Assembly (NCBI RefSeq): GCF_011752045.1
Contig: NZ_JAAKXW010000003.1
Coordinates: 496,001 to 560,000 of the forward strand
Length of the DNA: 64,000 nt
Direction: 5' to 3'
Source of the DNA: Microbacterium hydrocarbonoxydans
GTDB taxonomy: Bacteria > Actinomycetota > Actinomycetes > Actinomycetales > Microbacteriaceae
Part shown: piece by piece, positions 1 to 64,000 of the stretch
Numbering within the stretch: position 1 is the first letter of the stretch
How the letters are laid out: each line of letters opens with the position of its first letter
The notes under the pieces: model-generated
Databases searched by the model: none
What the model saw: only the letters and a program-made list of their open reading frames with translations
What the model was told of the DNA's origin: nothing
Made by a program: the position numbers and the translations under genes

Positions 1-587
1 CCCTGTGCGAGCGGGCTCCACGCCTCGGTGACGATGCCGCGAGCCGAGTTCGCCGCGACGACGGCGCGGTTCTGCAGCGCCGGGTGCAGCTCGACCTGGT
101 TCACCGCGGGGACGATGCCGCTCTCGGTGGCGATGCGCTCCAGGTGCTCGGGCTCGAAGTTCGAGACGCCGATCGCACCGACGCGGCCCTCGGCGTACAG
201 CCGCTCGAGGGCGCGCCAGGTTTCCGGATACGTGCCCCGCTCCGGGGTGGGCCAGTGGATGAGGTACAGGTCGAGCCAGTCGAGGCCGAGGCGGTCGAGC
301 GCCTCGTCGTAGGCACGCAGCGTGGAGTCGAAGCCGTGGTCGGAGACCCAGACCTTGGAGGTGACGAAGAGGTCGTCGCGGGCGATGCCCGACTCGGCGA
401 TCGCGCGGCCGACGCCTGCCTCGTTGCCGTAGATCGCGGCGGTGTCGATGCTGCGGTAGCCGGCCCGGATCGCGGCGGACACGGCTGCCGTGGTCTCGGC
501 ATCCGGCACCTGGAAGACGCCGAAGCCGAGCTGCGGCATCTCGATGCCGTTGTTCAGGGTGACGGTGGGGACGGTGAGGGTGTTCAT
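1..587 (-). CDS. Aldo/keto reductase, partial (C-terminus beyond the window)
   Basis: NAD(P)H-dependent reduction of aldehydes or ketones in the cytoplasm, by family. About 195 N-terminal residues are visible. The catalytic tetrad is recognisable: Asp in RSIDTAAIYGNE, Tyr in AIYGNE, Lys in VTSKVW, and His in LIHWPTP. The strand order matches a TIM-barrel AKR of the 2,5-diketo-gluconate reductase type. The ATG is preceded by aaggag. It lies 26 bases after an MFS exporter stop on the same strand, so the two are probably co-transcribed under the divergent MarR regulator. The substrate cannot be told from sequence. Confidence 0.9.
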   Translation of the reverse strand, partial: MNTLTVPTVTLNNGIEMPQLGFGVFQVPDAETTAAVSAAIRAGYRSIDTAAIYGNEAGVGRAIAESGIARDDLFVTSKVWVSDHGFDSTLRAYDEALDRLGLDWLDLYLIHWPTPERGTYPETWRALERLYAEGRVGAIGVSNFEPEHLERIATESGIVPAVNQVELHPALQNRAVVAANSARGIVTEAWSPLAQ

Positions 588-613
588 CGATTCTCCTTGC
601 GGGATGAGGGCGG

Positions 614-1801
614 TCAGACCGTGGCGACGGTGAGCGTGGTGGGTGAGACGGCGCGGGCGGGGCGGGCCAGTGCGGCGGCGATGCCCATGACGACGAGGGC
701 GGATGCCGTGATCGCGGCGCCGATCCAGATGGGGGAGGTGTAGCCGAGTCCGGCGGTGATGCCGACGCCGCCGGCCCAGGCGCCGAGCGCGTTGCCGACG
801 TTGAAGGCGCCGATGTTCGCGCCGGAGGCGAGCGTGGGGGCGCCGCCCGCGTACTGCATGATGCGGCTCTGCAGTCCCGGCACGGTGCCGAAGCCGAAGC
901 CTCCCATGAGCACGAGGATCACGATCGTGGCGGGCTGCGACCAGGCGAGCACTCCGAAGGCGACGAGAACCACGACGAGGGCGGCGATGAAGCCGAGGAG
1001 AGTACGGTCGATCGAGCGGTCGGCGAGCCGGCCCCCGATCGCGTTGCCCGCGACGAGGCCGAGACCGAACAGCACGAGAAGCCACGGCACGGCGGAGGCG
1101 TCGAATCCGGTCACTCCGGTGAGCGTGTAGGCGATGTAGGTGAAGGCGCCGAACATGCCGCCGTAGGCGAGCACGGTCACGGTGAGCGAGAGCCAGACCT
1201 GCGCAGAGCGGAAGGCGCGGAGCTCGTGCCGGAGACTCACCTGCTCGCCGCTGGTCTGCGGCGCCTTGACGAGCGCGGCGATGCCGGCGAGGGCGACCAC
1301 CCCGATGACGGAGATGACCCAGAACGTCGAGCGCCAGCCGAACTGCTGGCCGAGGAAGGTGCCGAAGGGGACGCCGAACACGTTCGCGGCGGTGAGGCCG
1401 GTGAACATGATGGCGATGGCCCGGGCCTTCTTGGCGGGCTCGACGAGGTCGGCGGCGACGACCGAGCCGATACCGAAGAACGCGCCGTGGCTCAGCGCCG
1501 CGAGGATGCGGCCGATCATCGCGGTCGTGTAGTCGGGGGCGAGCGCGGTGAGCACGTTGCCGGCGATGAAGAGGACGACGAGCCCGACCAGAACGGGCTT
1601 GCGGGGCAGTCGGGTGGTGGCGGCGGTGAGTCCGAGCGCGCCGACGACGACGCTGAGCGCGTAGCCGGAGATGAGCCATCCCGCGGTCGCCTCTGCGACC
1701 GCGAAGTCGGTGGCGACCTCGGGGAGGAGGCCCATGATCACGAACTCGGTGAGTCCGATCCCGAAGGCGCCGATGGCGAGTGCGATGAGTCCGAGTGGCA
1801 T
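614..1801 (-). CDS. MFS transporter, DHA1 (AraJ/Cml-like) drug or sugar efflux family
   Basis: A 395-residue integral membrane protein with about 12 hydrophobic segments, starting MPLGLIALAIGAFGIGLTEF. The motif GLTEFVIMGLLPEVA in TM1 is typical of the DHA1 AraJ/YdhP/Cml group of proton-driven exporters. A longer open frame extends upstream, but it would run across the divergent promoter and operator, so the ATG at 1801 is chosen. It is divergent from a MarR regulator across a 106-base gap holding long inverted repeats, and an aldo/keto reductase follows 26 bases downstream. Efflux of a MarR-sensed compound is an inference. Confidence 0.88.
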   Translation of the reverse strand: MPLGLIALAIGAFGIGLTEFVIMGLLPEVATDFAVAEATAGWLISGYALSVVVGALGLTAATTRLPRKPVLVGLVVLFIAGNVLTALAPDYTTAMIGRILAALSHGAFFGIGSVVAADLVEPAKKARAIAIMFTGLTAANVFGVPFGTFLGQQFGWRSTFWVISVIGVVALAGIAALVKAPQTSGEQVSLRHELRAFRSAQVWLSLTVTVLAYGGMFGAFTYIAYTLTGVTGFDASAVPWLLVLFGLGLVAGNAIGGRLADRSIDRTLLGFIAALVVVLVAFGVLAWSQPATIVILVLMGGFGFGTVPGLQSRIMQYAGGAPTLASGANIGAFNVGNALGAWAGGVGITAGLGYTSPIWIGAAITASALVVMGIAAALARPARAVSPTTLTVATV

Positions 1802-1820
1802 GGTGTGCTCTCTGCTAAGA

Positions 1821-1892
1821 TAGTTGCAGACGCGGGATATTGCGTCATGAGCACTAATCATTGCACACGCAACTATCCCGCGCAAGCAACTA
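1821..1892. promoter_or_regulatory. Divergent promoter with MarR-type operator inverted repeats
   Basis: Between the divergent MFS and marR starts, a 17-base arm at 1821-1837 (tagttgcagacgcggga) pairs with 1876-1892, mismatching only in the three central bases. A third copy of the core GCAACTA lies at 1869-1875. Position between a MarR gene and its likely target suggests autoregulated repression. Binding is inferred, not shown. Confidence 0.65.
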
Positions 1893-1907
1893 CATTTCGG
1901 AGGCACC

Positions 1908-2357
1908 ATGGGCATCTCGGACGACGCCGTCGAGATCCGCGCGCGCGGGTGGCGCACGCTGGCGGCGCTGCACGGCATCATCGAGGCCGAGCTGGAGCGC
2001 GCACTCGGCGCATCCGTCGGCCTGTCCGTCGTCGAGTACACCGTGCTCGACGCCCTCAGCCGCCAGGACGGCTGGCACATGCGGATGCAGCAGCTGGCCC
2101 GCGCGACGGCACTGAGCCCGAGCGCCACCACCCGGCTCGTGACCCGGCTCGAGGACCGCGGGCTGCTCACCCGCATCCTCTGCGCCGACGACCGACGCGG
2201 CATCTACACCGAGCTCACCGCCGCCGGGCAGAAGCTCTACGAGCAGGCGCATCCGATCCACGACGAGACGCTCGAGCGCGTGCTCGGCGAGGCGGTCGCA
2301 CAGCCCGAGCTCGCCCCCGTCGTGCACGCTCTGCAGGGGAGCGTGGTCCCGGCCTGA
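1908..2357 (+). CDS. MarR-family transcriptional regulator
   Basis: A 149-residue DNA-binding regulator. The winged helix-turn-helix is visible at about residues 55-100: QLARATALSPSATTRLVTRLEDRGLLTR, followed by the wing CADDRRGIYTELTAAGQ with the conserved DxR. Length is normal for MarR. The ATG follows the ribosome site cggagg. Divergent orientation to an MFS exporter and the inverted repeats between them suggest it represses the exporter-reductase pair until a ligand binds. The ligand is unknown. Confidence 0.9.
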   Translation: MGISDDAVEIRARGWRTLAALHGIIEAELERALGASVGLSVVEYTVLDALSRQDGWHMRMQQLARATALSPSATTRLVTRLEDRGLLTRILCADDRRGIYTELTAAGQKLYEQAHPIHDETLERVLGEAVAQPELAPVVHALQGSVVPA

Positions 2358-2400
2358 GGACCGGCTTCGCCGATCCGCCGTCAGCGGCGCCAGACGTGGG

Positions 2401-2406
2401 TACCCT
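2401..2406 (+). promoter_or_regulatory. Probable -10 of a leaderless promoter (vWA lipoprotein)
   Basis: TACCCT ends six bases before the ATG at 2413, and no ribosome site lies between. This spacing places transcription start at the initiation codon, the usual leaderless arrangement in actinobacteria. No clear -35 was identified. Confidence 0.45.
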
Positions 2407-2412
2407 AGGCCC

Positions 2413-4248
2413 ATGAGCGCGCCCCGCAACGCACGACGGTTCACCATCCGGCGGACCTCCTCCGCGATCGCCATGGCGGTCACCGCCGCCCTCGCGCTGG
2501 CCGCGTGCACGGGCGACGGCGGCGAGACGCCCGACGGAGGCCAGGGATTCCCCGACGACGGCTGCACGCATCTCACCATCGCGACCTCGTCGGAGAAGGT
2601 GAACATGCTGGACGAGCTCGCCGACGCGTTCAAGGAGTCGCCGGAGCACGACGACCTCGGCACCTGCGCCACGGTGCGGCCGATCAACGTCTCCTCAGGC
2701 AACGCCACCCGGTTCCTCACCTCCGGCGAGGACTGGCCGAGCGACGACCGCTCGCTCTGGCCGACGCTCTGGTCGCCGGCATCCACCGTCTGGACCGACC
2801 GCGTCGCCGCCGCGGCATCCGCCGGCCTCGTGGGAGACCCCGCGTCGTTCACCCGCACCCCGGTCGTGTTCGGGATGCCGGAGCCGATGGCCGAGGCCCT
2901 GGGCTGGCCGGACAAGCCGGTCAGCATCACCGACCTGTCGCGGCTCTGCCAGGACCCCGCGGGCTGGGGGAGCGTCGGCAAGGACATCTGGGGCGCCTTC
3001 AAGATCTCGAAGACGAACCCGAACACGTCGACGACGGGCCTCTCGACGATCCTCATGCAGGCGTACGAGGCCTCGGGCAAGCAGGCGGACCTGACGAGTG
3101 CCGATGTGGAGGGGGCCGCCGACTTCTCCCGCGTCTTCGAGGAGTGCGTCATCCACTACGGCGACACGACGGGCAACGTGCTGACGACGCTGTACGACGA
3201 GACGCAGAACGGCGCGAACGGCTCGGCCTACGTCTCAGCCGTCGCCCTCGAAGAGACCTCGCTGCTCAACTACAACCAGGGCAACCCCGACTCGCACACT
3301 GTGCAGCCGGGCGAGACGCTCACCCCGCCGAAGACGAAGCTCGTCGCCGTGTACCCTGCCGGCGGATCGCTGTGGTCGGACAACCCGGTCACCGTGCTCG
3401 GCGCCGACTGGGTCACCGCGGAGCAGCGCACCGCAGGCGAGGCGTTCGCCGCGTTCCTGCAGACGAATGCGGCGCAGAGCATCGTTCCCGAGTACGGCTT
3501 CCGTCCGCTGGACGAGTCCGTCCCGCTGGGCGAGCTCTTCACCGCGAAGTACGGCGTCGACCCCGCCCAGCCCGCGATCACGCTGCCGAAGCCGGACGTC
3601 GACGTCATCTCCAGCGCGATCGACCAGTGGACGCAGGTCCGCAAGCCCTCCTCGGTGCTGGAGCTCATCGACATCTCGGGGTCGATGGACGACCCGATCG
3701 GCGACGGCCGCTCGCGACTCGACGGGGCGATCGAGGGAGCCCAGGCGACACTCGACCACTTCCGTTCCAGTGACGAGATCGGCGTGTGGGCGTTCACCAC
3801 CGGCATCTCCTCCGACGAGGGCGACGGCATCCAGGTGCTGAGGGACGTCACGGCCCTGGGCTCCGACGGCGAGAAGCTCGACTCCTCCCTCGACGACCTC
3901 CGTTACGCACAGCGCAACGGCACCCCGCTGTACGACTCCGTGCTGCTCGCCTACGAGGCGATGCGCGAACGCGCCGAGCCGGGGCGCATCAACGCGATCG
4001 TGGTGCTCTCCGACGGCGAGGACACCGACTCGCGGATCTCCCTCGACTCGCTGATCGCACGGATCGGCAAGAGCACGAAGGAGGGCGGCGACGACGCCCC
4101 CGTCCGCATCTTCACGATCGCCTACGGCGAGGGGGCGGATCCGACGGCGCTCCAGCGGATCGCGGATGCCACGGGAGGGCAGCTCTTCGACGCCTCGGAT
4201 GCCGAGCGCATCGACCTCGTCTTCGCCTCCGTGATCAACAACTTCTGA
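2413..4248 (+). CDS. Substrate-binding-like lipoprotein with C-terminal von Willebrand factor A domain
   Basis: A 611-residue exported protein. The N-terminus is a lipoprotein signal with Cys32 in LALAAC, so it should be anchored outside the membrane. Residues about 45-390 resemble an extracellular solute-binding fold (LTIATSSEKVNMLDELADAF). Residues about 410-600 are a vWA domain with the MIDAS start DISGS at about 420-424 and VVLSDGEDTD further on, so it probably binds a divalent metal. It is followed after 7 bases by a one-pass membrane protein, likely co-transcribed. Partner and ligand are unknown; a role in surface protein assembly or sensing is only a guess. Confidence 0.85.
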   Translation: MSAPRNARRFTIRRTSSAIAMAVTAALALAACTGDGGETPDGGQGFPDDGCTHLTIATSSEKVNMLDELADAFKESPEHDDLGTCATVRPINVSSGNATRFLTSGEDWPSDDRSLWPTLWSPASTVWTDRVAAAASAGLVGDPASFTRTPVVFGMPEPMAEALGWPDKPVSITDLSRLCQDPAGWGSVGKDIWGAFKISKTNPNTSTTGLSTILMQAYEASGKQADLTSADVEGAADFSRVFEECVIHYGDTTGNVLTTLYDETQNGANGSAYVSAVALEETSLLNYNQGNPDSHTVQPGETLTPPKTKLVAVYPAGGSLWSDNPVTVLGADWVTAEQRTAGEAFAAFLQTNAAQSIVPEYGFRPLDESVPLGELFTAKYGVDPAQPAITLPKPDVDVISSAIDQWTQVRKPSSVLELIDISGSMDDPIGDGRSRLDGAIEGAQATLDHFRSSDEIGVWAFTTGISSDEGDGIQVLRDVTALGSDGEKLDSSLDDLRYAQRNGTPLYDSVLLAYEAMRERAEPGRINAIVVLSDGEDTDSRISLDSLIARIGKSTKEGGDDAPVRIFTIAYGEGADPTALQRIADATGGQLFDASDAERIDLVFASVINNF

Positions 4249-4255
4249 GGTGCGC

Positions 4256-5248
4256 ATGAACGTGATCGCGGCCAGCAACCCCTGGCTGGAGGATGCCGTC
4301 ACCGGCATACAGGGCGGTGACCTCTACGTCTCGCCCGACGTACCGGACTCCGCAGGGCTTTCGGATGTACTTGCGGAGGCGATCCCGGATGACGGATCGC
4401 TGGCCGTGGTGGTTCTGCCCACCGAGGCCGCACTCAACATGCCTTACGACACATACCTCCTGGAGCAGCTCACCGCTGCCGCAGATCAACAGACCGTGAT
4501 CCTCGCGATCGGCGACGACCTGATGGCGGATTCCGTCGTGCTCGGGGACGACGCTCTCCGGATCGCGAACGAGAACGAGAGCTCCGCAGGCGACCTGCAG
4601 CAGGCCCTCGTCGAGACGGTCCGGGAGATCGAGGCGGCGACGCCCTCCTCGCCCGGTGGTCCTGCCGGCGGCGGGGACCTCCTGATGCCCGTGATCATCG
4701 GCGGCGTCGTGCTGGTCGCCGCGGCCGGCACGGCGATCGGCCTCCTGGCCCGGCGCCGCCGGAAGCCCGCGGCGAGCGCCGACCCGGTGCCGGCCGGCAT
4801 CCGCCTGCGGGTGAACCGCCTGCGGGAGCTCGTCCCCTTCTACGCCGCCGTCCCCGGCAATCCCGTGGCGGCCGAGACCGCGGCCGGCATCGACGCGCTC
4901 GCCTCTCATGTGGAGCAGCTGTTCGTCCGCCTGGACGCGAAGGCCGGCGAGGACCAGAGCGTCCTCGCCGAGGCGGAGTACTCCGACAAGCTCGCCCGGC
5001 TCGTGGCCGCACTCGACCGCGACTACCTGCTCGACCTGCTCACCCGTCCCGACCTGTGGGACGACCCCGACGACCGCATCGGGGAGGTGCGCGAGGCCCT
5101 CGCCGGCCTCACCACGCAGATCGTCGACAACATCAAGCAGGTGAACGCCCGCAAGGGCCTGCTCTTCCAGGTCTCGCTCGACTCCCTCATCGGCCGCAGC
5201 GAGCTGCGCGACTGGGAGCGGCAGTTCCGGCAGAGCTCGGGGGAGTGA
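4256..5248 (+). CDS. Single-pass membrane protein paired with the vWA lipoprotein
   Basis: A 330-residue protein I cannot assign to a named family. Residues about 1-130 form an alpha/beta-looking domain without a signal peptide. A Gly/Pro linker and one strong hydrophobic segment (LLMPVIIGGVVLVAAAGTAI) follow at about 143-165, then a basic RRRRK stop-transfer, then a helical, acidic domain of about 160 residues. This places the C-terminal domain in the cytoplasm if the N-terminal domain is outside. The ATG at 4256 is preferred because gagg precedes it at proper spacing; a GTG six bases upstream is possible. It probably works with the preceding lipoprotein. Confidence 0.75.
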   Translation: MNVIAASNPWLEDAVTGIQGGDLYVSPDVPDSAGLSDVLAEAIPDDGSLAVVVLPTEAALNMPYDTYLLEQLTAAADQQTVILAIGDDLMADSVVLGDDALRIANENESSAGDLQQALVETVREIEAATPSSPGGPAGGGDLLMPVIIGGVVLVAAAGTAIGLLARRRRKPAASADPVPAGIRLRVNRLRELVPFYAAVPGNPVAAETAAGIDALASHVEQLFVRLDAKAGEDQSVLAEAEYSDKLARLVAALDRDYLLDLLTRPDLWDDPDDRIGEVREALAGLTTQIVDNIKQVNARKGLLFQVSLDSLIGRSELRDWERQFRQSSGE

Positions 5249-5258
5249 CCGGCGCTCC

Positions 5259-5489
5259 TCACTCGACGGCGTCGCGGAGGTCCTCCGGCGGATCGGTGAG
5301 GGGGAGGTCCGGCTCGCCTTCCGGACCCGGGTCGCCCTGGCCGTCCTCCCCGAGTTCGGCCTCCTGCGGCTCCTCGCCCTGGGTCTCGGGCTGCTCCTCG
5401 TCCTCCGGCATCGTGGCGTCGGAGAGCTCCTCCGATGGCAGATCGGGAAGCGGCGCCTGGCTGTTCACGAATGCGTCTGGGTTCGACAT
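5259..5489 (-). CDS. Small acidic, low-complexity hypothetical protein
   Basis: 76 residues starting MSNPDAFVNSQAPLPDLPSE. It is rich in Glu, Asp, Pro and Gly, with no hydrophobic core, and so is probably intrinsically disordered. A ribosome site (aggagc) precedes the ATG. It lies downstream of the PheS-related ligase on the same strand, after a strong hairpin, and converges on the vWA-linked gene with only 10 bases between. No function can be assigned. Confidence 0.6.
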   Translation of the reverse strand: MSNPDAFVNSQAPLPDLPSEELSDATMPEDEEQPETQGEEPQEAELGEDGQGDPGPEGEPDLPLTDPPEDLRDAVE

Positions 5490-5556
5490 GGTGCTCCTGT
5501 CACGGCGGTGGATCCTCAGCATCCGTCCGGGCCCTCCGGACCGCACGGGCCTTGAC

Positions 5557-5594
5557 GCCGGGGGTCCGCGGGGGTAGTCCCGCCGACCCCCGGC
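5557..5594 (-). terminator. Hairpin downstream of the PheS-related ligase
   Basis: A 10-bp perfect outer stem (5557-5566 with 5585-5594, GCCGGGGGTC/GACCCCCGGC) encloses an inner GCGGG/CCCGC stem. It starts 6 bases after the ligase stop. No T-tract follows, so it is a terminator or 3' stabiliser by position. Confidence 0.55.
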
Positions 5595-5599
5595 ATCCG

Positions 5600-6709
5600 T
5601 CAGATCAGCTCCAGCACCGGCCCCTCGTGCACGGCGCGGTAGACCGCGTTGCGGATGCCGTTGGCCTGATCCGAGGTGAGCGTGCGGTCGATCGGGCGCA
5701 GGACGATCCGCAGCAGCAGGTTGTGCTGCCCTGGACGCGTGAGCAGGCGTGTGCGCGCGGCATCCGGCAGGTCCTCGTGCGCCGTGCGGGCGAGGAGCTC
5801 GACGGCCTCGATCACGTCGGCGTCCGTGGCGAGCGCGGTGCGGATGCGGTCGCCGAGCGTCTCCTCGTCCTCGTCCGCGCCGGTGACGACGGAGATGTCG
5901 CGCCGCGAGGCGGGGAGCGGGGAGACGTGCTGCCAGGGGTCCAGCGTGAGCATCTGCTCGGCGATGCGCGGATCGGCTGCACGGAGATAGCGGATGTCCG
6001 GGATCCCCTTTCGGAGCATCAGCGCACGCTCCAGGCCCATGCCGAGCGCGAGTCCGGACCACCTCTCGGGGTCGAGACCCGCACCGCGGAGCACGTCCGG
6101 GTGGATGCGCCCGCACTCGGCGAGCTCCAGCCATTCGCCGTCGTGGCGCACGTCGATCTGCCGGCCGCCGAGGGTGTACGGGTGCACGGCATCCGTCACC
6201 CGCCATTCGGCGCCGGGCAGCACCGCATCGACGAGGACGGCGATCATGCCGAGCATGTCCTCGTCGCTGGTGTCTCCGGTGCTGCGGACGCGCCAGAGGT
6301 CGACCTGGTGCGGTTCGCCGACGTGGCTGCGGTCGACGGCATCGCGCCGGTAGACCATGCCGGGCGCGACGAGGAGCTCGTCGACGTCTGTGCGGCCGCG
6401 ATACGCCTCGAGCGCTGCCGGCATCTCGGCGCTCATGTGGCTGCGGAGCATCACCCGCGGACTGAGGTAGCGCGTGTAGCGGCGGGCCCGCGTGACGTCG
6501 TGCGGGTCGTAGCCGAGGCGGTCGTAGTTGTCGTGCACGGGCACGATCGGGGACGAGCGGATGCTGCGCACGGTGCAGCCCCACTCGTCGCGCAGGGCTG
6601 TCACGACGGCGTCGAGCAGGACCTGGACGGCGTGCTCTCCCTGGACGGGATCGGTCAGATCGCGCAGCGTGAGGGCGCGGTGAAGCTGGTCGGGGGTGAG
6701 GTACGACAT
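5600..6709 (-). CDS. srmL: PheS-related ligase of unknown role (SrmL type)
   Basis: A 369-residue protein resembling the class II catalytic core of phenylalanyl-tRNA synthetase alpha chain. Signs are HPYTLGGRQIDV, WLELAECGRIHPDVLRGAGL and GLALGMGLERALMLRKGIPDIRYL (motif 3-like). A C-terminal ferredoxin-fold anticodon-like stretch follows (SRRDISVVTGADEDEETLGDRI), as at the end of PheT. I recall such stand-alone actinobacterial proteins being called PheS-related mystery ligase SrmL; that name is from memory. It is not the housekeeping PheRS, because no coiled-coil N-terminus or pheT partner is present. The ATG at 6709 has GGAG six bases upstream. The leader contains a short ORF and strong RNA structure, suggesting attenuation. 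Confidence 0.75.
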   Translation of the reverse strand: MSYLTPDQLHRALTLRDLTDPVQGEHAVQVLLDAVVTALRDEWGCTVRSIRSSPIVPVHDNYDRLGYDPHDVTRARRYTRYLSPRVMLRSHMSAEMPAALEAYRGRTDVDELLVAPGMVYRRDAVDRSHVGEPHQVDLWRVRSTGDTSDEDMLGMIAVLVDAVLPGAEWRVTDAVHPYTLGGRQIDVRHDGEWLELAECGRIHPDVLRGAGLDPERWSGLALGMGLERALMLRKGIPDIRYLRAADPRIAEQMLTLDPWQHVSPLPASRRDISVVTGADEDEETLGDRIRTALATDADVIEAVELLARTAHEDLPDAARTRLLTRPGQHNLLLRIVLRPIDRTLTSDQANGIRNAVYRAVHEGPVLELI

Positions 6710-6866
6710 GGTGGTCTCCATTGCTTGCAGGTGGCGAAGGATGGGGCTTCCCCCGGCCGTGCCTGCGGAGACCAGTGCGTCAGGAGCGCACGAGCAGGAC
6801 CCCGCGGCCGTCTCCCGGCCGGGGGTGCGGAAATCGCTGCTGCCTGCAGTGCATGGGACGAGGATA
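6710..6866 (-). promoter_or_regulatory. Structured leader of srmL, possible attenuator or riboswitch
   Basis: On the minus strand a TATCCT -10 (6861-6866) is followed by about 145 bases of leader. A perfect 10-bp stem joins 6816-6825 to 6750-6759 (CCCCCGGCCG). It stacks on a 6-bp stem, 6810-6815 with 6767-6772, leaving a 7-base bulge at 6760-6766. An inner hairpin pairs 6787-6791 with 6775-6779. The bulge bases 6762-6766 can pair with 6794-6798, a possible pseudoknot. The pairings are read directly; the regulatory role is inferred. Confidence 0.55.
6780..6854 (-). CDS. Candidate leaderless leader peptide (24 aa) upstream of srmL
   Basis: The ATG lies six bases after the TATCCT hexamer, a leaderless spacing. 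The frame reads MHCRQQRFPHPRP and then a Gly/Arg/Val-rich tail, ending in TGA at 6780. It contains early His, Cys and one TTT Phe codon, a rare codon in a genome that favours TTC. Translation would cover the 5' arms of the leader stems, as in ribosome-mediated attenuation. Whether it is translated is unproven, and no homologue is known to me. Confidence 0.4.
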   Translation of the reverse strand: MHCRQQRFPHPRPGDGRGVLLVRS

Positions 6867-6962
6867 GCGGGCGAGAACAGGGGAAGGGCCCTGTGATCAT
6901 CCGGGAACATCGCCGAAACATTGCCGCTGTACCGTCGCCAGCGACGACGATCGGGGGCTGAC

Positions 6963-8792
6963 ATGACGCGGAGCAATCGCATCAGGCGGATGATCGCATC
7001 GGATGCAGCGGGCGCGATCGCCCTGGTGATGGCGACGGCCGTGGCGCTGCTGTGGGCGAACCTCGCGCCGGCCGGCTACGACGCGTTCTGGCACACGCCC
7101 GTCAGCATCGCCGTCGGAGACGCGCGCCTGGAGCTGAGCCTGCTGCACTGGATCAACGACGGCGTGATGACCATCTTCTTCTTCCTCGTCAGCCTCGAGG
7201 TGAAGAAGGAGTTCGTCCTCGGCGAGCTGCACGACTGGCGCCACGCGAGCGTGTCGGTGCTGATGGCGGCATTCGGGATGCTCGTTCCCGCCCTCCTGTT
7301 CGTCCTGATCACCTGGAACTCCCCGTATGCGGCGGCATGGGGCGTCGTGATCTCGACGGACACGGCGTTCGTGCTCGGCCTTCTCGCCGTCTTCGGGCGC
7401 CTCGTCCCGCCGCAGCTGCGCGTGCTGCTTCTGGCGCTGGCCGTCGTCGACGACATCGGCGCCATCCTCGTGATCGCGTTCGTCTACACGGACGCGGTGG
7501 ACCTCGGCTGGGTCGCCGCAGCGCTGTGCGTGACGGCGGTCGTGTACGCGGCGCAGCGGATGCGGGTGTGGCGAGGAACGGTATATGTCGGACTCGGAAT
7601 CCTGCTCTGGGTGGCCGTGGTGAGCTCCGGCATCCACGCGAGCATCGCCGGCGTCGTCCTCGCACTGCTCCTCCCCGTGTTCCCGCCGCACCGCGAGCAC
7701 GTGGGCCGCACCGAGGACCTCGCCCAGGGATTCCGCCGCTCGCCGACGGCGGCGAAGGGGAAGGCCGCCGCCGAGGGCATCCTCAGCTCCATCTCCGTGA
7801 ACGACCGGCTCCAGCTCCAGCTCGCACGCACGGTGACCTATGTCGTCGTGCCGCTGTTCGCGCTGGCCAATGCGGGCGTCCGGATCACGCCCGAGTCGCT
7901 GGCGCACGCGTTCGGCTCGGTGCTCGCCTGGGGCATCGTGGTGAGCCTGGTCGGCGGAAAGCTCATCGGGATCCTCGTCGCGCCGCGGGTCGCCAGGCTC
8001 CTCCGCGTCGGTGCGGTGCCGCCCGGACTGAAGGGGAGGCACCTCCTCTCCGCGGCGCTGCTCAGCGGCATCGGGTTCACCATCTCCCTCCTCATCGTGA
8101 ACCTCGCGATCGACGATCCCGTCGCGCAGGCGGATGCCCGCATCGGCGTGCTCACCGGGTCGATACTCGCCGCAGTCCTGGGGGCCGTCGCGCTGGGCCT
8201 GACGACCCGCTTCGACGCCGCGCACCGCCCGGAGCGGACCGAGCTCACCCGTCCGGTCGATCCGGACAGGGACCACGTGCTCGGGTCGCCGGACGCCCCG
8301 CTCGTGCTCGTCGAGTACGGGACGTTCGGCGAGTACGACGACCTCGCCGCGGAGGACGTCGTCGCGAACGTGCGCGAGCGGTTCGGCGACGACCTCGCCT
8401 TCGTCTTCCGCTACCTCGCCCCCGGCAGCGACTTCGCCCCCGAGCGCACGCCGGAGGCGCTGGAGGCGGCATCCGCCCAGGACCCTGCGCTGTTCTGGGC
8501 GATGCGCACCGAGCTCAACCGCCTCAGCGAACGCGGTCCGCTCGACGACCAGCAGGTGCTCCAGGCCGCCGCCGCCGTGGGCGCCTCCCTGCCGCGGCTC
8601 GAAGAGGACCTCCGGCGCAGCACCTTCCACAACCGGGTCGACGAGGACTTCCAGGATGCCGACGCCATGGGCCTCACCACAGCGCCCACGTTCTTCGTGA
8701 ACGGCGTGGCCTACGCAGGTCCCCTCCAGGCGGGGGCGCTCATCGCCGCCCTCTCCGCCGTGCGTCCCGTCCCCGACCGGGAGGCATCGTGA
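6963..8792 (+). CDS. nhaA: Na+/H+ antiporter NhaA fused to a degenerate DsbA/thioredoxin-like domain
   Basis: 609 residues. Residues about 1-420 are NhaA: roughly 12 membrane segments with the paired aspartates in LAVVDDIGAILVIA, which exchange Na+ for H+ across the membrane, plus GIGFTISLLIVNLA near the end of the domain. Residues about 435-600 are a DsbA-like thioredoxin fold with the cis-Pro loop TTAPTFFVNG. The usual DFECPYC active site reads VEYGTFGEYDD, so both cysteines are lost and redox chemistry is unlikely. NhaA-thioredoxin fusions are known in actinobacteria. The ATG at 6963 is used; upstream in-frame codons lack a ribosome site. It is divergent from srmL. Confidence 0.92.
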   Translation: MTRSNRIRRMIASDAAGAIALVMATAVALLWANLAPAGYDAFWHTPVSIAVGDARLELSLLHWINDGVMTIFFFLVSLEVKKEFVLGELHDWRHASVSVLMAAFGMLVPALLFVLITWNSPYAAAWGVVISTDTAFVLGLLAVFGRLVPPQLRVLLLALAVVDDIGAILVIAFVYTDAVDLGWVAAALCVTAVVYAAQRMRVWRGTVYVGLGILLWVAVVSSGIHASIAGVVLALLLPVFPPHREHVGRTEDLAQGFRRSPTAAKGKAAAEGILSSISVNDRLQLQLARTVTYVVVPLFALANAGVRITPESLAHAFGSVLAWGIVVSLVGGKLIGILVAPRVARLLRVGAVPPGLKGRHLLSAALLSGIGFTISLLIVNLAIDDPVAQADARIGVLTGSILAAVLGAVALGLTTRFDAAHRPERTELTRPVDPDRDHVLGSPDAPLVLVEYGTFGEYDDLAAEDVVANVRERFGDDLAFVFRYLAPGSDFAPERTPEALEAASAQDPALFWAMRTELNRLSERGPLDDQQVLQAAAAVGASLPRLEEDLRRSTFHNRVDEDFQDADAMGLTTAPTFFVNGVAYAGPLQAGALIAALSAVRPVPDREAS

Positions 8793-8806
8793 ACCCCCGG
8801 GGGAAC

Positions 8807-8840
8807 GAAGAAGGCCCGGTCATCAGACCGGGCCTTCTTC
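8807..8840. terminator. Bidirectional terminator between nhaA and tRNA-Leu
   Basis: A perfect 14-bp stem (8807-8820 with 8827-8840, GAAGAAGGCCCGGT) has a 6-base loop and lies between converging transcription units. The flanking A- and T-rich arms give short U-rich ends in both directions. Confidence 0.85.
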
Positions 8841-8846
8841 TCGCTG

Positions 8847-8929
8847 TGCGCGAGGGGGGACTTGAACCCCCACGTCCATACGGACACTGGCACCTGAAGC
8901 CAGCGCGTCTACCATTCCGCCACTCGCGC
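8847..8929 (-). tRNA. tRNA-Leu (CAG)
   Basis: 83 bases with a 7-bp acceptor stem GCGCGAG/CTCGCGC, a D-arm GTGGCGGAATGGTAGACGC, a short class II variable arm, and a T-loop GTTCAAGTC. The anticodon loop TTCAGGT is closed by CTGGC/GCCAG, giving anticodon CAG (8894-8896). The long variable arm fits leucine. CCA is not encoded. Confidence 0.95.
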
Positions 8930-9256
8930 GAGCGTCTCGTTCCGAAGAACTCAACTCAGGGAGCCTATCACGCCATCGCGCCCTCTCAGAAACCGAGCCG
9001 AGCGTCATCTCAGGTGCGCGCTCCTGCCGCCTTCCACACAGGCAGGCGACCTCGACGCGCACTTCGCCGGCGCCCCGACATCCGGCCCCTCGCCCGGGTG
9101 CGCGCTCCTGCCGCCTTCGACCCAGGCGCGCGACATCAAGACGCACCTCACCCGGTCCTCCGCACCCCGCGAACACCGCAATCCCGCCACACGAGGGCGT
9201 TCACCCAGGTCACCTGGCTACGATGTACCCACCGGTCGGCATGCCAGAGGAGCCCA
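8930..9256. repeat. Intergenic region with imperfect tandem duplication
   Basis: No convincing gene lies here. A 22-base segment ggtgcgcgctcctgccgcct+tc occurs identically at 9013-9034 and 9097-9118, an 84-base period. About 30 further bases of each copy are similar (caggc.ggcgac.tc). The right end should hold the fhaA promoter; tacgat at 9219-9224 could be its -10. The repeat has no known function. Confidence 0.6.
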
Positions 9257-9982
9257 GTGGGACTACTTGACAGCTTTGAGAAGGGTCTCGAGCGCGCTGT
9301 GAACAGCGCCTTCGCGAAGACCTTCCGCAGCGGCATCCAGCCCGTGGAGATCGCCTCCGCCCTCCGGCGCGAGGCCGACACCAAGGCGGCTGTGGTGAGC
9401 CGCGACCGCATCATCGCCCCGAACAGCTATGTGGTGCGCCTCAGCGCCGACGACGCCGAGCGGATGCACGGACTCGGCGGCGCCCTCACCGATGAGCTGC
9501 ATGCGCTGCTGACCGCCCACGCCACGGCGCAGGGGTACAGCTTCGCCGGTCCGCTGGCGATCACGATCGAGGCCGACGAGAACGTCACCATCGGAACGGT
9601 GCGCGTCAGCTCCGGCACCGTCGAGGGCCGCGTCAGCTGGCAGGCCGTCGTCGACGTCGACGGACGCCGTCATTCGCTCACCCGCGCCCGCACTGTCATC
9701 GGCCGCGGATCGGATGCCGACATCACGATCGCGGACGCCGGTTCGAGCCGCAAGCACGTCGAGATCCTGTGGGACGGCGAGCGCGCCATGATGCGCGACC
9801 TCGGATCCACGAACGGCACGAAGGTGAACGGGCAGAAGGTGCGCGAGGCCGCGCTCCCCACCGACACCACGCTCACGATCGGCCGCACGGACCTGGTCTT
9901 CCGGATCGTCCCGGTCGCGACCCCGCAGCGCCCGGCCGGCCCGCACGACGATGACGCGACCCGCGCGTTCGGGGTGATCTGA
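9257..9982 (+). CDS. fhaA: FhaA-type FHA-domain protein (DUF3662 plus FHA)
   Basis: 241 residues. The N-terminal DUF3662 domain (about 1-125, GLLDSFEKGLERAVNSAFAK) is followed by a forkhead-associated domain (about 140-225). The FHA phosphothreonine-binding residues are visible: VIGRGSDADITI, SSRKHVEI and GSTNGTKVNG. FHA domains bind phosphothreonine, and FhaA in mycobacteria is a PknB target that acts on peptidoglycan synthesis. This copy lacks the long disordered linker of the mycobacterial protein. The GTG start has agaggag upstream. It is first in a tight operon with fhaB, pstP, rodA, pbpA, pknA and pknB. Confidence 0.93.
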   Translation: MGLLDSFEKGLERAVNSAFAKTFRSGIQPVEIASALRREADTKAAVVSRDRIIAPNSYVVRLSADDAERMHGLGGALTDELHALLTAHATAQGYSFAGPLAITIEADENVTIGTVRVSSGTVEGRVSWQAVVDVDGRRHSLTRARTVIGRGSDADITIADAGSSRKHVEILWDGERAMMRDLGSTNGTKVNGQKVREAALPTDTTLTIGRTDLVFRIVPVATPQRPAGPHDDDATRAFGVI

Positions 9983-10506
9983 TGAGCGAACTGGTGCTCC
10001 TGCTGCTGCGCGTCGGCTTCCTCGTGCTGCTGTGGTTCTTCGTGTTCGGCGTCGTCTACTCGCTGCGCGCCGACCTCTTCGGCGTGAAGGTGCGCAAGCT
10101 CCCCGCTGAGGCCGCGGCCGGCGCACCGGCATCCGCTCCCGCCGCCCCCGCCGCCCCCGCCGCGAAGCCGGCATCCTCGAGGCCAGCCAGCACCGGCCCC
10201 GCGACCATCGCGACCGCCAAGAGGCTCGTGATCACCTCCGGCCCCAAGGCCGGCCTCGAGCTCCCGCTCGCCGGCGAGTCCCTGACCATCGGACGCTCCA
10301 GCGAGTCGACCCTCGTCATCCGCGACGACTACACGTCGAGCCACCACGCGCGCCTGCTGCTGCGCGGCGACCGCTGGGCCATCCAGGACCTCGACTCCAC
10401 CAACGGCACCTACGTCGACGGGAAGAAGGTGACCGGCGGTCCCGTCGGCCTCACCCTCGGCTCGACGATCAAGGTGGGCGCCACGACCTTCGAGCTGAGA
10501 GCGTAA
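9982..10506 (+). CDS. fhaB: FhaB/FipA-type membrane FHA-domain protein
   Basis: 174 residues. One N-terminal membrane segment (LVLLLLRVGFLVLLWFFVFGVVYSL, about 4-28) is followed by an Ala/Pro linker and an FHA domain (about 80-174) with TIGRSSESTLVI, SSHHARL and DSTNGTYVDG. The family (FipA/FhaB in mycobacteria) is phosphorylated by PknA and binds FtsZ/FtsQ, linking kinase signalling to division. Its ATG overlaps the fhaA stop (TGATG), so translation is probably coupled. Confidence 0.93.
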   Translation: MSELVLLLLRVGFLVLLWFFVFGVVYSLRADLFGVKVRKLPAEAAAGAPASAPAAPAAPAAKPASSRPASTGPATIATAKRLVITSGPKAGLELPLAGESLTIGRSSESTLVIRDDYTSSHHARLLLRGDRWAIQDLDSTNGTYVDGKKVTGGPVGLTLGSTIKVGATTFELRA

Positions 10507-10519
10507 GGCCCGCGTCGGC

Positions 10520-11814
<1,295 letters not shown>

Positions 11815-11818
<4 letters not shown>

Positions 11819-13200
11819 GCGCCGACGTCGCCGCCGACACCAGCGTCATCAAGGCGCTGAAGAAGATCCGGATGCCGCAGACGCAGCGCAACCGGGAGTT
11901 CTGGCTCCTCCTCTTCGCGACCGTCATCAGCGGGGCCTCGCTGACGCTCGTGCAGCTCGGCGCGCTGGGACTCATCGACCCGATGATCCTGGCGATCGGC
12001 GGCGGACTCGCCGCACTCGCGTTCGCCTTGCACATCGTGCTGAGGGTGGTCGCCTCGGACGCCGACCCCTTCGTCCTGCCGATCGCCACCCTGCTCACCG
12101 GCCTCGGCATCGCGATGATCTACCGCATCGACATCGCCAAGTCCCTCACCGGCTGGGACGCGTACTCGACCAAGCAGCTCGCATGGACGGCGATCTCCCT
12201 CGCCGGCGCGATCGCACTGGTGATCATGCTCCGCAACTACCGGGTCCTGTTCCGCTACACGTACATCTTCGGCCTCTCCGGCATCCTGCTCCTGCTGCTG
12301 CCGTTCGTCCCCGGCCTGCGGATTCCCGACGCGAACGCGCAGGTGTGGGTGTCGCTGGGCGGCATGTTCGCCTTCCAGCCCGGCGAGCTCGCGAAGATCT
12401 GCCTCGCGATCTTCTTCGCCGGCTACCTCGTGCGCACGCGGGAGAGCCTCATGTCGGTCGGCACGAAGGTGCTCGGCATCACCTGGCCGCGCATGCGCGA
12501 GCTCGGGCCGGTGCTCGTGGTGTGGGCGATCTCGCTCGGCATCATCGTGATCCAGCGCGACCTCGGCACCGGAACCCTCATCTTCGGCATGTTCGTCGCG
12601 ATGCTCTACGTCGCCACCGGCAAGACCAGCTGGGTGCTCATCGGCCTGGCCCTCGTGGCGGCCGGCGTGGCCGTGGCCACGCAGATCCTCGACTACGTGC
12701 GCGGCCGCTTCACGAACTGGCTCTTCCTCTTCGATCCCGAGCAGGTGGACCCCGACGGCGCGGGCTACCAGCCGATGCAGGGCCTCTTCGGCCTCGCGCA
12801 CGGGGGTCTCATCGGCACCGGCTGGGGTCAGGGCCGCCCCGACGTGACCCCGCTCGCGCACAGCGACTACATCATCACGAGCCTGGGCGAGGAGATCGGC
12901 CTCATCGGCCTGTTCGCGATCCTCTGCCTCTACATGGTGTTCGTCAGCCGCGGAATGCGCATCGGCCTCGCCGGTCAGGACGACTTCGGCAAGCTGCTCG
13001 CCACCGGACTCTCGTTCACGATCGCACTGCAGGTGTTCATCATGGTCGGCGGCGTCACGCGCGTCATCCCGCTGACCGGCCTGACCACTCCGTTCCTCGC
13101 GGCCGGCGGGTCGTCGCTCATCGCCAACTGGCTGATCGTCGCCCTGCTGCTGCGCATCTCGGACGCGGTCCGCTCCCAGCCGAGGACGGTGATCGGATGA
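11815..13200 (+). CDS. rodA: SEDS-family peptidoglycan polymerase (RodA/FtsW type)
   Basis: 461 residues with about 10-12 membrane segments. SEDS signatures include FAFQPGELAKICLAIFFAGYL and a C-terminal GVTRVIPLTGLTTPFLAAGGSSLIANW. The family polymerises lipid II and pairs with a class B PBP, which here is the next gene. Operon position next to pstP and pbpA makes RodA (elongation) more likely than FtsW. The GTG overlaps the pstP stop (GTGA) and the stop overlaps the pbpA ATG (ATGA), so the group is translationally coupled. Confidence 0.93.
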
Positions 13201-14647
13201 CAAAAGAACTTCGCCGGCTCAGCGTCGTGATGCTGTTCATGTTCCTGTCGCTGTTCGCCGCGACCAGCTGGATCCAGGTCGTCGAGGCCGACAACCTCGC
13301 CCAGAACGGCGCCAACAAGCGCACGCGGCTGGACAGCTACGAGATCCAGCGCGGGTCGATCATCGTCGACGACGTGGCGATCGCCTCGTCCGTGCCCAGT
13401 GACGATCAGTACCGGTTCCAGCGGGTCTACACGGATGCCGCCCTCTGGGCACCCGTCACCGGCTGGTACAACGCGGCGCTGAACTCCCGCACCGGCATCG
13501 AGGAGGCGATGAACGCCGACCTCTCCGGCACGGGGTCGAACGCGTTCTTCGCGGAGATCGACCGTCTGCTCTCCGGCCAGCCGCAGCGCGGCTTCAGCGT
13601 GGAGCTCTCGCTGAACACGGCCGCCCAGCAGGCCGCGTACGAAGGGCTGCAGGGTCTCGAGGGCGCGGTCGTCGCCATCGAGCCGGCGACCGGCCGCATC
13701 CTCGCCATGGTCTCGACGCCCGGCTACGACACGAACCTCCTGGCCAGCCACGACGCGGATGCCGCGAACGCGGCGTTCGACGCGCTGGCGGACGACCCGA
13801 CCGACCCGCTGTTCAACCGCGCGATCGCCGGAGACCTCAACCCTCCCGGCTCGACGTTCAAGATCGTCGTCGCCGCGGCGGCCTTCGCCTCGGGAGAGTG
13901 GACGCCCGATTCTCAGCTGCCGAACCCCGCCCGCTACCAGCTGCCCGGCTCGGACAACACCGTGTCGAACGCGTCGGGCGGCACCTGCGGCGGCGGGGAC
14001 ACCGTGAGCATCGCCGATGCCGTACGGCTCAGCTGCAACATCCCGATGGCGGAGCTCGCCGTCGAGCTCGGCGACGAGGCGATCCGCGAGATGGCCGAGA
14101 AGTTCGGCTTCAACGAGAGCTTCCAGACGCCGCTCGCCTCCACCCCGTCCAGCTATCCGCGCGCGCTCGACGACCCGCAGACGGCCCTCACCGGATTCGG
14201 TCAGGGTCAGGTCACCGCGACCCCGCTGCAGATCGCCATGGTCGCTGCGGGTCTGGCGAACGACGGAGTCGTGATGAACCCCCGCCTGGTGGACACCGTG
14301 ATCGGAAACGACCTGTCGGTGATCCGGGCCCCGGAGGACACCGAGTTCGGCCGCGCCGTCGACGCCACGGTGGCCGACCAGGTCACGGCCGCCATGGTGG
14401 CGAGCGTCGCTGACGGAGCGGCGCAGGGTGCAAGAATAGACGGGGTCGACGTGGCCGGTAAGACCGGGACGGCTGAGAACGGAAACAAGCCATACACGCT
14501 GTGGTTCACCGGCTTCGCGCCGGCGAACGATCCCACGGTGGCGGTGGCGGTCCTCGTCGAAGACGGCGGTGGACAGGGGCAGTCCGGTAGCGGCGACACC
14601 ATCGCCGCTCCGATTGCGAAGAAGGTCATAGAGGCGGTGCTGGGCAG

Positions 14648-14651
<4 letters not shown>
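13197..14651 (+). CDS. pbpA: Class B penicillin-binding protein (PbpA)
   Basis: 484 residues. A short cytoplasmic N-terminus and one membrane anchor (VVMLFMFLSLFAATSWIQVV) precede a dimerisation region and a transpeptidase domain from about 155. The three catalytic motifs are present: Ser219-x-x-Lys222 in PPGSTFK, the SxN-type LSCN at about 278-281, and KTG in AGKTGTAE near residue 422. It cross-links peptidoglycan stem peptides outside the membrane, as the presumed partner of the RodA before it. Its ATG overlaps the rodA stop, and its TGA overlaps the pknA start. Confidence 0.95.
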
Positions 14652-16375
<1,724 letters not shown>

Positions 16376-16434
16376 AATAATCCGCGCCGTAGGCTGAGAG
16401 CAGTTTCATCAGGTCGTACCAGGGGGTCCCTTCC

Positions 16435-18129
16435 GTGTCCACAGAGCCACGCGTGCTCGCGGGTCGATACCGCGTCGACGAGCTCATCGGGCATGGGGGC
16501 ATGGCGAAGGTGTACCGCGGCTACGATCTGACGCTCGGACGCGCGGTGGCGATCAAGATCCTCGACCCGGAGCTCGCCCGCGACACCGCCTTCCGCACGC
16601 GCTTCCGGCTGGAGGCGCAGTCGGCCTCGCGGATGTCGCACCCGTCGATCGTGCGGGTGTACGACGCGGGCGATCCCTCCACGGCCGACAGCGGCTCGGA
16701 GGAGCCTCCCTACATCGTGATGGAGCTCATCAGCGGCACGCTGCTGAAGGACATCATCGCGTCAGGTCCGGTGCCGGTGGAGGATGCGGTCCGCTACGTC
16801 GACGGCATCCTTGAGGCGCTGGACTATTCGCACCGCGCCGGCGTCGTGCACCGCGACATCAAGCCGGGCAACGTGATGGTGACCGACAAGGGTCAGGTCA
16901 AGGTGATGGACTTCGGCATCGCCCGTGCCGTCTCCGACTCCTCGTCCACGGTCGCCGAGACCACCCAGATCATCGGCACCGCCGCCTACTTCTCGCCCGA
17001 GCAGGCCAAGGGCGAGCCGGTCGACGCCCGGGCCGATCTGTACTCCACGGGTGTGGTGCTCTACGAGCTCCTCACGGGGCGCCAGCCCTTCCGCGGCGAG
17101 TCCCCGGTGGCGGTCGCGTACCAGCACGTCAGCGAGACGCCGGTGCCGCCGACCGAGGTGAACGAGGCGTCCCCTCGTGCCCTCGACCCGATCGTGCTGC
17201 GGGCGCTCGCGAAGGACCCGTATCAGCGCTATCCCGATGCTGCGCACTTCCGCGCCGCACTCGACGCCGCCGTCGCCGGCCGCGCGCCGAGTCGCAAGGA
17301 GATCGGTGCGCTCACCAGCGAGCTCTACGGTCCGAGCCCGCGCCAGGCGCAGGAGACCGCGCGTTCGCTGCGCCAGCTCAGCACCGACACGACGATGGCG
17401 CGCACCCAGTCGGGACCGCCGGTCGCCTGGGTCTGGGCGGGCGTGGCCCTGCTCATCGTGCTGCTCGCCTCGATCCTGTTCTGGGTCGTCACCATCAGCA
17501 TGCGCCCGGACGTGCCGACGACAGCCCGCATCGTCCCCGACCTCGCAGGCGTCTCCGCCGAGCGCGCGCAGGAGGACCTGGGCGAGCTCGACCTCACCGC
17601 GAAGCTGGTGCTGGAACCGAGTTCCGAGATCGTGGAGGGCAACGTCATCCGCACCGACCCGGAGGCGGGTACGTCGCTGGAGGAGGGGGACTCGGTCACG
17701 ATCTACGTCTCATCCGGCAAGGAGACGGTGGTGGTGCCGACCCTGGAGGGCCTGTCGCTCGAAGCGGCGAAGGCGGCGCTGAAGGAGGCCGGGCTCGAAC
17801 CGGGCACGGTGATCCAGCGCAGCGACAAGAGCCTCGCCGCGGACACGGTGATGGAGGCCAGCGAGGAGGCCGACTCCGAGGTGGAACCCGGGACGGTCGT
17901 GAACCTCGTGGTCGCGAGCGGCAAGGTCACGCTGACCGACGTCACCGGCTGGACCCTGGACGCCGCGAAGGCGGAGGTCGAGAGCATCGGCCTCACGGCC
18001 GCGCCCGTCGAACTGCAGGACTGCACCGCGACCAGCCCGCCGACGATCGTGTCGATGTCGGCGGCGCCGGGAGATGTGCCCATCGGCTCGACGATCGAGC
18101 TGCGCTACTGCGCCGCCGCCGCCGGCTGA
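16435..18129 (+). CDS. pknB: PASTA-domain Ser/Thr protein kinase PknB
   Basis: 564 residues. The kinase domain (about 10-275) has LIGHGGMAKVYRG, VAIKILDPE, HRDIKPGNVMV, DFGIARAV and GTAAYFSPEQ. A membrane segment (AWVWAGVALLIVLLASILFWVVTI, about 325-350) is followed by three PASTA repeats starting near VPDLAGVSAERAQEDL, VPTLEGLSLEAAKAAL and LTDVTGWTLDAAKAEV. PASTA domains bind muropeptides or lipid II, so it should sense wall precursors and control growth. The GTG at 16435 is the chosen start, 59 bases after pknA. It is the last gene of the fha-pkn operon and converges on pabA. Confidence 0.95.
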   Translation: MSTEPRVLAGRYRVDELIGHGGMAKVYRGYDLTLGRAVAIKILDPELARDTAFRTRFRLEAQSASRMSHPSIVRVYDAGDPSTADSGSEEPPYIVMELISGTLLKDIIASGPVPVEDAVRYVDGILEALDYSHRAGVVHRDIKPGNVMVTDKGQVKVMDFGIARAVSDSSSTVAETTQIIGTAAYFSPEQAKGEPVDARADLYSTGVVLYELLTGRQPFRGESPVAVAYQHVSETPVPPTEVNEASPRALDPIVLRALAKDPYQRYPDAAHFRAALDAAVAGRAPSRKEIGALTSELYGPSPRQAQETARSLRQLSTDTTMARTQSGPPVAWVWAGVALLIVLLASILFWVVTISMRPDVPTTARIVPDLAGVSAERAQEDLGELDLTAKLVLEPSSEIVEGNVIRTDPEAGTSLEEGDSVTIYVSSGKETVVVPTLEGLSLEAAKAALKEAGLEPGTVIQRSDKSLAADTVMEASEEADSEVEPGTVVNLVVASGKVTLTDVTGWTLDAAKAEVESIGLTAAPVELQDCTATSPPTIVSMSAAPGDVPIGSTIELRYCAAAAG

Positions 18130-18132
18130 TCC

Positions 18133-18768
18133 TCAGCGCCCGCGCAGCGGATCGAGGTGCGCGGAGCGGGCGACGGCATCCGCGTCCCCGCAGATCGCGA
18201 GCCAGTTCGCGAGGAGCCGGTAACCGCCCTCGGTGAGCACGCTCTCGGGGTGGAACTGCACGCCGAGGATGGGCAGCTCGGCGTGTGCGAGCGCCATCAC
18301 GGTGCCGCCCTCCGCGCGCGCGGTGACCACGAGCTCGGCGGGCAGTGCGGAGGAGGCGAGGGCCAGCGAGTGGTAGCGGCCCACGTCGAAGGGGGAGCGG
18401 ATGCCGTCGAAGAGCGCCGAGCCGTCGTGGCCGACCGACGACACCATCCCGTGCATGAGCTCCGGGGCTTCGGTGACGGGGGCGCCGAAAGCCTCGCCGA
18501 TGGCCTGGTGACCGAGGCAGACGCCGAGCAGCGGCATCCGCCGCCGGGCCGCGATCCGCACGGCCTCGACGGACACCCCGGCGTCCTTCGGCCTCCCGGG
18601 GCCGGGGGAGAGCAGGAGGGCGTCGAACGCGGGGAGCAGGGCCTCGAGGCCGTCGGCGTCCGTCGCGTCCGATTCGATGAGCTCGACCTCGGCGCCGAGC
18701 TCGCGGAGGTACCCGACGAGGGTGTGCACGAAGCTGTCGTGGTTGTCCACGACGAGGACCCTGGTCAT
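18133..18768 (-). CDS. pabA: Aminodeoxychorismate/anthranilate synthase glutamine amidotransferase subunit
   Basis: 211 residues, class I glutamine amidotransferase. The catalytic triad is visible: nucleophile Cys in LLGVCLGHQAIGEAFG, and His and Glu in GVQFHPESVLTEGG. It releases ammonia from glutamine for chorismate amination in folate or tryptophan synthesis. The stand-alone gene beside pknB is the usual place for pabA-like genes in Microbacteriaceae; no trpE/pabB is nearby, so the pathway cannot be decided. The ATG overlaps the stop of the upstream small membrane protein (ATGA), which fixes the start. Confidence 0.9.
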   Translation of the reverse strand: MTRVLVVDNHDSFVHTLVGYLRELGAEVELIESDATDADGLEALLPAFDALLLSPGPGRPKDAGVSVEAVRIAARRRMPLLGVCLGHQAIGEAFGAPVTEAPELMHGMVSSVGHDGSALFDGIRSPFDVGRYHSLALASSALPAELVVTARAEGGTVMALAHAELPILGVQFHPESVLTEGGYRLLANWLAICGDADAVARSAHLDPLRGR

Positions 18769-18920
18769 TCGAGATCCACCTCGCCCGGCGTGACCAGCGG
18801 ACTCACCCAGGGGAAGACGTGGAAGAAGAGCCCGTAGAGCACTGCCGCGACGAGCGCAAGCAAGATGAGCAGCCGCACCCACCAGGGTCCGGGAAGCAGG
18901 CGCCAGAGCGCGGCGTACAT
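18765..18920 (-). CDS. Small single-pass membrane protein
   Basis: 51 residues, MYAALWRLLPGPWWVRLLIL, then a hydrophobic stretch to about residue 36 (LALVAAVLYGLFFHVFPWV) and a short acidic tail. It has ggagaac upstream and a 4-base stop/start overlap with pabA, which supports it as real. It sits between the sortase gene and pabA. Function is unknown; small proteins of this shape are common at this locus in related genomes, from memory. Confidence 0.75.
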   Translation of the reverse strand: MYAALWRLLPGPWWVRLLILLALVAAVLYGLFFHVFPWVSPLVTPGEVDLE

Positions 18921-18944
18921 CGTGTTCTCCTTCGTCGCTCGGGT

Positions 18945-19739
18945 CTACACCGAGGGGGCGGCCGGGGGCGGGGGCGGGTCGGTGAGAGACGCGGGCGGTC
19001 CCTCGGCCCTGGGCTGGAAGCTCTCGAACACGCCATACGCGACGATGCGCTCCGCGAGGGAGTACAGCGGAGAGCAGGCGGTCAGCGTGATGTAGCGCTC
19101 CCCGGTCGAGACGCCGGGCATCTGCGGCACGTCCAGCAGCACGTCGACCTGGCTCGGCTTGACGTACTCCAGGGTGCGGAACCGGTATGTGTACCAGCCG
19201 TCAGGGGTCTCGACGACGATCGCGTCGTTCAGGTGCAGCTTGTCGAGCTGGTTGAACGGCTTTCCCCACGTCGTGCGGTGGCCGGCGAGGGCGAAGTTGC
19301 CCACCTCTCCCGGCATCCTCGAGTCCTTGTAGACGCCGATGCCGAGCTTGTCCAGGGTGCGCGCCCGGCTGGTGCCGCCGAACACCCCGACGTTGTAGTC
19401 GGCGCCGAAGCGGGGGATGTGCATCTGCGCGAGCCATTCGGCATCCGCCGGAGGCTCGGGGATCACCGGCTCGTAGTAGGTGGTGCCGTCGTCCTTCTCG
19501 ATCAGGGGCGGCGGCTCGGGCGCCGGAGCCTCGGCCAGCTGTCGGGAGATCGCGGCGCCCTCCTCGTTCTTCTGGGCGGCGATGATGATGTCCCCGATCC
19601 ACATCTGCCACGCCACGAAGAGCAGGAGGACCACTCCGAACGTGAGCAGCAGCTCGCCGAGCACGCTGGTGACGGTGGCGCGCGACCGCAGCCGGGCGCG
19701 GCGGGCGCGCCGGATGCCGGAGTCCACAGTTGCGGTCAT
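18945..19739 (-). CDS. Class E sortase
   Basis: 264 residues. A basic N-terminus and a membrane anchor (about 27-47) precede a Pro/Glu-rich linker and the sortase beta-barrel (about 100-245). The catalytic His154 (ALAGHRTTW), Cys222 (TLTACSPL) and Arg231 (LAERIVAYG) are present. Class E sortases anchor secreted proteins to peptidoglycan at an LAXTG-type signal. No obvious substrate lies beside it. It lies 24 bases upstream of the small membrane protein on the same strand, so they are probably an operon with pabA. Confidence 0.93.
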   Translation of the reverse strand: MTATVDSGIRRARRARLRSRATVTSVLGELLLTFGVVLLLFVAWQMWIGDIIIAAQKNEEGAAISRQLAEAPAPEPPPLIEKDDGTTYYEPVIPEPPADAEWLAQMHIPRFGADYNVGVFGGTSRARTLDKLGIGVYKDSRMPGEVGNFALAGHRTTWGKPFNQLDKLHLNDAIVVETPDGWYTYRFRTLEYVKPSQVDVLLDVPQMPGVSTGERYITLTACSPLYSLAERIVAYGVFESFQPRAEGPPASLTDPPPPPAAPSV

Positions 19740-19810
19740 GGCGCGATCCTATCCCGCGGCGCTGCGCCGGAGCGGGCGCGGGGCGCTCGGTGGCGCCGGA
19801 CCGTCACGGG

Positions 19811-19816
19811 TATGAT
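19811..19816 (+). promoter_or_regulatory. -10 of a leaderless crgA promoter
   Basis: TATGAT, a near-consensus -10, ends six bases before the crgA ATG with no ribosome site between. A leaderless transcript is likely. Confidence 0.6.
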
Positions 19817-19822
19817 GTCGGC

Positions 19823-20062
19823 ATGGCACGAGACCGCAAGACCGAAGAACCCGAAGCGCCGCGCAGCGAAGGCGAAGCCGCGCCCAACGCCGTGTGGTTC
19901 AAGCCGGTGATGATCGGCTTCATGCTGCTGGGGCTCGCGTGGATCCTCGTCTTCTACATCTCCGGCATGCAGTTCCCGATCCCGGGCCTGGACAACTGGA
20001 ACCTGGCGATCGGCCTCGGCATCGCCCTCATCGGCTTCCTGATGACCACGCGCTGGCGCTGA
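19823..20062 (+). CDS. crgA: Cell division protein CrgA
   Basis: 79 residues. A charged N-terminus (about 1-25) precedes two membrane segments (VMIGFMLLGLAWILVFYIS and LAIGLGIALIGFLMTTRWR) joined by the family motif PIPGLDNWN. CrgA is an actinobacterial inner-membrane protein that helps assemble the divisome and binds FtsZ, FtsQ and PBPs. It sits near the pkn cluster, as in most actinobacteria. It is divergent from the sortase gene and ends before a strong terminator. Confidence 0.95.
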   Translation: MARDRKTEEPEAPRSEGEAAPNAVWFKPVMIGFMLLGLAWILVFYISGMQFPIPGLDNWNLAIGLGIALIGFLMTTRWR

Positions 20063-20080
20063 CCGGCATCCGACTCTTGT

Positions 20081-20115
20081 GAAGGGCCTCCGCATCGCGG
20101 GGGCCCTTCTTTTTG
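20081..20115 (+). terminator. Rho-independent terminator of crgA
   Basis: A 13-bp stem (20081-20093 with 20097-20109, one G-T pair) has a 3-base loop and is followed by TTTTTG. This is a textbook intrinsic terminator 18 bases after the crgA stop. Confidence 0.92.
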
Positions 20116-20153
20116 TGTGCAGCGAGCCCTGACCTCGTGCGACCGAGGACGGA

Positions 20154-20231
20154 GGGATGTTCCCGGAGTGAGCATCGGGAGGGGCCCGCGAAGCGGGAGG
20201 GAACCCGCTCTGCGAACAAAGGGAACATCCC
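20154..20231. repeat. Dispersed palindromic repeat, family A copy 1
   Basis: 78 bases bounded by a perfect 11-bp inverted repeat (GGGATGTTCCC/GGGAACATCCC). It contains an inner CCCGCGAAGCGGG hairpin and the shared segment gagcatcgggaggggccc. Similar copies lie at 52025-52102, 58824-58902 and 59917-59995. All are intergenic. Confidence 0.8.
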
Positions 20232-20266
20232 GGAGTCCGACCCACGCAGGTCATGCCGAGCGAGAG

Positions 20267-20342
20267 TTATCCACAGTTCTATACACAGCTGGGGAGAATT
20301 ACACCGGTGTTATTCACAGGGGTTGAGAACTCTGTTAACAAC
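20267..20342. promoter_or_regulatory. DnaA-box cluster outside oriC
   Basis: A perfect TTATCCACA lies at 20267-20275, TTATTCACA at 20310-20318 and a two-mismatch box at 20279-20287. GTTAACAAC (20334-20342) also occurs at oriC (53635-53643). The stretch is more AT-rich than its surroundings and lies in the 3' gap between converging genes. Function is unproven. Confidence 0.5.
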
Positions 20343-20348
20343 TCTCGA

Positions 20349-21239
20349 TCAGGCCAAAAGAATCAGCGGCGGAACGACGAACACCACGACTGTCAACAGA
20401 ATGGTGATAACTCCGAGCAGGATGATCTGCCAGATCCGCTGCTCGCGGCGCCGGGTGCGCGTGAGGGCGAAGGCGATGAGGGCTCCGGTGATCGCTCCGC
20501 CGAGGTGCGCCTGCCAGGAGATGCCGCCGGCGAAGAAGCCGAACGCGAAGTTGATGCCGAGGACCACGAGGATCCCCGTCACGTTGGCGCCGAGGTGGCG
20601 GCCGATGATGAGCAGCGCGGCCATGAGTCCGAAGATCGCACCGGAGGCGCCGACCAGTCCTGTGAGAGGGGCGAGGCAGGCCGCCATGACCGAGCCGCCG
20701 AGCCCGCTGATCAGGTAGAGCGCGAGGAAGCGGGCGCGGCCCAGCATCGGCTCGAGAGTCTGCCCCAGCATCCACAGCGCGAGCATGTTCAGCGCGAGGT
20801 GGATGAAGCCGCCGTGGACGAACACTGCGGTGAGCAGACGCCACGGCTCGAACGGGAACACGGAGAGCTGCGGGAAGAGGTACGGGGCGGCGAAGTAGAG
20901 CTGATCGGTGATGGCGTCGCCGACGCCAGGGATCAGCTGGAGCAGCCCGATGAACGAGGTCACAGCGAGGAGCGTGTAGGTGACGACGGGCCTGCCGTGG
21001 CGCACGGCGGCGATGGTGCCGCCGCTTCCTCCCCAGCGGCGGGCGGCGCGCTTCTGCGCGGGGGTGCGGTTCTTGCGCTCCTCTTTCATGCACTCGGGGC
21101 AGATGACCCCGACCGGGGCCTGTGTCTGGCACTCCGGGCAGATCGTGCGGAGGCACCGCTGGCAGAGCACGAAGCTCTGCCGATCCGGATGCCGGTAGCA
21201 GAAGTTGTCGCGGTTGTCCGCGAACTCAGGCGTCGTCAT
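20349..21239 (-). CDS. Rhomboid-family intramembrane serine protease with N-terminal zinc-binding module
   Basis: 296 residues. The first 60 hold a B-box-like cysteine/histidine cluster (CYRHPDRQSFVLCQRCLRTICPECQTQAPVGVICPEC) that probably binds zinc. The rhomboid core (about 80-280) has six or so membrane segments. The catalytic Ser is in GASGAIFG and the His in HLGGAITG, and the conserved HGGFIHLALNMLALWMLG loop is present. Rhomboids cleave membrane proteins within the bilayer. It lies 21 bases after ppiA on the same strand, so co-transcription is likely. Substrates are unknown. Confidence 0.92.
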   Translation of the reverse strand: MTTPEFADNRDNFCYRHPDRQSFVLCQRCLRTICPECQTQAPVGVICPECMKEERKNRTPAQKRAARRWGGSGGTIAAVRHGRPVVTYTLLAVTSFIGLLQLIPGVGDAITDQLYFAAPYLFPQLSVFPFEPWRLLTAVFVHGGFIHLALNMLALWMLGQTLEPMLGRARFLALYLISGLGGSVMAACLAPLTGLVGASGAIFGLMAALLIIGRHLGANVTGILVVLGINFAFGFFAGGISWQAHLGGAITGALIAFALTRTRRREQRIWQIILLGVITILLTVVVFVVPPLILLA

Positions 21240-21260
21240 CCGGATCGGCCAGCCGCGGCG

Positions 21261-21818
21261 TCAGGCGGCGACGATGTCGATCGACTGCAGGACGACCGGC
21301 TCGACGGGGCGGTCGCCGGCGGCGGTCGGGACGGCCGAGATCGCGTCGACGACGGCCTTCGAGGCATCATCCGCGACCTCGCCGAAGATGGTGTGCTTGC
21401 CCTGCAGCCACGGGGTCGGGTCCGTGGTGATGAAGAACTGCGAGCCGTTGGTGCCCTCCGCCTTGCCGGTGATGGCGTTGCGACGAAGGCCGGCGTTGGC
21501 CATGGCGAGGATGTACGGGGAGTTGAAGTTCAGCTCCATGTTGATCTCGTCGTCGAAGTTGTAGCCCGGGCCGCCGATGCCCTGGCCGAGCGGGTCGCCG
21601 CCCTGGATCATGAAGTTCGGGATGATGCGGTGGAAGATGACGTCCTTGTACAGGGGGCCCTCGCCCGGCTTGCCGGTGGCGGGGTCGGTCCACTCCTGGG
21701 TGCCGTCGGCGAGGCCGACGAAGTTCTTGACCGTCTTCGGGGCGTGGTCGCCGAAGAGGTTGATGACGATGTCACCGTGGTTGGTGTGCAGGGTTGCGAC
21801 GTGAGAAGCGTGAGGCAT
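21261..21818 (-). CDS. ppiA: Cyclophilin-type peptidyl-prolyl isomerase
   Basis: 185 residues without a signal peptide, so it should act in the cytoplasm. The catalytic region FHRIIPNFMIQGGDPLGQGIGGPGY contains the active Arg, Phe and Gln, and GTNGSQFFITTDPTPWLQGKHTIFGEV completes the fold. It speeds cis-trans isomerisation of prolyl bonds. The ATG at 21818 (MPHASHVATLHTNHGDI) is preferred; an in-frame GTG lies six bases upstream. It shares an operon with the rhomboid gene, as is usual near actinobacterial origins. Confidence 0.95.
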   Translation of the reverse strand: MPHASHVATLHTNHGDIVINLFGDHAPKTVKNFVGLADGTQEWTDPATGKPGEGPLYKDVIFHRIIPNFMIQGGDPLGQGIGGPGYNFDDEINMELNFNSPYILAMANAGLRRNAITGKAEGTNGSQFFITTDPTPWLQGKHTIFGEVADDASKAVVDAISAVPTAAGDRPVEPVVLQSIDIVAA

Positions 21819-21961
21819 GCCCACATTCTCGCAGAGCTTCCGGTGAGTCGGCCGGATGTACCCCTTCGCGGGCGATGACGCAAGGGGCGGCGATTCCCTC
21901 CCCCCATCCAGGCAGGCGTGGCAAGATGGTGAACCCGTACTCCAATGGACAGGAGAGCATC

Positions 21962-22462
21962 GTGAGCCTCAGCCGCAAGCGGAAGAAGGAACTGCGTCGT
22001 CTTCAGGATGACGCCACCCACCTCTGGGAGGCGCAGCAGGTGCTCGTCGGGCACGCCGCCGATGTCGCCCGCGAAGCCGGTCGTCAGCTCGGCAACTTCG
22101 GCCGCGAGCAGGTCGGTCCCGTCGTCCAGGACACGATCAACCGTCGCGTCGCCCCCGTCGTCGACCAGGGCGTGCGCTTCGGCAGGCACGTCGTCGACGA
22201 CAAGGTGGTCCCGATCGTCGGCGGTGTCGTCGGCACCGCGCTCTCGGCCTGGGACGTCGCCAACGCCAAGCGCCACGGCGTGGTGAGGACGGTGCGCAAG
22301 GCCGCCGTTCCCGAGAAGAAGGGTCCGGGCCTCGGCTCGGTCGTCGCCCTCGTCCTCGGCGCGGCCGCGGCGATCGGCGTGCTCTACGCCGCCTGGCAGA
22401 CGCTGCGCGCCGACGACGAGCTCTGGGTGGCGGACGACCCGCTGGCCGCGCCCGACGCGTGA
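21962..22462 (+). CDS. Hypothetical protein with C-terminal membrane segment
   Basis: 166 residues starting LSRKRKKELRRLQDDA after the GTG initiator. A helical middle rich in Val, Arg and Asp, with repeated RxVAPVVDQGVRFG/DDKVVPIVGG-like phrases, is followed by one hydrophobic segment (LGSVVALVLGAAAAIGVLYAAWQTL, about 125-150) and an acidic tail. The GTG at 21962 has aggaga upstream; an in-frame ATG at 21926 lacks one. It overlaps the next gene by four bases. No domain is recognised. Confidence 0.75.
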   Translation: MSLSRKRKKELRRLQDDATHLWEAQQVLVGHAADVAREAGRQLGNFGREQVGPVVQDTINRRVAPVVDQGVRFGRHVVDDKVVPIVGGVVGTALSAWDVANAKRHGVVRTVRKAAVPEKKGPGLGSVVALVLGAAAAIGVLYAAWQTLRADDELWVADDPLAAPDA

Positions 22463-22974
22463 GCACGGAGGCCCTCGCACCGGCCCCTGAGCCCGTCGAG
22501 GGGCACACCAGGGTGACGGATGCCGCGGCATCCCGCGGCCTGGAGATCGAGATCCGCGAGCGGCCCGCCGCGCGCAGTCTCGTCGAGGCCGCCGAGATCC
22601 TCGGCATCCCGCCGTCCGGCATCGTGAAGACCCTCGTCGTCAAGCGCTCGGACGACACCTACCTCTTCGCACTGGTCCCCGGCGGACGATCCATTTCGTG
22701 GCCGAAGCTGCGCGCTGTCGTCGGCGTGAACAAGCTGCGGCTGCCGGAGCCGGAGCTGGCGCTGGCCGCCACGGGTTACGAGCGCGGCACGATCGTGCCG
22801 ATCGGCAGCACCACCGACTGGCCGGTGTACGCCGACGAGTCCATCGTCGGACAGCGCATCGCCATGGGCGCGGGCGCGCACGGGTACAGCCTGTTCGTGG
22901 ACGCCGACGCGCTCATCGCAGCGTACGGCGCGACGGTGGCCGACATCACCGTGCCGGAGGAGGATCGCTCCTAG
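22459..22974 (+). CDS. YbaK/EbsC-family aminoacyl-tRNA deacylase
   Basis: 171 residues. The YbaK fold is recognisable from LEIEIRERPAARSLVEAAEILGIPPSGIVKTLVVK (conserved Lys in IVKTL) and AMGAGAHGYSLFVD. The family hydrolyses mischarged tRNAs such as Cys-tRNA(Pro), or acts as a stand-alone editing domain. The GTG overlaps the upstream stop (GTGA), suggesting translational coupling with the hypothetical membrane protein. The exact substrate is not clear. Confidence 0.88.
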   Translation: MSTEALAPAPEPVEGHTRVTDAAASRGLEIEIRERPAARSLVEAAEILGIPPSGIVKTLVVKRSDDTYLFALVPGGRSISWPKLRAVVGVNKLRLPEPELALAATGYERGTIVPIGSTTDWPVYADESIVGQRIAMGAGAHGYSLFVDADALIAAYGATVADITVPEEDRS

Positions 22975-22989
22975 GCGCTCCTCCTCCGG
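22954..22989. terminator. Bidirectional terminator between ybaK-like gene and permease
   Basis: An 11-bp perfect stem (22954-22964 with 22979-22989, CCGGAGGAGGA/TCCTCCTCCGG) overlaps the stop codon of the deacylase. It lies between converging genes 23 bases apart. Confidence 0.6.
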
Positions 22990-22997
22990 ATCGGGGA

Positions 22998-24377
22998 CTA
23001 CTCCTTCAGGTCGAGCTTCGGCGTCGGCCGGCGGAATCCGCGGGTGACGATGGCCAGGATGACGACGCCGAGCGCCAGCCACGACAGGCCGACGATGAAC
23101 GTCCGTCCCGACAGGCTCGTCCACAGCCACATCGTCAGTCCGAAGCCGATCAGCGGCAGGATCAGGTTCCTCAGCAGCAGGATGCCCGCGCGCTCCCCGC
23201 GGTCGATGAAGTAGTGCTTGATCACCGAGAGGTTCACCGCAGAGAAGGCGATGAGGGCGCCGAAGCTGATCATCTCGCTGAGCAGGGTCAGGTCGAACAC
23301 GAGCGCCAGCAGCGACACCGCGGAGACGATCAGGATCGCCACGACTGGGGTGCCGTAGCGCTTGTTCAGACGGCCGAAGACGGCACGCGGCAGGACTCCG
23401 TCGCGACCCATCGCGAAGAGGATCCGGGAGACGGACGCCTGCGAGGTGAGCGCTGAGCCGAGGCAGCCCGCGACATAGCCGGCGACGAACAGGCTGGCCA
23501 GCAGCTGACCGCCGACGGCGGTGACGACGTCGATGGATGCCGTGTCGACCGACGCGAAGTCGTTCGACGGGAAGCCGACCTGGGCCGCGTACGCGAGCAG
23601 GATGAAGAGCAGCCCCGCGGAGATCGTCGCGATCATGATGGCCCGCGGGACGGTGCGCGTCGGGTCCTTCGCCTCCTCGGAGAGGGTGGAGACCGAGTCG
23701 AAGCCGAGGAACGACAGGCAGAGGATCGCGGCACCGGAGAAGAGCGGGGCGAGTCCGTCGACGGTGCCGTCACCGGCGAACGGAGCGAGCGGGTCGACGC
23801 CGTTGCCCGCCGCCGCGGCGAACGCGAAGGCGAGGAAGAGCGCGATGAAGACCACCTGCACGAAGATGATCACGAAGTTCGCGCGGGCGATCGAGACGAT
23901 GCCCACGATGTTCAGGACGGTGACGATCGCGATCGCGCCCACGACCCACAGCCAGGACGGGATGCCGGGGAACGAGGCGCCCATGTACAGCCCGAGCACG
24001 AGGTAGTTGATCATGGGCAGGAACAGGTAGTCCAGCAGCAGCGCCCAGCCCGCGAGGAAGCCGACGGCGCCGCCGAAGCTCTGCTGCGTGTACGCGTAGG
24101 CGGATCCGGCGAACGGGTACGCGACCGACATGCGGGCGTAGGAGCGGGCGGTGAAGATCATCACCACGAGCGTGATGATGTACGCCGAGGCCACCCGTCC
24201 GCCGGTCAGCTGGGTGACGATGCCGTAGGTCGTGAACACGGTGAGCGGCACCATGTAGACGAGCCCGAACAGCACGAGCGATGGCACGCCGAGCACGCGG
24301 CGGAAGCGGCCGGCTGTGACCTGGGCGGTCGCCTCGGTCGCCGGCGTCGGCGCCGGGGGAATCGGTTCCTGGGACAT
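22998..24377 (-). CDS. APC-superfamily amino acid permease
   Basis: 459 residues with about 12 membrane segments. The N-terminal LGVPSLVLFGLVYMVPLTVFTTYG and the later SFLGFDSVSTLSEEAKDPTRTVPRAI are typical of the APC family. It should import or exchange an amino acid or amine by coupling to an ion gradient. The ATG at 24377 has aaagga upstream. The gene follows an amidohydrolase after 23 bases on the same strand; this suggests the pair handles one substrate, hydrolysed inside the cell. TetR control is inferred from the divergent regulator. Confidence 0.88.
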   Translation of the reverse strand: MSQEPIPPAPTPATEATAQVTAGRFRRVLGVPSLVLFGLVYMVPLTVFTTYGIVTQLTGGRVASAYIITLVVMIFTARSYARMSVAYPFAGSAYAYTQQSFGGAVGFLAGWALLLDYLFLPMINYLVLGLYMGASFPGIPSWLWVVGAIAIVTVLNIVGIVSIARANFVIIFVQVVFIALFLAFAFAAAAGNGVDPLAPFAGDGTVDGLAPLFSGAAILCLSFLGFDSVSTLSEEAKDPTRTVPRAIMIATISAGLLFILLAYAAQVGFPSNDFASVDTASIDVVTAVGGQLLASLFVAGYVAGCLGSALTSQASVSRILFAMGRDGVLPRAVFGRLNKRYGTPVVAILIVSAVSLLALVFDLTLLSEMISFGALIAFSAVNLSVIKHYFIDRGERAGILLLRNLILPLIGFGLTMWLWTSLSGRTFIVGLSWLALGVVILAIVTRGFRRPTPKLDLKE

Positions 24378-24400
24378 GGCGGATCCTTTCTGGCGCACCA

Positions 24401-26053
24401 CTACGGTGTGGCGCGGTATCGGGCTTCTCCTGCGAGGTATGTGGCGATGATGCCGACGGCGGCGAGCTCAGCGGCCGGGAGATCCCGCGGATCGCGGGCG
24501 AGGTGCACCAGGTCGGCGCTCGCACCTGGCTCGATGCGCCCCCAGCTCTCGCGTCCGTGCGAGGCGTCGTCGGCGAAGGCCTGGTGGGCGACCGCCGTCG
24601 AGTACGCGTCCAGCGCGACCGGGACCGGGACGATCTCGTGCGGCGTCCAGCCGCCGTCGGGCACGCCGTCCGCGGTGCGTCGTGAGACGGCGATGGCGAG
24701 GCCGTCCAGGGGCGCGCCCGAGCTGACCGGCCAGTCGCTGCCGAACGAGAGCAGCGCCCCCGTCTCGTCGATCGAGCGGAGCCGGTACTGCCGGTCTGCG
24801 CGCTCCTGGCCGAGCCTCGGCACGGTCAGCACGGTCATCAGCGGGTCGAGCTGCGCCCACAGCGGCTGCATGCAGGCGATGACGCCGAGTTCGGCGAAGC
24901 GGCGGAGATCGGCGTCGTCGACGAGCTGCGCGTGCGCGATCACCGGGCGCCGGTCGCGCGGTCCGTTGACTTCGATCGCCCGCTCGATCGCATCCAGCGC
25001 CTGGCGGACGGCCGCGTCGCCGATCGCATGGATGTGGACCTGGAAGCCCGCCGCGTCGACGGCCCGCACGGCGTCCTCGAGTGCGGAGCCCGGCCAGACG
25101 GACATGCCGTGATCGTGCATCCCGGAGCAGTACGGCTCGAGGAGCGCGCCGGTGCCCGACTCGATGACGCCGTCGGCGAAGAACTTCACCGTGTGCGCCG
25201 TGAGCATCGGAGAGCCGAGCTCCTCCACGCGGCGGCGTGCGTCGCGCATCGCGGGCAGCTGCGCCGGGAAGCGCCGCGGGTCGGCGTACAGGGCCAGGTT
25301 GAACCGCACGGGGAGGAGTCCGCGCTCGGCGGCGGCCAGGTAGGTGTCGACGTCACCTGGCTCGACCCAGGCGTCCTGCACCCAGGTGACCCCGCGCTCG
25401 AGGTAGTAGGCGCCGGCGCGCTCCAGCGCCCGCATCCGCTGCTCCCGCGGCCGGGGCCCGGCGGCGTCCAGCACGAGGTCCACGGCACCCCACTCGCGCA
25501 GCGTGCCCAGCGGGGTCCCGTCCGGCCGGCGCGGGATCTCGCCGAGCACGGGCTCCGGCGTGGCGGCGTCGATGCCCGCGAGCTCGAGCGCCCTCGAGTT
25601 CACCCACACCGTGTGGTAGTCGTGCGCGCGCAGCACGACCGGCCGATCGCGCACCGCCTCGTCGAGCCACCGCGCATCGAAGAGTCCCTCCTCGACGATG
25701 GCCGGATCGTAGGAGGCGCCGAAGATCCAGCCGTCCCCGGGGTGCTCCTGCGCGTACCGGGCGACGGCCTCCTGGATCCCGGCGACGGTCGTGCAGGTGC
25801 TCACCGCGGGTCCCTCGGCCTCGAGTCCGCCGAACAGCGGATGCGCGTGCCCGTCGCCGAACGAGGGCATCAGGAAGCCGTCCGCGAGATCGACCGGCTC
25901 GACGGCGCCCTCGGCCCGTCGAAGGGCCTCGGCTGCGGCATCCGCCTCCTCGTCGAGCGCGACGATCACGCCGTCGCTCACGAGGAGGGATCTCGCGGGG
26001 GCGTTGCCGGCCCCCCGCCAGATGGTTCCGCCGGAGAAGTGGATCGCGGTCAT
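24401..26053 (-). CDS. YtcJ-like metal-dependent amidohydrolase
   Basis: 550 residues of the amidohydrolase superfamily (composite and TIM-barrel domains). Metal-ligand regions are seen: GHAHPL early, FFADGVIESGTGALLEP in the middle, HIHAIGDAAVRQALDAI and VIAHAQLVDDADLRRFAELGV, and SFGSDWPVS near the end. Members of this subgroup hydrolyse amides, formamides or similar bonds; the substrate is not predictable. The ATG at 26053 is used; the longer frame would run into the TetR operator. It forms an operon with the permease and is divergent from a TetR regulator. Confidence 0.88.
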   Translation of the reverse strand: MTAIHFSGGTIWRGAGNAPARSLLVSDGVIVALDEEADAAAEALRRAEGAVEPVDLADGFLMPSFGDGHAHPLFGGLEAEGPAVSTCTTVAGIQEAVARYAQEHPGDGWIFGASYDPAIVEEGLFDARWLDEAVRDRPVVLRAHDYHTVWVNSRALELAGIDAATPEPVLGEIPRRPDGTPLGTLREWGAVDLVLDAAGPRPREQRMRALERAGAYYLERGVTWVQDAWVEPGDVDTYLAAAERGLLPVRFNLALYADPRRFPAQLPAMRDARRRVEELGSPMLTAHTVKFFADGVIESGTGALLEPYCSGMHDHGMSVWPGSALEDAVRAVDAAGFQVHIHAIGDAAVRQALDAIERAIEVNGPRDRRPVIAHAQLVDDADLRRFAELGVIACMQPLWAQLDPLMTVLTVPRLGQERADRQYRLRSIDETGALLSFGSDWPVSSGAPLDGLAIAVSRRTADGVPDGGWTPHEIVPVPVALDAYSTAVAHQAFADDASHGRESWGRIEPGASADLVHLARDPRDLPAAELAAVGIIATYLAGEARYRATP

Positions 26054-26082
26054 TGCGTCGCTCTCGATCGATGGGCTTCCGC

Positions 26083-26103
26083 CGTACGAACAATGTTCGT
26101 ACG
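26083..26103. promoter_or_regulatory. TetR-type palindromic operator
   Basis: A perfect 10-1-10 palindrome, CGTACGAACA-A-TGTTCGTACG, lies between the divergent amidohydrolase and tetR starts. Its size and symmetry are typical of TetR operators, so it probably controls both genes. Confidence 0.85.
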
Positions 26104-26157
26104 ATGGACGCGAGGTTACACTCTCCACTGCCGCAGGGGGAAGAGCCGAGGGGGAAC

Positions 26158-26796
26158 ATGTCGACCGTCAATCGCGAGCAGCTCGTCACCGCCGCACTCG
26201 CGATCGTCGACGAGCACGGCAGCGAGGCGCTGACCATGCGCTCGCTCGCGGCGAGGGTGCACCGCCAGGTGTCCTCGCTCTACAACCACGTGGGCAGCCG
26301 CGAAGAGCTGATCGAGTTCATGCGCGGCAGGATCGTCGAGAGCATCGACACGTCCGCGTTCTCGGTGCAGGCTTGGGATGCCGCGCTGGAGAGCTGGGCG
26401 CGCTCGTACCTCACGGCGTTCGCCGCGCACCCGAACCTCATCCGCATCCTCGCGACGTCCCCGATCCGCGACATCTCGACGTTCGCGATGTACGACGTCG
26501 TCATCGGAGCCCTGATCGCCGCGGGCTGGCCGCTCGGCGACGCGGTCGCGGTGATGCGCACGGTCGAGGCGCACGTGCTCGGCTCGGCGCTCGACATCGT
26601 CGCACCGAGCGACATGCTCGCCCAGTCGTCGGTGCCCGGCGAGCTCACCATGGTGCACGCGGCCCTCGCCCCGGAGCACGAGGAGTCCACCAGTGCCGTC
26701 GCCTCGTTCGAGCTCGGCTTCGCCGCCCTGCTCGACGGACTGCGCCTCCGCCATGCCGCCGTGGTGGGCGGCGCGGCGGGGAGATCCTCGTCGTGA
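26158..26796 (+). CDS. TetR-family transcriptional regulator
   Basis: 212 residues. The N-terminal helix-turn-helix (about 5-50) reads REQLVTAALAIVDEHGSEALTMRSLAARVHRQVSSLYNHVGSREELIEF. The C-terminal ligand domain looks like TetR_C (dimerisation helices, GELTMVHAALAP). The start follows gagggggaac. A perfect 21-base palindrome lies upstream of it and of the divergent amidohydrolase-permease pair, so repression of that pair is likely. The ligand is unknown. Confidence 0.92.
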   Translation: MSTVNREQLVTAALAIVDEHGSEALTMRSLAARVHRQVSSLYNHVGSREELIEFMRGRIVESIDTSAFSVQAWDAALESWARSYLTAFAAHPNLIRILATSPIRDISTFAMYDVVIGALIAAGWPLGDAVAVMRTVEAHVLGSALDIVAPSDMLAQSSVPGELTMVHAALAPEHEESTSAVASFELGFAALLDGLRLRHAAVVGGAAGRSSS

Positions 26797-26809
26797 GCTG
26801 ACGGCCGCG

Positions 26810-27232
26810 TCAGAAGATGCCGGCCATCCGCAGCGCGATGTCGACGAGCTTCACCCGCTGCAGCTCGGCCACCGCGCTGCGCGAGAACCACTCGGCCATG
26901 TCGGTCGACCCGTCCCGCTCGAAGCGCAGCCGTCCGCCGGTGACCGTGGCGCGATAGACGATCCGGAGCGTGTGCAGCGGCTGATCCGAGGTCGTCACCC
27001 GCTGCGTCGCCGGGATCACCCGGGAGTGGATGCCGAGCAGCTCTCCGACCTTGACCGTGTAGCCCGTCTCCTCGCGGAGCTCGCGTCGCACGGCCGCCTC
27101 GGGGTCCTCGCCGGGTTCGAGTCCGCCCCCCGGCATCGTCCACGCCACCCGGCGCCCCTCGGTCCAGCGGGCCAGCAGGATCCGGTCGGCGTCGTCGGTG
27201 ACGACCGCATATGCCGCGACGCGCATGTCCAT
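26810..27232 (-). CDS. NUDIX hydrolase
   Basis: 140 residues. The Nudix box is complete: GGGLEPGEDPEAAVRRELREETGYTV, with the REEXEE-type metal-binding glutamates. It hydrolyses a nucleoside diphosphate linked to some group X, cytoplasmic. An ATG six bases inside the frame (27226) is an alternative start. It converges on tetR with 13 bases between. The substrate cannot be told. Confidence 0.9.
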   Translation of the reverse strand: MDMRVAAYAVVTDDADRILLARWTEGRRVAWTMPGGGLEPGEDPEAAVRRELREETGYTVKVGELLGIHSRVIPATQRVTTSDQPLHTLRIVYRATVTGGRLRFERDGSTDMAEWFSRSAVAELQRVKLVDIALRMAGIF

Positions 27233-27359
27233 GGCTCACACCCTATCCGCCCGCGAGCACAGGCCCGGCCGCAGTCGCACGGCATCGATCAGGAATCGAG
27301 AAGCACCCGGTGGAGCGGCATCCGTAGTCTGAGGACGACACCCCAGGAAAGGACTCCCC

Positions 27360-27806
27360 ATGGCCGACCACGAGAAGAACTTCACCGCCGAGGAGCGCGA
27401 CGCCATGAAGGCCGCCGCCGCGGAGAAGAGGACAGCGCGCTCGCGCGCCAAGAAGTCGCCGGAGGAGGTCCGCGCCGAGGGCGAGACAGACATCAAGGCG
27501 GCGATCGAGAAGCTCACCGCTGCCGACCAGGCCATCGCCACCGGGCTGCACGAGCTCGTCTCCGAGGTCGCCCCCGAGCTCGTCCCGCGCACCTACTACG
27601 GCATGCCGGCGTGGGGGAGGGACGGCAAGGTGCTCTGCTTCTTCCAGCCGGCGAGCAAGTTCAAGACCCGCTACGGCACCTTCGGCTTCGAGCAGCAGGC
27701 GAACCTCGATGACGGCACCCTGTGGCCCACGGCCTACGCGGTGCTCGAGCTCACCCCCGAGAACCGGGAGTTCCTCGCCGAGCGCATCCGTCATGCGGTG
27801 AGCTGA
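27360..27806 (+). CDS. DUF1801/YdhG-like domain protein
   Basis: 148 residues. A charged helical N-terminus (about 1-50, rich in Ala, Lys, Glu) precedes a YdhG/DUF1801 domain with VPRTYYGMPAWGRDGKVLCFFQPASKFKTRYGTFGF. The domain is of unknown function and often occurs in stand-alone cytoplasmic proteins. A ribosome site (aggaaagga) precedes the ATG. The gene appears monocistronic, and its end lies 30 bases before the aroG leader ORF. Confidence 0.85.
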   Translation: MADHEKNFTAEERDAMKAAAAEKRTARSRAKKSPEEVRAEGETDIKAAIEKLTAADQAIATGLHELVSEVAPELVPRTYYGMPAWGRDGKVLCFFQPASKFKTRYGTFGFEQQANLDDGTLWPTAYAVLELTPENREFLAERIRHAVS

Positions 27807-27822
27807 GGTCCGCGCGATGGGG

Positions 27823-27828
27823 TAGGGT
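27823..27828 (+). promoter_or_regulatory. Possible -10 of the aroG leader transcript
   Basis: TAGGGT lies eight bases before the ATG of the leader peptide, with no ribosome site between. This fits a leaderless leader-peptide transcript. Confidence 0.45.
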
Positions 27829-27836
27829 CTTCTTCC

Positions 27837-27893
27837 ATGACCCGTTGGTATGCGTATTTCGAGTCGGCTCTGGAGGGGCCGTCGCGGGACTGA
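27837..27893 (+). CDS. Aromatic amino acid leader peptide (18 aa) of aroG
   Basis: The peptide MTRWYAYFESALEGPSRD has Trp, two Tyr and Phe within residues 4-8. It ends 107 bases before DAHP synthase and is followed by alternative hairpins. This is the classical layout of ribosome-mediated attenuation: stalling at aromatic codons when charged tRNAs are scarce would change the downstream fold. It is read directly; function is inferred from the trp/phe leader paradigm. Confidence 0.8.
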   Translation: MTRWYAYFESALEGPSRD

Positions 27894-27909
27894 CGCGTAC
27901 CGACACCTT

Positions 27910-27964
27910 CAGAGCCGACAGGGCAGAGCATCCGCTCTGCCCTTCGCCGTTTCGGCGGGCTCTG
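27910..27964 (+). promoter_or_regulatory. Attenuator hairpins of aroG
   Basis: A 9-bp stem (27920-27928 with 27935-27943, AGGGCAGAG/CTCTGCCCT) competes with CAGAGCC (27910-27916) pairing to GGCTCTG (27958-27964). CTCTGC recurs at 27935 and 27960, allowing exclusive folds. No T-tract follows, so the switch may act on transcription via another route or on translation. Confidence 0.65.
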
Positions 27965-28000
27965 CATCGGGTCCGCCCTCATCAGGACAGGACCCACAGC

Positions 28001-29077
<1,077 letters not shown>

Positions 29078-29080
29078 GCG

Positions 29081-29341
29081 TCAGGCCTTCCGCACGTTCA
29101 GAAGCTGCCAGCCGTCGGGAACCTTCGCGAGAAGGGCGTCCAGGTCCTCGGCCTCGACCTCGGTGACCTGGTCGCGGCGGGCGAAGGTGCCGACGGCCTT
29201 CAGCACCGCGGCGCCCTTGATCATCTCCACCGGGGACGACACGATGTCGAAGCCCTCCGGCCGCTGCGCCTCGAGCTGCGCCTGGATGTCAGCGAGATCC
29301 GTTCCCTCGACGGAGACGGACTGGACTTCGACGGGACGCAT
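29081..29341 (-). CDS. Conserved small hypothetical protein
   Basis: 86 residues, MRPVEVQSVSVEGTDLADI, a mixed alpha/beta sequence with no membrane segment. It ends QLLNVRKA and converges on aroG with 3 bases between. An in-frame GTG at 29356 would add five residues (VLIGL); neither start has an ideally placed ribosome site. I do not recognise a family. Confidence 0.7.
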   Translation of the reverse strand: MRPVEVQSVSVEGTDLADIQAQLEAQRPEGFDIVSSPVEMIKGAAVLKAVGTFARRDQVTEVEAEDLDALLAKVPDGWQLLNVRKA

Positions 29342-29387
29342 CAGACCGATCAGCACCCTCCGATCCTACGGGCGACGCCGGCGGGGG

Positions 29388-29393
29388 TAGCGT
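29388..29393 (+). promoter_or_regulatory. -10 of a leaderless promoter (M24 peptidase)
   Basis: TAGCGT ends seven bases before the GTG at 29401. This spacing supports 29401 rather than the in-frame GTG at 29395 as the start. Confidence 0.45.
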
Positions 29394-29400
29394 TGTGCCG

Positions 29401-30516
29401 GTGAGCACACCGCCGTTCCCCGCCTCCGTGTACGCCGCCCGGCTCGACCGCGCCGCCGCCCTCGCCGCGCAGGCGGGGCTGGATGCGATCGTCGTGGGAC
29501 CGGGCCCCGACCTGCAGTATCTGGTCGGCGTCGAGGGCGACACCATCGAGCGCCTCACGGCGCTCGTGCTCGGCCCCGGCATCCGTCCGGAGGTCGTGGT
29601 GCCGCGCATGGAGCTGGCGAAGGTGCGCAGCACCGCCGTGGGCGAGCTCGGTCTCGCCGTGTCCGACTGGGTGGACGGCGAAGACCCGTACGAGCTCGTC
29701 GCCGCCGTGGTCGGCGCGGTCTCCCGGGTGGGCGTCTCCGACGCGCTGCCGGCCCTGCACGTCATCCCGATCGGCGACCGCCTCGGGGTCGGCCTCGAGC
29801 TCGCGACGCCGGTGCTCCGCGAAGGCCGGATGATCAAGGACGCCGCCGAGATCGCGGAGCTTCGTCGCGCCGGCTCTGCCATCGACGCCGTGCACCGCCG
29901 AGTGCCGGAGTGGCTGCGGGCCGGCCGGACCGAGCGCGAGGTCGCCGCCGACATCGCCGAGGCGATCGTCGCAGAGGGCCACCGCACGGTGGAGTTCGTC
30001 ATCGTCGGTTCGGGCCCGAACGGCGCAGACCCGCACCACGAGGTCTCCGACCGGGTGATCGAGGACGGGGATGTCGTGGTCGTCGATATCGGAGGCGCCG
30101 TGCCCAGCGGCTACAACTCCGACAGCACCCGCACTTACGTCGTCGGCTCCGCGGACCCGGAGGCGGCCGAGCGCATCGCCGTGCTCGTGCGCGCGCAGCA
30201 GGCCGCCGTGGATGCCGTGCGCCCAGGGGTGACCGCTGCGCAGGTGGATGCGGCCGCCCGTCAGGTGCTCGCGGATGCCGGGCTCGCCGAGGCCTTCCTG
30301 CACCGCACCGGTCACGGCATCGGCGTCTCGGTGCACGAGGAGCCGTACATCGCCCCCGGCAACGATCTCGTGCTGCGCGAGGGCATGGCGTTCAGCGTCG
30401 AGCCGGGCATCTACTTCCCCGGCCGGTGGGGTTCGCGGATCGAGGACATCGTCGTCGTCACCGCCGAGGGCTGCGAGCGGCTGAACACCGTCGCGCACGG
30501 GCTCACCGCGGTCTGA
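29401..30516 (+). CDS. Xaa-Pro peptidase, M24 family
   Basis: 371 residues. An N-terminal creatinase-like domain (about 1-130) precedes the pita-bread metallopeptidase domain. Metal ligands are visible: Asp in VVVDIGGAVPSGYNSDSTRTY, His in HRTGHGIGVSVHEEPYI, and Glu in GMAFSVEPGIYFPGRWGSRIEDI. It removes residues before proline, using two metals, in the cytoplasm. It is divergent from the small hypothetical gene. The choice of GTG start rests on the -10 spacing. Confidence 0.92.
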   Translation: MSTPPFPASVYAARLDRAAALAAQAGLDAIVVGPGPDLQYLVGVEGDTIERLTALVLGPGIRPEVVVPRMELAKVRSTAVGELGLAVSDWVDGEDPYELVAAVVGAVSRVGVSDALPALHVIPIGDRLGVGLELATPVLREGRMIKDAAEIAELRRAGSAIDAVHRRVPEWLRAGRTEREVAADIAEAIVAEGHRTVEFVIVGSGPNGADPHHEVSDRVIEDGDVVVVDIGGAVPSGYNSDSTRTYVVGSADPEAAERIAVLVRAQQAAVDAVRPGVTAAQVDAAARQVLADAGLAEAFLHRTGHGIGVSVHEEPYIAPGNDLVLREGMAFSVEPGIYFPGRWGSRIEDIVVVTAEGCERLNTVAHGLTAV

Positions 30517-30549
30517 GCATCCCCCAGCCGGTCGCGACGACGTGCGGAC

Positions 30550-31680
30550 TCAGCGACCGATCGCGTCGAGGGCGGCCCCGAGCCGGGCGACGGTGCCGTC
30601 GACGTCTCCGAGCTTGTCCAGCCCGAACAGGCCGACGCGGAACGTGGAGAAGCCCTCCGGCTCGCCGCAGTGCAGCGGCACGCCGGCGGCGATCTGCAGC
30701 CCCTGCTCGCGGAAGCGCGCGCCGTTCTTCAGCGCCGGGTCGTCGGTGTGCACGACGACCACGCTTGGTGCGGCGAACTCGTGTGCGGCGACGGAGGGGA
30801 GTCCGCGGGCCGAGAGCAGGGCGCGCACCCGGCCGCCGAGGTCGATCTGCGCCTCGCGGAGGATGCCGAACCCGCGATCGCGGGTCTCGATCATCTGCGC
30901 GAGGTTGCGGGTGATCGAGTCGGTCGGCATCGTCGCGTGATAGCCCGCGGAGCCCTCGCGGTAGCCGTCCGAGATCGACAGCCACCGGCCGAGATCCATC
31001 GCGAAGCTCGTCGCAGTGCCCGCCTCGACGGCGGCGCGTCCGGCGGCGCTCAGCATCACGTAGCCGGCGCCCGGCGTGCCGGACCAGCCCTTCTGCGGGG
31101 CGCTGATGAGCACGTCCACGCCGAGCGCGCCCATGTCAACCCACATCGCGCCGGAGGCGATGCAGTCGAGGACGAGCACGCCGCCGACCTCGTGCACGGC
31201 ATCCGCCAGCGCGCGCACGTACTCGTCGGGGAGGATCATCCCGGCGGCGGTCTCCACGTGCGGGGCGAACACGACCTCGGGCTTCCCGGCGCGGATGGTC
31301 TGGACGACCTCCTCGATCGGCATCGGGGCCCACGCGGACTGCAGCCCGTCATCTGCCGGGCGGGCCTGGCAGACGGTCGTGGCCGCACTGATGCCGCCCA
31401 TCTCGAGGATCTGCGACCACCGGTACGAGAAGAGCCCGTTGCGCACGACGAGCACTCGCCGCCCGGTGGCGAGCTGACGCGCCACCGATTCCATCGCGTA
31501 GCTGCCGCCGCCGTTCACGATCGCCGCGCTCTCCGCCCCGTACGCCTCGCAGAGGATGCCGAGGGTCTGCTGCATGACGCCGATGAAGCGGGCGGACATG
31601 TGGTTCAGCGACCGGTCGGTGAACACGACCGAGTACTCCAGCAGTCCGTCGGGATCGATGTCGGCGTGGGGAAGGCTCAT
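30550..31680 (-). CDS. Class V aminotransferase (alanine-glyoxylate/serine-pyruvate type)
   Basis: 376 residues, PLP-dependent. The Schiff-base lysine is in SAPQKGWSGTPGAGYVML, and LVLDCIASGAMWVDMGALGVDVL provides the cofactor Asp. ESAAIVNGGGSYAMESVARQLATGRRVLVV is the phosphate-binding region. It transfers amino groups between small amino and keto acids; the donor pair is uncertain. The ATG at 31680 is used. An open frame continues far upstream through ilvD in another frame, but that is not coding. It follows ilvD after 134 bases that hold a palindromic repeat. Confidence 0.88.
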   Translation of the reverse strand: MSLPHADIDPDGLLEYSVVFTDRSLNHMSARFIGVMQQTLGILCEAYGAESAAIVNGGGSYAMESVARQLATGRRVLVVRNGLFSYRWSQILEMGGISAATTVCQARPADDGLQSAWAPMPIEEVVQTIRAGKPEVVFAPHVETAAGMILPDEYVRALADAVHEVGGVLVLDCIASGAMWVDMGALGVDVLISAPQKGWSGTPGAGYVMLSAAGRAAVEAGTATSFAMDLGRWLSISDGYREGSAGYHATMPTDSITRNLAQMIETRDRGFGILREAQIDLGGRVRALLSARGLPSVAAHEFAAPSVVVVHTDDPALKNGARFREQGLQIAAGVPLHCGEPEGFSTFRVGLFGLDKLGDVDGTVARLGAALDAIGR

Positions 31681-31736
31681 GTGCCCAGTCTGGCAGTGAC
31701 CGTGGGGAAAGAGGAGGCCGCGACATCCCTCGGCCC

Positions 31737-31814
31737 GGGAGGAGAAGTCCCGTTCGGGCTGGGGAATCCGTGCGGATGCTCCTCCCGAGCGGGCGTTCTC
31801 CTCCCGAGCGGGCG
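31737..31814. repeat. Dispersed palindromic repeat, family C copy 1
   Basis: About 78 bases between ilvD and the aminotransferase gene share a pattern with 40636-40713: cgggaggagaa, gttcgggctg.ggaatcc, cctcccgagcg.gcg and ctcctcccgag. The ends are complementary (CGGGAGGAGAA/TTCTCCTCCCG), so the unit can fold into a long hairpin. It may double as the ilvD terminator. Confidence 0.65.
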
Positions 31815-33716
31815 TCAGACGAGGGCGGCGGCGCGGAGCTCCTGCTCGCGCATCGCGCGCTCGACGGCCTCGACGTCGCGCACGGCGCCGCGGTCGGCCG
31901 AGGTCGCCATCGCCGCGTACGCGCGCAGCGCGAGAGACACCGGGCGCTGCCGCTCGACCGGGCGGTAGCCGCCGTTCTCCAGCAGGCGCGCGCGGCGCTC
32001 CTCGAGCACGGCGTCGTCGACGCGCAGGCTCATGCCGCGGTTCGGGATGTCGATGTCGATGATGTCGCCGTCCTCGACCAGCGCGATGATGCCGCCGCTC
32101 GCCGCCTCCGGGGAGACGTGGCCGATGGAGAGACCCGAGGTGCCGCCGGAGAAGCGGCCGTCGGTGACGAGCGCGCAGACCTTGCCGAGACCGCGGCCCT
32201 TGAGGAACGAGGTCGGGTGCAGCATCTCCTGCATGCCCGGGCCGCCCTTCGGGCCCTCGTAGCGGATGACGACGACGTCGCCGGGCTGCACCTTCTTGCC
32301 GAGGATCTTCGCGACGGCCTCCTCCTGCGACTCGCAGACCACGGCGGGGCCGGAGAACACGAGGATGGACGGATCGACGCCGGCGGTCTTCACGACGGCG
32401 CCGTCGACCGCGAGGTTGCCGCGCAGCACGGCGAGGCCGCCGTCCACGGAGTAGGCGTGCTCGGCCGAGCGGATGCAGCCGCCCTCGGCATCCGTGTCCA
32501 ACTCCGCCCAGCGCTCGGACTGCGAGAACGCGCTCGACGAGCGCACGCCGCCGGGAGCCGCGTGCCAGAGGTCCTGCGCGGTCTCGGTCGCCGTTCCTCC
32601 GCGGATGTCCCAGTCGGCGAGCCAGCTCGCCAGCGACTCGGAGTGGATCGAGGAGACGTCCTCGTTGAGGAGTCCGGCGCGGTGCAGCTCCCCGAGGATG
32701 GTGGGGATGCCGCCGGCGCGGTGCACGTCCTCCATGTAATACATCCGGCCGTACGCCGGGTTCGGGGCGATCTTCGCCAGGCAGGGGACGCGGCGCGAGA
32801 TGGCGTCGATCTCGTCGAGGCCGAAGTCGATGCCGGCCTCGTGCGCGGCGGCGAGGAGATGCAGGATCGTGTTCGTCGACCCGCCCATGGCGATGTCGAG
32901 GGCCATGGCGTTCGCGAAGGCGGCGGGGCTCGCGACGGCGCGGGGGAGCACCGAGGCGTCGTCCTCGTCGTAGAACGCCTTCGTGATCTGCACGGCGACC
33001 TCGCCGGCCTTCTCGTAGAGCGCGCGGCGGGCGGTGTGGGTAGCGAGCACCGAGCCGTTGCCGGGGAGGGCGAGGCCGAGCGCCTCGACGAGGCAGTTCA
33101 TCGAGTTCGCCGTGAACATGCCGGAGCAGGAGCCGCAGGTCGGGCAGGCGTTCTCCTCGATGCGCTGGATGTCGGCATCCGACACCGTGTCGTTCGCGGC
33201 CTCGGAGATCGCGTCGACGAGGTCGAGGGTGCGCACGGTGCCGTCGACGAGGGTCGCGCGTCCGGACTCCATCGGGCCGCCGGAGACGAACACCGTGGGG
33301 ATGTTCAGGCGCAGCGCCGCCATGAGCATGCCGGGGGTGATCTTGTCGCAGTTGGAGATGCAGACGAGCGCATCGGCCTGGTGCGCGTTGACCATGTACT
33401 CGACGGAGTCGGCGATGAGGTCGCGGGAGGGCAGCGAGTAGAGCATCCCGCCGTGGCCCATCGCGATGCCGTCGTCGACGGCGATGGTGTTGAACTCGCG
33501 CGGGATGCCGCCGGCGGCCGAGATGGCGTCGGAGACGATGCGGCCGACGGGCTGCAGGTGCGTGTGGCCGGGGACGAACTCGGTGAAGCTGTTCGCCACG
33601 GCGATCATCGGCTTGCCGAAGTCGGCGGCGTTCACGCCGGCGGCACGGAACAGGGCGCGGGCACCGGCGGCGTTGCGGCCGTGGGTGACGGTGCGGGAGC
33701 GAAGAGGGGTGGGCAT
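31815..33716 (-). CDS. ilvD: Dihydroxy-acid dehydratase
   Basis: 633 residues, slightly longer than the usual 550-620. The iron-sulfur cysteines are in [11 protein letters not shown] and [42 protein letters not shown] is the C-terminal IlvD/Edd signature. It dehydrates dihydroxy acids in valine, leucine and isoleucine synthesis (and for pantothenate). The ATG at 33716 starts [27 protein letters not shown]. No other ilv genes are nearby. It is divergent from an MmyB-like regulator across 76 bases. Confidence 0.96.
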
Positions 33717-33792
33717 TCTTCCACTGTGGAGCGTGGTCGGTGACGGGGGAAGTCGGCGTTGATACTAGTAGTGAGAGCACTAGGTTTGTGTC

Positions 33793-34620
33793 ATGGCCAC
33801 CGACGAGCAGCAGCGCAAGGAGCTCGGCGCCTTCCTGCGCGCTCGGCGCGAGAAGCTCGACCGGGCCTCGTTCGGCCTCCCGCCGGCGGGGCGCGGGCGC
33901 ACGGTCGGCCTGCGTCGCGAGGAGATCTCGTTCCTCTCCGGCGTGAGCGTCACCTGGTACACCTGGCTCGAGCAGGGACGCGACATCAACCCGTCACGGC
34001 AGGTGCTGGATGCCGTCGCCACGACGCTGCACCTGACCGTCGCCGAGCACGACTACGTGCTCACCCTCGCCGGCTTCGCCCCCACCAGGCCGGGCGCGGT
34101 GACCGCGGTCGAGACGGCGCCGGCGCATGTGCAGCGGTTCCTCGACGCGCTCGATGAGCATCCGGCCTACGCGCTCGCGCCGGACTGGGGGATCGCCGGC
34201 TGGAACTCCGCGTACGAGGCGCTGTATCCCAGCGTCGGCACGATCGCACCCGAGGACCGGAATCTGCTCTGGCTCATCTTCACAGACCCCGCGGTGCGGG
34301 AGCTGCTCGACGACTGGGACGACACCAGCCGCCGGTTCCTCGCCGAGTTCCGCGCCGAGGCCGGTCCCCGGCTGGGCGACCCCCGCTATCGCGACCTCGT
34401 CGGCCGGCTCATGGAGGCCAGCCCCGAGTTCCGCGAGCGGTGGGAGAGCCACGGCGTGGGCGGCTTCGAGTCTCGCGAGCGCGTGTTCCGGCATCCGTCG
34501 CTCGGCCGTCTCGTGTTCGAGCACCACCAGCTGCGCCCCTCGGACCTCGCCGATGTGCAGCTCGTGGTGTACGTGGCGGATGCCGGCACGCGGGAGCGGT
34601 TCGCGGCGCGGAATCGCTGA
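33793..34620 (+). CDS. MmyB-like XRE-family transcriptional regulator
   Basis: 275 residues. The N-terminal helix-turn-helix (about 8-75) includes LGAFLRARREKLDRASFGLP and the motif GLRREEISFLSGVSVTWYTWLEQGRDINPSRQVLDAVATTL. The C-terminal half is an MmyB-type ligand-binding domain (PAYALAPDWGIAGWNSAYEALYP, then FRHPSLGRLVFEHHQLRPSDL). Family members often regulate a divergent oxidoreductase or transporter; here the divergent gene is ilvD, and a role in its control is possible but not shown. ACTAGTAGTGAGAGCACTAG lies between the two genes and could hold its operator. Confidence 0.9.
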   Translation: MATDEQQRKELGAFLRARREKLDRASFGLPPAGRGRTVGLRREEISFLSGVSVTWYTWLEQGRDINPSRQVLDAVATTLHLTVAEHDYVLTLAGFAPTRPGAVTAVETAPAHVQRFLDALDEHPAYALAPDWGIAGWNSAYEALYPSVGTIAPEDRNLLWLIFTDPAVRELLDDWDDTSRRFLAEFRAEAGPRLGDPRYRDLVGRLMEASPEFRERWESHGVGGFESRERVFRHPSLGRLVFEHHQLRPSDLADVQLVVYVADAGTRERFAARNR

Positions 34621-34632
34621 CCTCCAAACCAA

Positions 34633-34674
34633 CACAAACAAACTTCTGAATTTCTTTACTTCGGTTTGAGTGTG
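34633..34674. promoter_or_regulatory. Probable FruR operator and fru promoter
   Basis: Upstream of the fru operon, an AT-rich stretch unlike its surroundings carries CACAAACAAAC (34633-34643) and its imperfect inverse GTTTGAGTGTG (34664-34674). DeoR-type regulators commonly bind such half-sites near their own gene. Binding is inferred. Confidence 0.55.
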
Positions 34675-34743
34675 TGTCACAATCGTGGCTACGGCGGCCG
34701 CGATCACCGAAGACGCGGCGCCGACAGGACGAAGGGGCCCGGA

Positions 34744-35505
34744 ATGTACGCAGCCGAGCGACAGCAGCGCATCCTCGAGATGGCGCGCGCTGCGAGCCGC
34801 GTCGAGGTGGCCGGCACGGCCGAGGCCCTGGACGTCACCCCGGAGACCATTCGCCGCGATCTCTCCGCGCTCGAGCGCCGCGGACTCCTGCGCCGCGTGC
34901 ACGGCGGAGCGATCCCGGTCGAGCGCCTCGAGGCCGAGCCGACGTTCGACGCACGCCTCGGCCGGCGCACCGAGGCGAAGCGGCGCATCGCGACTCGCGC
35001 CCTGGAGGAGATCGCCGAGGGGGCGACCGTGCTCCTTGACGCCGGATCCACCACGCTCGCGATCGCCGAGGCGCTGCCGCCGGGACTCGCGCTCACCGTC
35101 GTGACCAACAGCCCGGCGATCGGCGCCCTGCTGGCCGCACGGCCGTCGATCGAGCTGCTGCAGCTGGGCGGTCGCGTCCGTCCGACCACCGGTGCGGCGG
35201 TCGGACCGTGGACCGAGACGGCGCTGGCAGGCCTCCGCGTGGACGTGGCCTTCCTCGGTGCGAACGGCTTCGGTGCGACAACCGGCGCGACCACCCCCGA
35301 CCACACCGAGGCGGCCACCAAGAGCGCCATGCTCCGGGCCGGTCGCACGACCGTCGTCGTGGCGGATTCCAGCAAGGCCGACGCGGTGCAGCTGCACTGC
35401 TTCGCCACCCTCGAGGAGGTCGACGTGCTCATCACCGACGCAGAGCTCGACGCCGACATCGCCGAGGAGATCCGCGCCGTCGGCCCGAAGGTGGTGCTCG
35501 CATGA
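34744..35505 (+). CDS. fruR: DeoR-family regulator of the fructose PTS operon
   Basis: 253 residues. The N-terminal DeoR helix-turn-helix reads ERQQRILEMARAASRVEVAGTAEALDVTPETIRRDLSALERRGLLRRVHGGAI. The C-terminal sugar-phosphate isomerase-like sensor has LLDAGSTTLAIAEAL, VTNSP and VADSSKADAVQLHCFA. It probably senses a fructose phosphate and represses the operon. The ATG follows aaggggcccgga. Its end overlaps fruK (ATGA), and FruR-fruK-fruA order is standard in actinobacteria. Confidence 0.92.
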   Translation: MYAAERQQRILEMARAASRVEVAGTAEALDVTPETIRRDLSALERRGLLRRVHGGAIPVERLEAEPTFDARLGRRTEAKRRIATRALEEIAEGATVLLDAGSTTLAIAEALPPGLALTVVTNSPAIGALLAARPSIELLQLGGRVRPTTGAAVGPWTETALAGLRVDVAFLGANGFGATTGATTPDHTEAATKSAMLRAGRTTVVVADSSKADAVQLHCFATLEEVDVLITDAELDADIAEEIRAVGPKVVLA

Positions 35506-36455
35506 TCGTCGCGCTGACCCCCAATCCCAGCATCGATCGCGCGGTCGCCGTCGATGCGCTCACGCGCGGCAGGGTGCTGCGCGCCGAGTCCAGCCGCATC
35601 GACCCGGGAGGCAAGGGCGTCAACGTCGCACGCGCGCTGACCGCCATGGGCGCGGATGCCGTCGCCGTGATTCCGGTCGGCGGTCCCGAGGGCGCACTCC
35701 TCGACGCCCTGCTGGATGCCGCCGGAGTGGCGCGCCGCGCCGTGACCGTCTCCGGCGCGATCCGCATGAACACGAGCATCCTCGAACCCGACGGCACCAC
35801 CACCAAGCTCAACGAGCCGGGTCCGCTTCTCACCGCCGCCGAGGCCGACGCGCTGCTCGACGCCACGCTCGACGAGGCGGTCGCACGCGGGGCCTCCTGG
35901 GTCGCCGGCTGCGGCAGCCTGCCCCCCGGCGCACCGGCGGACCTCTACGCGGGGCTCGTCGAAAGGGCGCGCGCCCGCGGCATCCGCGTGGTCGTCGATT
36001 CTTCCGGTGAGCCGTTCGCGGCCGCCGTCGGCGCCCGCCCCACCCTCGTGAAGCCCAACCGCGAGGAGCTCGCCGAACTGGCCGGCCGCGAGCTCGACAC
36101 CCTCGGCGCGGTGATCGACGAGGCCAGGCGGCTCATCGCCGGCGGCATCGAGCTCGTCGCCGTGAGCCTCGGCCGCGACGGCGCCGTGCTCGTCGGCCCC
36201 GGCGTCCTCGCGCATGCGCGTGCCGTCATCACCGACCCCGTCTCGACGGTCGGCGCCGGCGACTGCATGCTCGCGGGCCTCCTGCACGGCCTCGAATCCG
36301 GCCTCGCACCCGCCGACGCTCTCGCCGAGGGCGTGCGCTGGGGCGCGGCCGCCGTCCGGCTGCCCGGCAGCCAGGTGCCCTCGCCGGCCGATCTCGACGG
36401 CATCCACGTCGAGCTCGCCCACGACCTCGACCCCACGCTTCCCGTCCGCGACTGA
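35502..36455 (+). CDS. fruK: 1-phosphofructokinase
   Basis: 317 residues, PfkB/ribokinase family. The signature GGKGVNVARALTAMGADA is present, with the anion-hole/catalytic DPVSTVGAGDCMLAGLLHGLE near the C-terminus (the catalytic Asp is in GAGD). It phosphorylates fructose 1-phosphate, made by the PTS, to fructose 1,6-bisphosphate. TLNPSIDRAV-like ALTPNPSIDRAV at the N-terminus is typical of FruK rather than 6-phosphofructokinase II. The start overlaps the fruR stop. Confidence 0.94.
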   Translation: MIVALTPNPSIDRAVAVDALTRGRVLRAESSRIDPGGKGVNVARALTAMGADAVAVIPVGGPEGALLDALLDAAGVARRAVTVSGAIRMNTSILEPDGTTTKLNEPGPLLTAAEADALLDATLDEAVARGASWVAGCGSLPPGAPADLYAGLVERARARGIRVVVDSSGEPFAAAVGARPTLVKPNREELAELAGRELDTLGAVIDEARRLIAGGIELVAVSLGRDGAVLVGPGVLAHARAVITDPVSTVGAGDCMLAGLLHGLESGLAPADALAEGVRWGAAAVRLPGSQVPSPADLDGIHVELAHDLDPTLPVRD

Positions 36456-36491
36456 CCGCGGGCCGCACTCTCCCCCACGAAAGGAACCGAA

Positions 36492-38591
36492 ATGCCACTG
36501 ATCGAAGAAGAGCAGGTGGTCCTCGAGCTCACCGGCGCCGACCGGCACGAGGCCACGCGAGCGCTGGCCGAGCGCCTGGTCGCCACCGGCCGATGCACCG
36601 ACCTCGAGGCGTTCCTCGCCGACGTCCGCGAGCGCGAGACCAAGATGGCCACCGGACTCCCCGGCGGCATCGGCATCCCGCACGCCCGCAGCGCCGCGAT
36701 CACCGAGCCCTCCCTCGTGTTCGGCCGTACCCTCGACGGCATCGACTGGGGAGCGAAGGACGGCCCCGCCCGGCTGGTGTTCCTCATCGCCGCCCCGGTC
36801 GACGGCGGCGATGCGCACATGCAGATGCTGCCGAAGCTCGCCCGCGCGCTGATGCGCGAGGACTTCCGCGAGGCCCTGCTCGGCGCGACCACCGAGGCCG
36901 AGGTCGTCGAGATCGTCGGACAGCACGTCCAGCTCGACGCACCGAAGGCCGCGGAGCCGAAGGCGGCGGAGACCCCGGCGTCCGAGCCGGTGGCGGATGC
37001 CGCGGCCCCCGCTGCGCCCTCGGCCGCTGGATCCACCTCTCGCCCGCTTCGCTTCGTCGGGGTGACGTCCTGCCCGACCGGCATCGCGCACACGTACATG
37101 GCGGCCGAGGCGCTCGAGCGGGCCGCCGCGGCGGCAGGGCACTCGATCAAGGTCGAGACGCAGGGCTCGGCAGGCTCGACCCCGCTGACCGCGGCGGAGA
37201 TCGCCGAGGCGGACGCCGTGATCTTCGCCCACGACCTCGAAGTGAAGGACCGCGGTCGATTCGCCGGCAAGCCGACCGTCGACGTCGGCGTGAAGCGGGC
37301 CATCTCCGACGGCCCCCAGCTCGTCGCGCAGGCGGCCGACCTCGCGGCCGAGTGGGCCGCCGACCCGTCCAAGGCCGCCGCGGCGAGTGCCGGAGCCGCC
37401 GCCTCGGCCGGAGGACTGACCACCAAGGTCGACGAGGGCGCCAAGTGGGGCACGAAGCTGCGGCAGTGGCTGATGACCGGTGTCTCCTACATGATCCCGT
37501 TCGTCGCCGCCGGCGGCATCCTCATCGCCCTCTCGTTCATGCTGTCCCAGATCGCCCTCGGCGAGCAGGGCGCCATCGAGATCGTGAAGTACAACCTCAC
37601 CTCCGGTGACGCGTACGACATCGCGCAGAACTTCAACCCGGTGAGCCTCACCTCGTGGGCCGCACTGCTCTTCGTGATCGGCGCCGCCTCGTTCGGGTTC
37701 CTCGTGCCGATCCTCTCCGGATTCATCGCCTTCGGCATCGCCGACCGCCCCGGCCTCGTGCCGGGCATCGTCGGCGGCGCCATCGCCTCGACCATGAACG
37801 CCGGCTTCCTCGGCGGCATCGTCACCGGTCTGCTCGCCGGTTTCGTCGCCCGCTGGATCTCGAGCTGGAAGGTCCACAAGGGCGTCCGCGGCGTCATGCC
37901 GGTGGTCGTCATCCCGCTGCTCTCCACCCTCATCATGGCGGGCCTGTTCATCACCCTGCTCGGCCGCCCCATCGTCGCTCTGATGAACGCCATGAACGAC
38001 GGGCTCAACGGCCTCACCGGCGGCGGCGCCCTCGTGCTCGGGCTCATCCTCGGCGCGATGATGGGCTTCGACCTCGGCGGGCCCGTCAACAAGGTCGCCT
38101 ACGGCTTCGCCACCGCCGGGCTCGCGAGCGCCGGTGCCGCGACCGATGCCCCGCAGCTCAAGATCATGGCAGCGGTCATGGCCGCCGGCATGGTCGCCCC
38201 GCTCGCGATGGCCCTCGCGACGACCCTGCGGGCGAAGCTCTTCTCCGAGCCGGAGCAGGAGAACGGCAAGGCGGCGTGGCTGCTCGGCGCCTCGTTCATC
38301 TCGGAGGGCGCGATCCCGTTCGCGGCCGCCGACCCGGTGCGCGTCATCGTGGCGTCCGTGATCGGCTCGTCGGTCACCGGCGGCCTGGCGATGCTGTTCG
38401 GCGCGACGCTGCGCGCCCCGCACGGCGGCATCTGGGTGCTCCCGCTGATCGGACAGCCGCTGCTGTTCCTCCTCGCCCTCGTCATCGGCGTGGTGATCAT
38501 GGCGGTCATCGTCATCGCGCTGAAGTCGCTCGCGCAGAAGCGGGCGATCGCCACGGCCCGCCAGGACACCGCCGAGACTGTCGCCGCCTGA
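36492..38591 (+). CDS. fruA: PTS fructose-specific enzyme IIABC
   Basis: 699 residues with three PTS domains in order. IIA (about 1-150) has the phosphorylated His in GGIGIPHARSAAI. IIB (about 178-275) has the Cys in VGVTSCPTGIAHTYMAAEALE. IIC (about 315-680) has about 9-10 membrane segments, including GVSYMIPFVAAGGILIALSFML. It imports fructose and phosphorylates it at C1. The ATG follows aaaggaaccga. HPr and enzyme I follow, so the whole phosphorelay is encoded together. Confidence 0.96.
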   Translation: MPLIEEEQVVLELTGADRHEATRALAERLVATGRCTDLEAFLADVRERETKMATGLPGGIGIPHARSAAITEPSLVFGRTLDGIDWGAKDGPARLVFLIAAPVDGGDAHMQMLPKLARALMREDFREALLGATTEAEVVEIVGQHVQLDAPKAAEPKAAETPASEPVADAAAPAAPSAAGSTSRPLRFVGVTSCPTGIAHTYMAAEALERAAAAAGHSIKVETQGSAGSTPLTAAEIAEADAVIFAHDLEVKDRGRFAGKPTVDVGVKRAISDGPQLVAQAADLAAEWAADPSKAAAASAGAAASAGGLTTKVDEGAKWGTKLRQWLMTGVSYMIPFVAAGGILIALSFMLSQIALGEQGAIEIVKYNLTSGDAYDIAQNFNPVSLTSWAALLFVIGAASFGFLVPILSGFIAFGIADRPGLVPGIVGGAIASTMNAGFLGGIVTGLLAGFVARWISSWKVHKGVRGVMPVVVIPLLSTLIMAGLFITLLGRPIVALMNAMNDGLNGLTGGGALVLGLILGAMMGFDLGGPVNKVAYGFATAGLASAGAATDAPQLKIMAAVMAAGMVAPLAMALATTLRAKLFSEPEQENGKAAWLLGASFISEGAIPFAAADPVRVIVASVIGSSVTGGLAMLFGATLRAPHGGIWVLPLIGQPLLFLLALVIGVVIMAVIVIALKSLAQKRAIATARQDTAETVAA

Positions 38592-38639
38592 TCCGGCGGC
38601 ACTACGATTCGATTCACTGAACCTCAAGGAGACATCATC

Positions 38640-38909
38640 ATGGCAACCCGCACCGTCACCATCGCCTCGTCCGTCGGTCTGCACGCCCGTCCCGCCGCGC
38701 TCTTCGTCGAAGCTGCCGCGGAGTCCGGCCTCGACGTCACGATCGGCCGCCCCGGCGAAGAGGCCGTCGACGCCGGCAGCATCCTCGGTGTCATGGCGCT
38801 CGGCGCCACGCACGGCGAGGAGGTCGTGCTGACCGCCGAAGGCGACGGCGCCGACGCCGTGCTCGACCGGCTGGTCGAGCTGCTCTCGACGGACCTGGAC
38901 GCGGAGTAA
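38640..38909 (+). CDS. ptsH: Phosphocarrier protein HPr
   Basis: 89 residues. The phosphoryl-accepting His15 is in GLHARPA, and Ser47 sits in DAGSILGVMALG where Firmicutes HPr is kinase-regulated. It passes phosphate from enzyme I to FruA and other IIA proteins in the cytoplasm. A strong ribosome site (aaggag) precedes the ATG. It lies 48 bases after fruA and 2 bases before ptsI. Confidence 0.97.
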   Translation: MATRTVTIASSVGLHARPAALFVEAAAESGLDVTIGRPGEEAVDAGSILGVMALGATHGEEVVLTAEGDGADAVLDRLVELLSTDLDAE

Positions 38910-38911
38910 CG

Positions 38912-40600
38912 ATGTCGGCGACCGGCTCGGGGCTGCGGCAGGGCATCGGGGTCAGCCCGGGCAGCGCGTACGGTCCGGTGGTGCAGGTCGCACCGCCGGT
39001 CCGGCCGCCGGCGAACGAGCCGGCGCCCGCCGATGCGGACGCAGCCCGCGACCAGGTCACGGCCGCCTTCGCTTCGGTAGCCGCCGCGCTGGACGAGAAG
39101 GCCGGCCGCGTGCACGACACCGCGCAGAGCATCCTGAAGGCGACCGCGATGATCGCCCGCGATCGCTCGCTGCTGAAGTCCGCCCACGCGCAGCTCGAGG
39201 CCGGTCGCGGTCCCGCCACGGCGATCGCGGCGGCCGTCGAGGAGTTCGCGGCGAAGTTCGAGGCCCTGGGCGGGTACTTCGCAGAGCGCGTCGCCGATCT
39301 GCGCGATGTCGGCTCCCGGGCGATCGCCACGGTGCTCGGCGTACCCGTGCCCGGGGTTCCCGACTTCGACGAGCCGAGCATCATCGTCGCCGAAGACCTC
39401 GCCCCCGCCGAGACGGCCACGCTGGACCGCGCCCTCGTGGCGGGGATCGTCACCCAGGGCGGCGGGCGCACCAGCCACACCGCCATCCTCGCCGCGCAGA
39501 TGGGCATCCCCGCCGTCGTGCAGCTGGCGGGTGCCACCGAGATCGACGCGGGGACGCCGATCGCGATCGACGGAGACTCCGGCGAGGTCATGATCGCCCC
39601 CGACCCGGAGTTCGTCGAGGCCCAGCGCGTGCGCCGCGAGCGCCGGGCGGCGGCCCTCGCCGCCTCCTCCGGACCGGGTCGCACGGCCGACGGCCTGCAC
39701 ATCGCGCTGCTGGCCAACATCGGCGGGGTGGAGGATGCCGTGCTGGCGGCGGCCCAGGACCTCGAGGGAGTCGGCCTGTTCCGCACCGAGTTCGTCTTCC
39801 TGTCCGCCGATCGGGCGCCGACCGTCGAAGAGCAGACCGAGATCTACCGGCAGGTGTTCGAGCCGTTCGGCGAGCGGCGCGTCGTCGTGCGCACGCTCGA
39901 CGCGGGCGCCGACAAGCCGCTGACGTTCGCGGATCTCGGCCCCGAGGAGAACCCGGCCCTCGGCCGGCGCGGCCTCCGGCTCTCCGCCGAGCGTCCCGAG
40001 CTGCTCGATGCCCAGCTCGAGGCCCTCGCGAACGCCGCGCGCTCCACCGGTGCCGACGTGCGCGTGATGGCGCCGATGGTCGCCACGGTCGAGGAGGCCG
40101 CCTGGTTCGCCCGCCGCGTCTACGAGAACGGGCTCGCGAAGGCGGGCGTCATGATCGAGGTGCCCGGGGCCGCGCTGCGCGCCGCCCACGTGCTGGGAGA
40201 GGTCGACTTCGGCAGCCTCGGCACCAACGACCTCGCGCAGTACACGATGGCCGCCGATCGGATGCAGGGGGAGCTCTCCGACCTGCTCGATCCGTGGCAG
40301 CCGGCGGTGCTCGACGTGATCGCCGCCGCGGCCGAGGGTGCCAGGGGCGCCGGGAAGCCGATCGGCGTGTGCGGAGAGTCGGCCGGAGATCCGCTGCTGG
40401 CGCTCGTGCTCGTCGGTCTCGGCGTGACCAGCCTCTCCATGGCGCCGGGGAAGGTGCCGGCCGTGCGTCTCGCGCTGGCCGCGCACTCGCAGCTCGAATG
40501 CCAGCGTCTCGCCGCGGCCGCGCGCGAGGCCCGCACGGCCGCCGAGGCACGGGAGGCTGTGCGCTCGCAGGCATCCGCCGCGGTCGCCGAGCTGCTCTGA
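38912..40600 (+). CDS. ptsI: PTS enzyme I (phosphoenolpyruvate-protein phosphotransferase)
   Basis: 562 residues. The N-terminal HPr-binding and phosphohistidine domains contain His189 in GGGRTSHTAILAAQMGIPAVV. The C-terminal PEP-binding barrel has GLFRTEFVFLSADRAPTVEEQ, GSLGTNDLAQYTMAADR and GVCGESAGDP with the active Cys. It transfers phosphate from PEP to HPr. The protein ends in a tail of about 20 residues rich in Ala and Arg. It is the last gene of the fru-pts operon. Confidence 0.96.
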   Translation: MSATGSGLRQGIGVSPGSAYGPVVQVAPPVRPPANEPAPADADAARDQVTAAFASVAAALDEKAGRVHDTAQSILKATAMIARDRSLLKSAHAQLEAGRGPATAIAAAVEEFAAKFEALGGYFAERVADLRDVGSRAIATVLGVPVPGVPDFDEPSIIVAEDLAPAETATLDRALVAGIVTQGGGRTSHTAILAAQMGIPAVVQLAGATEIDAGTPIAIDGDSGEVMIAPDPEFVEAQRVRRERRAAALAASSGPGRTADGLHIALLANIGGVEDAVLAAAQDLEGVGLFRTEFVFLSADRAPTVEEQTEIYRQVFEPFGERRVVVRTLDAGADKPLTFADLGPEENPALGRRGLRLSAERPELLDAQLEALANAARSTGADVRVMAPMVATVEEAAWFARRVYENGLAKAGVMIEVPGAALRAAHVLGEVDFGSLGTNDLAQYTMAADRMQGELSDLLDPWQPAVLDVIAAAAEGARGAGKPIGVCGESAGDPLLALVLVGLGVTSLSMAPGKVPAVRLALAAHSQLECQRLAAAAREARTAAEAREAVRSQASAAVAELL

Positions 40601-40635
40601 CGCGCCGGGTCGCGGCAACCGCCTTCTCGTCGTTC

Positions 40636-40713
40636 GGGAGGAGAACACGCGTTCGGGCTGAGGAATCCCGAGGAATCCTCCGCCCGAGCGTGCGAACTCC
40701 TCCCGAGGTGCGT
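40636..40713. repeat. Dispersed palindromic repeat, family C copy 2
   Basis: About 78 bases after ptsI match 31737-31814 across cgggaggagaa, gttcgggctgaggaatcc, cgcccgagcg and ctcctcccgag. The two ends pair with each other. It may help terminate the fru-pts transcript. The remainder of 40601-40849 holds no gene that I can see. Confidence 0.65.
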
Positions 40714-40798
40714 TCAGGACGCGGATGCTCACGAGGGGCGAGGCGAACCTCTTCGTCAGAGTCGAGGCCAGGCGCCCGGTGGTCGCGCCCCCCGAAGA

Positions 40799-40831
40799 CG
40801 AGAAGGCCCCGCACACGGCGGGGCCTTCTCG
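40799..40831. terminator. Terminator between ptsI region and tRNA-Ala
   Basis: A perfect 14-bp stem (40799-40812 with 40818-40831, CGAGAAGGCCCCGC) with a 5-base loop lies just past the 3' end of the tRNA-Ala gene. It should end the minus-strand tRNA transcript and could also act on the plus strand. Confidence 0.8.
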
Positions 40832-40849
40832 AACTGTCTCAACACAGTG

Positions 40850-40922
40850 TGGAGCCTAGGAGATTCGAACTCCTGACATCCTGCTTGCAAAGCAGGCGCT
40901 CTACCAACTGAGCTAAGGCCCC
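40850..40922 (-). tRNA. tRNA-Ala (TGC)
   Basis: 73 bases. A GGGGCCT/AGGCTCC acceptor stem (one G-T pair) is present, with a D-loop TAGCTCAGTTGGTAGAGC and T-arm GTTCGAATC. The anticodon loop CTTTGCAAG gives TGC (40887-40889 on the complement). CCA is not encoded. It lies 25 bases from tRNA-Ile on the same strand. Confidence 0.96.
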
Positions 40923-40947
40923 GGAGGGGATTTCTTGAGTTACAGGG

Positions 40948-41021
40948 TGGGGCTACCAGGACTTGAACCTGGGACCTCTTCATTATCAGTGAAGCGCTCT
41001 AACCGCCTGAGCTATAGCCCC
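40948..41021 (-). tRNA. tRNA-Ile (GAT)
   Basis: 74 bases. A perfect acceptor stem GGGGCTA/TAGCCCC, D-loop TAGCTCAGGCGGTTAGAGC and T-arm GTTCAAGTC are visible. The anticodon loop ACTGATAATG gives GAT. The Ile-Ala tRNA pair is commonly found near actinobacterial gyrA. Confidence 0.96.
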
Positions 41022-41118
41022 GTCAACCTCCAAGACTTTACCGGAAGATCGCGAAGAATCCCAATCGAGGAGGGTGCACGACGGATGCCGGGCGTTTCGT
41101 CCCGGCATCCGTCCCCGT

Positions 41119-42063
41119 TCAGCTGCCCGGACGCAGCGTGACGGTGCCTGCGGAGACCGAGACGTCGATGGTGCGACGGGAGTCGGAGTCCTGGTCCAGC
41201 TCGTTGTCGAGGGTTCCTGCGGAGACGCTCTGCGTCACCCTGTAGCCGCCCTCCGGAACGGTGAGGTCCAGCTCGCCGGCGCTGACGTCGATCGTGGTGT
41301 CCGTGGGCGCGGTTCCGGTGAGCTCGACCGCGAGGTCTCCCGCCGAGACGCCGAAGACCGCGGTCTTCACGCCGTCGAGGAGGATGTCCGCGCCGCCCGC
41401 GCTGAGCTGGGCGTCCAGCACGGTCGCCGCTCCGTCGACGGTGAGATCCCCGGCCGTGACCTCCACGTCGAGCTCGTCGAACGTCCCGGAGACGGTGAGG
41501 CTCCCCGCGTTCAGCGTCAGCGACGCGTCGAGGCCGCCATCCTGCAGCTCCTCGGGGAGGGTCAGCACCACGGTCTCCTCGTCGTCGAACCAGTTCCCGA
41601 ACCACCAGCCGAACCGCGTGTCCGGGCTGCGGACGAGGAGCTCGTCGTCGTCGCGCTCCAGCGTCCAGATGCGGCCCCGGCCGCTGGTGACCGCGAGCTC
41701 CGCCTCGGAGACGTCGCCGAACTCGACGCGGACATCGGACGCGTTGACGTCGAGGTCGAGACCGGAGATGCCCGTCACGTCGAGCGTCTGCACGGTGTCG
41801 GTGCGCACGAGGTCTCCGGACGCGGCCACCGCCGCCGTGGCTCCGGAGCCGAGCAGCGCGATCCCGCCGATCACCGCCGTGACGACGGTGATCGCCGTGG
41901 CTCCGGGGATCCGCGAGGCGGACGCAGGATCCGCCGGGAGCGGCGGAGTGGCCGGCGGTGCGGACGGGGCCGGCGGGGTCGCCGGGGTCGCCGGCGGCGG
42001 GGTCAGCGGAGTGTGCCCGCCCTGCGTGCCGGTGACTTCGGGGGTCTGGTCTTCGGTGCTCAT
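41119..42063 (-). CDS. DUF4097-like membrane protein of a two-component operon
   Basis: 314 residues. A Pro/Ala/Thr-rich N-terminus (about 1-50) precedes one membrane segment (ATAITVVTAVIGGIALLGSGATAAVAA) and an outer domain of repeated short beta strands (about 90-314: LDVTGISGLDLDV, TAGDLTV, SAGDLAV, SAGELDL, SAGTVTL) typical of DUF4097 right-handed beta helices. The family is often paired with liaRS- or pspC-like stress systems. It overlaps the response regulator stop by four bases (ATGA). Function is unknown beyond the envelope location. Confidence 0.82.
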   Translation of the reverse strand: MSTEDQTPEVTGTQGGHTPLTPPPATPATPPAPSAPPATPPLPADPASASRIPGATAITVVTAVIGGIALLGSGATAAVAASGDLVRTDTVQTLDVTGISGLDLDVNASDVRVEFGDVSEAELAVTSGRGRIWTLERDDDELLVRSPDTRFGWWFGNWFDDEETVVLTLPEELQDGGLDASLTLNAGSLTVSGTFDELDVEVTAGDLTVDGAATVLDAQLSAGGADILLDGVKTAVFGVSAGDLAVELTGTAPTDTTIDVSAGELDLTVPEGGYRVTQSVSAGTLDNELDQDSDSRRTIDVSVSAGTVTLRPGS

Positions 42064-42764
42064 CGTGTGGCTCCTGTCTGGCCGGCGGGAGGAGTGGTCC
42101 CGCCCGTGTTCTCGATGTGGGCGAGGGCGGCGAGCACGCGGCGGTTTCCCGACTCGTCCGGCTCGAGGCCCAGCTTCTGGAAGATGGAGGTGATGTGCTT
42201 CTCGACGCTCGCCTCGGAGAGGAAGAGGAGCGCGGCGATCGCCTGGTTCGACTTGCCCTCGGCGATGAGTGCGAGCACGGTGCGCTCGCGTTCGGTGAGC
42301 CGCAGCATCCGATCGTCCCGGTTCCGCCGCGTCAGCAGCTGCGCGACCACCTCGGGATCGAGCACCGTCGCCCCCTCGGCGATCCGCTGCACGGAGGCGA
42401 GGAACTCCGAGACGTCGGCGACCCTGTCCTTGAGCAGGTAGCCGAGAGGTCCGCTCTGCGCCGGTCCGCTCTGGGAGGCGATGAGATCCGAGGCGTAGCG
42501 CTCCTCGACGTACTGCGAGAGCACGAGGAGGGGGAGCGCCGGGTTCGACGCTCGGAGGGCGAGCGCCGCACGGATGCCCTCGTCGGTGAAGGTCGGGGGG
42601 AGCCGCACGTCGAGGATGCAGAGCTCGGGCCTCTCCTCGGCGACCGCCTCGGTGAGGCCGTCGGTGTCGGGGAGGGCGGCGACGACCCGGTGGCCGGCGT
42701 CCTCGAGGAGGCGGACGAGTCCTTCCCGGAGGAGGACGCTGTCTTCGCAGATCAGGATGCGCAT
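42060..42764 (-). CDS. NarL/LuxR-type response regulator
   Basis: 234 residues. The receiver domain (about 1-130) has the acidic pair in LICEDSVLLREGL, phosphoacceptor Asp in CILDVRLPP, and Lys in GYLLKDRV. A short SQSGPAQSG insertion lies before it, in place of the usual short loop. The LuxR HTH (about 155-215) reads LTERERTVLALIAEGKSNQAIAALLFLSEASVEKHITSIFQKLGL. It should be phosphorylated by the kinase encoded just upstream and may regulate this operon. It overlaps the kinase gene by 13 bases. Confidence 0.93.
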   Translation of the reverse strand: MRILICEDSVLLREGLVRLLEDAGHRVVAALPDTDGLTEAVAEERPELCILDVRLPPTFTDEGIRAALALRASNPALPLLVLSQYVEERYASDLIASQSGPAQSGPLGYLLKDRVADVSEFLASVQRIAEGATVLDPEVVAQLLTRRNRDDRMLRLTERERTVLALIAEGKSNQAIAALLFLSEASVEKHITSIFQKLGLEPDESGNRRVLAALAHIENTGGTTPPAGQTGATR

Positions 42765-44017
42765 GGCACGTTCACCTCCAGGCTCGTCGGCCCGCCCTGC
42801 GGGCTGTCCAGCCGGAACGTGCCGCCGGCCGCGAGGATGCGGTTGGCGATGCCGTCGAGTCCTCCGCCGGGCTGCACCTGCGCGCCGCCCATGCCGTTGT
42901 CCTCCACCCGGGCCCAGAGGGTGTTGCCCTCCCGGATCCGCACGGTGACGCGCGCCTCGCTGGCACGGGAGTGCTTGGCCGCGTTGGTGAGGGACTCGGC
43001 GATGGCGAAGTAGACGGCGGCCTCCGCCTCACGGCTGCAGCGCCCGTCCATCCGGACGTCGAGGTTCACGGGGATGTGCGAGCGGCCCGCGAGCGCCGAC
43101 AGTGCGGCGTCGAGACCGCGGTCGTCGAGCACGGAGGCGTGGATGCCGCGGGCGAGCTGCCGCAGCTCGGTGATCGCGGCCTTGGTGGAGGTGTGCGCCT
43201 CCGCGATCAGCGCCTTCGCGGTCTCCGGGTCGTCCTCGATCTTCTGCTGGGCGAGGCCGAGGGTCATCCCGACGGAGACGAGACGCGGCTGGACGCCGTC
43301 GTGCAGGTCCCGCTCGATGCGGGTGCGCTCCAGGTCGGCGGCGCGCACGGCGCCCTCGCGCTGCGCGGTCGTGGTGCGGACCCGCTCGGTGAGCTCGGCC
43401 TCGCGGCTGGGGACGACGATGGCGAGGGAGAGCACGCGGTGCAGCAGGGCCACCCCGATGATGCCGGCTGCTGCCGCCGCCGCGCCGAGGATGCCGACGA
43501 GCGGCGCCCACGCGGTGGCGATCACGCTGCCGAACGGACCGGCGACGGTGCTCTCGCCGCTGAACGGTGCGAAGGAGATGATCGCCGACCAGATCATGCT
43601 CCAGAACAGTCGCAGCACGATCGCGCCGCCGAGGCAGGCGAGGGCGAAATTCGCGATCGCGCGCCACATGCGCCCGTCGATCGACTGCCGCCCGAGGGAG
43701 CGGAGCCAGCCGCTGAAACCGGGGCGGCCGCTCGATCGCAGACCCAGCGGGGCGAGCGGCACGCGGTACAGCGCGCCGACCCGTGCCACCTCGAACCAGC
43801 CGACGCCGAAGAGGGCGTAGACGAGGCCCACGAGGAGGATGACGCCGACCCCGAAGGCGAAGAGGAGGCCGAGGCCGGCGCCGAGGAGTCCGCCGAGCAT
43901 CCCGAGGATGGCGCCGCCGATGACGCCGAGGGCGGCGAGGTGCAGGATCGTGAGGAGGATCCGCAGGGGCGGTCGTGCCGCCTTCGGCTGCTGTGTGATC
44001 GCAGTCTGTGTGGTCAT
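42752..44017 (-). CDS. Sensor histidine kinase (HisKA_3 type)
   Basis: 421 residues. The N-terminal half contains four to six membrane segments around an extracellular loop, with no separate sensor domain, as in LiaS/DesK-like kinases. The dimerisation His is in RTRIERDLHDGVQPRLVSVGMTLGLAQQ, and the HATPase reads ESLTNAAKHSRASEARVTVRI and RVEDNGMGGAQVQPGGGLDGIANRI. The start is the ATG at 44017 (MTTQTAITQQPKAARPPLRI). It is probably a membrane-stress sensor; the signal is unknown. It is divergent from a VIT1 gene. Confidence 0.9.
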   Translation of the reverse strand: MTTQTAITQQPKAARPPLRILLTILHLAALGVIGGAILGMLGGLLGAGLGLLFAFGVGVILLVGLVYALFGVGWFEVARVGALYRVPLAPLGLRSSGRPGFSGWLRSLGRQSIDGRMWRAIANFALACLGGAIVLRLFWSMIWSAIISFAPFSGESTVAGPFGSVIATAWAPLVGILGAAAAAAGIIGVALLHRVLSLAIVVPSREAELTERVRTTTAQREGAVRAADLERTRIERDLHDGVQPRLVSVGMTLGLAQQKIEDDPETAKALIAEAHTSTKAAITELRQLARGIHASVLDDRGLDAALSALAGRSHIPVNLDVRMDGRCSREAEAAVYFAIAESLTNAAKHSRASEARVTVRIREGNTLWARVEDNGMGGAQVQPGGGLDGIANRILAAGGTFRLDSPQGGPTSLEVNVPCAS

Positions 44018-44090
44018 AGTCCCAAGGTACGGGCGGCGGTACCGCGGCGACACGGAGCCATCCGGACAACGCGCTTCGGGTTTTCCCTAC

Positions 44091-44153
44091 CGTTCGAATC
44101 GCTCATGTTGCGGTCACCGGACCCGCCTCGGGGTCATTCGCGCGATTCGAACG
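44091..44153. promoter_or_regulatory. 12-bp inverted repeat upstream of the VIT-family gene
   Basis: CGTTCGAATCGC (44091-44102) and its exact inverse GCGATTCGAACG (44142-44153) flank 39 bases, in the gap between the divergent kinase and VIT1-type genes. It is most likely an operator pair or a hairpin. No regulator is known. Confidence 0.5.
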
Positions 44154-44175
44154 CGAGGAGGGGGACACTGGGGTC

Positions 44176-44886
44176 ATGAGCGCACATGATGGAGAAGAGC
44201 ACGGCGCAGGGATCGGCCAGCGCCTCAACTGGCTGCGCGCCGGCGTCCTCGGCGCGAACGACGGCATCGTGTCGGTCGCGTCCCTGGTCGTCGGCGTGGC
44301 CGGTGCGACGACGTCCAGCGCGGCGCTGCTCACCGCCGGACTCGCCGGGCTGGTCGGCGGCGCGATCTCCATGGCCCTCGGGGAGTATGTCTCGGTGAGC
44401 AGCCAGCGCGACAGCGAGCGCGCGCTCATCGCGAAGGAGCGCGAGGAGCTGCGGACCATGCCGGATGCCGAACTCGCGGAACTCACCTCCCTGTACCGCG
44501 ACCGCGGTCTCAGCGAGGAGACGGCTCACAGGGTCGCGGAGGAGCTCACCGCTCACGACGCCCTCGCCGCCCACCTCGAGGTGGAACTCGGCATCGACCA
44601 GCACGACCTGGTGAACCCGTGGCACGCGGCGCTCTCCTCAGCGGTCTCGTTCACCCTCGGAGCCCTGCTGCCGCTTCTCGCGATCCTGCTGCCGCCGCCG
44701 GAGTGGCGGGTGCCCGTCACCTTCCTGGCGGTGCTCATCGCCCTCGCCGCCACCGGCGCGGTCTCCGCGCGCATCGGAGGCTCCCGGCCGCTGCGAGCAT
44801 CCGTCCGCCTGGTCATCGGCGGCGGGCTCGCCCTGCTGGCCACCTGGCTGATCGGCACCCTCCTCGGCACCACCGGCATCGTCTAG
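44176..44886 (+). CDS. VIT1/CCC1-family metal (iron or manganese) transporter
   Basis: 236 residues. The N-terminal WLRAGVLGANDGIVSVASLVVGVAGA and SMALGEYVSVSSQRDSERAL are diagnostic of the VIT1/CCC1 family, with five membrane segments. Soluble helices (about 85-140) carry acidic metal-binding residues. Homologues move Fe2+ or Mn2+ out of the cytoplasm, often against overload. The ATG is preceded by gaggaggggg at longer spacing. The divergent gene is a histidine kinase. Confidence 0.9.
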   Translation: MSAHDGEEHGAGIGQRLNWLRAGVLGANDGIVSVASLVVGVAGATTSSAALLTAGLAGLVGGAISMALGEYVSVSSQRDSERALIAKEREELRTMPDAELAELTSLYRDRGLSEETAHRVAEELTAHDALAAHLEVELGIDQHDLVNPWHAALSSAVSFTLGALLPLLAILLPPPEWRVPVTFLAVLIALAATGAVSARIGGSRPLRASVRLVIGGGLALLATWLIGTLLGTTGIV

Positions 44887-44954
44887 CCCCATACCTCAGA
44901 GCAGCTGCCTCGGCGGCTGCGAAGCCATGCCTCCCTACGGATGCGGAGGGCGCA

Positions 44955-45017
44955 GTGATGCCCTCTTCAGATGAATCGGGGTAGGGGTCCCCGCTCTTCA
45001 TCTGAAGAGGGCATCAC
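44955..45017. terminator. Large hairpin between the VIT gene and DUF3566 gene
   Basis: A perfect 21-bp inverted repeat (44955-44975 with 44997-45017) encloses an inner CGGGG/CCCCG stem (44977-44981 with 44989-44993). The two genes converge here. It may be a bidirectional terminator, but GGAGTCCGACCCAC (45018-45031) beside it also flanks repeat A copy 1 (20232-20245), so it may be a variant repeat. Confidence 0.7.
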
Positions 45018-45048
45018 GGAGTCCGACCCACAAGGGCCGAACGAGAGA

Positions 45049-45449
45049 CTAGTTCGACATGAAGCCGACGAGCAGCCCGCCCGTCACCTTCACCGCGACG
45101 TTGTAGATGCCCGCGACCACGGCGCCGAGCACCGTGAAGACGATGAGGTTCAGGATCGAGACGACCGCGGCGAACGCCATCACCTGCGGGAGTCCCGCCA
45201 CCTCGGAGAGCTTCACCGCGTCGTCGGTGAGCGTTGCGATGAAGCCGTCGGCCTGGGTCAGGATGCCGGTGGCCTGGAGCACCAGGTAGATGAGGAAGAA
45301 CGACACCATCGTGACGATGGCCAGGGCGACCGCTCCCAGGAAGGAGAGCTTCACGGCCGACCAGAAGTCGACGTAGACCAGGCGCAGCCGGACCTGCTTG
45401 CCACTGGTCTTCCGCGTGGACTTCTTCGCCAGCTTGTCGGCCACTGTGC

Positions 45450-45453
<4 letters not shown>
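45049..45453 (-). CDS. DUF3566 membrane protein
   Basis: 134 residues. A basic N-terminus (about 1-20) precedes two membrane segments ([28 protein letters not shown] and [41 protein letters not shown]). DUF3566 proteins follow gyrA in many actinobacteria and are of unknown function. It overlaps the gyrA stop (TGA/ATG), so it is part of the gyrB-gyrA operon. Confidence 0.92.
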
Positions 45454-48005
<2,552 letters not shown>

Positions 48006-48061
48006 GTGTTCTCTTCAGTTTCCGGTCGTTGAGCGAGCGAAGCGAGACGAAACGCTCTCGT
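48006..48061. repeat. gyrB-gyrA gap with a short palindromic repeat
   Basis: The 56-base gap contains ggtcgttgagcgagcgaagc and gagacgaaac (48021-48050), which folds into a hairpin and resembles the family B repeat (cgtctcgcttcgctcgacg) seen at 52176, 58766 and 58982. It is likely part of the gyrB-gyrA message. Confidence 0.45.
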
Positions 48062-50173
<2,112 letters not shown>

Positions 50174-50267
50174 TCACGAACTCCCAGTCTAGCCGGGTTT
50201 TGTCGCGAGATGCGGCTCAGAAGCCGCGTGTGGCCCTCTGAGCGTGTCAGACCCCTTGCGTGGTGTC

Positions 50268-50771
50268 CTACCCGTAGGTATCGCGCGGGCCCCGCCCTGG
50301 AACGACTCTGGGACCCCATTTCCAGGAGGGGACGTCCGGTCCGATGAAGCGGAGGTTCTCGACACCGGCATCCGGATACCTCCGGCCGATCTCGGTGAGG
50401 ATCGTCGCACGCATGTACTGCAGGTTCTTCGCCCAGGCCGTCGAGTCGCACTTCACGGTGAGCAGTCCGCGCTCGAGAGACACCGGTTCGGAGTGCTTCG
50501 CGGTGTCTGACCCGGCGAGATCCGCCCACTGGCGGACCAGATCCTCCCTGGCGAGGGTGATCTGCCATCCGGAGTCGCGGCTGAGCTTGTCGAGGACGGC
50601 GCCGAGCGATCCCGGGTCCCGCCCCGGCGTGAAGGGCGCGTTGTCGTCGTCGGTGACGATGCGTCGCTTGCGCTTCCAGTTCTTCGAGCTCGGCTGCAGC
50701 CCGCGCAGACGCAGGTAGGTGGCGACGGTCTCCGGCGCGTCGGATGCCGGGGGCGTCGTGATGTCACTCAT
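50268..50771 (-). CDS. dciA: DciA-family helicase-loading protein (DUF721)
   Basis: 167 residues. A short Pro/Ala N-terminus precedes the DUF721 region (SLGAVLDKLSRDSGWQITLAREDLVRQWADLAGSDTAKHSEPVSLERGLLTVKCDSTAWAKNLQYM). DciA recruits or loads DnaB helicase in bacteria that lack DnaC. recF-dciA-gyrB order is standard for actinobacteria. The ATG at 50771 lies inside the recF end (8-base overlap). Confidence 0.9.
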   Translation of the reverse strand: MSDITTPPASDAPETVATYLRLRGLQPSSKNWKRKRRIVTDDDNAPFTPGRDPGSLGAVLDKLSRDSGWQITLAREDLVRQWADLAGSDTAKHSEPVSLERGLLTVKCDSTAWAKNLQYMRATILTEIGRRYPDAGVENLRFIGPDVPSWKWGPRVVPGRGPRDTYG

Positions 50772-51954
50772 CCTGACCCGGTTCCTGAGCCGCTCGAACG
50801 GCCCGCTCGTCGCTGATCGTGCCGGCGCTGATCCGCACCACGTGCGCATGCAGCACCTCGGGGATATCCTCCTCCACCGCGGCGGTCACCACCACCTGCT
50901 CGTAACCCGCGGTCAGCGCGGCGAGACGCTGGCGACGATCGGCGTCGAGCTCGGCGAAGACGTCGTCGAGGATGAGGACGGGGTCGCCGGCCGGAGACTC
51001 CGACCGCAGCAGCTCGGCCGAGGCGAGCCGGAGCGCGAGGGCGACCGACCACGATTCGCCATGGGAGGCGTACCCCTTCACCGGCAGGTCGCGGACCCTC
51101 AGGATCAGGTCGTCGCGGTGCGGACCGGTGAGCGTGAGCCCCCGATCGAGCTCCTGGCTGCGCTTCGCGAGCAGCGACGCGCGGAACATCGCCGCGATAT
51201 CCGCCTGATCAGGCTGAGAAGCGGATGCCGCCTCCTCGCCTTCTTCCGGGTCACCGCCTCGCACGGACAGCGCCCATTCCAGCTCCGGACGGTGATCGGC
51301 GCCGGCGATCGCGGCGTAGGCGTCGGCGACGGGCTGCTGGAGGTCGGCGGCCAGCCGCTGCCGCGTGGCGATGATCTCGGACCCGAGCGCGACGAGCTTG
51401 TCGTCCCACACGTCGAGCGTGCTCAAGCCCTCACCGCGGATGCCGCGGGCGCGCGCGGACTTCAGCAGCGCGGTGCGCTGCTTGAGCACGCGGTCGTAGT
51501 CGCCGAGCACGGCAGCCATGCGCGGAGTGCGCTGGATCAGAAGCTGATCGGCGAACCGCCGGCGCGACGACGGATCGCCGCGGACGATCTGCAGATCCTC
51601 CGGAGCGAACAGCACCACGTGTGCGTACCGGGGGAGCTCGCTCGTCTTCGACGGCGAGCCGTTGATGCGCGCCTTGTTCGATCCCTGACGGTTGAGCTGC
51701 ACCTCGACGAGCACCTTCCGCTCGCCGTGCGAGAGCCGGGCGCGGATGATCGCGAACTCCTGACCGTCGCGCACCATCGGGGCATCCGAGGACACCCGGT
51801 GCGAACCCAGCGTCGCGAGGAAGACGACCGCTTCCGCGAGATTCGTCTTGCCCTGGCCGTTGCGGCCGACGAGGACGTTCGGTCCGCGGTGCAGGGCGAG
51901 TTCAGCGGTCGCGTAATTGCGGAAATCGAGCAGGCTCAGGTGTTCCACAATCAC
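50764..51954 (-). CDS. recF: DNA replication and repair protein RecF
   Basis: 396 residues. The Walker A motif GRNGQGKTNLAEAV, an ABC-type signature and Walker B ILDDVFAELD are visible. RecF binds gapped DNA and helps load RecA with RecO and RecR. The GTG start (51954) begins IVEHLSLLDFRNYATAELALHRGP. Here recF is separated from dnaN by 342 bases of repeats, and the gnd gene found between them in some actinobacteria is absent. Confidence 0.96.
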   Translation of the reverse strand: MIVEHLSLLDFRNYATAELALHRGPNVLVGRNGQGKTNLAEAVVFLATLGSHRVSSDAPMVRDGQEFAIIRARLSHGERKVLVEVQLNRQGSNKARINGSPSKTSELPRYAHVVLFAPEDLQIVRGDPSSRRRFADQLLIQRTPRMAAVLGDYDRVLKQRTALLKSARARGIRGEGLSTLDVWDDKLVALGSEIIATRQRLAADLQQPVADAYAAIAGADHRPELEWALSVRGGDPEEGEEAASASQPDQADIAAMFRASLLAKRSQELDRGLTLTGPHRDDLILRVRDLPVKGYASHGESWSVALALRLASAELLRSESPAGDPVLILDDVFAELDADRRQRLAALTAGYEQVVVTAAVEEDIPEVLHAHVVRISAGTISDERAVRAAQEPGQDE

Positions 51955-52024
51955 GGGAGTCAGCCTACCTTCGGGGTCCGACAGTCGCGTGGTGGGCGGT
52001 GCGGGGCTTCGCGAACGGGGCTCC

Positions 52025-52102
52025 GGGATGCTCTCTTCGCTCGCAGAGCGGGGACCCTCCCGCTTCGCGGGCCCCTCCCGATGCTCGCTCCGAGAGCATC
52101 CC
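52025..52102. repeat. Dispersed palindromic repeat, family A copy 2
   Basis: 78 bases bounded by GGGATGCTCTC (52025-52035) and GAGAGCATCCC (52092-52102), with the inner CCCGCTTCGCGGG hairpin. It is followed by tgcgccctgac, also present beside copies 3 and 4. It is inverted relative to copy 1. Confidence 0.8.
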
Positions 52103-52175
52103 TGCGCCCTGACGAGCGCGGAACATCCGGGTGAGACCGGTGTGAGCAACCGCGATCGTTCGGATTATGGGGGTG

Positions 52176-52203
52176 GCAGCGTCTCGCTTCGCTCGACGGC
52201 TGC
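52176..52203. repeat. Dispersed repeat, family B
   Basis: GCAGCGTCTCGCTTCGCTCG then ACGGCTGC: an imperfect palindrome with an inner CTCGCTTCGCTCG-type hairpin. Relatives lie at 58766-58793, 58982-59009 and in the opposite orientation within 59811-60050. It accompanies family A repeats. Confidence 0.7.
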
Positions 52204-52296
52204 GGGCGGTCAGATTGTGCGGGACTTCAGCAGACTCCGAGACGCGGTGACGTGCGCGCGGACCGGGTCACGGCATCCGCTCGTGAAGATCCGAGA

Positions 52297-53439
52297 TCAG
52301 CGGAGGAGGAGGTTGGGCTGGAGGAGGTACTTGAACGAGTCGAGTCCCGCCTGGTCCACGGAGGTCTGGCTCGTGATCAGGACGGGGCTCAGCTTGTTCG
52401 CGTTGTCGCTCGACGTGAACGTGATGCGCACGAACTCGCTCTTCACCGCCCCGAGCGCCTCGGTGAGGTACTGCGGGTTCAGTCCGAGAGTGACCTCGTC
52501 GCCGCCGGACAGGATCGCGTCGACGGACTCGGAGGCGCGGGCGTGCTCGCTGCCCGAGGCGTCCATCGTGACGCTGTCGCTCGTGAACGTGAAACGCAGC
52601 GGCGCGGACCTGTCGAGCACCAGCGACACACGGCGGACGGCCTCGATGAGGTCGGCGGTGTTGACGACCGCGTAGTGGTCGGTCTGCTCCGGGAACAGCC
52701 GGCGAACCGGCGGGAAATTGCCCTTGATCAGGAGAGAAGTCACGGTTTTGTTGCCCGCGGTGAAGGCGATGATCTCGCGGTCGCCGGCACCGGAGAACGC
52801 GATCTGGATCGTCCCTGCATGGCCGAAGGTCTTTCCGACCTCGACCAGGGTGCGAGCGGGGACCAGGGCGGTGGTCTCCACGGTCTCGCCGTCCCACGGG
52901 ACGTCGCGGAGCGAGACCCGGTAGCGGTCGGTGGCGACGAGGCTGAGGCTCTGACCTGAGACCTCGAGCTGAACGCCGGTGAGCACCGGGGTGACGTCGT
53001 CGCGCGAAGCGGCGAATCCGACCTGCGAGATCGCCGTGCCGAATTCGTCGGCGGGAACGACGCCGGAGGACCCGGAGACCTCCGGGATCGACGGATATTC
53101 CTCGACCGGCATGGCGGCCAGCGTGAAGCGCGCGGAGCCGCAGGTCACCGCGATGCCGCCGTCGTCCTCGACGGCGATCTCGATCGGAGCGTTCGGAAGG
53201 CGGCTGGCGATGTCGGAGAGCAGGCGTCCGTGCACGAGGATCGTGCCCGGAGTGTCGACGGTGGCCTCGATGGTCGTGCGCGCCGATGCCTCGTAGTCGA
53301 AGGCCGACAGCGTGAGCCCGGATCCGTCGGCCTCGATCAGCACTCCGGCGAGGATCGGCTGCGGGTTCCGCTGCGGGAGGAGCTTGACGACGAAGGACAC
53401 AGCCTCGCTGAAGACATCGCGGTTGACCTGAAACCTCAC
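52297..53439 (-). CDS. dnaN: DNA polymerase III beta subunit (sliding clamp)
   Basis: 380 residues, normal length for the beta clamp. It starts MRFQVNRDVFSEAVSFVVKLLPQRNPQPILAGVLIE and ends in a typical clamp C-terminus with a KYLLQPNLLLR-like tail. Three clamp domains of about 125 residues each are expected. It tethers polymerase to DNA and binds replication and repair partners. It is placed across oriC from dnaA, both on the minus strand. Confidence 0.97.
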   Translation of the reverse strand: MRFQVNRDVFSEAVSFVVKLLPQRNPQPILAGVLIEADGSGLTLSAFDYEASARTTIEATVDTPGTILVHGRLLSDIASRLPNAPIEIAVEDDGGIAVTCGSARFTLAAMPVEEYPSIPEVSGSSGVVPADEFGTAISQVGFAASRDDVTPVLTGVQLEVSGQSLSLVATDRYRVSLRDVPWDGETVETTALVPARTLVEVGKTFGHAGTIQIAFSGAGDREIIAFTAGNKTVTSLLIKGNFPPVRRLFPEQTDHYAVVNTADLIEAVRRVSLVLDRSAPLRFTFTSDSVTMDASGSEHARASESVDAILSGGDEVTLGLNPQYLTEALGAVKSEFVRITFTSSDNANKLSPVLITSQTSVDQAGLDSFKYLLQPNLLLR

Positions 53440-53952
53440 GGGTGCTCCTCGTCGCTCTCTCCGTCACGTCGTCACGAATGACACGACGCGCTCGCTCCTG
53501 CCGGTGCAGGGCTTCCCATGCTAGCCCCCAACTCCGCGGTATCCCTACGCTCGGCGGGTTTTGGGATTCCGGGGCCGCTGTCCCCACGGTCTGGTGATCG
53601 GATCGCGCCTGAAACGGGTTAACTCCTTAACGGTGTTAACAACTGTGGATACTGTGGATAAGTCGGTGGAAAGCAGACGCGAGTAGGGAACTACACGGCT
53701 GTCACTTGTGGAATCCCTGAGGAATCCGCGGGTTCGCGGCATCCACAGCCAGTTCGGGTTTCTCGTGGTTATCCACAGGTTCCACCGTTTCGCCCACATC
53801 CGTCCCGACCGGATCCGGATTCATCCACAAGTTATCCACATGTGCAAAGTGGCATTTACCGGATGCCTCCGAGACGGGTCAAGTCAGCCGAAAGGGGGAC
53901 ACGGCCCCCGAACGGATGCCGTGTCCCCCTTCCAAGGAGACGAGAAGCGCGG
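53440..53952. other. oriC: Chromosomal replication origin (oriC) between dnaA and dnaN
   Basis: 513 bases without a gene. Perfect DnaA boxes (TTATCCACA) lie at 53653-53661 (minus orientation), 53769-53777 and 53832-53840, with near matches at 53644-53652 and 53821-53829. AT-rich runs ggttaactccttaacggtgttaac (from 53617) make a likely unwinding element. Position between dnaA and dnaN is the actinobacterial origin location. The number of weaker boxes is uncertain. Confidence 0.9.
53892..53931 (-). terminator. dnaA terminator
   Basis: A perfect 14-bp stem (53892-53905 with 53918-53931, AAGGGGGACACGGC) has a 12-base loop and lies 21 bases after the dnaA stop. On the transcribed strand the stem ends CCCCCTTTCGG. 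Confidence 0.85.
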
Positions 53953-55347
53953 TCAGCGACGACCCAGCTGTGTGGTGATCTCGGTGACCTGGTTGTAGAT
54001 CGACCGGCGCTCCTTCATGAGCTCGCTGATCTTCTTGTACGCGTACATGACCGTGGTGTGGTCGCGGTTGCCGAACAGCTGGCCGATCTTCGGGAGGGAG
54101 AGGCTCGTCCGCTCCCGGCACAGGTACATGGCGATCTGCCTTGCCGTGGCGATCTGCTGCGACCGGCTCGATCCGTAGAGGTCGTCGACGGTGAGCTTGA
54201 AGTACTGCGCCGTCGCCGTGATGATGTCGGTCGGCGAGATGATGTTGTCCTCGGCCGTGTCGATGATGTCGCGCAGCACCGTCTGGGCGAGGGAGATGTC
54301 CAGCGCCGACCTGTTGAGGCTGGCGAAGGCGGACACCCGGATGAGAGCACCCTCGAGTTCGCGGATGTTCGACGAGACCACGGTCGCGATGTACTCGAGC
54401 ACCTCGTCGGGGATGTGCAGCGACTCGCTCTGCGCCTTCTTGCGGAGGATCGCGATGCGGGTCTCCAGGTCGGGGGCCTGCACATCGGTGATCAGGCCCC
54501 ACTCGAACCGGCTCCGCATCCGGTCTTCGAAGCCGGTGAGCAGCTTCGGCGCCACATCGCTGGTGATCACGACCTGCTTGTTGTGGTCGTGCAGCGTGTT
54601 GAAGGTGTGGAAGAACGCCTCCTGCGTCTCCGCGCGTCCCTGGAGGAACTGGATGTCGTCGATGAGGAGGATGTCGACCTCGCGGTATCGCGCCTGGAAG
54701 GCGGCGCCGCGGTTGTTCGCGATCGAGTTGATGAAGTCGTTCGTGAACTCCTCGCTGGAGACGTACCGCACCTTCACCCCGGCGTAGAGGGACTGCGCGT
54801 AGTCGCCGATCGCGTGGAGGAGGTGCGTCTTCCCGAGTCCGGAGTCGCCGTAGATGAAGAGCGGGTTGTACGCCTTCGCCGGCGCCTCGGCCACCGCGAC
54901 CGCAGCGGCGTGCGCGAAGCGGTTGGACTGACCGATGACGAAGTTGTCGAAGGTGTACTTCGGGTTCAGCCGCGATTCATGCCGGATCGGGGTCGGCTGC
55001 TGCTCCATCGGGGATTCCGTGCGGGACTGATCCTGGCGGCCGAAGTCGGGAACGGCGATCGGGGAGTTCGGCTGCTCGGCGAGCTCGTGGTTGACGACGA
55101 CGCGATAGGAGGTGACCTCGTCGCCGACGTGGGACAGCGCCTCCATGATCGGCAGGCGCAGGCGCTTGTTGATCTGCGCGGCCGTCAGGTCGTTGGGCAC
55201 CTCGAGGTAGAGCGTCGCCGCCATGACGCCGGCCGGGACGGCGAGGCTCAGGAAGCCCTGGAGCTGCGGGGTGACGCGGTCGTCCGCCTCGAGCAGCTCC
55301 TGCACCGTGGTCCAGATCGGAACGTCGGGCTGGGCAGGTGAGGACAT
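53953..55347 (-). CDS. dnaA: Chromosomal replication initiator protein DnaA
   Basis: 464 residues. Domain I (about 1-85) is followed by a short linker, the AAA+ domain (Walker A GDSGLGKT at 167-174, Walker B LLIDDIQFLQ), and the DNA-binding domain IV with the signature FGNRDHTTVMYAYKKI. It binds DnaA boxes and opens oriC. Two boxes (55398-55406 and 55498-55506) lie upstream of it, consistent with autoregulation. The ATG at 55347 starts MSSPAQPDVPIWTTVQELLE; longer upstream frames lack support. Confidence 0.98.
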   Translation of the reverse strand: MSSPAQPDVPIWTTVQELLEADDRVTPQLQGFLSLAVPAGVMAATLYLEVPNDLTAAQINKRLRLPIMEALSHVGDEVTSYRVVVNHELAEQPNSPIAVPDFGRQDQSRTESPMEQQPTPIRHESRLNPKYTFDNFVIGQSNRFAHAAAVAVAEAPAKAYNPLFIYGDSGLGKTHLLHAIGDYAQSLYAGVKVRYVSSEEFTNDFINSIANNRGAAFQARYREVDILLIDDIQFLQGRAETQEAFFHTFNTLHDHNKQVVITSDVAPKLLTGFEDRMRSRFEWGLITDVQAPDLETRIAILRKKAQSESLHIPDEVLEYIATVVSSNIRELEGALIRVSAFASLNRSALDISLAQTVLRDIIDTAEDNIISPTDIITATAQYFKLTVDDLYGSSRSQQIATARQIAMYLCRERTSLSLPKIGQLFGNRDHTTVMYAYKKISELMKERRSIYNQVTEITTQLGRR

Positions 55348-55665
55348 GACGCTCCGGGCGGGGGATCGCGGAGGGCCGCCGTGGAACACGTCCCCCCTGT
55401 GGATAACTTCGGATGCCACGGTAGTCATCCCGGCTGTGAACGGCAACCTGCCCTTGAAAATCCGCGCGCGTGTTGTACGCGCGACGGGGGATGAGGTTGT
55501 GGATAATGGCTGTGCGGTAAGCGGCGGAGAGAGCACCGGGCAGCGCGCAGATTTGCTCTGCGCGCCGGCAGGACGTACCCTTAATCGGTTGACTTATGCC
55601 TGAACGGCAGTTCCCTATGTCTCCGGTCGAAATGGTTCCGGTGGCAGCATTCCCGGAGTGATTCC
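55348..55665. promoter_or_regulatory. Divergent dnaA-rpmH promoter region
   Basis: 318 bases between divergent genes. DnaA boxes (TTATCCACA, minus orientation) lie at 55398-55406 and 55498-55506. A CGCGCG-TGTTGTA-CGCGCG palindrome lies between them. For rpmH, TTGCTC (55553-55558) and TACCCT (55576-55581) with a 17-base spacer form a good promoter. No gene is seen. Confidence 0.6.
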
Positions 55666-55803
55666 ATGAGCAAGCGCACCTTCCAGCCCAACAACCGTCG
55701 TCGCGCCAAGAAGCACGGCTTCCGCGCCCGTATGCGCACCCGCGCCGGCCGCGCCATCCTCTCGGCACGCCGCGCGAAGGGCCGCACCGAGCTCTCCGCG
55801 TAA
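55666..55803 (+). CDS. rpmH: 50S ribosomal protein L34
   Basis: 45 residues, [45 protein letters not shown]-type L34: highly basic, the usual length and the conserved [11 protein letters not shown] core. It is a structural protein of the large subunit. Its first gene position in the rpmH-rnpA-yidD-yidC cluster next to dnaA is universal in bacteria of this type. A ribosome site (cggag) precedes the ATG. Confidence 0.98.
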
Positions 55804-55810
55804 TTCCGCT

Positions 55811-56155
55811 GTGCTCGCCCGCCCGTTCCGGCTGACCCGCGGGAGCGACTATCGACTGGTCGTTCGACGCGGTTCGCGGTGTGGAGGGGCGCGCGTCGTC
55901 ACCTCGATGCTGACGACGGGCGAGAGCAGAGCCGCGAGGTTCGGATTCATCATCAGCAAGCAGGTGGGTGGCGCCGTGGTGCGCAACACCGTCCGCCGGC
56001 GGCTCAAAGCCGTCTGTGCGGAGGCGCTGCCGCGGGTTCCCGAGGGCACGGATGTCGTCATCCGTGCCCTTCCTGCATCCGCGACGGCGACCTACGCCGA
56101 GCTCAGCGCCGATGTGAACCGGTGTCTCGGTCGTCTGACGCGGGTCTCGCCGTGA
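55811..56155 (+). CDS. rnpA: Ribonuclease P protein component
   Basis: 114 residues. The conserved RNR-type motif VRNTVRRRLKAV and FIISKQVGGAVVRN mark RnpA. It binds the RNase P RNA and helps mature tRNA 5' ends. The GTG start at 55811 (LARPFRLTRGSDYRLVVRRG) lies 7 bases after rpmH, and its end overlaps the yidD GTG. Confidence 0.96.
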   Translation: MLARPFRLTRGSDYRLVVRRGSRCGGARVVTSMLTTGESRAARFGFIISKQVGGAVVRNTVRRRLKAVCAEALPRVPEGTDVVIRALPASATATYAELSADVNRCLGRLTRVSP

Positions 56156-56502
56156 CCGCGCTCCCCGCTTCGTCGGTGGGAACGGCCCGGCTGCACGGGG
56201 AGGATCTCCTCCGAAGCATCCCGCTGATCCCGCGGAATCTGGTGCTGGGCTTCCTGGCCGGGTACCGCCGGGTGATCTCCCCGATGTACGGAGACGTCTG
56301 CGCGTACTACCCCTCCTGTTCCGCCTACGCTGTAGGTGCGGTGCAGCAGCACGGCGCCGTGCGGGGCGCGCTGCTCTCGGCATGGCGCATCCTGCGCTGC
56401 AATCCCTGGACTCGAGGCGGCGTCGACGACGTCCGCCCGCATGAACATTTCCGCTACGACCTGACCGCACACGGTTTCGTCGTCCCTGCCCGAAAGGACT
56501 GA
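56152..56502 (+). CDS. yidD: Membrane protein insertion efficiency factor YidD
   Basis: 116 residues, a bit longer than typical at the N-terminus. The YidD core reads LAGYRRVISPMYGDVCAYYPSCSAYAVGAVQQHGAVRGALLSAWRILRCNPWTRGGVDDV, with the conserved cysteines. It is thought to aid YidC-dependent insertion at the membrane. The GTG overlaps rnpA's stop, and it ends 3 bases before yidC. Confidence 0.93.
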   Translation: MTALPASSVGTARLHGEDLLRSIPLIPRNLVLGFLAGYRRVISPMYGDVCAYYPSCSAYAVGAVQQHGAVRGALLSAWRILRCNPWTRGGVDDVRPHEHFRYDLTAHGFVVPARKD

Positions 56503-56505
56503 TCG

Positions 56506-57573
56506 GTGGGTCTTGACCTTCTGTTCGCTGAAACCACGCCGTCTCCCGACGCTGGCGGTGGTTTCGACCTGATCGGGACCATCCTCTGGCCTCTCAAGTG
56601 GCTGGTCGAGCTCGTGCTCGTCGCCTGGCATTGGCTGCTCACCACGGTGGGGATGCCGGCGGCATCCGGCCTGACCTGGGTGCTGTCCATCGTCGGCCTT
56701 GTCATCGTCGTGCGCGCGGCACTGATCCCGCTCTTCGTGAAGCAGATCAAGAGCCAGCGCAAGATGATGGAAATTGCTCCTGAACTGCGAAAAGTCCAGG
56801 AGAAGTACCGCGGCAAGAAGGATCAGCTCAGCCGTGAGGCGATGAGCCGAGAGACCATGGCGCTGTACAAGAAGCACGGCACCACACCCATGTCGAGCTG
56901 TCTGCCGCTTCTCGTCCAGATGCCGGTGTTCTTCTCGCTCTACAGCGTGCTCAGCGATGTGAGCAAGCATGCCAGGGACGGTATCGGAGGCGTCGGCTTC
57001 CTGACGCCCGAGCTCACCAAGGAGTTCTACGACGCCAAGCTGTTCGGCGTCGCCTCCCTGCACCAGACCCTCGGTGACGCGGTCGACGCTCAGAACATGA
57101 CGGCGATCATCATCCTGGTCACGCTCGTCGTGCTCATGATCGCCTCGCAGTTCATCACCCAGCTGCAGATCATCTCGAAGAACCTGTCGCCGGAGGCCAA
57201 GACCGGTCAGGCGTACCAGATGCAGAAGATCATGCTCTACGTCCTGCCCCTGGGCTTCATCTTCTCCGGTGTGTTCTTCCCGCTCGGCGTCGTCATCTAC
57301 TGGTTCATCTCCAACCTGTGGACCATGGGCCAGCAGTTCCTGGTCATCCGTGAGATGCCCACTCCGGGTTCCGAAGCGGCCAAGGCTCGTGAAGAGCGAC
57401 TGGCTCGCAAGGGCAAGGCGATCAGCGCCTCGGGCAAGGTCGTTCCGATGTCCGTCTACGAGGCGGAGCAGCAGCGCCTGGTCGAAGAGGTCGAGAAGGC
57501 GAAGGCTGAGGCACCGAAGCGTCAGCAGCCGGTGGGCAAGAAGCGTGCGAAGAAGAAGGGCGGCGCGGCATGA
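56506..57573 (+). CDS. yidC: Membrane protein insertase YidC
   Basis: 355 residues. The OxaI/YidC core follows an N-terminal segment (about 25-60). Five membrane segments are expected, with VRAALIPLFVKQIKSQRKMMEIAPELRKVQEKY forming the helical hairpin and SCLPLLVQMPVFFSLYSVL after it. A basic C-terminal tail (QQPVGKKRAKKKGG) can contact ribosomes. It inserts proteins with or without SecYEG. The GTG at 56506 follows gaaaggactg. Confidence 0.96.
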   Translation: MGLDLLFAETTPSPDAGGGFDLIGTILWPLKWLVELVLVAWHWLLTTVGMPAASGLTWVLSIVGLVIVVRAALIPLFVKQIKSQRKMMEIAPELRKVQEKYRGKKDQLSREAMSRETMALYKKHGTTPMSSCLPLLVQMPVFFSLYSVLSDVSKHARDGIGGVGFLTPELTKEFYDAKLFGVASLHQTLGDAVDAQNMTAIIILVTLVVLMIASQFITQLQIISKNLSPEAKTGQAYQMQKIMLYVLPLGFIFSGVFFPLGVVIYWFISNLWTMGQQFLVIREMPTPGSEAAKAREERLARKGKAISASGKVVPMSVYEAEQQRLVEEVEKAKAEAPKRQQPVGKKRAKKKGGAA

Positions 57574-58061
57574 GCGAGCACATCACGGAGACCGCCGAGC
57601 CGACGGTCGCTCAGCTGGAGCACGAGGGGGATGTCGCTGCCGACTACCTCGAGGAACTGCTGGACATCGCGGACATCGACGGAGATCTGAACCTCGACGT
57701 CCGACAGGGCCGTGCGTACGTGTCGGTCGAGGCGGAGGGGGACTCCCTCGCGCTTCTCTCCGCGCCGGACACGGTCCAGGCGCTGCAGGAGCTCACCCGC
57801 CTGGCGGTGCAGAACAAGACCGGTTCGTTCTCGCGACTCATCCTCGACATCGGCGGCTCGCGGGACGCCCGGCGCCGGCAGCTTGAGACCCTGGTGAACG
57901 CGGCGGCGAGCAAGCTCGATGAAGGAGCCTCGCAGGCGTCTCTGCCTGCGATGTCCAGCTACGAGCGCAAGCTCGTGCACGACATCGCCGCGGAGCGTGG
58001 TCTCGTCTCCGAGTCCTACGGCGAGGGTGCGGACCGTCACACCGTCCTGCGTCGCCGCTGA
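57570..58061 (+). CDS. khpB: R3H-domain RNA-binding protein KhpB (Jag)
   Basis: 163 residues. A short N-terminus precedes a KH-like region (about 30-95, DGDLNLDVRQGRAYVSVEA) and an R3H domain (SSYERKLVHDIAAERGL with the Arg-x3-His pair). The protein binds RNA, probably with KhpA, and lies in the standard position after yidC. It lacks the N-terminal Jag_N domain seen in Firmicutes. Its ATG overlaps the yidC stop, and its stop abuts parS site 1. Confidence 0.93.
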   Translation: MSEHITETAEPTVAQLEHEGDVAADYLEELLDIADIDGDLNLDVRQGRAYVSVEAEGDSLALLSAPDTVQALQELTRLAVQNKTGSFSRLILDIGGSRDARRRQLETLVNAAASKLDEGASQASLPAMSSYERKLVHDIAAERGLVSESYGEGADRHTVLRRR

Positions 58062-58077
58062 CGTTTCACGTGAAACA
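58062..58077. promoter_or_regulatory. parS: parS site 1
   Basis: CGTTTCACGTGAAACA, one base from the consensus TGTTTCACGTGAAACA. It abuts the khpB stop codon and lies upstream of rsmG. parS is the loading site for the CTP-dependent ParB clamp. Confidence 0.95.
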
Positions 58078-58095
58078 TTCGTGGAAGGGATGTTC

Positions 58096-58719
58096 ATGAG
58101 CCCTGTCGAACCCGAACCGGAGAACGCTGCGGAACTCTTCGGCGACCGTATCGATGTCGCCCGCGCGTTCACCGCGGCTCTCGCGGATCAGGGTGAGGAG
58201 CGCGGGCTGATCGGTCCGCTCGAACTGCCGCGGCTCTGGACACGTCACATCCTCAACAGCGTCATCGCGGCACCCCTGTTCCACGGCTCCGTCGCGGACA
58301 TCGGCTCTGGCGCAGGGCTGCCCGGACTGGTCCTCGCGATCGCCCGACCCGATGTGCAGTGGACCCTCATCGAGCCGATGGAGCGCCGCGTCACCTGGCT
58401 CAATGAACAGGTGTCCTCGCTCGGCCTGTCGAACGTCGAGGTTCTCCGTGCGCGCGCCGAAGAGGTGCGTCGGCCGGAGGGATTCGACGTGGTCACCGCT
58501 CGCGCGGTCAGCGCACTGCGCACACTGATTCCGATCACCGCGCCGCTCGTCCGCGATGGGGGAGAGCTCACCCTCCTCAAGGGCATGAACGCGGCGAACG
58601 AGATCGACGCGGCGCAGAAGCAGATCAAGAAGTTCCGGCTGTCGGATGTGCGCGTCGAGGTTCTCGGTGAGGGAGTCCTGCCGGAGACGACCCGGGTGGT
58701 TCGGGCCACGGTGCGGTAG
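58096..58719 (+). CDS. rsmG: 16S rRNA (guanine527-N7)-methyltransferase
   Basis: 207 residues. The SAM-binding region VADIGSGAGLPGLVLAIARPD is diagnostic of RsmG/GidB, with later motifs WLNEQVSSLGLSNVEVLRARAEE. It methylates N7 of G527 in 16S rRNA; loss can give low-level streptomycin resistance. The ATG at 58096 is preferred because gaaggga lies at good spacing, but 58090 is possible. It is followed by parS site 2 and the inverted repeat. Confidence 0.95.
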   Translation: MSPVEPEPENAAELFGDRIDVARAFTAALADQGEERGLIGPLELPRLWTRHILNSVIAAPLFHGSVADIGSGAGLPGLVLAIARPDVQWTLIEPMERRVTWLNEQVSSLGLSNVEVLRARAEEVRRPEGFDVVTARAVSALRTLIPITAPLVRDGGELTLLKGMNAANEIDAAQKQIKKFRLSDVRVEVLGEGVLPETTRVVRATVR

Positions 58720-58733
58720 TTCCGCCTACGGAG

Positions 58734-58749
58734 TGTTTCACGTGAAACA
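58734..58749. promoter_or_regulatory. parS: parS site 2
   Basis: A perfect TGTTTCACGTGAAACA lies between rsmG and the left arm of the 262-base inverted repeat, which begins 3 bases later. Confidence 0.97.
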
Positions 58750-58752
58750 TTC

Positions 58753-59014
58753 GTGGGTGTGGGGGGCAGCGTCGTGCTTCGCTCGACGGCTGCGGTTCTA
58801 GGGATTCTGCGGTGGCGGGCTCCGGGATGCTCCTCCTCATTCGCAGAGCAGGTTCCCTCCCGCTCCGCGGGTCCCTCCCGATGCTCATTCGGAGGACATC
58901 CCTGCGCCCTGACATCCCGAGCATCATGATGCTCTTCGGTGATCAGTGACTGCACCCTCCTCTCTTGGAGATATGGGTAGGGCAGCGTCTCGCTGCGCTC
59001 GACGACTGCGTGCG
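58753..59014. repeat. Long inverted repeat, left arm (262 bp)
   Basis: This segment matches the reverse complement of 59809-60070 along its whole length. The core from about 58817 to 58957 shows only three differences by eye. It contains family B at 58766-58793 and 58982-59009, and family A copy 3 at 58824-58902. It has no convincing gene. Confidence 0.9.
58824..58902. repeat. Dispersed palindromic repeat, family A copy 3
   Basis: 79 bases from GGGATGCTCC to GGACATCCC, with an inner CCCGCTCCGCGGG hairpin. It lies within the left arm of the long inverted repeat and is oriented like copy 2. Confidence 0.8.
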
Positions 59015-59128
59015 TAGACACGCAGACGTTGCGTGGGTAACCCTCGCTTTTGAAGCACTGAGTGCGGGCATTCTGGGAAGGTCGGGCTTTGAGTGAGGGG
59101 AGGAGCGAGGAACGCCCCGGGGGTGATG

Positions 59129-59144
59129 TGTTTCACGTGAAACA
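59129..59144. promoter_or_regulatory. parS: parS site 3
   Basis: A perfect TGTTTCACGTGAAACA inside the island bracketed by the long inverted repeats. Confidence 0.97.
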
Positions 59145-59246
59145 TTGAGGCATTGGGCTCGATGCTCGTTGGTATGCGACCGCAGTAGAGATCATGGTGC
59201 GGCTGGCGGGCCGGTGCTGAATGTGGGTGTGGGGGAGAGGGGATCG

Positions 59247-59262
59247 TGTTTCACGTGAAACA
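59247..59262. promoter_or_regulatory. parS: parS site 4
   Basis: A perfect TGTTTCACGTGAAACA, 9 bases before the ATG of the hypothetical gene at 59271. Confidence 0.97.
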
Positions 59263-59270
59263 TCGGCAGG

Positions 59271-59750
59271 ATGAGTGCCGTGGAGTATCTGAAGATCGCT
59301 GTCCCTGCGGGCCTCTGGACACGAGTGGACAGCTGTGTCGACAACACGATGGCGACCGATGTCGTTGAGCTGAATATGGAGTCCGTGATCAACGGTGCCT
59401 GTGTGCGAGATGTGGGCTGGAGAGCATCGGCTGCTTTCGACGGTGAACGCGATGAATGGGGCCTGCCTCCCCTGGACCATCTGCTCCCGGTCGTCCTTCA
59501 GCGTTCCCACTGGGAGTGGACCATCGAACAGCTGGACAGATGGATGATGTACGAGAGTGACAAGACGCTGGTCCGCGCGCGACCACGTCCTCAACGCCCT
59601 CCGCTCACTCTGACTCCACGCGAATCTTCCCCGGTCGTATCCCTCGAAAGACGCGAGGAGAGTCATACCGTCGGGCACTCCATCGCCTCACATGCCGACC
59701 CGTCAGGCGCCTGGGCACACGAGGGCACCGCAAGTCCATGTTTCACGTGA
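59271..59750 (+). CDS. Hypothetical protein within the parS island
   Basis: 159 residues if real. The first 100 look protein-like: VEYLKIAVPAGLWTRVDSCVDN and PPLDHLLPVVLQRSHWEWTIEQLDRWMMYESDKTL, with Trp-rich helices. The last 55 are low-complexity, and the stop codon lies inside parS site 5, so the natural end may have been lost or overwritten. An overlapping minus-strand frame (59133-59678) is less convincing. Family and function are unknown. parS site 4 sits upstream, where ParB spreading could affect expression. Confidence 0.5.
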   Translation: MSAVEYLKIAVPAGLWTRVDSCVDNTMATDVVELNMESVINGACVRDVGWRASAAFDGERDEWGLPPLDHLLPVVLQRSHWEWTIEQLDRWMMYESDKTLVRARPRPQRPPLTLTPRESSPVVSLERREESHTVGHSIASHADPSGAWAHEGTASPCFT

Positions 59751-59754
59751 AACA
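59739..59754. promoter_or_regulatory. parS: parS site 5
   Basis: A perfect TGTTTCACGTGAAACA. Its TGA provides the stop codon of the hypothetical gene. Confidence 0.97.
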
Positions 59755-59808
59755 TGACACCGTGGGCCGACTCGCCTCCTCCGGCCCACCCAACGACCAC
59801 GAGCTGTT

Positions 59809-60070
59809 CGCACGCAGTCGTCGAGCGCAGCGAGACGCTGCCCACCCATACTTCCAAGGGAGGGTGTAGTCACTGATCACCGAAGAGCATCATGATGCTC
59901 GGGATGTCAGGGCGCAGGGATGTCCTCCGAATGAGCATCGGGAGGGGCCCGCGGAGCGGGAGGGAACCCGCTCTGCGAATGAGGAGGAGCATCCCGGAGC
60001 CCGTCACCGAGATTCCCTGGAAACCGCAGCCGTCGAGCGAAGCACGACGATCCCCCCGATCGCCACCCAC
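59809..60070. repeat. Long inverted repeat, right arm (262 bp)
   Basis: This is the reverse-complement partner of 58753-59014, of identical length. It contains family A copy 4 (59917-59995) and two family B units in opposite orientation. The arms are 794 bases apart. Confidence 0.9.
59917..59995. repeat. Dispersed palindromic repeat, family A copy 4
   Basis: 79 bases from GGGATGTCC to GGAGCATCCC, with an inner CCCGCGGAGCGGG hairpin. It is oriented like copy 1, opposite to copies 2 and 3. Confidence 0.8.
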
Positions 60071-60130
60071 TCACCGCTCAGCAACGTCCTCAACAGCGAT
60101 TAGAGTGGAACACGGCCCCGAAAGGAGTGG

Positions 60131-61051
60131 ATGTTTCACGTGAAACAGTCCGAAAAGGCATCACCGAACACCTTCGGGATGGACACACCCCTCGCACGGG
60201 AGCTCGCAGACCTCTCCGCCCGCCGAAAAGTGCTGGAGTCGGTCACCGTGGAGTTCTCCGGCGAGACCCGGGTGCTGACCGTCTCCAACCAGAAGGGCGG
60301 GGTCGGCAAGACGACGACGGCGGTGAACATCGCCTCGGCCCTCGCCTCCCTCGGCGCCAAGGTGCTGGTCATCGACCTCGACCCGCAGGGGAACGCATCG
60401 ACAGCGCTGGGAGTTCCGCACAGCGGTGACATCCCCAGCGTCTACGACGTGCTGATCGAGGAGTTCCCCCTCGCGGACATCGTGCAGCAGAGCCCGGAGA
60501 GCGAGAATCTCTTCTGCGCGCCGAGCACCATCCACCTCGCCGGCGCCGAGATCGAGCTCGTGGCGCAGGTCGCCCGCGAGCACCGGCTCCGTCGGGCGCT
60601 GCTGGACTACCTCGAGACCTACCCGATGGACTTCGTGATCATCGACTGCCCGCCGTCGCTGGGGCTCCTCACGATCAACGCCTTCACGGCGGCATCCGAG
60701 GTGTTCATCCCGATCCAATGCGAGTACTACGCACTGGAGGGGTTGAGCCAGCTGCTCGGCAGCATCCAGATGATCCAGAAGCACCTGAATCCCGCACTTC
60801 ACCTGTCGACGATCCTGCTGACGATGTACGACGGTCGGACCCGTCTCGCGCAGCAGGTCGCCGACGAGGTCCGCAATCACTTCCCGACCCAGGTGCTGAA
60901 CACCGTCATCCCGCGCTCGGTGCGGGTGTCGGAGGCGCCGAGTTTCGGGCAGACCGTGATCGCCTACGATGGGCAGTCGGCCGGCGCTGTCGCGTACCGC
61001 GAAGCCGCCGTCGAGATCGCGTCGCGTGCGACGCAGAGCAAGGAGAGATGA
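60131..61051 (+). CDS. parA: Chromosome partitioning ATPase ParA (Soj)
   Basis: 306 residues. The deviant Walker A motif is KGGVGKTT in VSNQKGGVGKTTTAVNIASALA, with LVIDLDPQGNAS and FVIIDCPPSLGLLT following. It binds DNA non-specifically and moves ParB-parS complexes. The start is the ATG at 60131, four bases after aaaggag. That makes the first codons part of parS site 6 (MFHVKQ). An internal ATG at 60179 lacks a ribosome site. It overlaps the parB frame. Confidence 0.96.
   Translation: MFHVKQSEKASPNTFGMDTPLARELADLSARRKVLESVTVEFSGETRVLTVSNQKGGVGKTTTAVNIASALASLGAKVLVIDLDPQGNASTALGVPHSGDIPSVYDVLIEEFPLADIVQQSPESENLFCAPSTIHLAGAEIELVAQVAREHRLRRALLDYLETYPMDFVIIDCPPSLGLLTINAFTAASEVFIPIQCEYYALEGLSQLLGSIQMIQKHLNPALHLSTILLTMYDGRTRLAQQVADEVRNHFPTQVLNTVIPRSVRVSEAPSFGQTVIAYDGQSAGAVAYREAAVEIASRATQSKER
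60132..60147. promoter_or_regulatory. parS: parS site 6, within the parA start
   Basis: A perfect TGTTTCACGTGAAACA begins at the second base of the parA ATG, so codons 1-6 of parA are encoded by parS. Confidence 0.97.
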
Positions 61052-62028
61052 TGGCCAAGCGCACAGGACTGGGCCGGGGGATCGGCGCCCTGATCCCGAC
61101 GGCCGATCAGGCGGAGCGTCCCGTCGACGTGTTCTTCCCGGGGGCGAACCTCCGGCCGGTCCCGGACGGGCCCGCAGCCGAGACGACCGTCGCAGAGGAG
61201 GAGCCCGCACTCGAGAGCGTGCCCGGCATCCATCTCATCCAGGTCGATCCGCTCAAGATCGTGCCGAACCCGCGACAGCCGCGTACGCACTTCGACGCCG
61301 AGGACCTCGCTGAGCTGGTGCACAGCGTCCGCGAGTTCGGCGTCCTGCAGCCGGTCGTGGTCCGCAGGAACAACGACGGCGACTATGAGCTCATCATGGG
61401 TGAGCGCCGCACGCGCGCCGCTCGGGAAGCCGGGCTCGACCTCATCCCGGCGATCGTCCGCGACACCGCCGACGAGGACCTCCTTCGTGACGCGCTGCTC
61501 GAGAACCTGCACCGCTCGGAGCTGAACCCGCTGGAGGAGGCGTCGGCGTACCAGCAGCTGCTCGAGGACTTCGGCATCACGCAGGAGGAGCTGGCTACCC
61601 GGATCGGACGCTCCCGACCGCAGATCAGCAACACGATCCGTCTTCTCAAGCTGCCCGTCCCGGTGCAGCAGCGCGTCGCCGCCGGAGTGCTCACCGCCGG
61701 ACACGCGCGCGCGATCCTCAGCCTTGAGACCCCCGAGGCCATGCAGCGTCTGGCCGACAAGGTCGTGAACGAGGACCTCTCGGTGCGTGCCACCGAGGTG
61801 GCGGCGAAGACCGAGCCGACCTCTCCCGGTCGCAGCGCGAAGGCGACTCCCGGTGCACGCCGCGCCTACCTCGACGAGGTGGCCGGCAAGCTCGGCGACC
61901 GGCTGAACACGCGGGTCCAGATCTCTCTCGGCGCTCGGAAAGGCCAGGTCAAGATCGATTTCGCATCGATCCAGGATCTCAATCGCATCCTCGGCGAGCT
62001 CGGCGAGGAGAGCTACGGCCGCGGCTGA
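61051..62028 (+). CDS. parB: Chromosome partitioning protein ParB (Spo0J)
   Basis: 325 residues. The N-terminal ParA-contact region begins AKRTGLGRGIGALIPTAD. The CTP-binding ParB/Srx domain (about 85-180) has IVPNPRQPRTHFD and GERRTRAAREAGL. The helix-turn-helix reads ITQEELATRIGRSRPQISNTIRLLKLP, and a C-terminal dimerisation domain follows. It loads at parS and spreads as a CTP-dependent clamp. aggaga precedes the ATG at 61051 by four bases; the ATG at 61048 overlaps the parA stop but is too close. Confidence 0.97.
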   Translation: MAKRTGLGRGIGALIPTADQAERPVDVFFPGANLRPVPDGPAAETTVAEEEPALESVPGIHLIQVDPLKIVPNPRQPRTHFDAEDLAELVHSVREFGVLQPVVVRRNNDGDYELIMGERRTRAAREAGLDLIPAIVRDTADEDLLRDALLENLHRSELNPLEEASAYQQLLEDFGITQEELATRIGRSRPQISNTIRLLKLPVPVQQRVAAGVLTAGHARAILSLETPEAMQRLADKVVNEDLSVRATEVAAKTEPTSPGRSAKATPGARRAYLDEVAGKLGDRLNTRVQISLGARKGQVKIDFASIQDLNRILGELGEESYGRG

Positions 62029-62043
62029 CGGCATCCGCTCGAT

Positions 62044-62087
62044 CGAAGAACCGCGTGTCGCAGATCCCTGTGGCGCGCGGTTCTTCG
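62044..62087 (+). terminator. parB terminator
   Basis: A 12-bp perfect stem (62044-62055 with 62076-62087, CGAAGAACCGCG) with a 20-base loop lies 16 bases after the parB stop. It is followed by TTGTGT. Confidence 0.8.
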
Positions 62088-62153
62088 TTGTGTCAGGGTG
62101 TTGACCACCGGCGTCTCGCCGATGGTCGACGAAGACTGATCGGAGGGGTGGCG

Positions 62154-63614
62154 ATGGCCGGACACGGAGGGGCAGCAACCGAAGAGGAGTCGATCTTCGA
62201 AGAAGAAGGGGACTCGCGCAGCGCGGGGGTCATCCGGATCGCCGTCGTGGCGGCGCTGGGTGGATTCCTGTTCGGGTACGACAGCGCGGTGATCAACGGG
62301 GCGGTGGCCGCGGTCGAGAAGACATTCGAGGCGGACCCCATCGCGCTCGGGTTCGCCGTGGCATCCGCTCTCATCGGCGCCGCCGTCGGCGCACTGATGG
62401 CGGGCCGCATCGCCGACCGGGTCGGCAGGCTCGCCGTCATGAAGATCGCGGCGGTGCTGTTCCTCGCCTCGGCGATCGTCACCGGGCTGGCGCCCGATCT
62501 CTGGGTGCTCGTCGCCGGGCGCATCGTCGGCGGTCTCGGAGTCGGGATGGCGTCGGTGATCGCGCCGGCCTACATCGCCGAGATCGCTCCGGCGCGCATC
62601 CGCGGCCGGCTGGCGTCGCTGCAGCAGCTGGCGATCGTCACCGGCATCTTCGTCTCGCTGCTCGTGGACTTCCTCATCGCCACAGCGGCCGGTGGCTCCG
62701 CTGAGCCGTTCTGGTGGGGGCTGGACGCCTGGCAGTGGATGTTCCTCGCGATGGCCGTGCCCGCGATCGTCTACGGGGGACTGGCCCTCACGATCCCGGA
62801 GTCCCCGCGCTACCTGGTCGCCAACCACCGGGTGGAGGAGGCGAAGGCCGTCCTGTCGAAGCTGATGGGGCCGGACAAGATCGAGACGACCGTCATCCGC
62901 ATCCGGGAGACCATGGAGCGCTCGACGAAGCCCTCCTGGGCCGATCTCAAGACTCCCGGCGGCAGGATCGCGGGCATCGTCTGGGTGGGTCTGCTGCTGT
63001 CCGTGTTCCAGCAGTTCGTCGGCATCAACGTGATCTTCTACTACTCGAACATCCTCTGGGAGGCCGTCGGCTTCGACGAGTCCCAGGCGTTCGTGATCAC
63101 CGTCATCAGCGCGGTGATCAACATCCTCACGACGCTCATCGCGATCGCGACGATCGACCGGTTCGGTCGCAAGCCGCTGCTGCTCATCGGATCGATCGGC
63201 ATGACGGTCACGCTCGCCACGATGGCCGTGATCTTCGGGACGGCCCCTGTCGTGGACGGCGCGCCCGTGCTCGACGGCGCATCCGGACCGATCGCCCTGA
63301 TCGCGGCGAACCTGTTCGTGATCGCCTTCGGCATGTCGTGGGGACCCGTCGTCTGGGTGCTGCTCGGCGAGATGTTCCCGAACCGGATGCGCGCGGCGGC
63401 GCTGTCCCTCGCGGCGGCGGGGCAGTGGGTGGCGAACTGGGTCATCACGGTGTCGTTCCCCGGCCTCAAGGACCTGTCGCTCGGCCTCGCCTACGGCCTC
63501 TACGCGACGTTCGCTCTGCTGTCGCTGCTGTTCGTCTGGCGGTTCGTGCAGGAGACGAAGGGCAAGTCGCTGGAGGACATGACGGGGAGCGTCGCGGCGC
63601 CTGGCAGCCATTGA
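62154..63614 (+). CDS. Sugar porter family MFS transporter
   Basis: 486 residues with 12 membrane segments. Sugar-porter motifs are clear: GGFLFGYDSAVINGA in TM1, AGRIADRVGRLAVM between TM2 and TM3, PAYIAEIAPARIRGRLASLQQLAI, and PESPRYLV and QQFVGINVIFYYSNILW. It imports a sugar or polyol, probably with protons; the substrate is not predictable. An acidic cytoplasmic N-terminus of about 20 residues precedes TM1. cggagggg precedes the ATG at 62154. It seems to be its own unit between two terminators. Confidence 0.92.
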   Translation: MAGHGGAATEEESIFEEEGDSRSAGVIRIAVVAALGGFLFGYDSAVINGAVAAVEKTFEADPIALGFAVASALIGAAVGALMAGRIADRVGRLAVMKIAAVLFLASAIVTGLAPDLWVLVAGRIVGGLGVGMASVIAPAYIAEIAPARIRGRLASLQQLAIVTGIFVSLLVDFLIATAAGGSAEPFWWGLDAWQWMFLAMAVPAIVYGGLALTIPESPRYLVANHRVEEAKAVLSKLMGPDKIETTVIRIRETMERSTKPSWADLKTPGGRIAGIVWVGLLLSVFQQFVGINVIFYYSNILWEAVGFDESQAFVITVISAVINILTTLIAIATIDRFGRKPLLLIGSIGMTVTLATMAVIFGTAPVVDGAPVLDGASGPIALIAANLFVIAFGMSWGPVVWVLLGEMFPNRMRAAALSLAAAGQWVANWVITVSFPGLKDLSLGLAYGLYATFALLSLLFVWRFVQETKGKSLEDMTGSVAAPGSH

Positions 63615-63617
63615 GCA

Positions 63618-63658
63618 CAGAGCGGATGCCGAGGCGGTGGACCCCGGCATCCGCTCTG
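63618..63658 (+). terminator. Terminator after the sugar porter
   Basis: A perfect 14-bp stem (63618-63631 with 63645-63658, CAGAGCGGATGCCG) with a 13-base loop starts 3 bases after the stop. It has no T-tract but matches the other local terminators in form. Confidence 0.75.
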
Positions 63659-63662
63659 CACG

Positions 63663-63668
63663 TAGGCT
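63663..63668 (+). promoter_or_regulatory. -10 of a leaderless promoter
   Basis: TAGGCT ends six bases before the ATG at 63675, and no ribosome site is present. Confidence 0.45.
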
Positions 63669-63674
63669 GGAACC

Positions 63675-64000
63675 ATGAGCGAGTCCGTTCCCCGCCGCGC
63701 CAGCCTCGAGGTGCTGCGCGCCGAGGCGGCCGACGAGCTCGCGGTGCTCATCCAGGAGCGCCTGCTCGGGGGAGAGGACCCCTGGGAGTTCATGGAGGAG
63801 CTGCCGAGCGTCGACGAGCTCGTCGTCTACCTGCTCCGCGCCGACAACATCGCTGCGAACGACGGGGTACGGCCGAACGAGGCCCGTCACTACCGGGTGC
63901 TGCGGCAGATCGCGCTCGAGTACCCGGAGCTCACGCCCGCGGTGTGGGGGCTACTCGACGAGAAGCAGCGGCACCGTCGCTGGGATCCGACCGTCGCCTC
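63675..64000 (+). CDS. Hypothetical protein, cut by the window end
   Basis: At least 108 residues are visible in an open frame that runs off the window. It starts MSESVPRRASLEVLRAEAAD and is rich in Leu, Glu and Arg, suggesting helical structure, with no signal or membrane segment. The start is ATG, six bases after TAGGCT. I do not recognise a family; the frame's codon use matches neighbouring genes. Confidence 0.6.
   Translation, partial: MSESVPRRASLEVLRAEAADELAVLIQERLLGGEDPWEFMEELPSVDELVVYLLRADNIAANDGVRPNEARHYRVLRQIALEYPELTPAVWGLLDEKQRHRRWDPTVA

Follow-up and report, generated by a model that had tools for sequence, protein, structure and literature searches.

Organization of the rsmG-parA region

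We have analyzed a stretch of 64,000 nucleotides from Microbacterium hydrocarbonoxydans, hereafter called the window, which is part of contig C3 of a 3.65-Mb genome. The seven proteins scanned between positions 53956 and 63611 are YidC-, R3H/Jag-, RsmG-, ParA-, ParB-, sugar transporter- and DnaA-like. The window contains six parS-like 16-mers, while none was found in 100 shuffled sequences. These 16-mers adjoin parA and parB, as in a ParABS centromere region, and the locus is probably of this kind. The gap between rsmG and parA is occupied by two arms in inverted orientation, each composed of copies of two repeats that we call A and B, and by a short island between them. The features are as follows.

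58062 to 58077, plus strand: parS-like site with one mismatch (16-mer search)
58096 to 58719, plus strand: rsmG (GidB) (protein scan)
58734 to 58749, plus strand: parS (16-mer search)
58753 to 59014, minus strand: left arm, B-A-B, facing outward (sequence comparison)
58765 to 58793 (C3:554765-554793), minus strand: B repeat, left arm outer (pattern search)
58812 to 58914, minus strand: A element, left copy (R1 model, 103 bits)
58981 to 59009 (C3:554981-555009), minus strand: B repeat, left arm inner (pattern search)
59129 to 59144, plus strand: parS, between the arms (16-mer search)
59247 to 59262, plus strand: parS, between the arms (16-mer search)
59271 to 59750, plus strand: orphan ORF of 159 aa, residues 3-108 conserved in some Microbacterium (ORF call)
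59739 to 59754, plus strand: parS, between the arms, providing the stop codon of the orphan ORF (16-mer search)
59809 to 60070, plus strand: right arm, B-A-B, facing outward (sequence comparison)
59814 to 59842 (C3:555814-555842), plus strand: B repeat, right arm inner (pattern search)
59905 to 60007, plus strand: A element, right copy (R1 model, 108.3 bits)
60026 to 60054 (C3:556026-556054), plus strand: B repeat, right arm outer, two mismatches (pattern search)
60131 to 61051, plus strand: parA (protein scan)
60132 to 60147, plus strand: parS over the parA start codon; ParA begins MFHVK (16-mer search)
61048 to 62028, plus strand: parB (protein scan)

The initial annotation of this DNA had described inverted arms of equal length and nearly identical sequence, built of A and B repeats and enclosing 794 bases with three of the six parS sites and an orphan gene. 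All of these points hold. Each arm is 262 nt long with the order B-A-B, the spacer is 794 nt, and the arms are 92% identical over 267 columns when gaps are allowed; a gapless pairing matches at only 96 of 262 positions. Within the arms, 58810-58960 and 59859-60009 form a gapless block of 151 nt with 97% complementarity, and 58980-59014 and 59809-59843 are fully complementary (100%) over 35 nt. A fainter likeness extends to 59037 and 59785 (91%, 278 columns). A repeat of such length and likeness is not a chance occurrence. Folded singly as RNA, the arms showed no unusual stability (z of -0.80 and -1.76).

The orphan ORF has no match in Pfam, PHROG or NCBIfam. Its relatives occur in 17 of 366 Microbacterium genomes, including the one studied here. 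The ORF lies in the rsmG-parA gap of the window and of genomes G072 and G032, always in one orientation, and only the window and G072 also have arms; blastn (E ≤ 1e-8) matched the ORF region of the island to these two genomes only. Elsewhere, relatives of the ORF lie about 65 kb from rsmG in G112 and on a different contig in G039.

A and B repeats in the M. hydrocarbonoxydans genome

The core of the arms is a dispersed repeat. Five copies were found in the genome at E<1e-10, four of them within 40 kb of rsmG: those in the two arms, two elsewhere in the window (52013 and 20142), and one on contig C6. The same search gave 19 more weak matches of 14-29 nt, with E values up to 10, and a covariance model added a weaker A copy at 44943. 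The B repeat is 29 nt long and appears hairpin-like by eye. With up to 3 mismatches allowed, the genome has five copies: the arms contain four, and the fifth lies next to the dnaN-recF copy of A; a control search with the reversed pattern gave none. The copies in the window outside the arms are:

20142 to 20243, plus strand: A element, crgA-rhomboid slot (covariance model)
44943 to 45029, plus strand: A element, weaker, VIT1-DUF3566 slot (59.6 bits)
52013 to 52114, minus strand: A element, dnaN-recF slot (covariance model)
52175 to 52203 (C3:548175-548203), minus strand: B repeat beside the dnaN-recF A element (pattern search)

Structure of the A element

The A element is about 102 nt long, and its consensus feet are AGGGCGCA/GGAGCCCG. 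We extracted 59 copies from 40 fetched loci and the window, and aligned 43 of them. The outer stem covaries: the consensus fold has 26 pairs, 18 of which have at least one two-sided change. These counts must be read with the caution that the copies are related rather than independent and that mutational palindrome correction can in part yield compensatory changes without selection. Among 56 copies, most stem columns are Watson-Crick paired in 89-100% and show two to four pair types, while two further columns are intermediate (58% and 65% Watson-Crick). Seven stem columns carry G·A in 43-81% of these 56 copies, as against C·T in at most 2% in any column. The same asymmetry is found in the counts of stem mismatches, with 279 A·G versus 6 C·T in 64 class-1 copies and 57 versus 1 in 15 class-2 copies. 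The purines of the conserved mismatches lie on one strand, which suggests that this is the strand made for folding.

We also compared GU with AC departures, counted at pairs whose modal state is Watson-Crick. The ratio in A was 33:22 (p=0.18), as opposed to 68:11 in a control with the RNase P RNA of 30 Microbacterium genomes; the class-2 set gave 13:8, and pairwise stem counts of GT to AC were 27:19 and 8:12. Wobble pairs are few in the A stems. The ratio, set against that of RNase P RNA, tends to favour an element that acts as DNA rather than as RNA.

Distribution of A elements

Copies of A were found by the model (E ≤ 0.001) in 48 of 119 genomes of the genus, with one to eight copies per carrier. 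Among 249 genomes drawn from 78 genera of the family, three matched, all in Microbacterium, under stricter filters with which weak matches are lost. A search of 84,980 species with the exact core pattern recovered 61 stretches, all titled Microbacterium except three, which belong to two MAGs labelled 'Actinomycetota', SZAS-7 and SZAS-4. The element was not found in viral contigs with the exact pattern, nor in plasmids and phages by blastn, and an origin of A from a phage or plasmid was rejected on the outcome of these searches. In the genomes searched, A thus far appears to be restricted to Microbacterium.

Strong copies are concentrated around the origin region. The 83 copies of at least 60 bits occur in 29 genomes, and 60 of them share a contig with rsmG, from which 51 are separated by at most 45 kb and nine by more, some contigs being too short to hold distant copies. 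One of the nine lies on a 4.60-Mb contig of G116; should this contig be circular, the distance would shrink to about 11 kb. No distance can be given for the remaining 23 strong copies, whose contigs do not include rsmG. Among contigs of 1 Mb or more, 23 of 31 copies lie within 45 kb, compared to about 3% expected, by a hand tally in which G116 was taken as near, G093 was left out, and copies in orthologous slots are not independent. We also looked for 16 origin-region proteins of the window at the 61 loci of the species-wide scan; 45 loci contain one or more of them, and 16 contain none.

The same slots recur among genomes, namely gyrB-gyrA, dnaN-recF, crgA-rhomboid, VIT1-DUF3566 and both ends of the rsmG-parA gap. 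Four of 60 copies fall inside an ORF by a simple ORF call, one of these (52013) reflecting an over-long recF ORF. Copies in the dnaN-recF and gyrB-gyrA slots are on the minus strand and those at crgA and VIT1 on the plus strand; in these four slots the element is in the sense direction, approximately 40-190 nt downstream of a gene. No rule relating its orientation to fork direction or to parS was seen by eye. Among the gyrB-gyrA gaps listed, those without the element measure at most 117 nt and those with it 159-195 nt. Among the gaps listed, we saw no clean case of an empty site with target duplications, and the flanks of the dnaN-recF and gyrB-gyrA slots align poorly by eye. In a comparison of the gyrB-gyrA gaps of the window and of loci L071, L073, L143, L140 and L081, some of those listed that do not have A contained a different hairpin-like sequence, a palindrome of the GGGTCCCTGAGC or CTCGCTTCGCTCG type.

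Copies of a weaker class score mostly 38-60 bits, and most of those that can be placed are far from the origin; some are near it, for example in G010, G004 and G112. In seven genomes (G009, G023, G047, G055, G060, G069 and G089) weaker-class copies form inverted pairs 77-85 kb apart, which lie about 1.1-1.2 Mb from rsmG in the three genomes where the contig is shared. Many weaker-class copies (L170-L183, L189) have a GTAGGGG loop. For several class-2 copies, the simple ORF call gives an antisense direction relative to both flanking genes.

The rsmG-parA gap in relatives

Relatives were taken as the best 40 of 114 by RsmG score, 35 of which gave a complete gap. These gaps range between 113 and 3172 nt (median 1774) and hold 2 to 11 parS sites (median 6); gap length and parS number are correlated (rho 0.82). 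As in the window, a parS site covers the parA start codon in 33 of the 35. In some gaps, the parS sites are spaced in agreement with the period of tandem repeats (for example L050, L051, L058 and L068). Tandem-repeat gaps are also listed for L060 and L162, and L162 has three A copies at a spacing of 256-272 nt.

Eight of the 35 complete gaps contain A: four on both sides, three on the left only and one on the right only. The other 27 have no A copy (E ≤ 0.01), yet they hold between 2 and 11 parS sites; the cluster is thus not dependent on the arms. This comparison with relatives, which the initial annotation had proposed as a check, counts against a necessary role of the arms. Multiplication of parS sites in the gap is independent of the arms, and in other species it comes about in part through tandem duplication.

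The bracketing of a parS cluster by inverted repeats, also part of the earlier description, is nevertheless real and recurs in other species. Ten genomes, when named genomes and fragments are also counted, carry A on both sides of the gap: that of the window, G111, G063 (on two contigs), G072, G061, G106, M. azadirachtae, M. galbinum and the MAGs Pcu381 and RM44. Those given under a species or MAG name were picked because they hold the pattern and are thus uninformative about its frequency. The ten fall in two separate parts of an RsmG-ParA tree. Relative to rsmG, the left copies are all on the minus strand (16 genomes) and the right copies all on the plus strand (11 genomes), without exception. 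By blastn (E ≤ 1e-8), similarity of the island to other gaps is found chiefly in the arms and in the last ~50 bases before parA.

Relationships between the two sides of the gap

In a tree of the gap copies, the left and right copies of the M. hydrocarbonoxydans genome group together (support 0.96), as do those of M. galbinum (0.91). The copies of G061, G106, M. azadirachtae and Pcu381 group by side instead, with a support of 0.78 for the left group and 0.59 for the right group. In G111 and G063, the left copies form a group (0.985) and the right copies do not, and the left/right grouping of G072 is not resolved in the tree. The four copies of RM44 are placed close to one another, although the long azadirachtae branch arises from within this set. 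Likeness between the two sides reaches beyond the element for 291 columns at 90% in our genome, compared to only 88 columns in G111.

We infer that the likeness of the two sides in M. hydrocarbonoxydans and M. galbinum is due to gene conversion between inverted copies, which the grouping of the copies suggests. In the azadirachtae clade, the tree is that of two sides which seem to have been inherited separately. The tree would look no different if, instead of gene conversion, one side had recently been copied over the other in a single event. Repeated inversion would also explain the homogenisation; nothing else supports it.

Possible roles of the arms and the A element

On balance, and with moderate confidence, we interpret the arms as outward-facing copies of a strand-specific hairpin element of the origin region, which have been subject to gene conversion and act as folded DNA. 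Conversion between the inverted copies would keep the arms alike, and neither flipping of the island nor its arrival as a unit would be involved. With less assurance, we suppose that A would act in folded form, either as a cruciform or through its plus strand in the single-stranded state, and that it might be a site in the origin region for protein binding or for topological effects. The greatest doubt about this interpretation as a whole concerns DNA versus RNA, and function versus hitch-hiking.

The first of these doubts can be stated as an alternative in which A is a structured RNA of origin-region operons, whether a small RNA, a leader element or a 3'-UTR element. A conserved core with covarying stems would fit such an RNA, as would the sense placement downstream of gyrB, dnaN, crgA and VIT1, the slight excess of GU over AC, and the strong score of one strand alone in the model (114 bits versus 25 on the other strand for the 52013 copy). 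Against it, that excess is far from the ratio in RNase P RNA and wobble pairs are scarce; the left gap copy is antisense to rsmG in all 16 genomes that have one, several class-2 copies are antisense to both neighbouring genes, and A has no credible Rfam match. We therefore consider an RNA possible if somewhat unlikely, and action as DNA is favoured by these sequence comparisons. The other doubt, hitch-hiking, corresponds to a roleless, non-autonomous palindromic repeat, REP- or MITE-like, maintained by mutational palindrome correction, with the bracket produced by two chance insertions. Low copy number and a patchy occurrence (48 of 119 genomes) are in keeping with such a repeat, and so are the presence of the pair in only some genomes and, among the gyrB-gyrA gaps listed, the shorter length of those without the element, some of which hold unrelated hairpin-like sequences. 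It is nonetheless unlikely, since the strong bias to the origin and the fixed orientation in the gap are difficult to attribute to chance insertion, the Y1 transposase is absent from our genome and from all 48 element-bearing genomes, and no copy was found in viral contigs searched with the exact pattern, or in plasmids or phages. In addition, palindrome correction should have erased the conserved G·A mismatches.

Two further proposals concern the pair of arms rather than the element. The initial annotation had suggested that the arms could support inversion of the parS island, which would make them a recombination switch; they are indeed inverted and nearly identical, and homogenised arms are the expected trace of repeated recombination. 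The suggestion fares poorly in several respects: the arm core is dispersed outside the island, A is absent from the gap of 27 of 35 relatives, the enclosed ORF has one orientation in all three genomes known to have it in the gap, and no recombinase is among the seven proteins scanned at 53956-63611. Since parS is palindromic, a flip of the island would also change little, and a switch appears highly improbable. Nor did two other ideas from the same source stand up, as a single large cruciform would have to form over a 794-nt spacer, which is implausible, and acquisition as a unit is at odds both with the dispersal of the core and with the restriction of matches in other gaps mainly to the arms and the bases before parA. 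Alternatively, the outward pair could be a boundary, or insulator, of a ParB-parS or SMC domain. This is favoured by the nature of A as an origin-region element and by the constant outward direction of the copies that surround the parS cluster in two clades. It is very unlikely, however, because parS is clustered without the pair in most of the 35 relatives, the window and relatives have parS sites beyond the bracket as well, and no parS is flanked by the other origin copies of the window.

Our preferred reading of A as a folded DNA element can be extended to a more specific model, which we put forward only as a speculation and regard as distinctly unlikely in its full form. Here A would be a genus-specific hairpin of the origin domain whose folded plus strand contains tandem sheared G·A pairs; a protein would recognize it and mark or organise the oriC region, and the outward pair around the parS cluster would set the limits of the ParB-parS, and SMC-loading, complex.

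Comparison with known systems

REP-type bacterial palindromic repeats are high-copy and often linked to a transposase. The A element is low-copy and, in our survey, restricted to one genus; it occupies origin slots beside genes of replication, segregation and division, and its covarying stems include G·A pairs. If functional, it would represent a new kind of origin-region landmark. It shares with REP and BIME sequences the form of short imperfect palindromes that are mostly intergenic, carry conserved unpaired bases and sometimes occur as inverted pairs. Unlike REP, it is clustered at the origin and has no GTAG (or CGTC) foot, GTAG being present only in the loop of many weaker-class copies. 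Its length of about 102 nt and its one to eight copies per carrier genome also differ from the 20-40 nt and more than 100 copies per genome given for REP in two published accounts (PMC3733652, PMC2817692). The REP-associated Y1 transposase (RAYT, PF01797) has no match in our genome, and its single match among 119 genomes of the genus is in G038, where A was not found; an identity of A with REP/RAYT elements was rejected because this transposase is absent. A may work like REP sites, as structured DNA bound by protein, without being classed as REP.

In the RacA/ram system of Bacillus subtilis, repeated DNA sites concentrated around the origin are bound by an anchoring protein. The ram sites are short and double-stranded, whereas A, which is likewise repeated and concentrated at the origin, is long and has a covarying stem. 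With the structured RNAs of Rfam, A has in common covarying helices and conserved internal loops, but it does not have a GU excess like that of RNase P RNA. A search of 4227 Rfam families gave nothing for the arms at E ≤ 1, and seven matches obtained with loci L089, L081, L005 and L100 were all under the family cut-offs. Matches of the L005 copy to mir-423 (E 0.0011) and mir-4667 were judged to be chance hairpin matches. In the small part of the literature covered, on Microbacterium and actinobacterial parS and on extragenic palindromes, no title describes the A element, and the repeat family looks new.

Clustering of several parS sites near oriC is shared by Microbacterium and Corynebacterium glutamicum, for which ten 16-bp parS sites within 35 kb are given in a published account (PMC7083940). 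The arrangement in Microbacterium differs in that several sites lie in a single rsmG-parA gap of 0.1-3.2 kb, bracketed by A in some species. This gap constitutes a natural experiment, in which length and parS number covary across species, and it would permit a direct comparison among species of the number of parS sites required and of the factors that fix the border of the ParB complex. Elsewhere in the window, positions 54793-54852 have a weak Rfam match to AsdA, an antisense RNA of dnaA (27.5 bits, with a cut-off of 52), and a match to the same family is present in L081 (33.3 bits).
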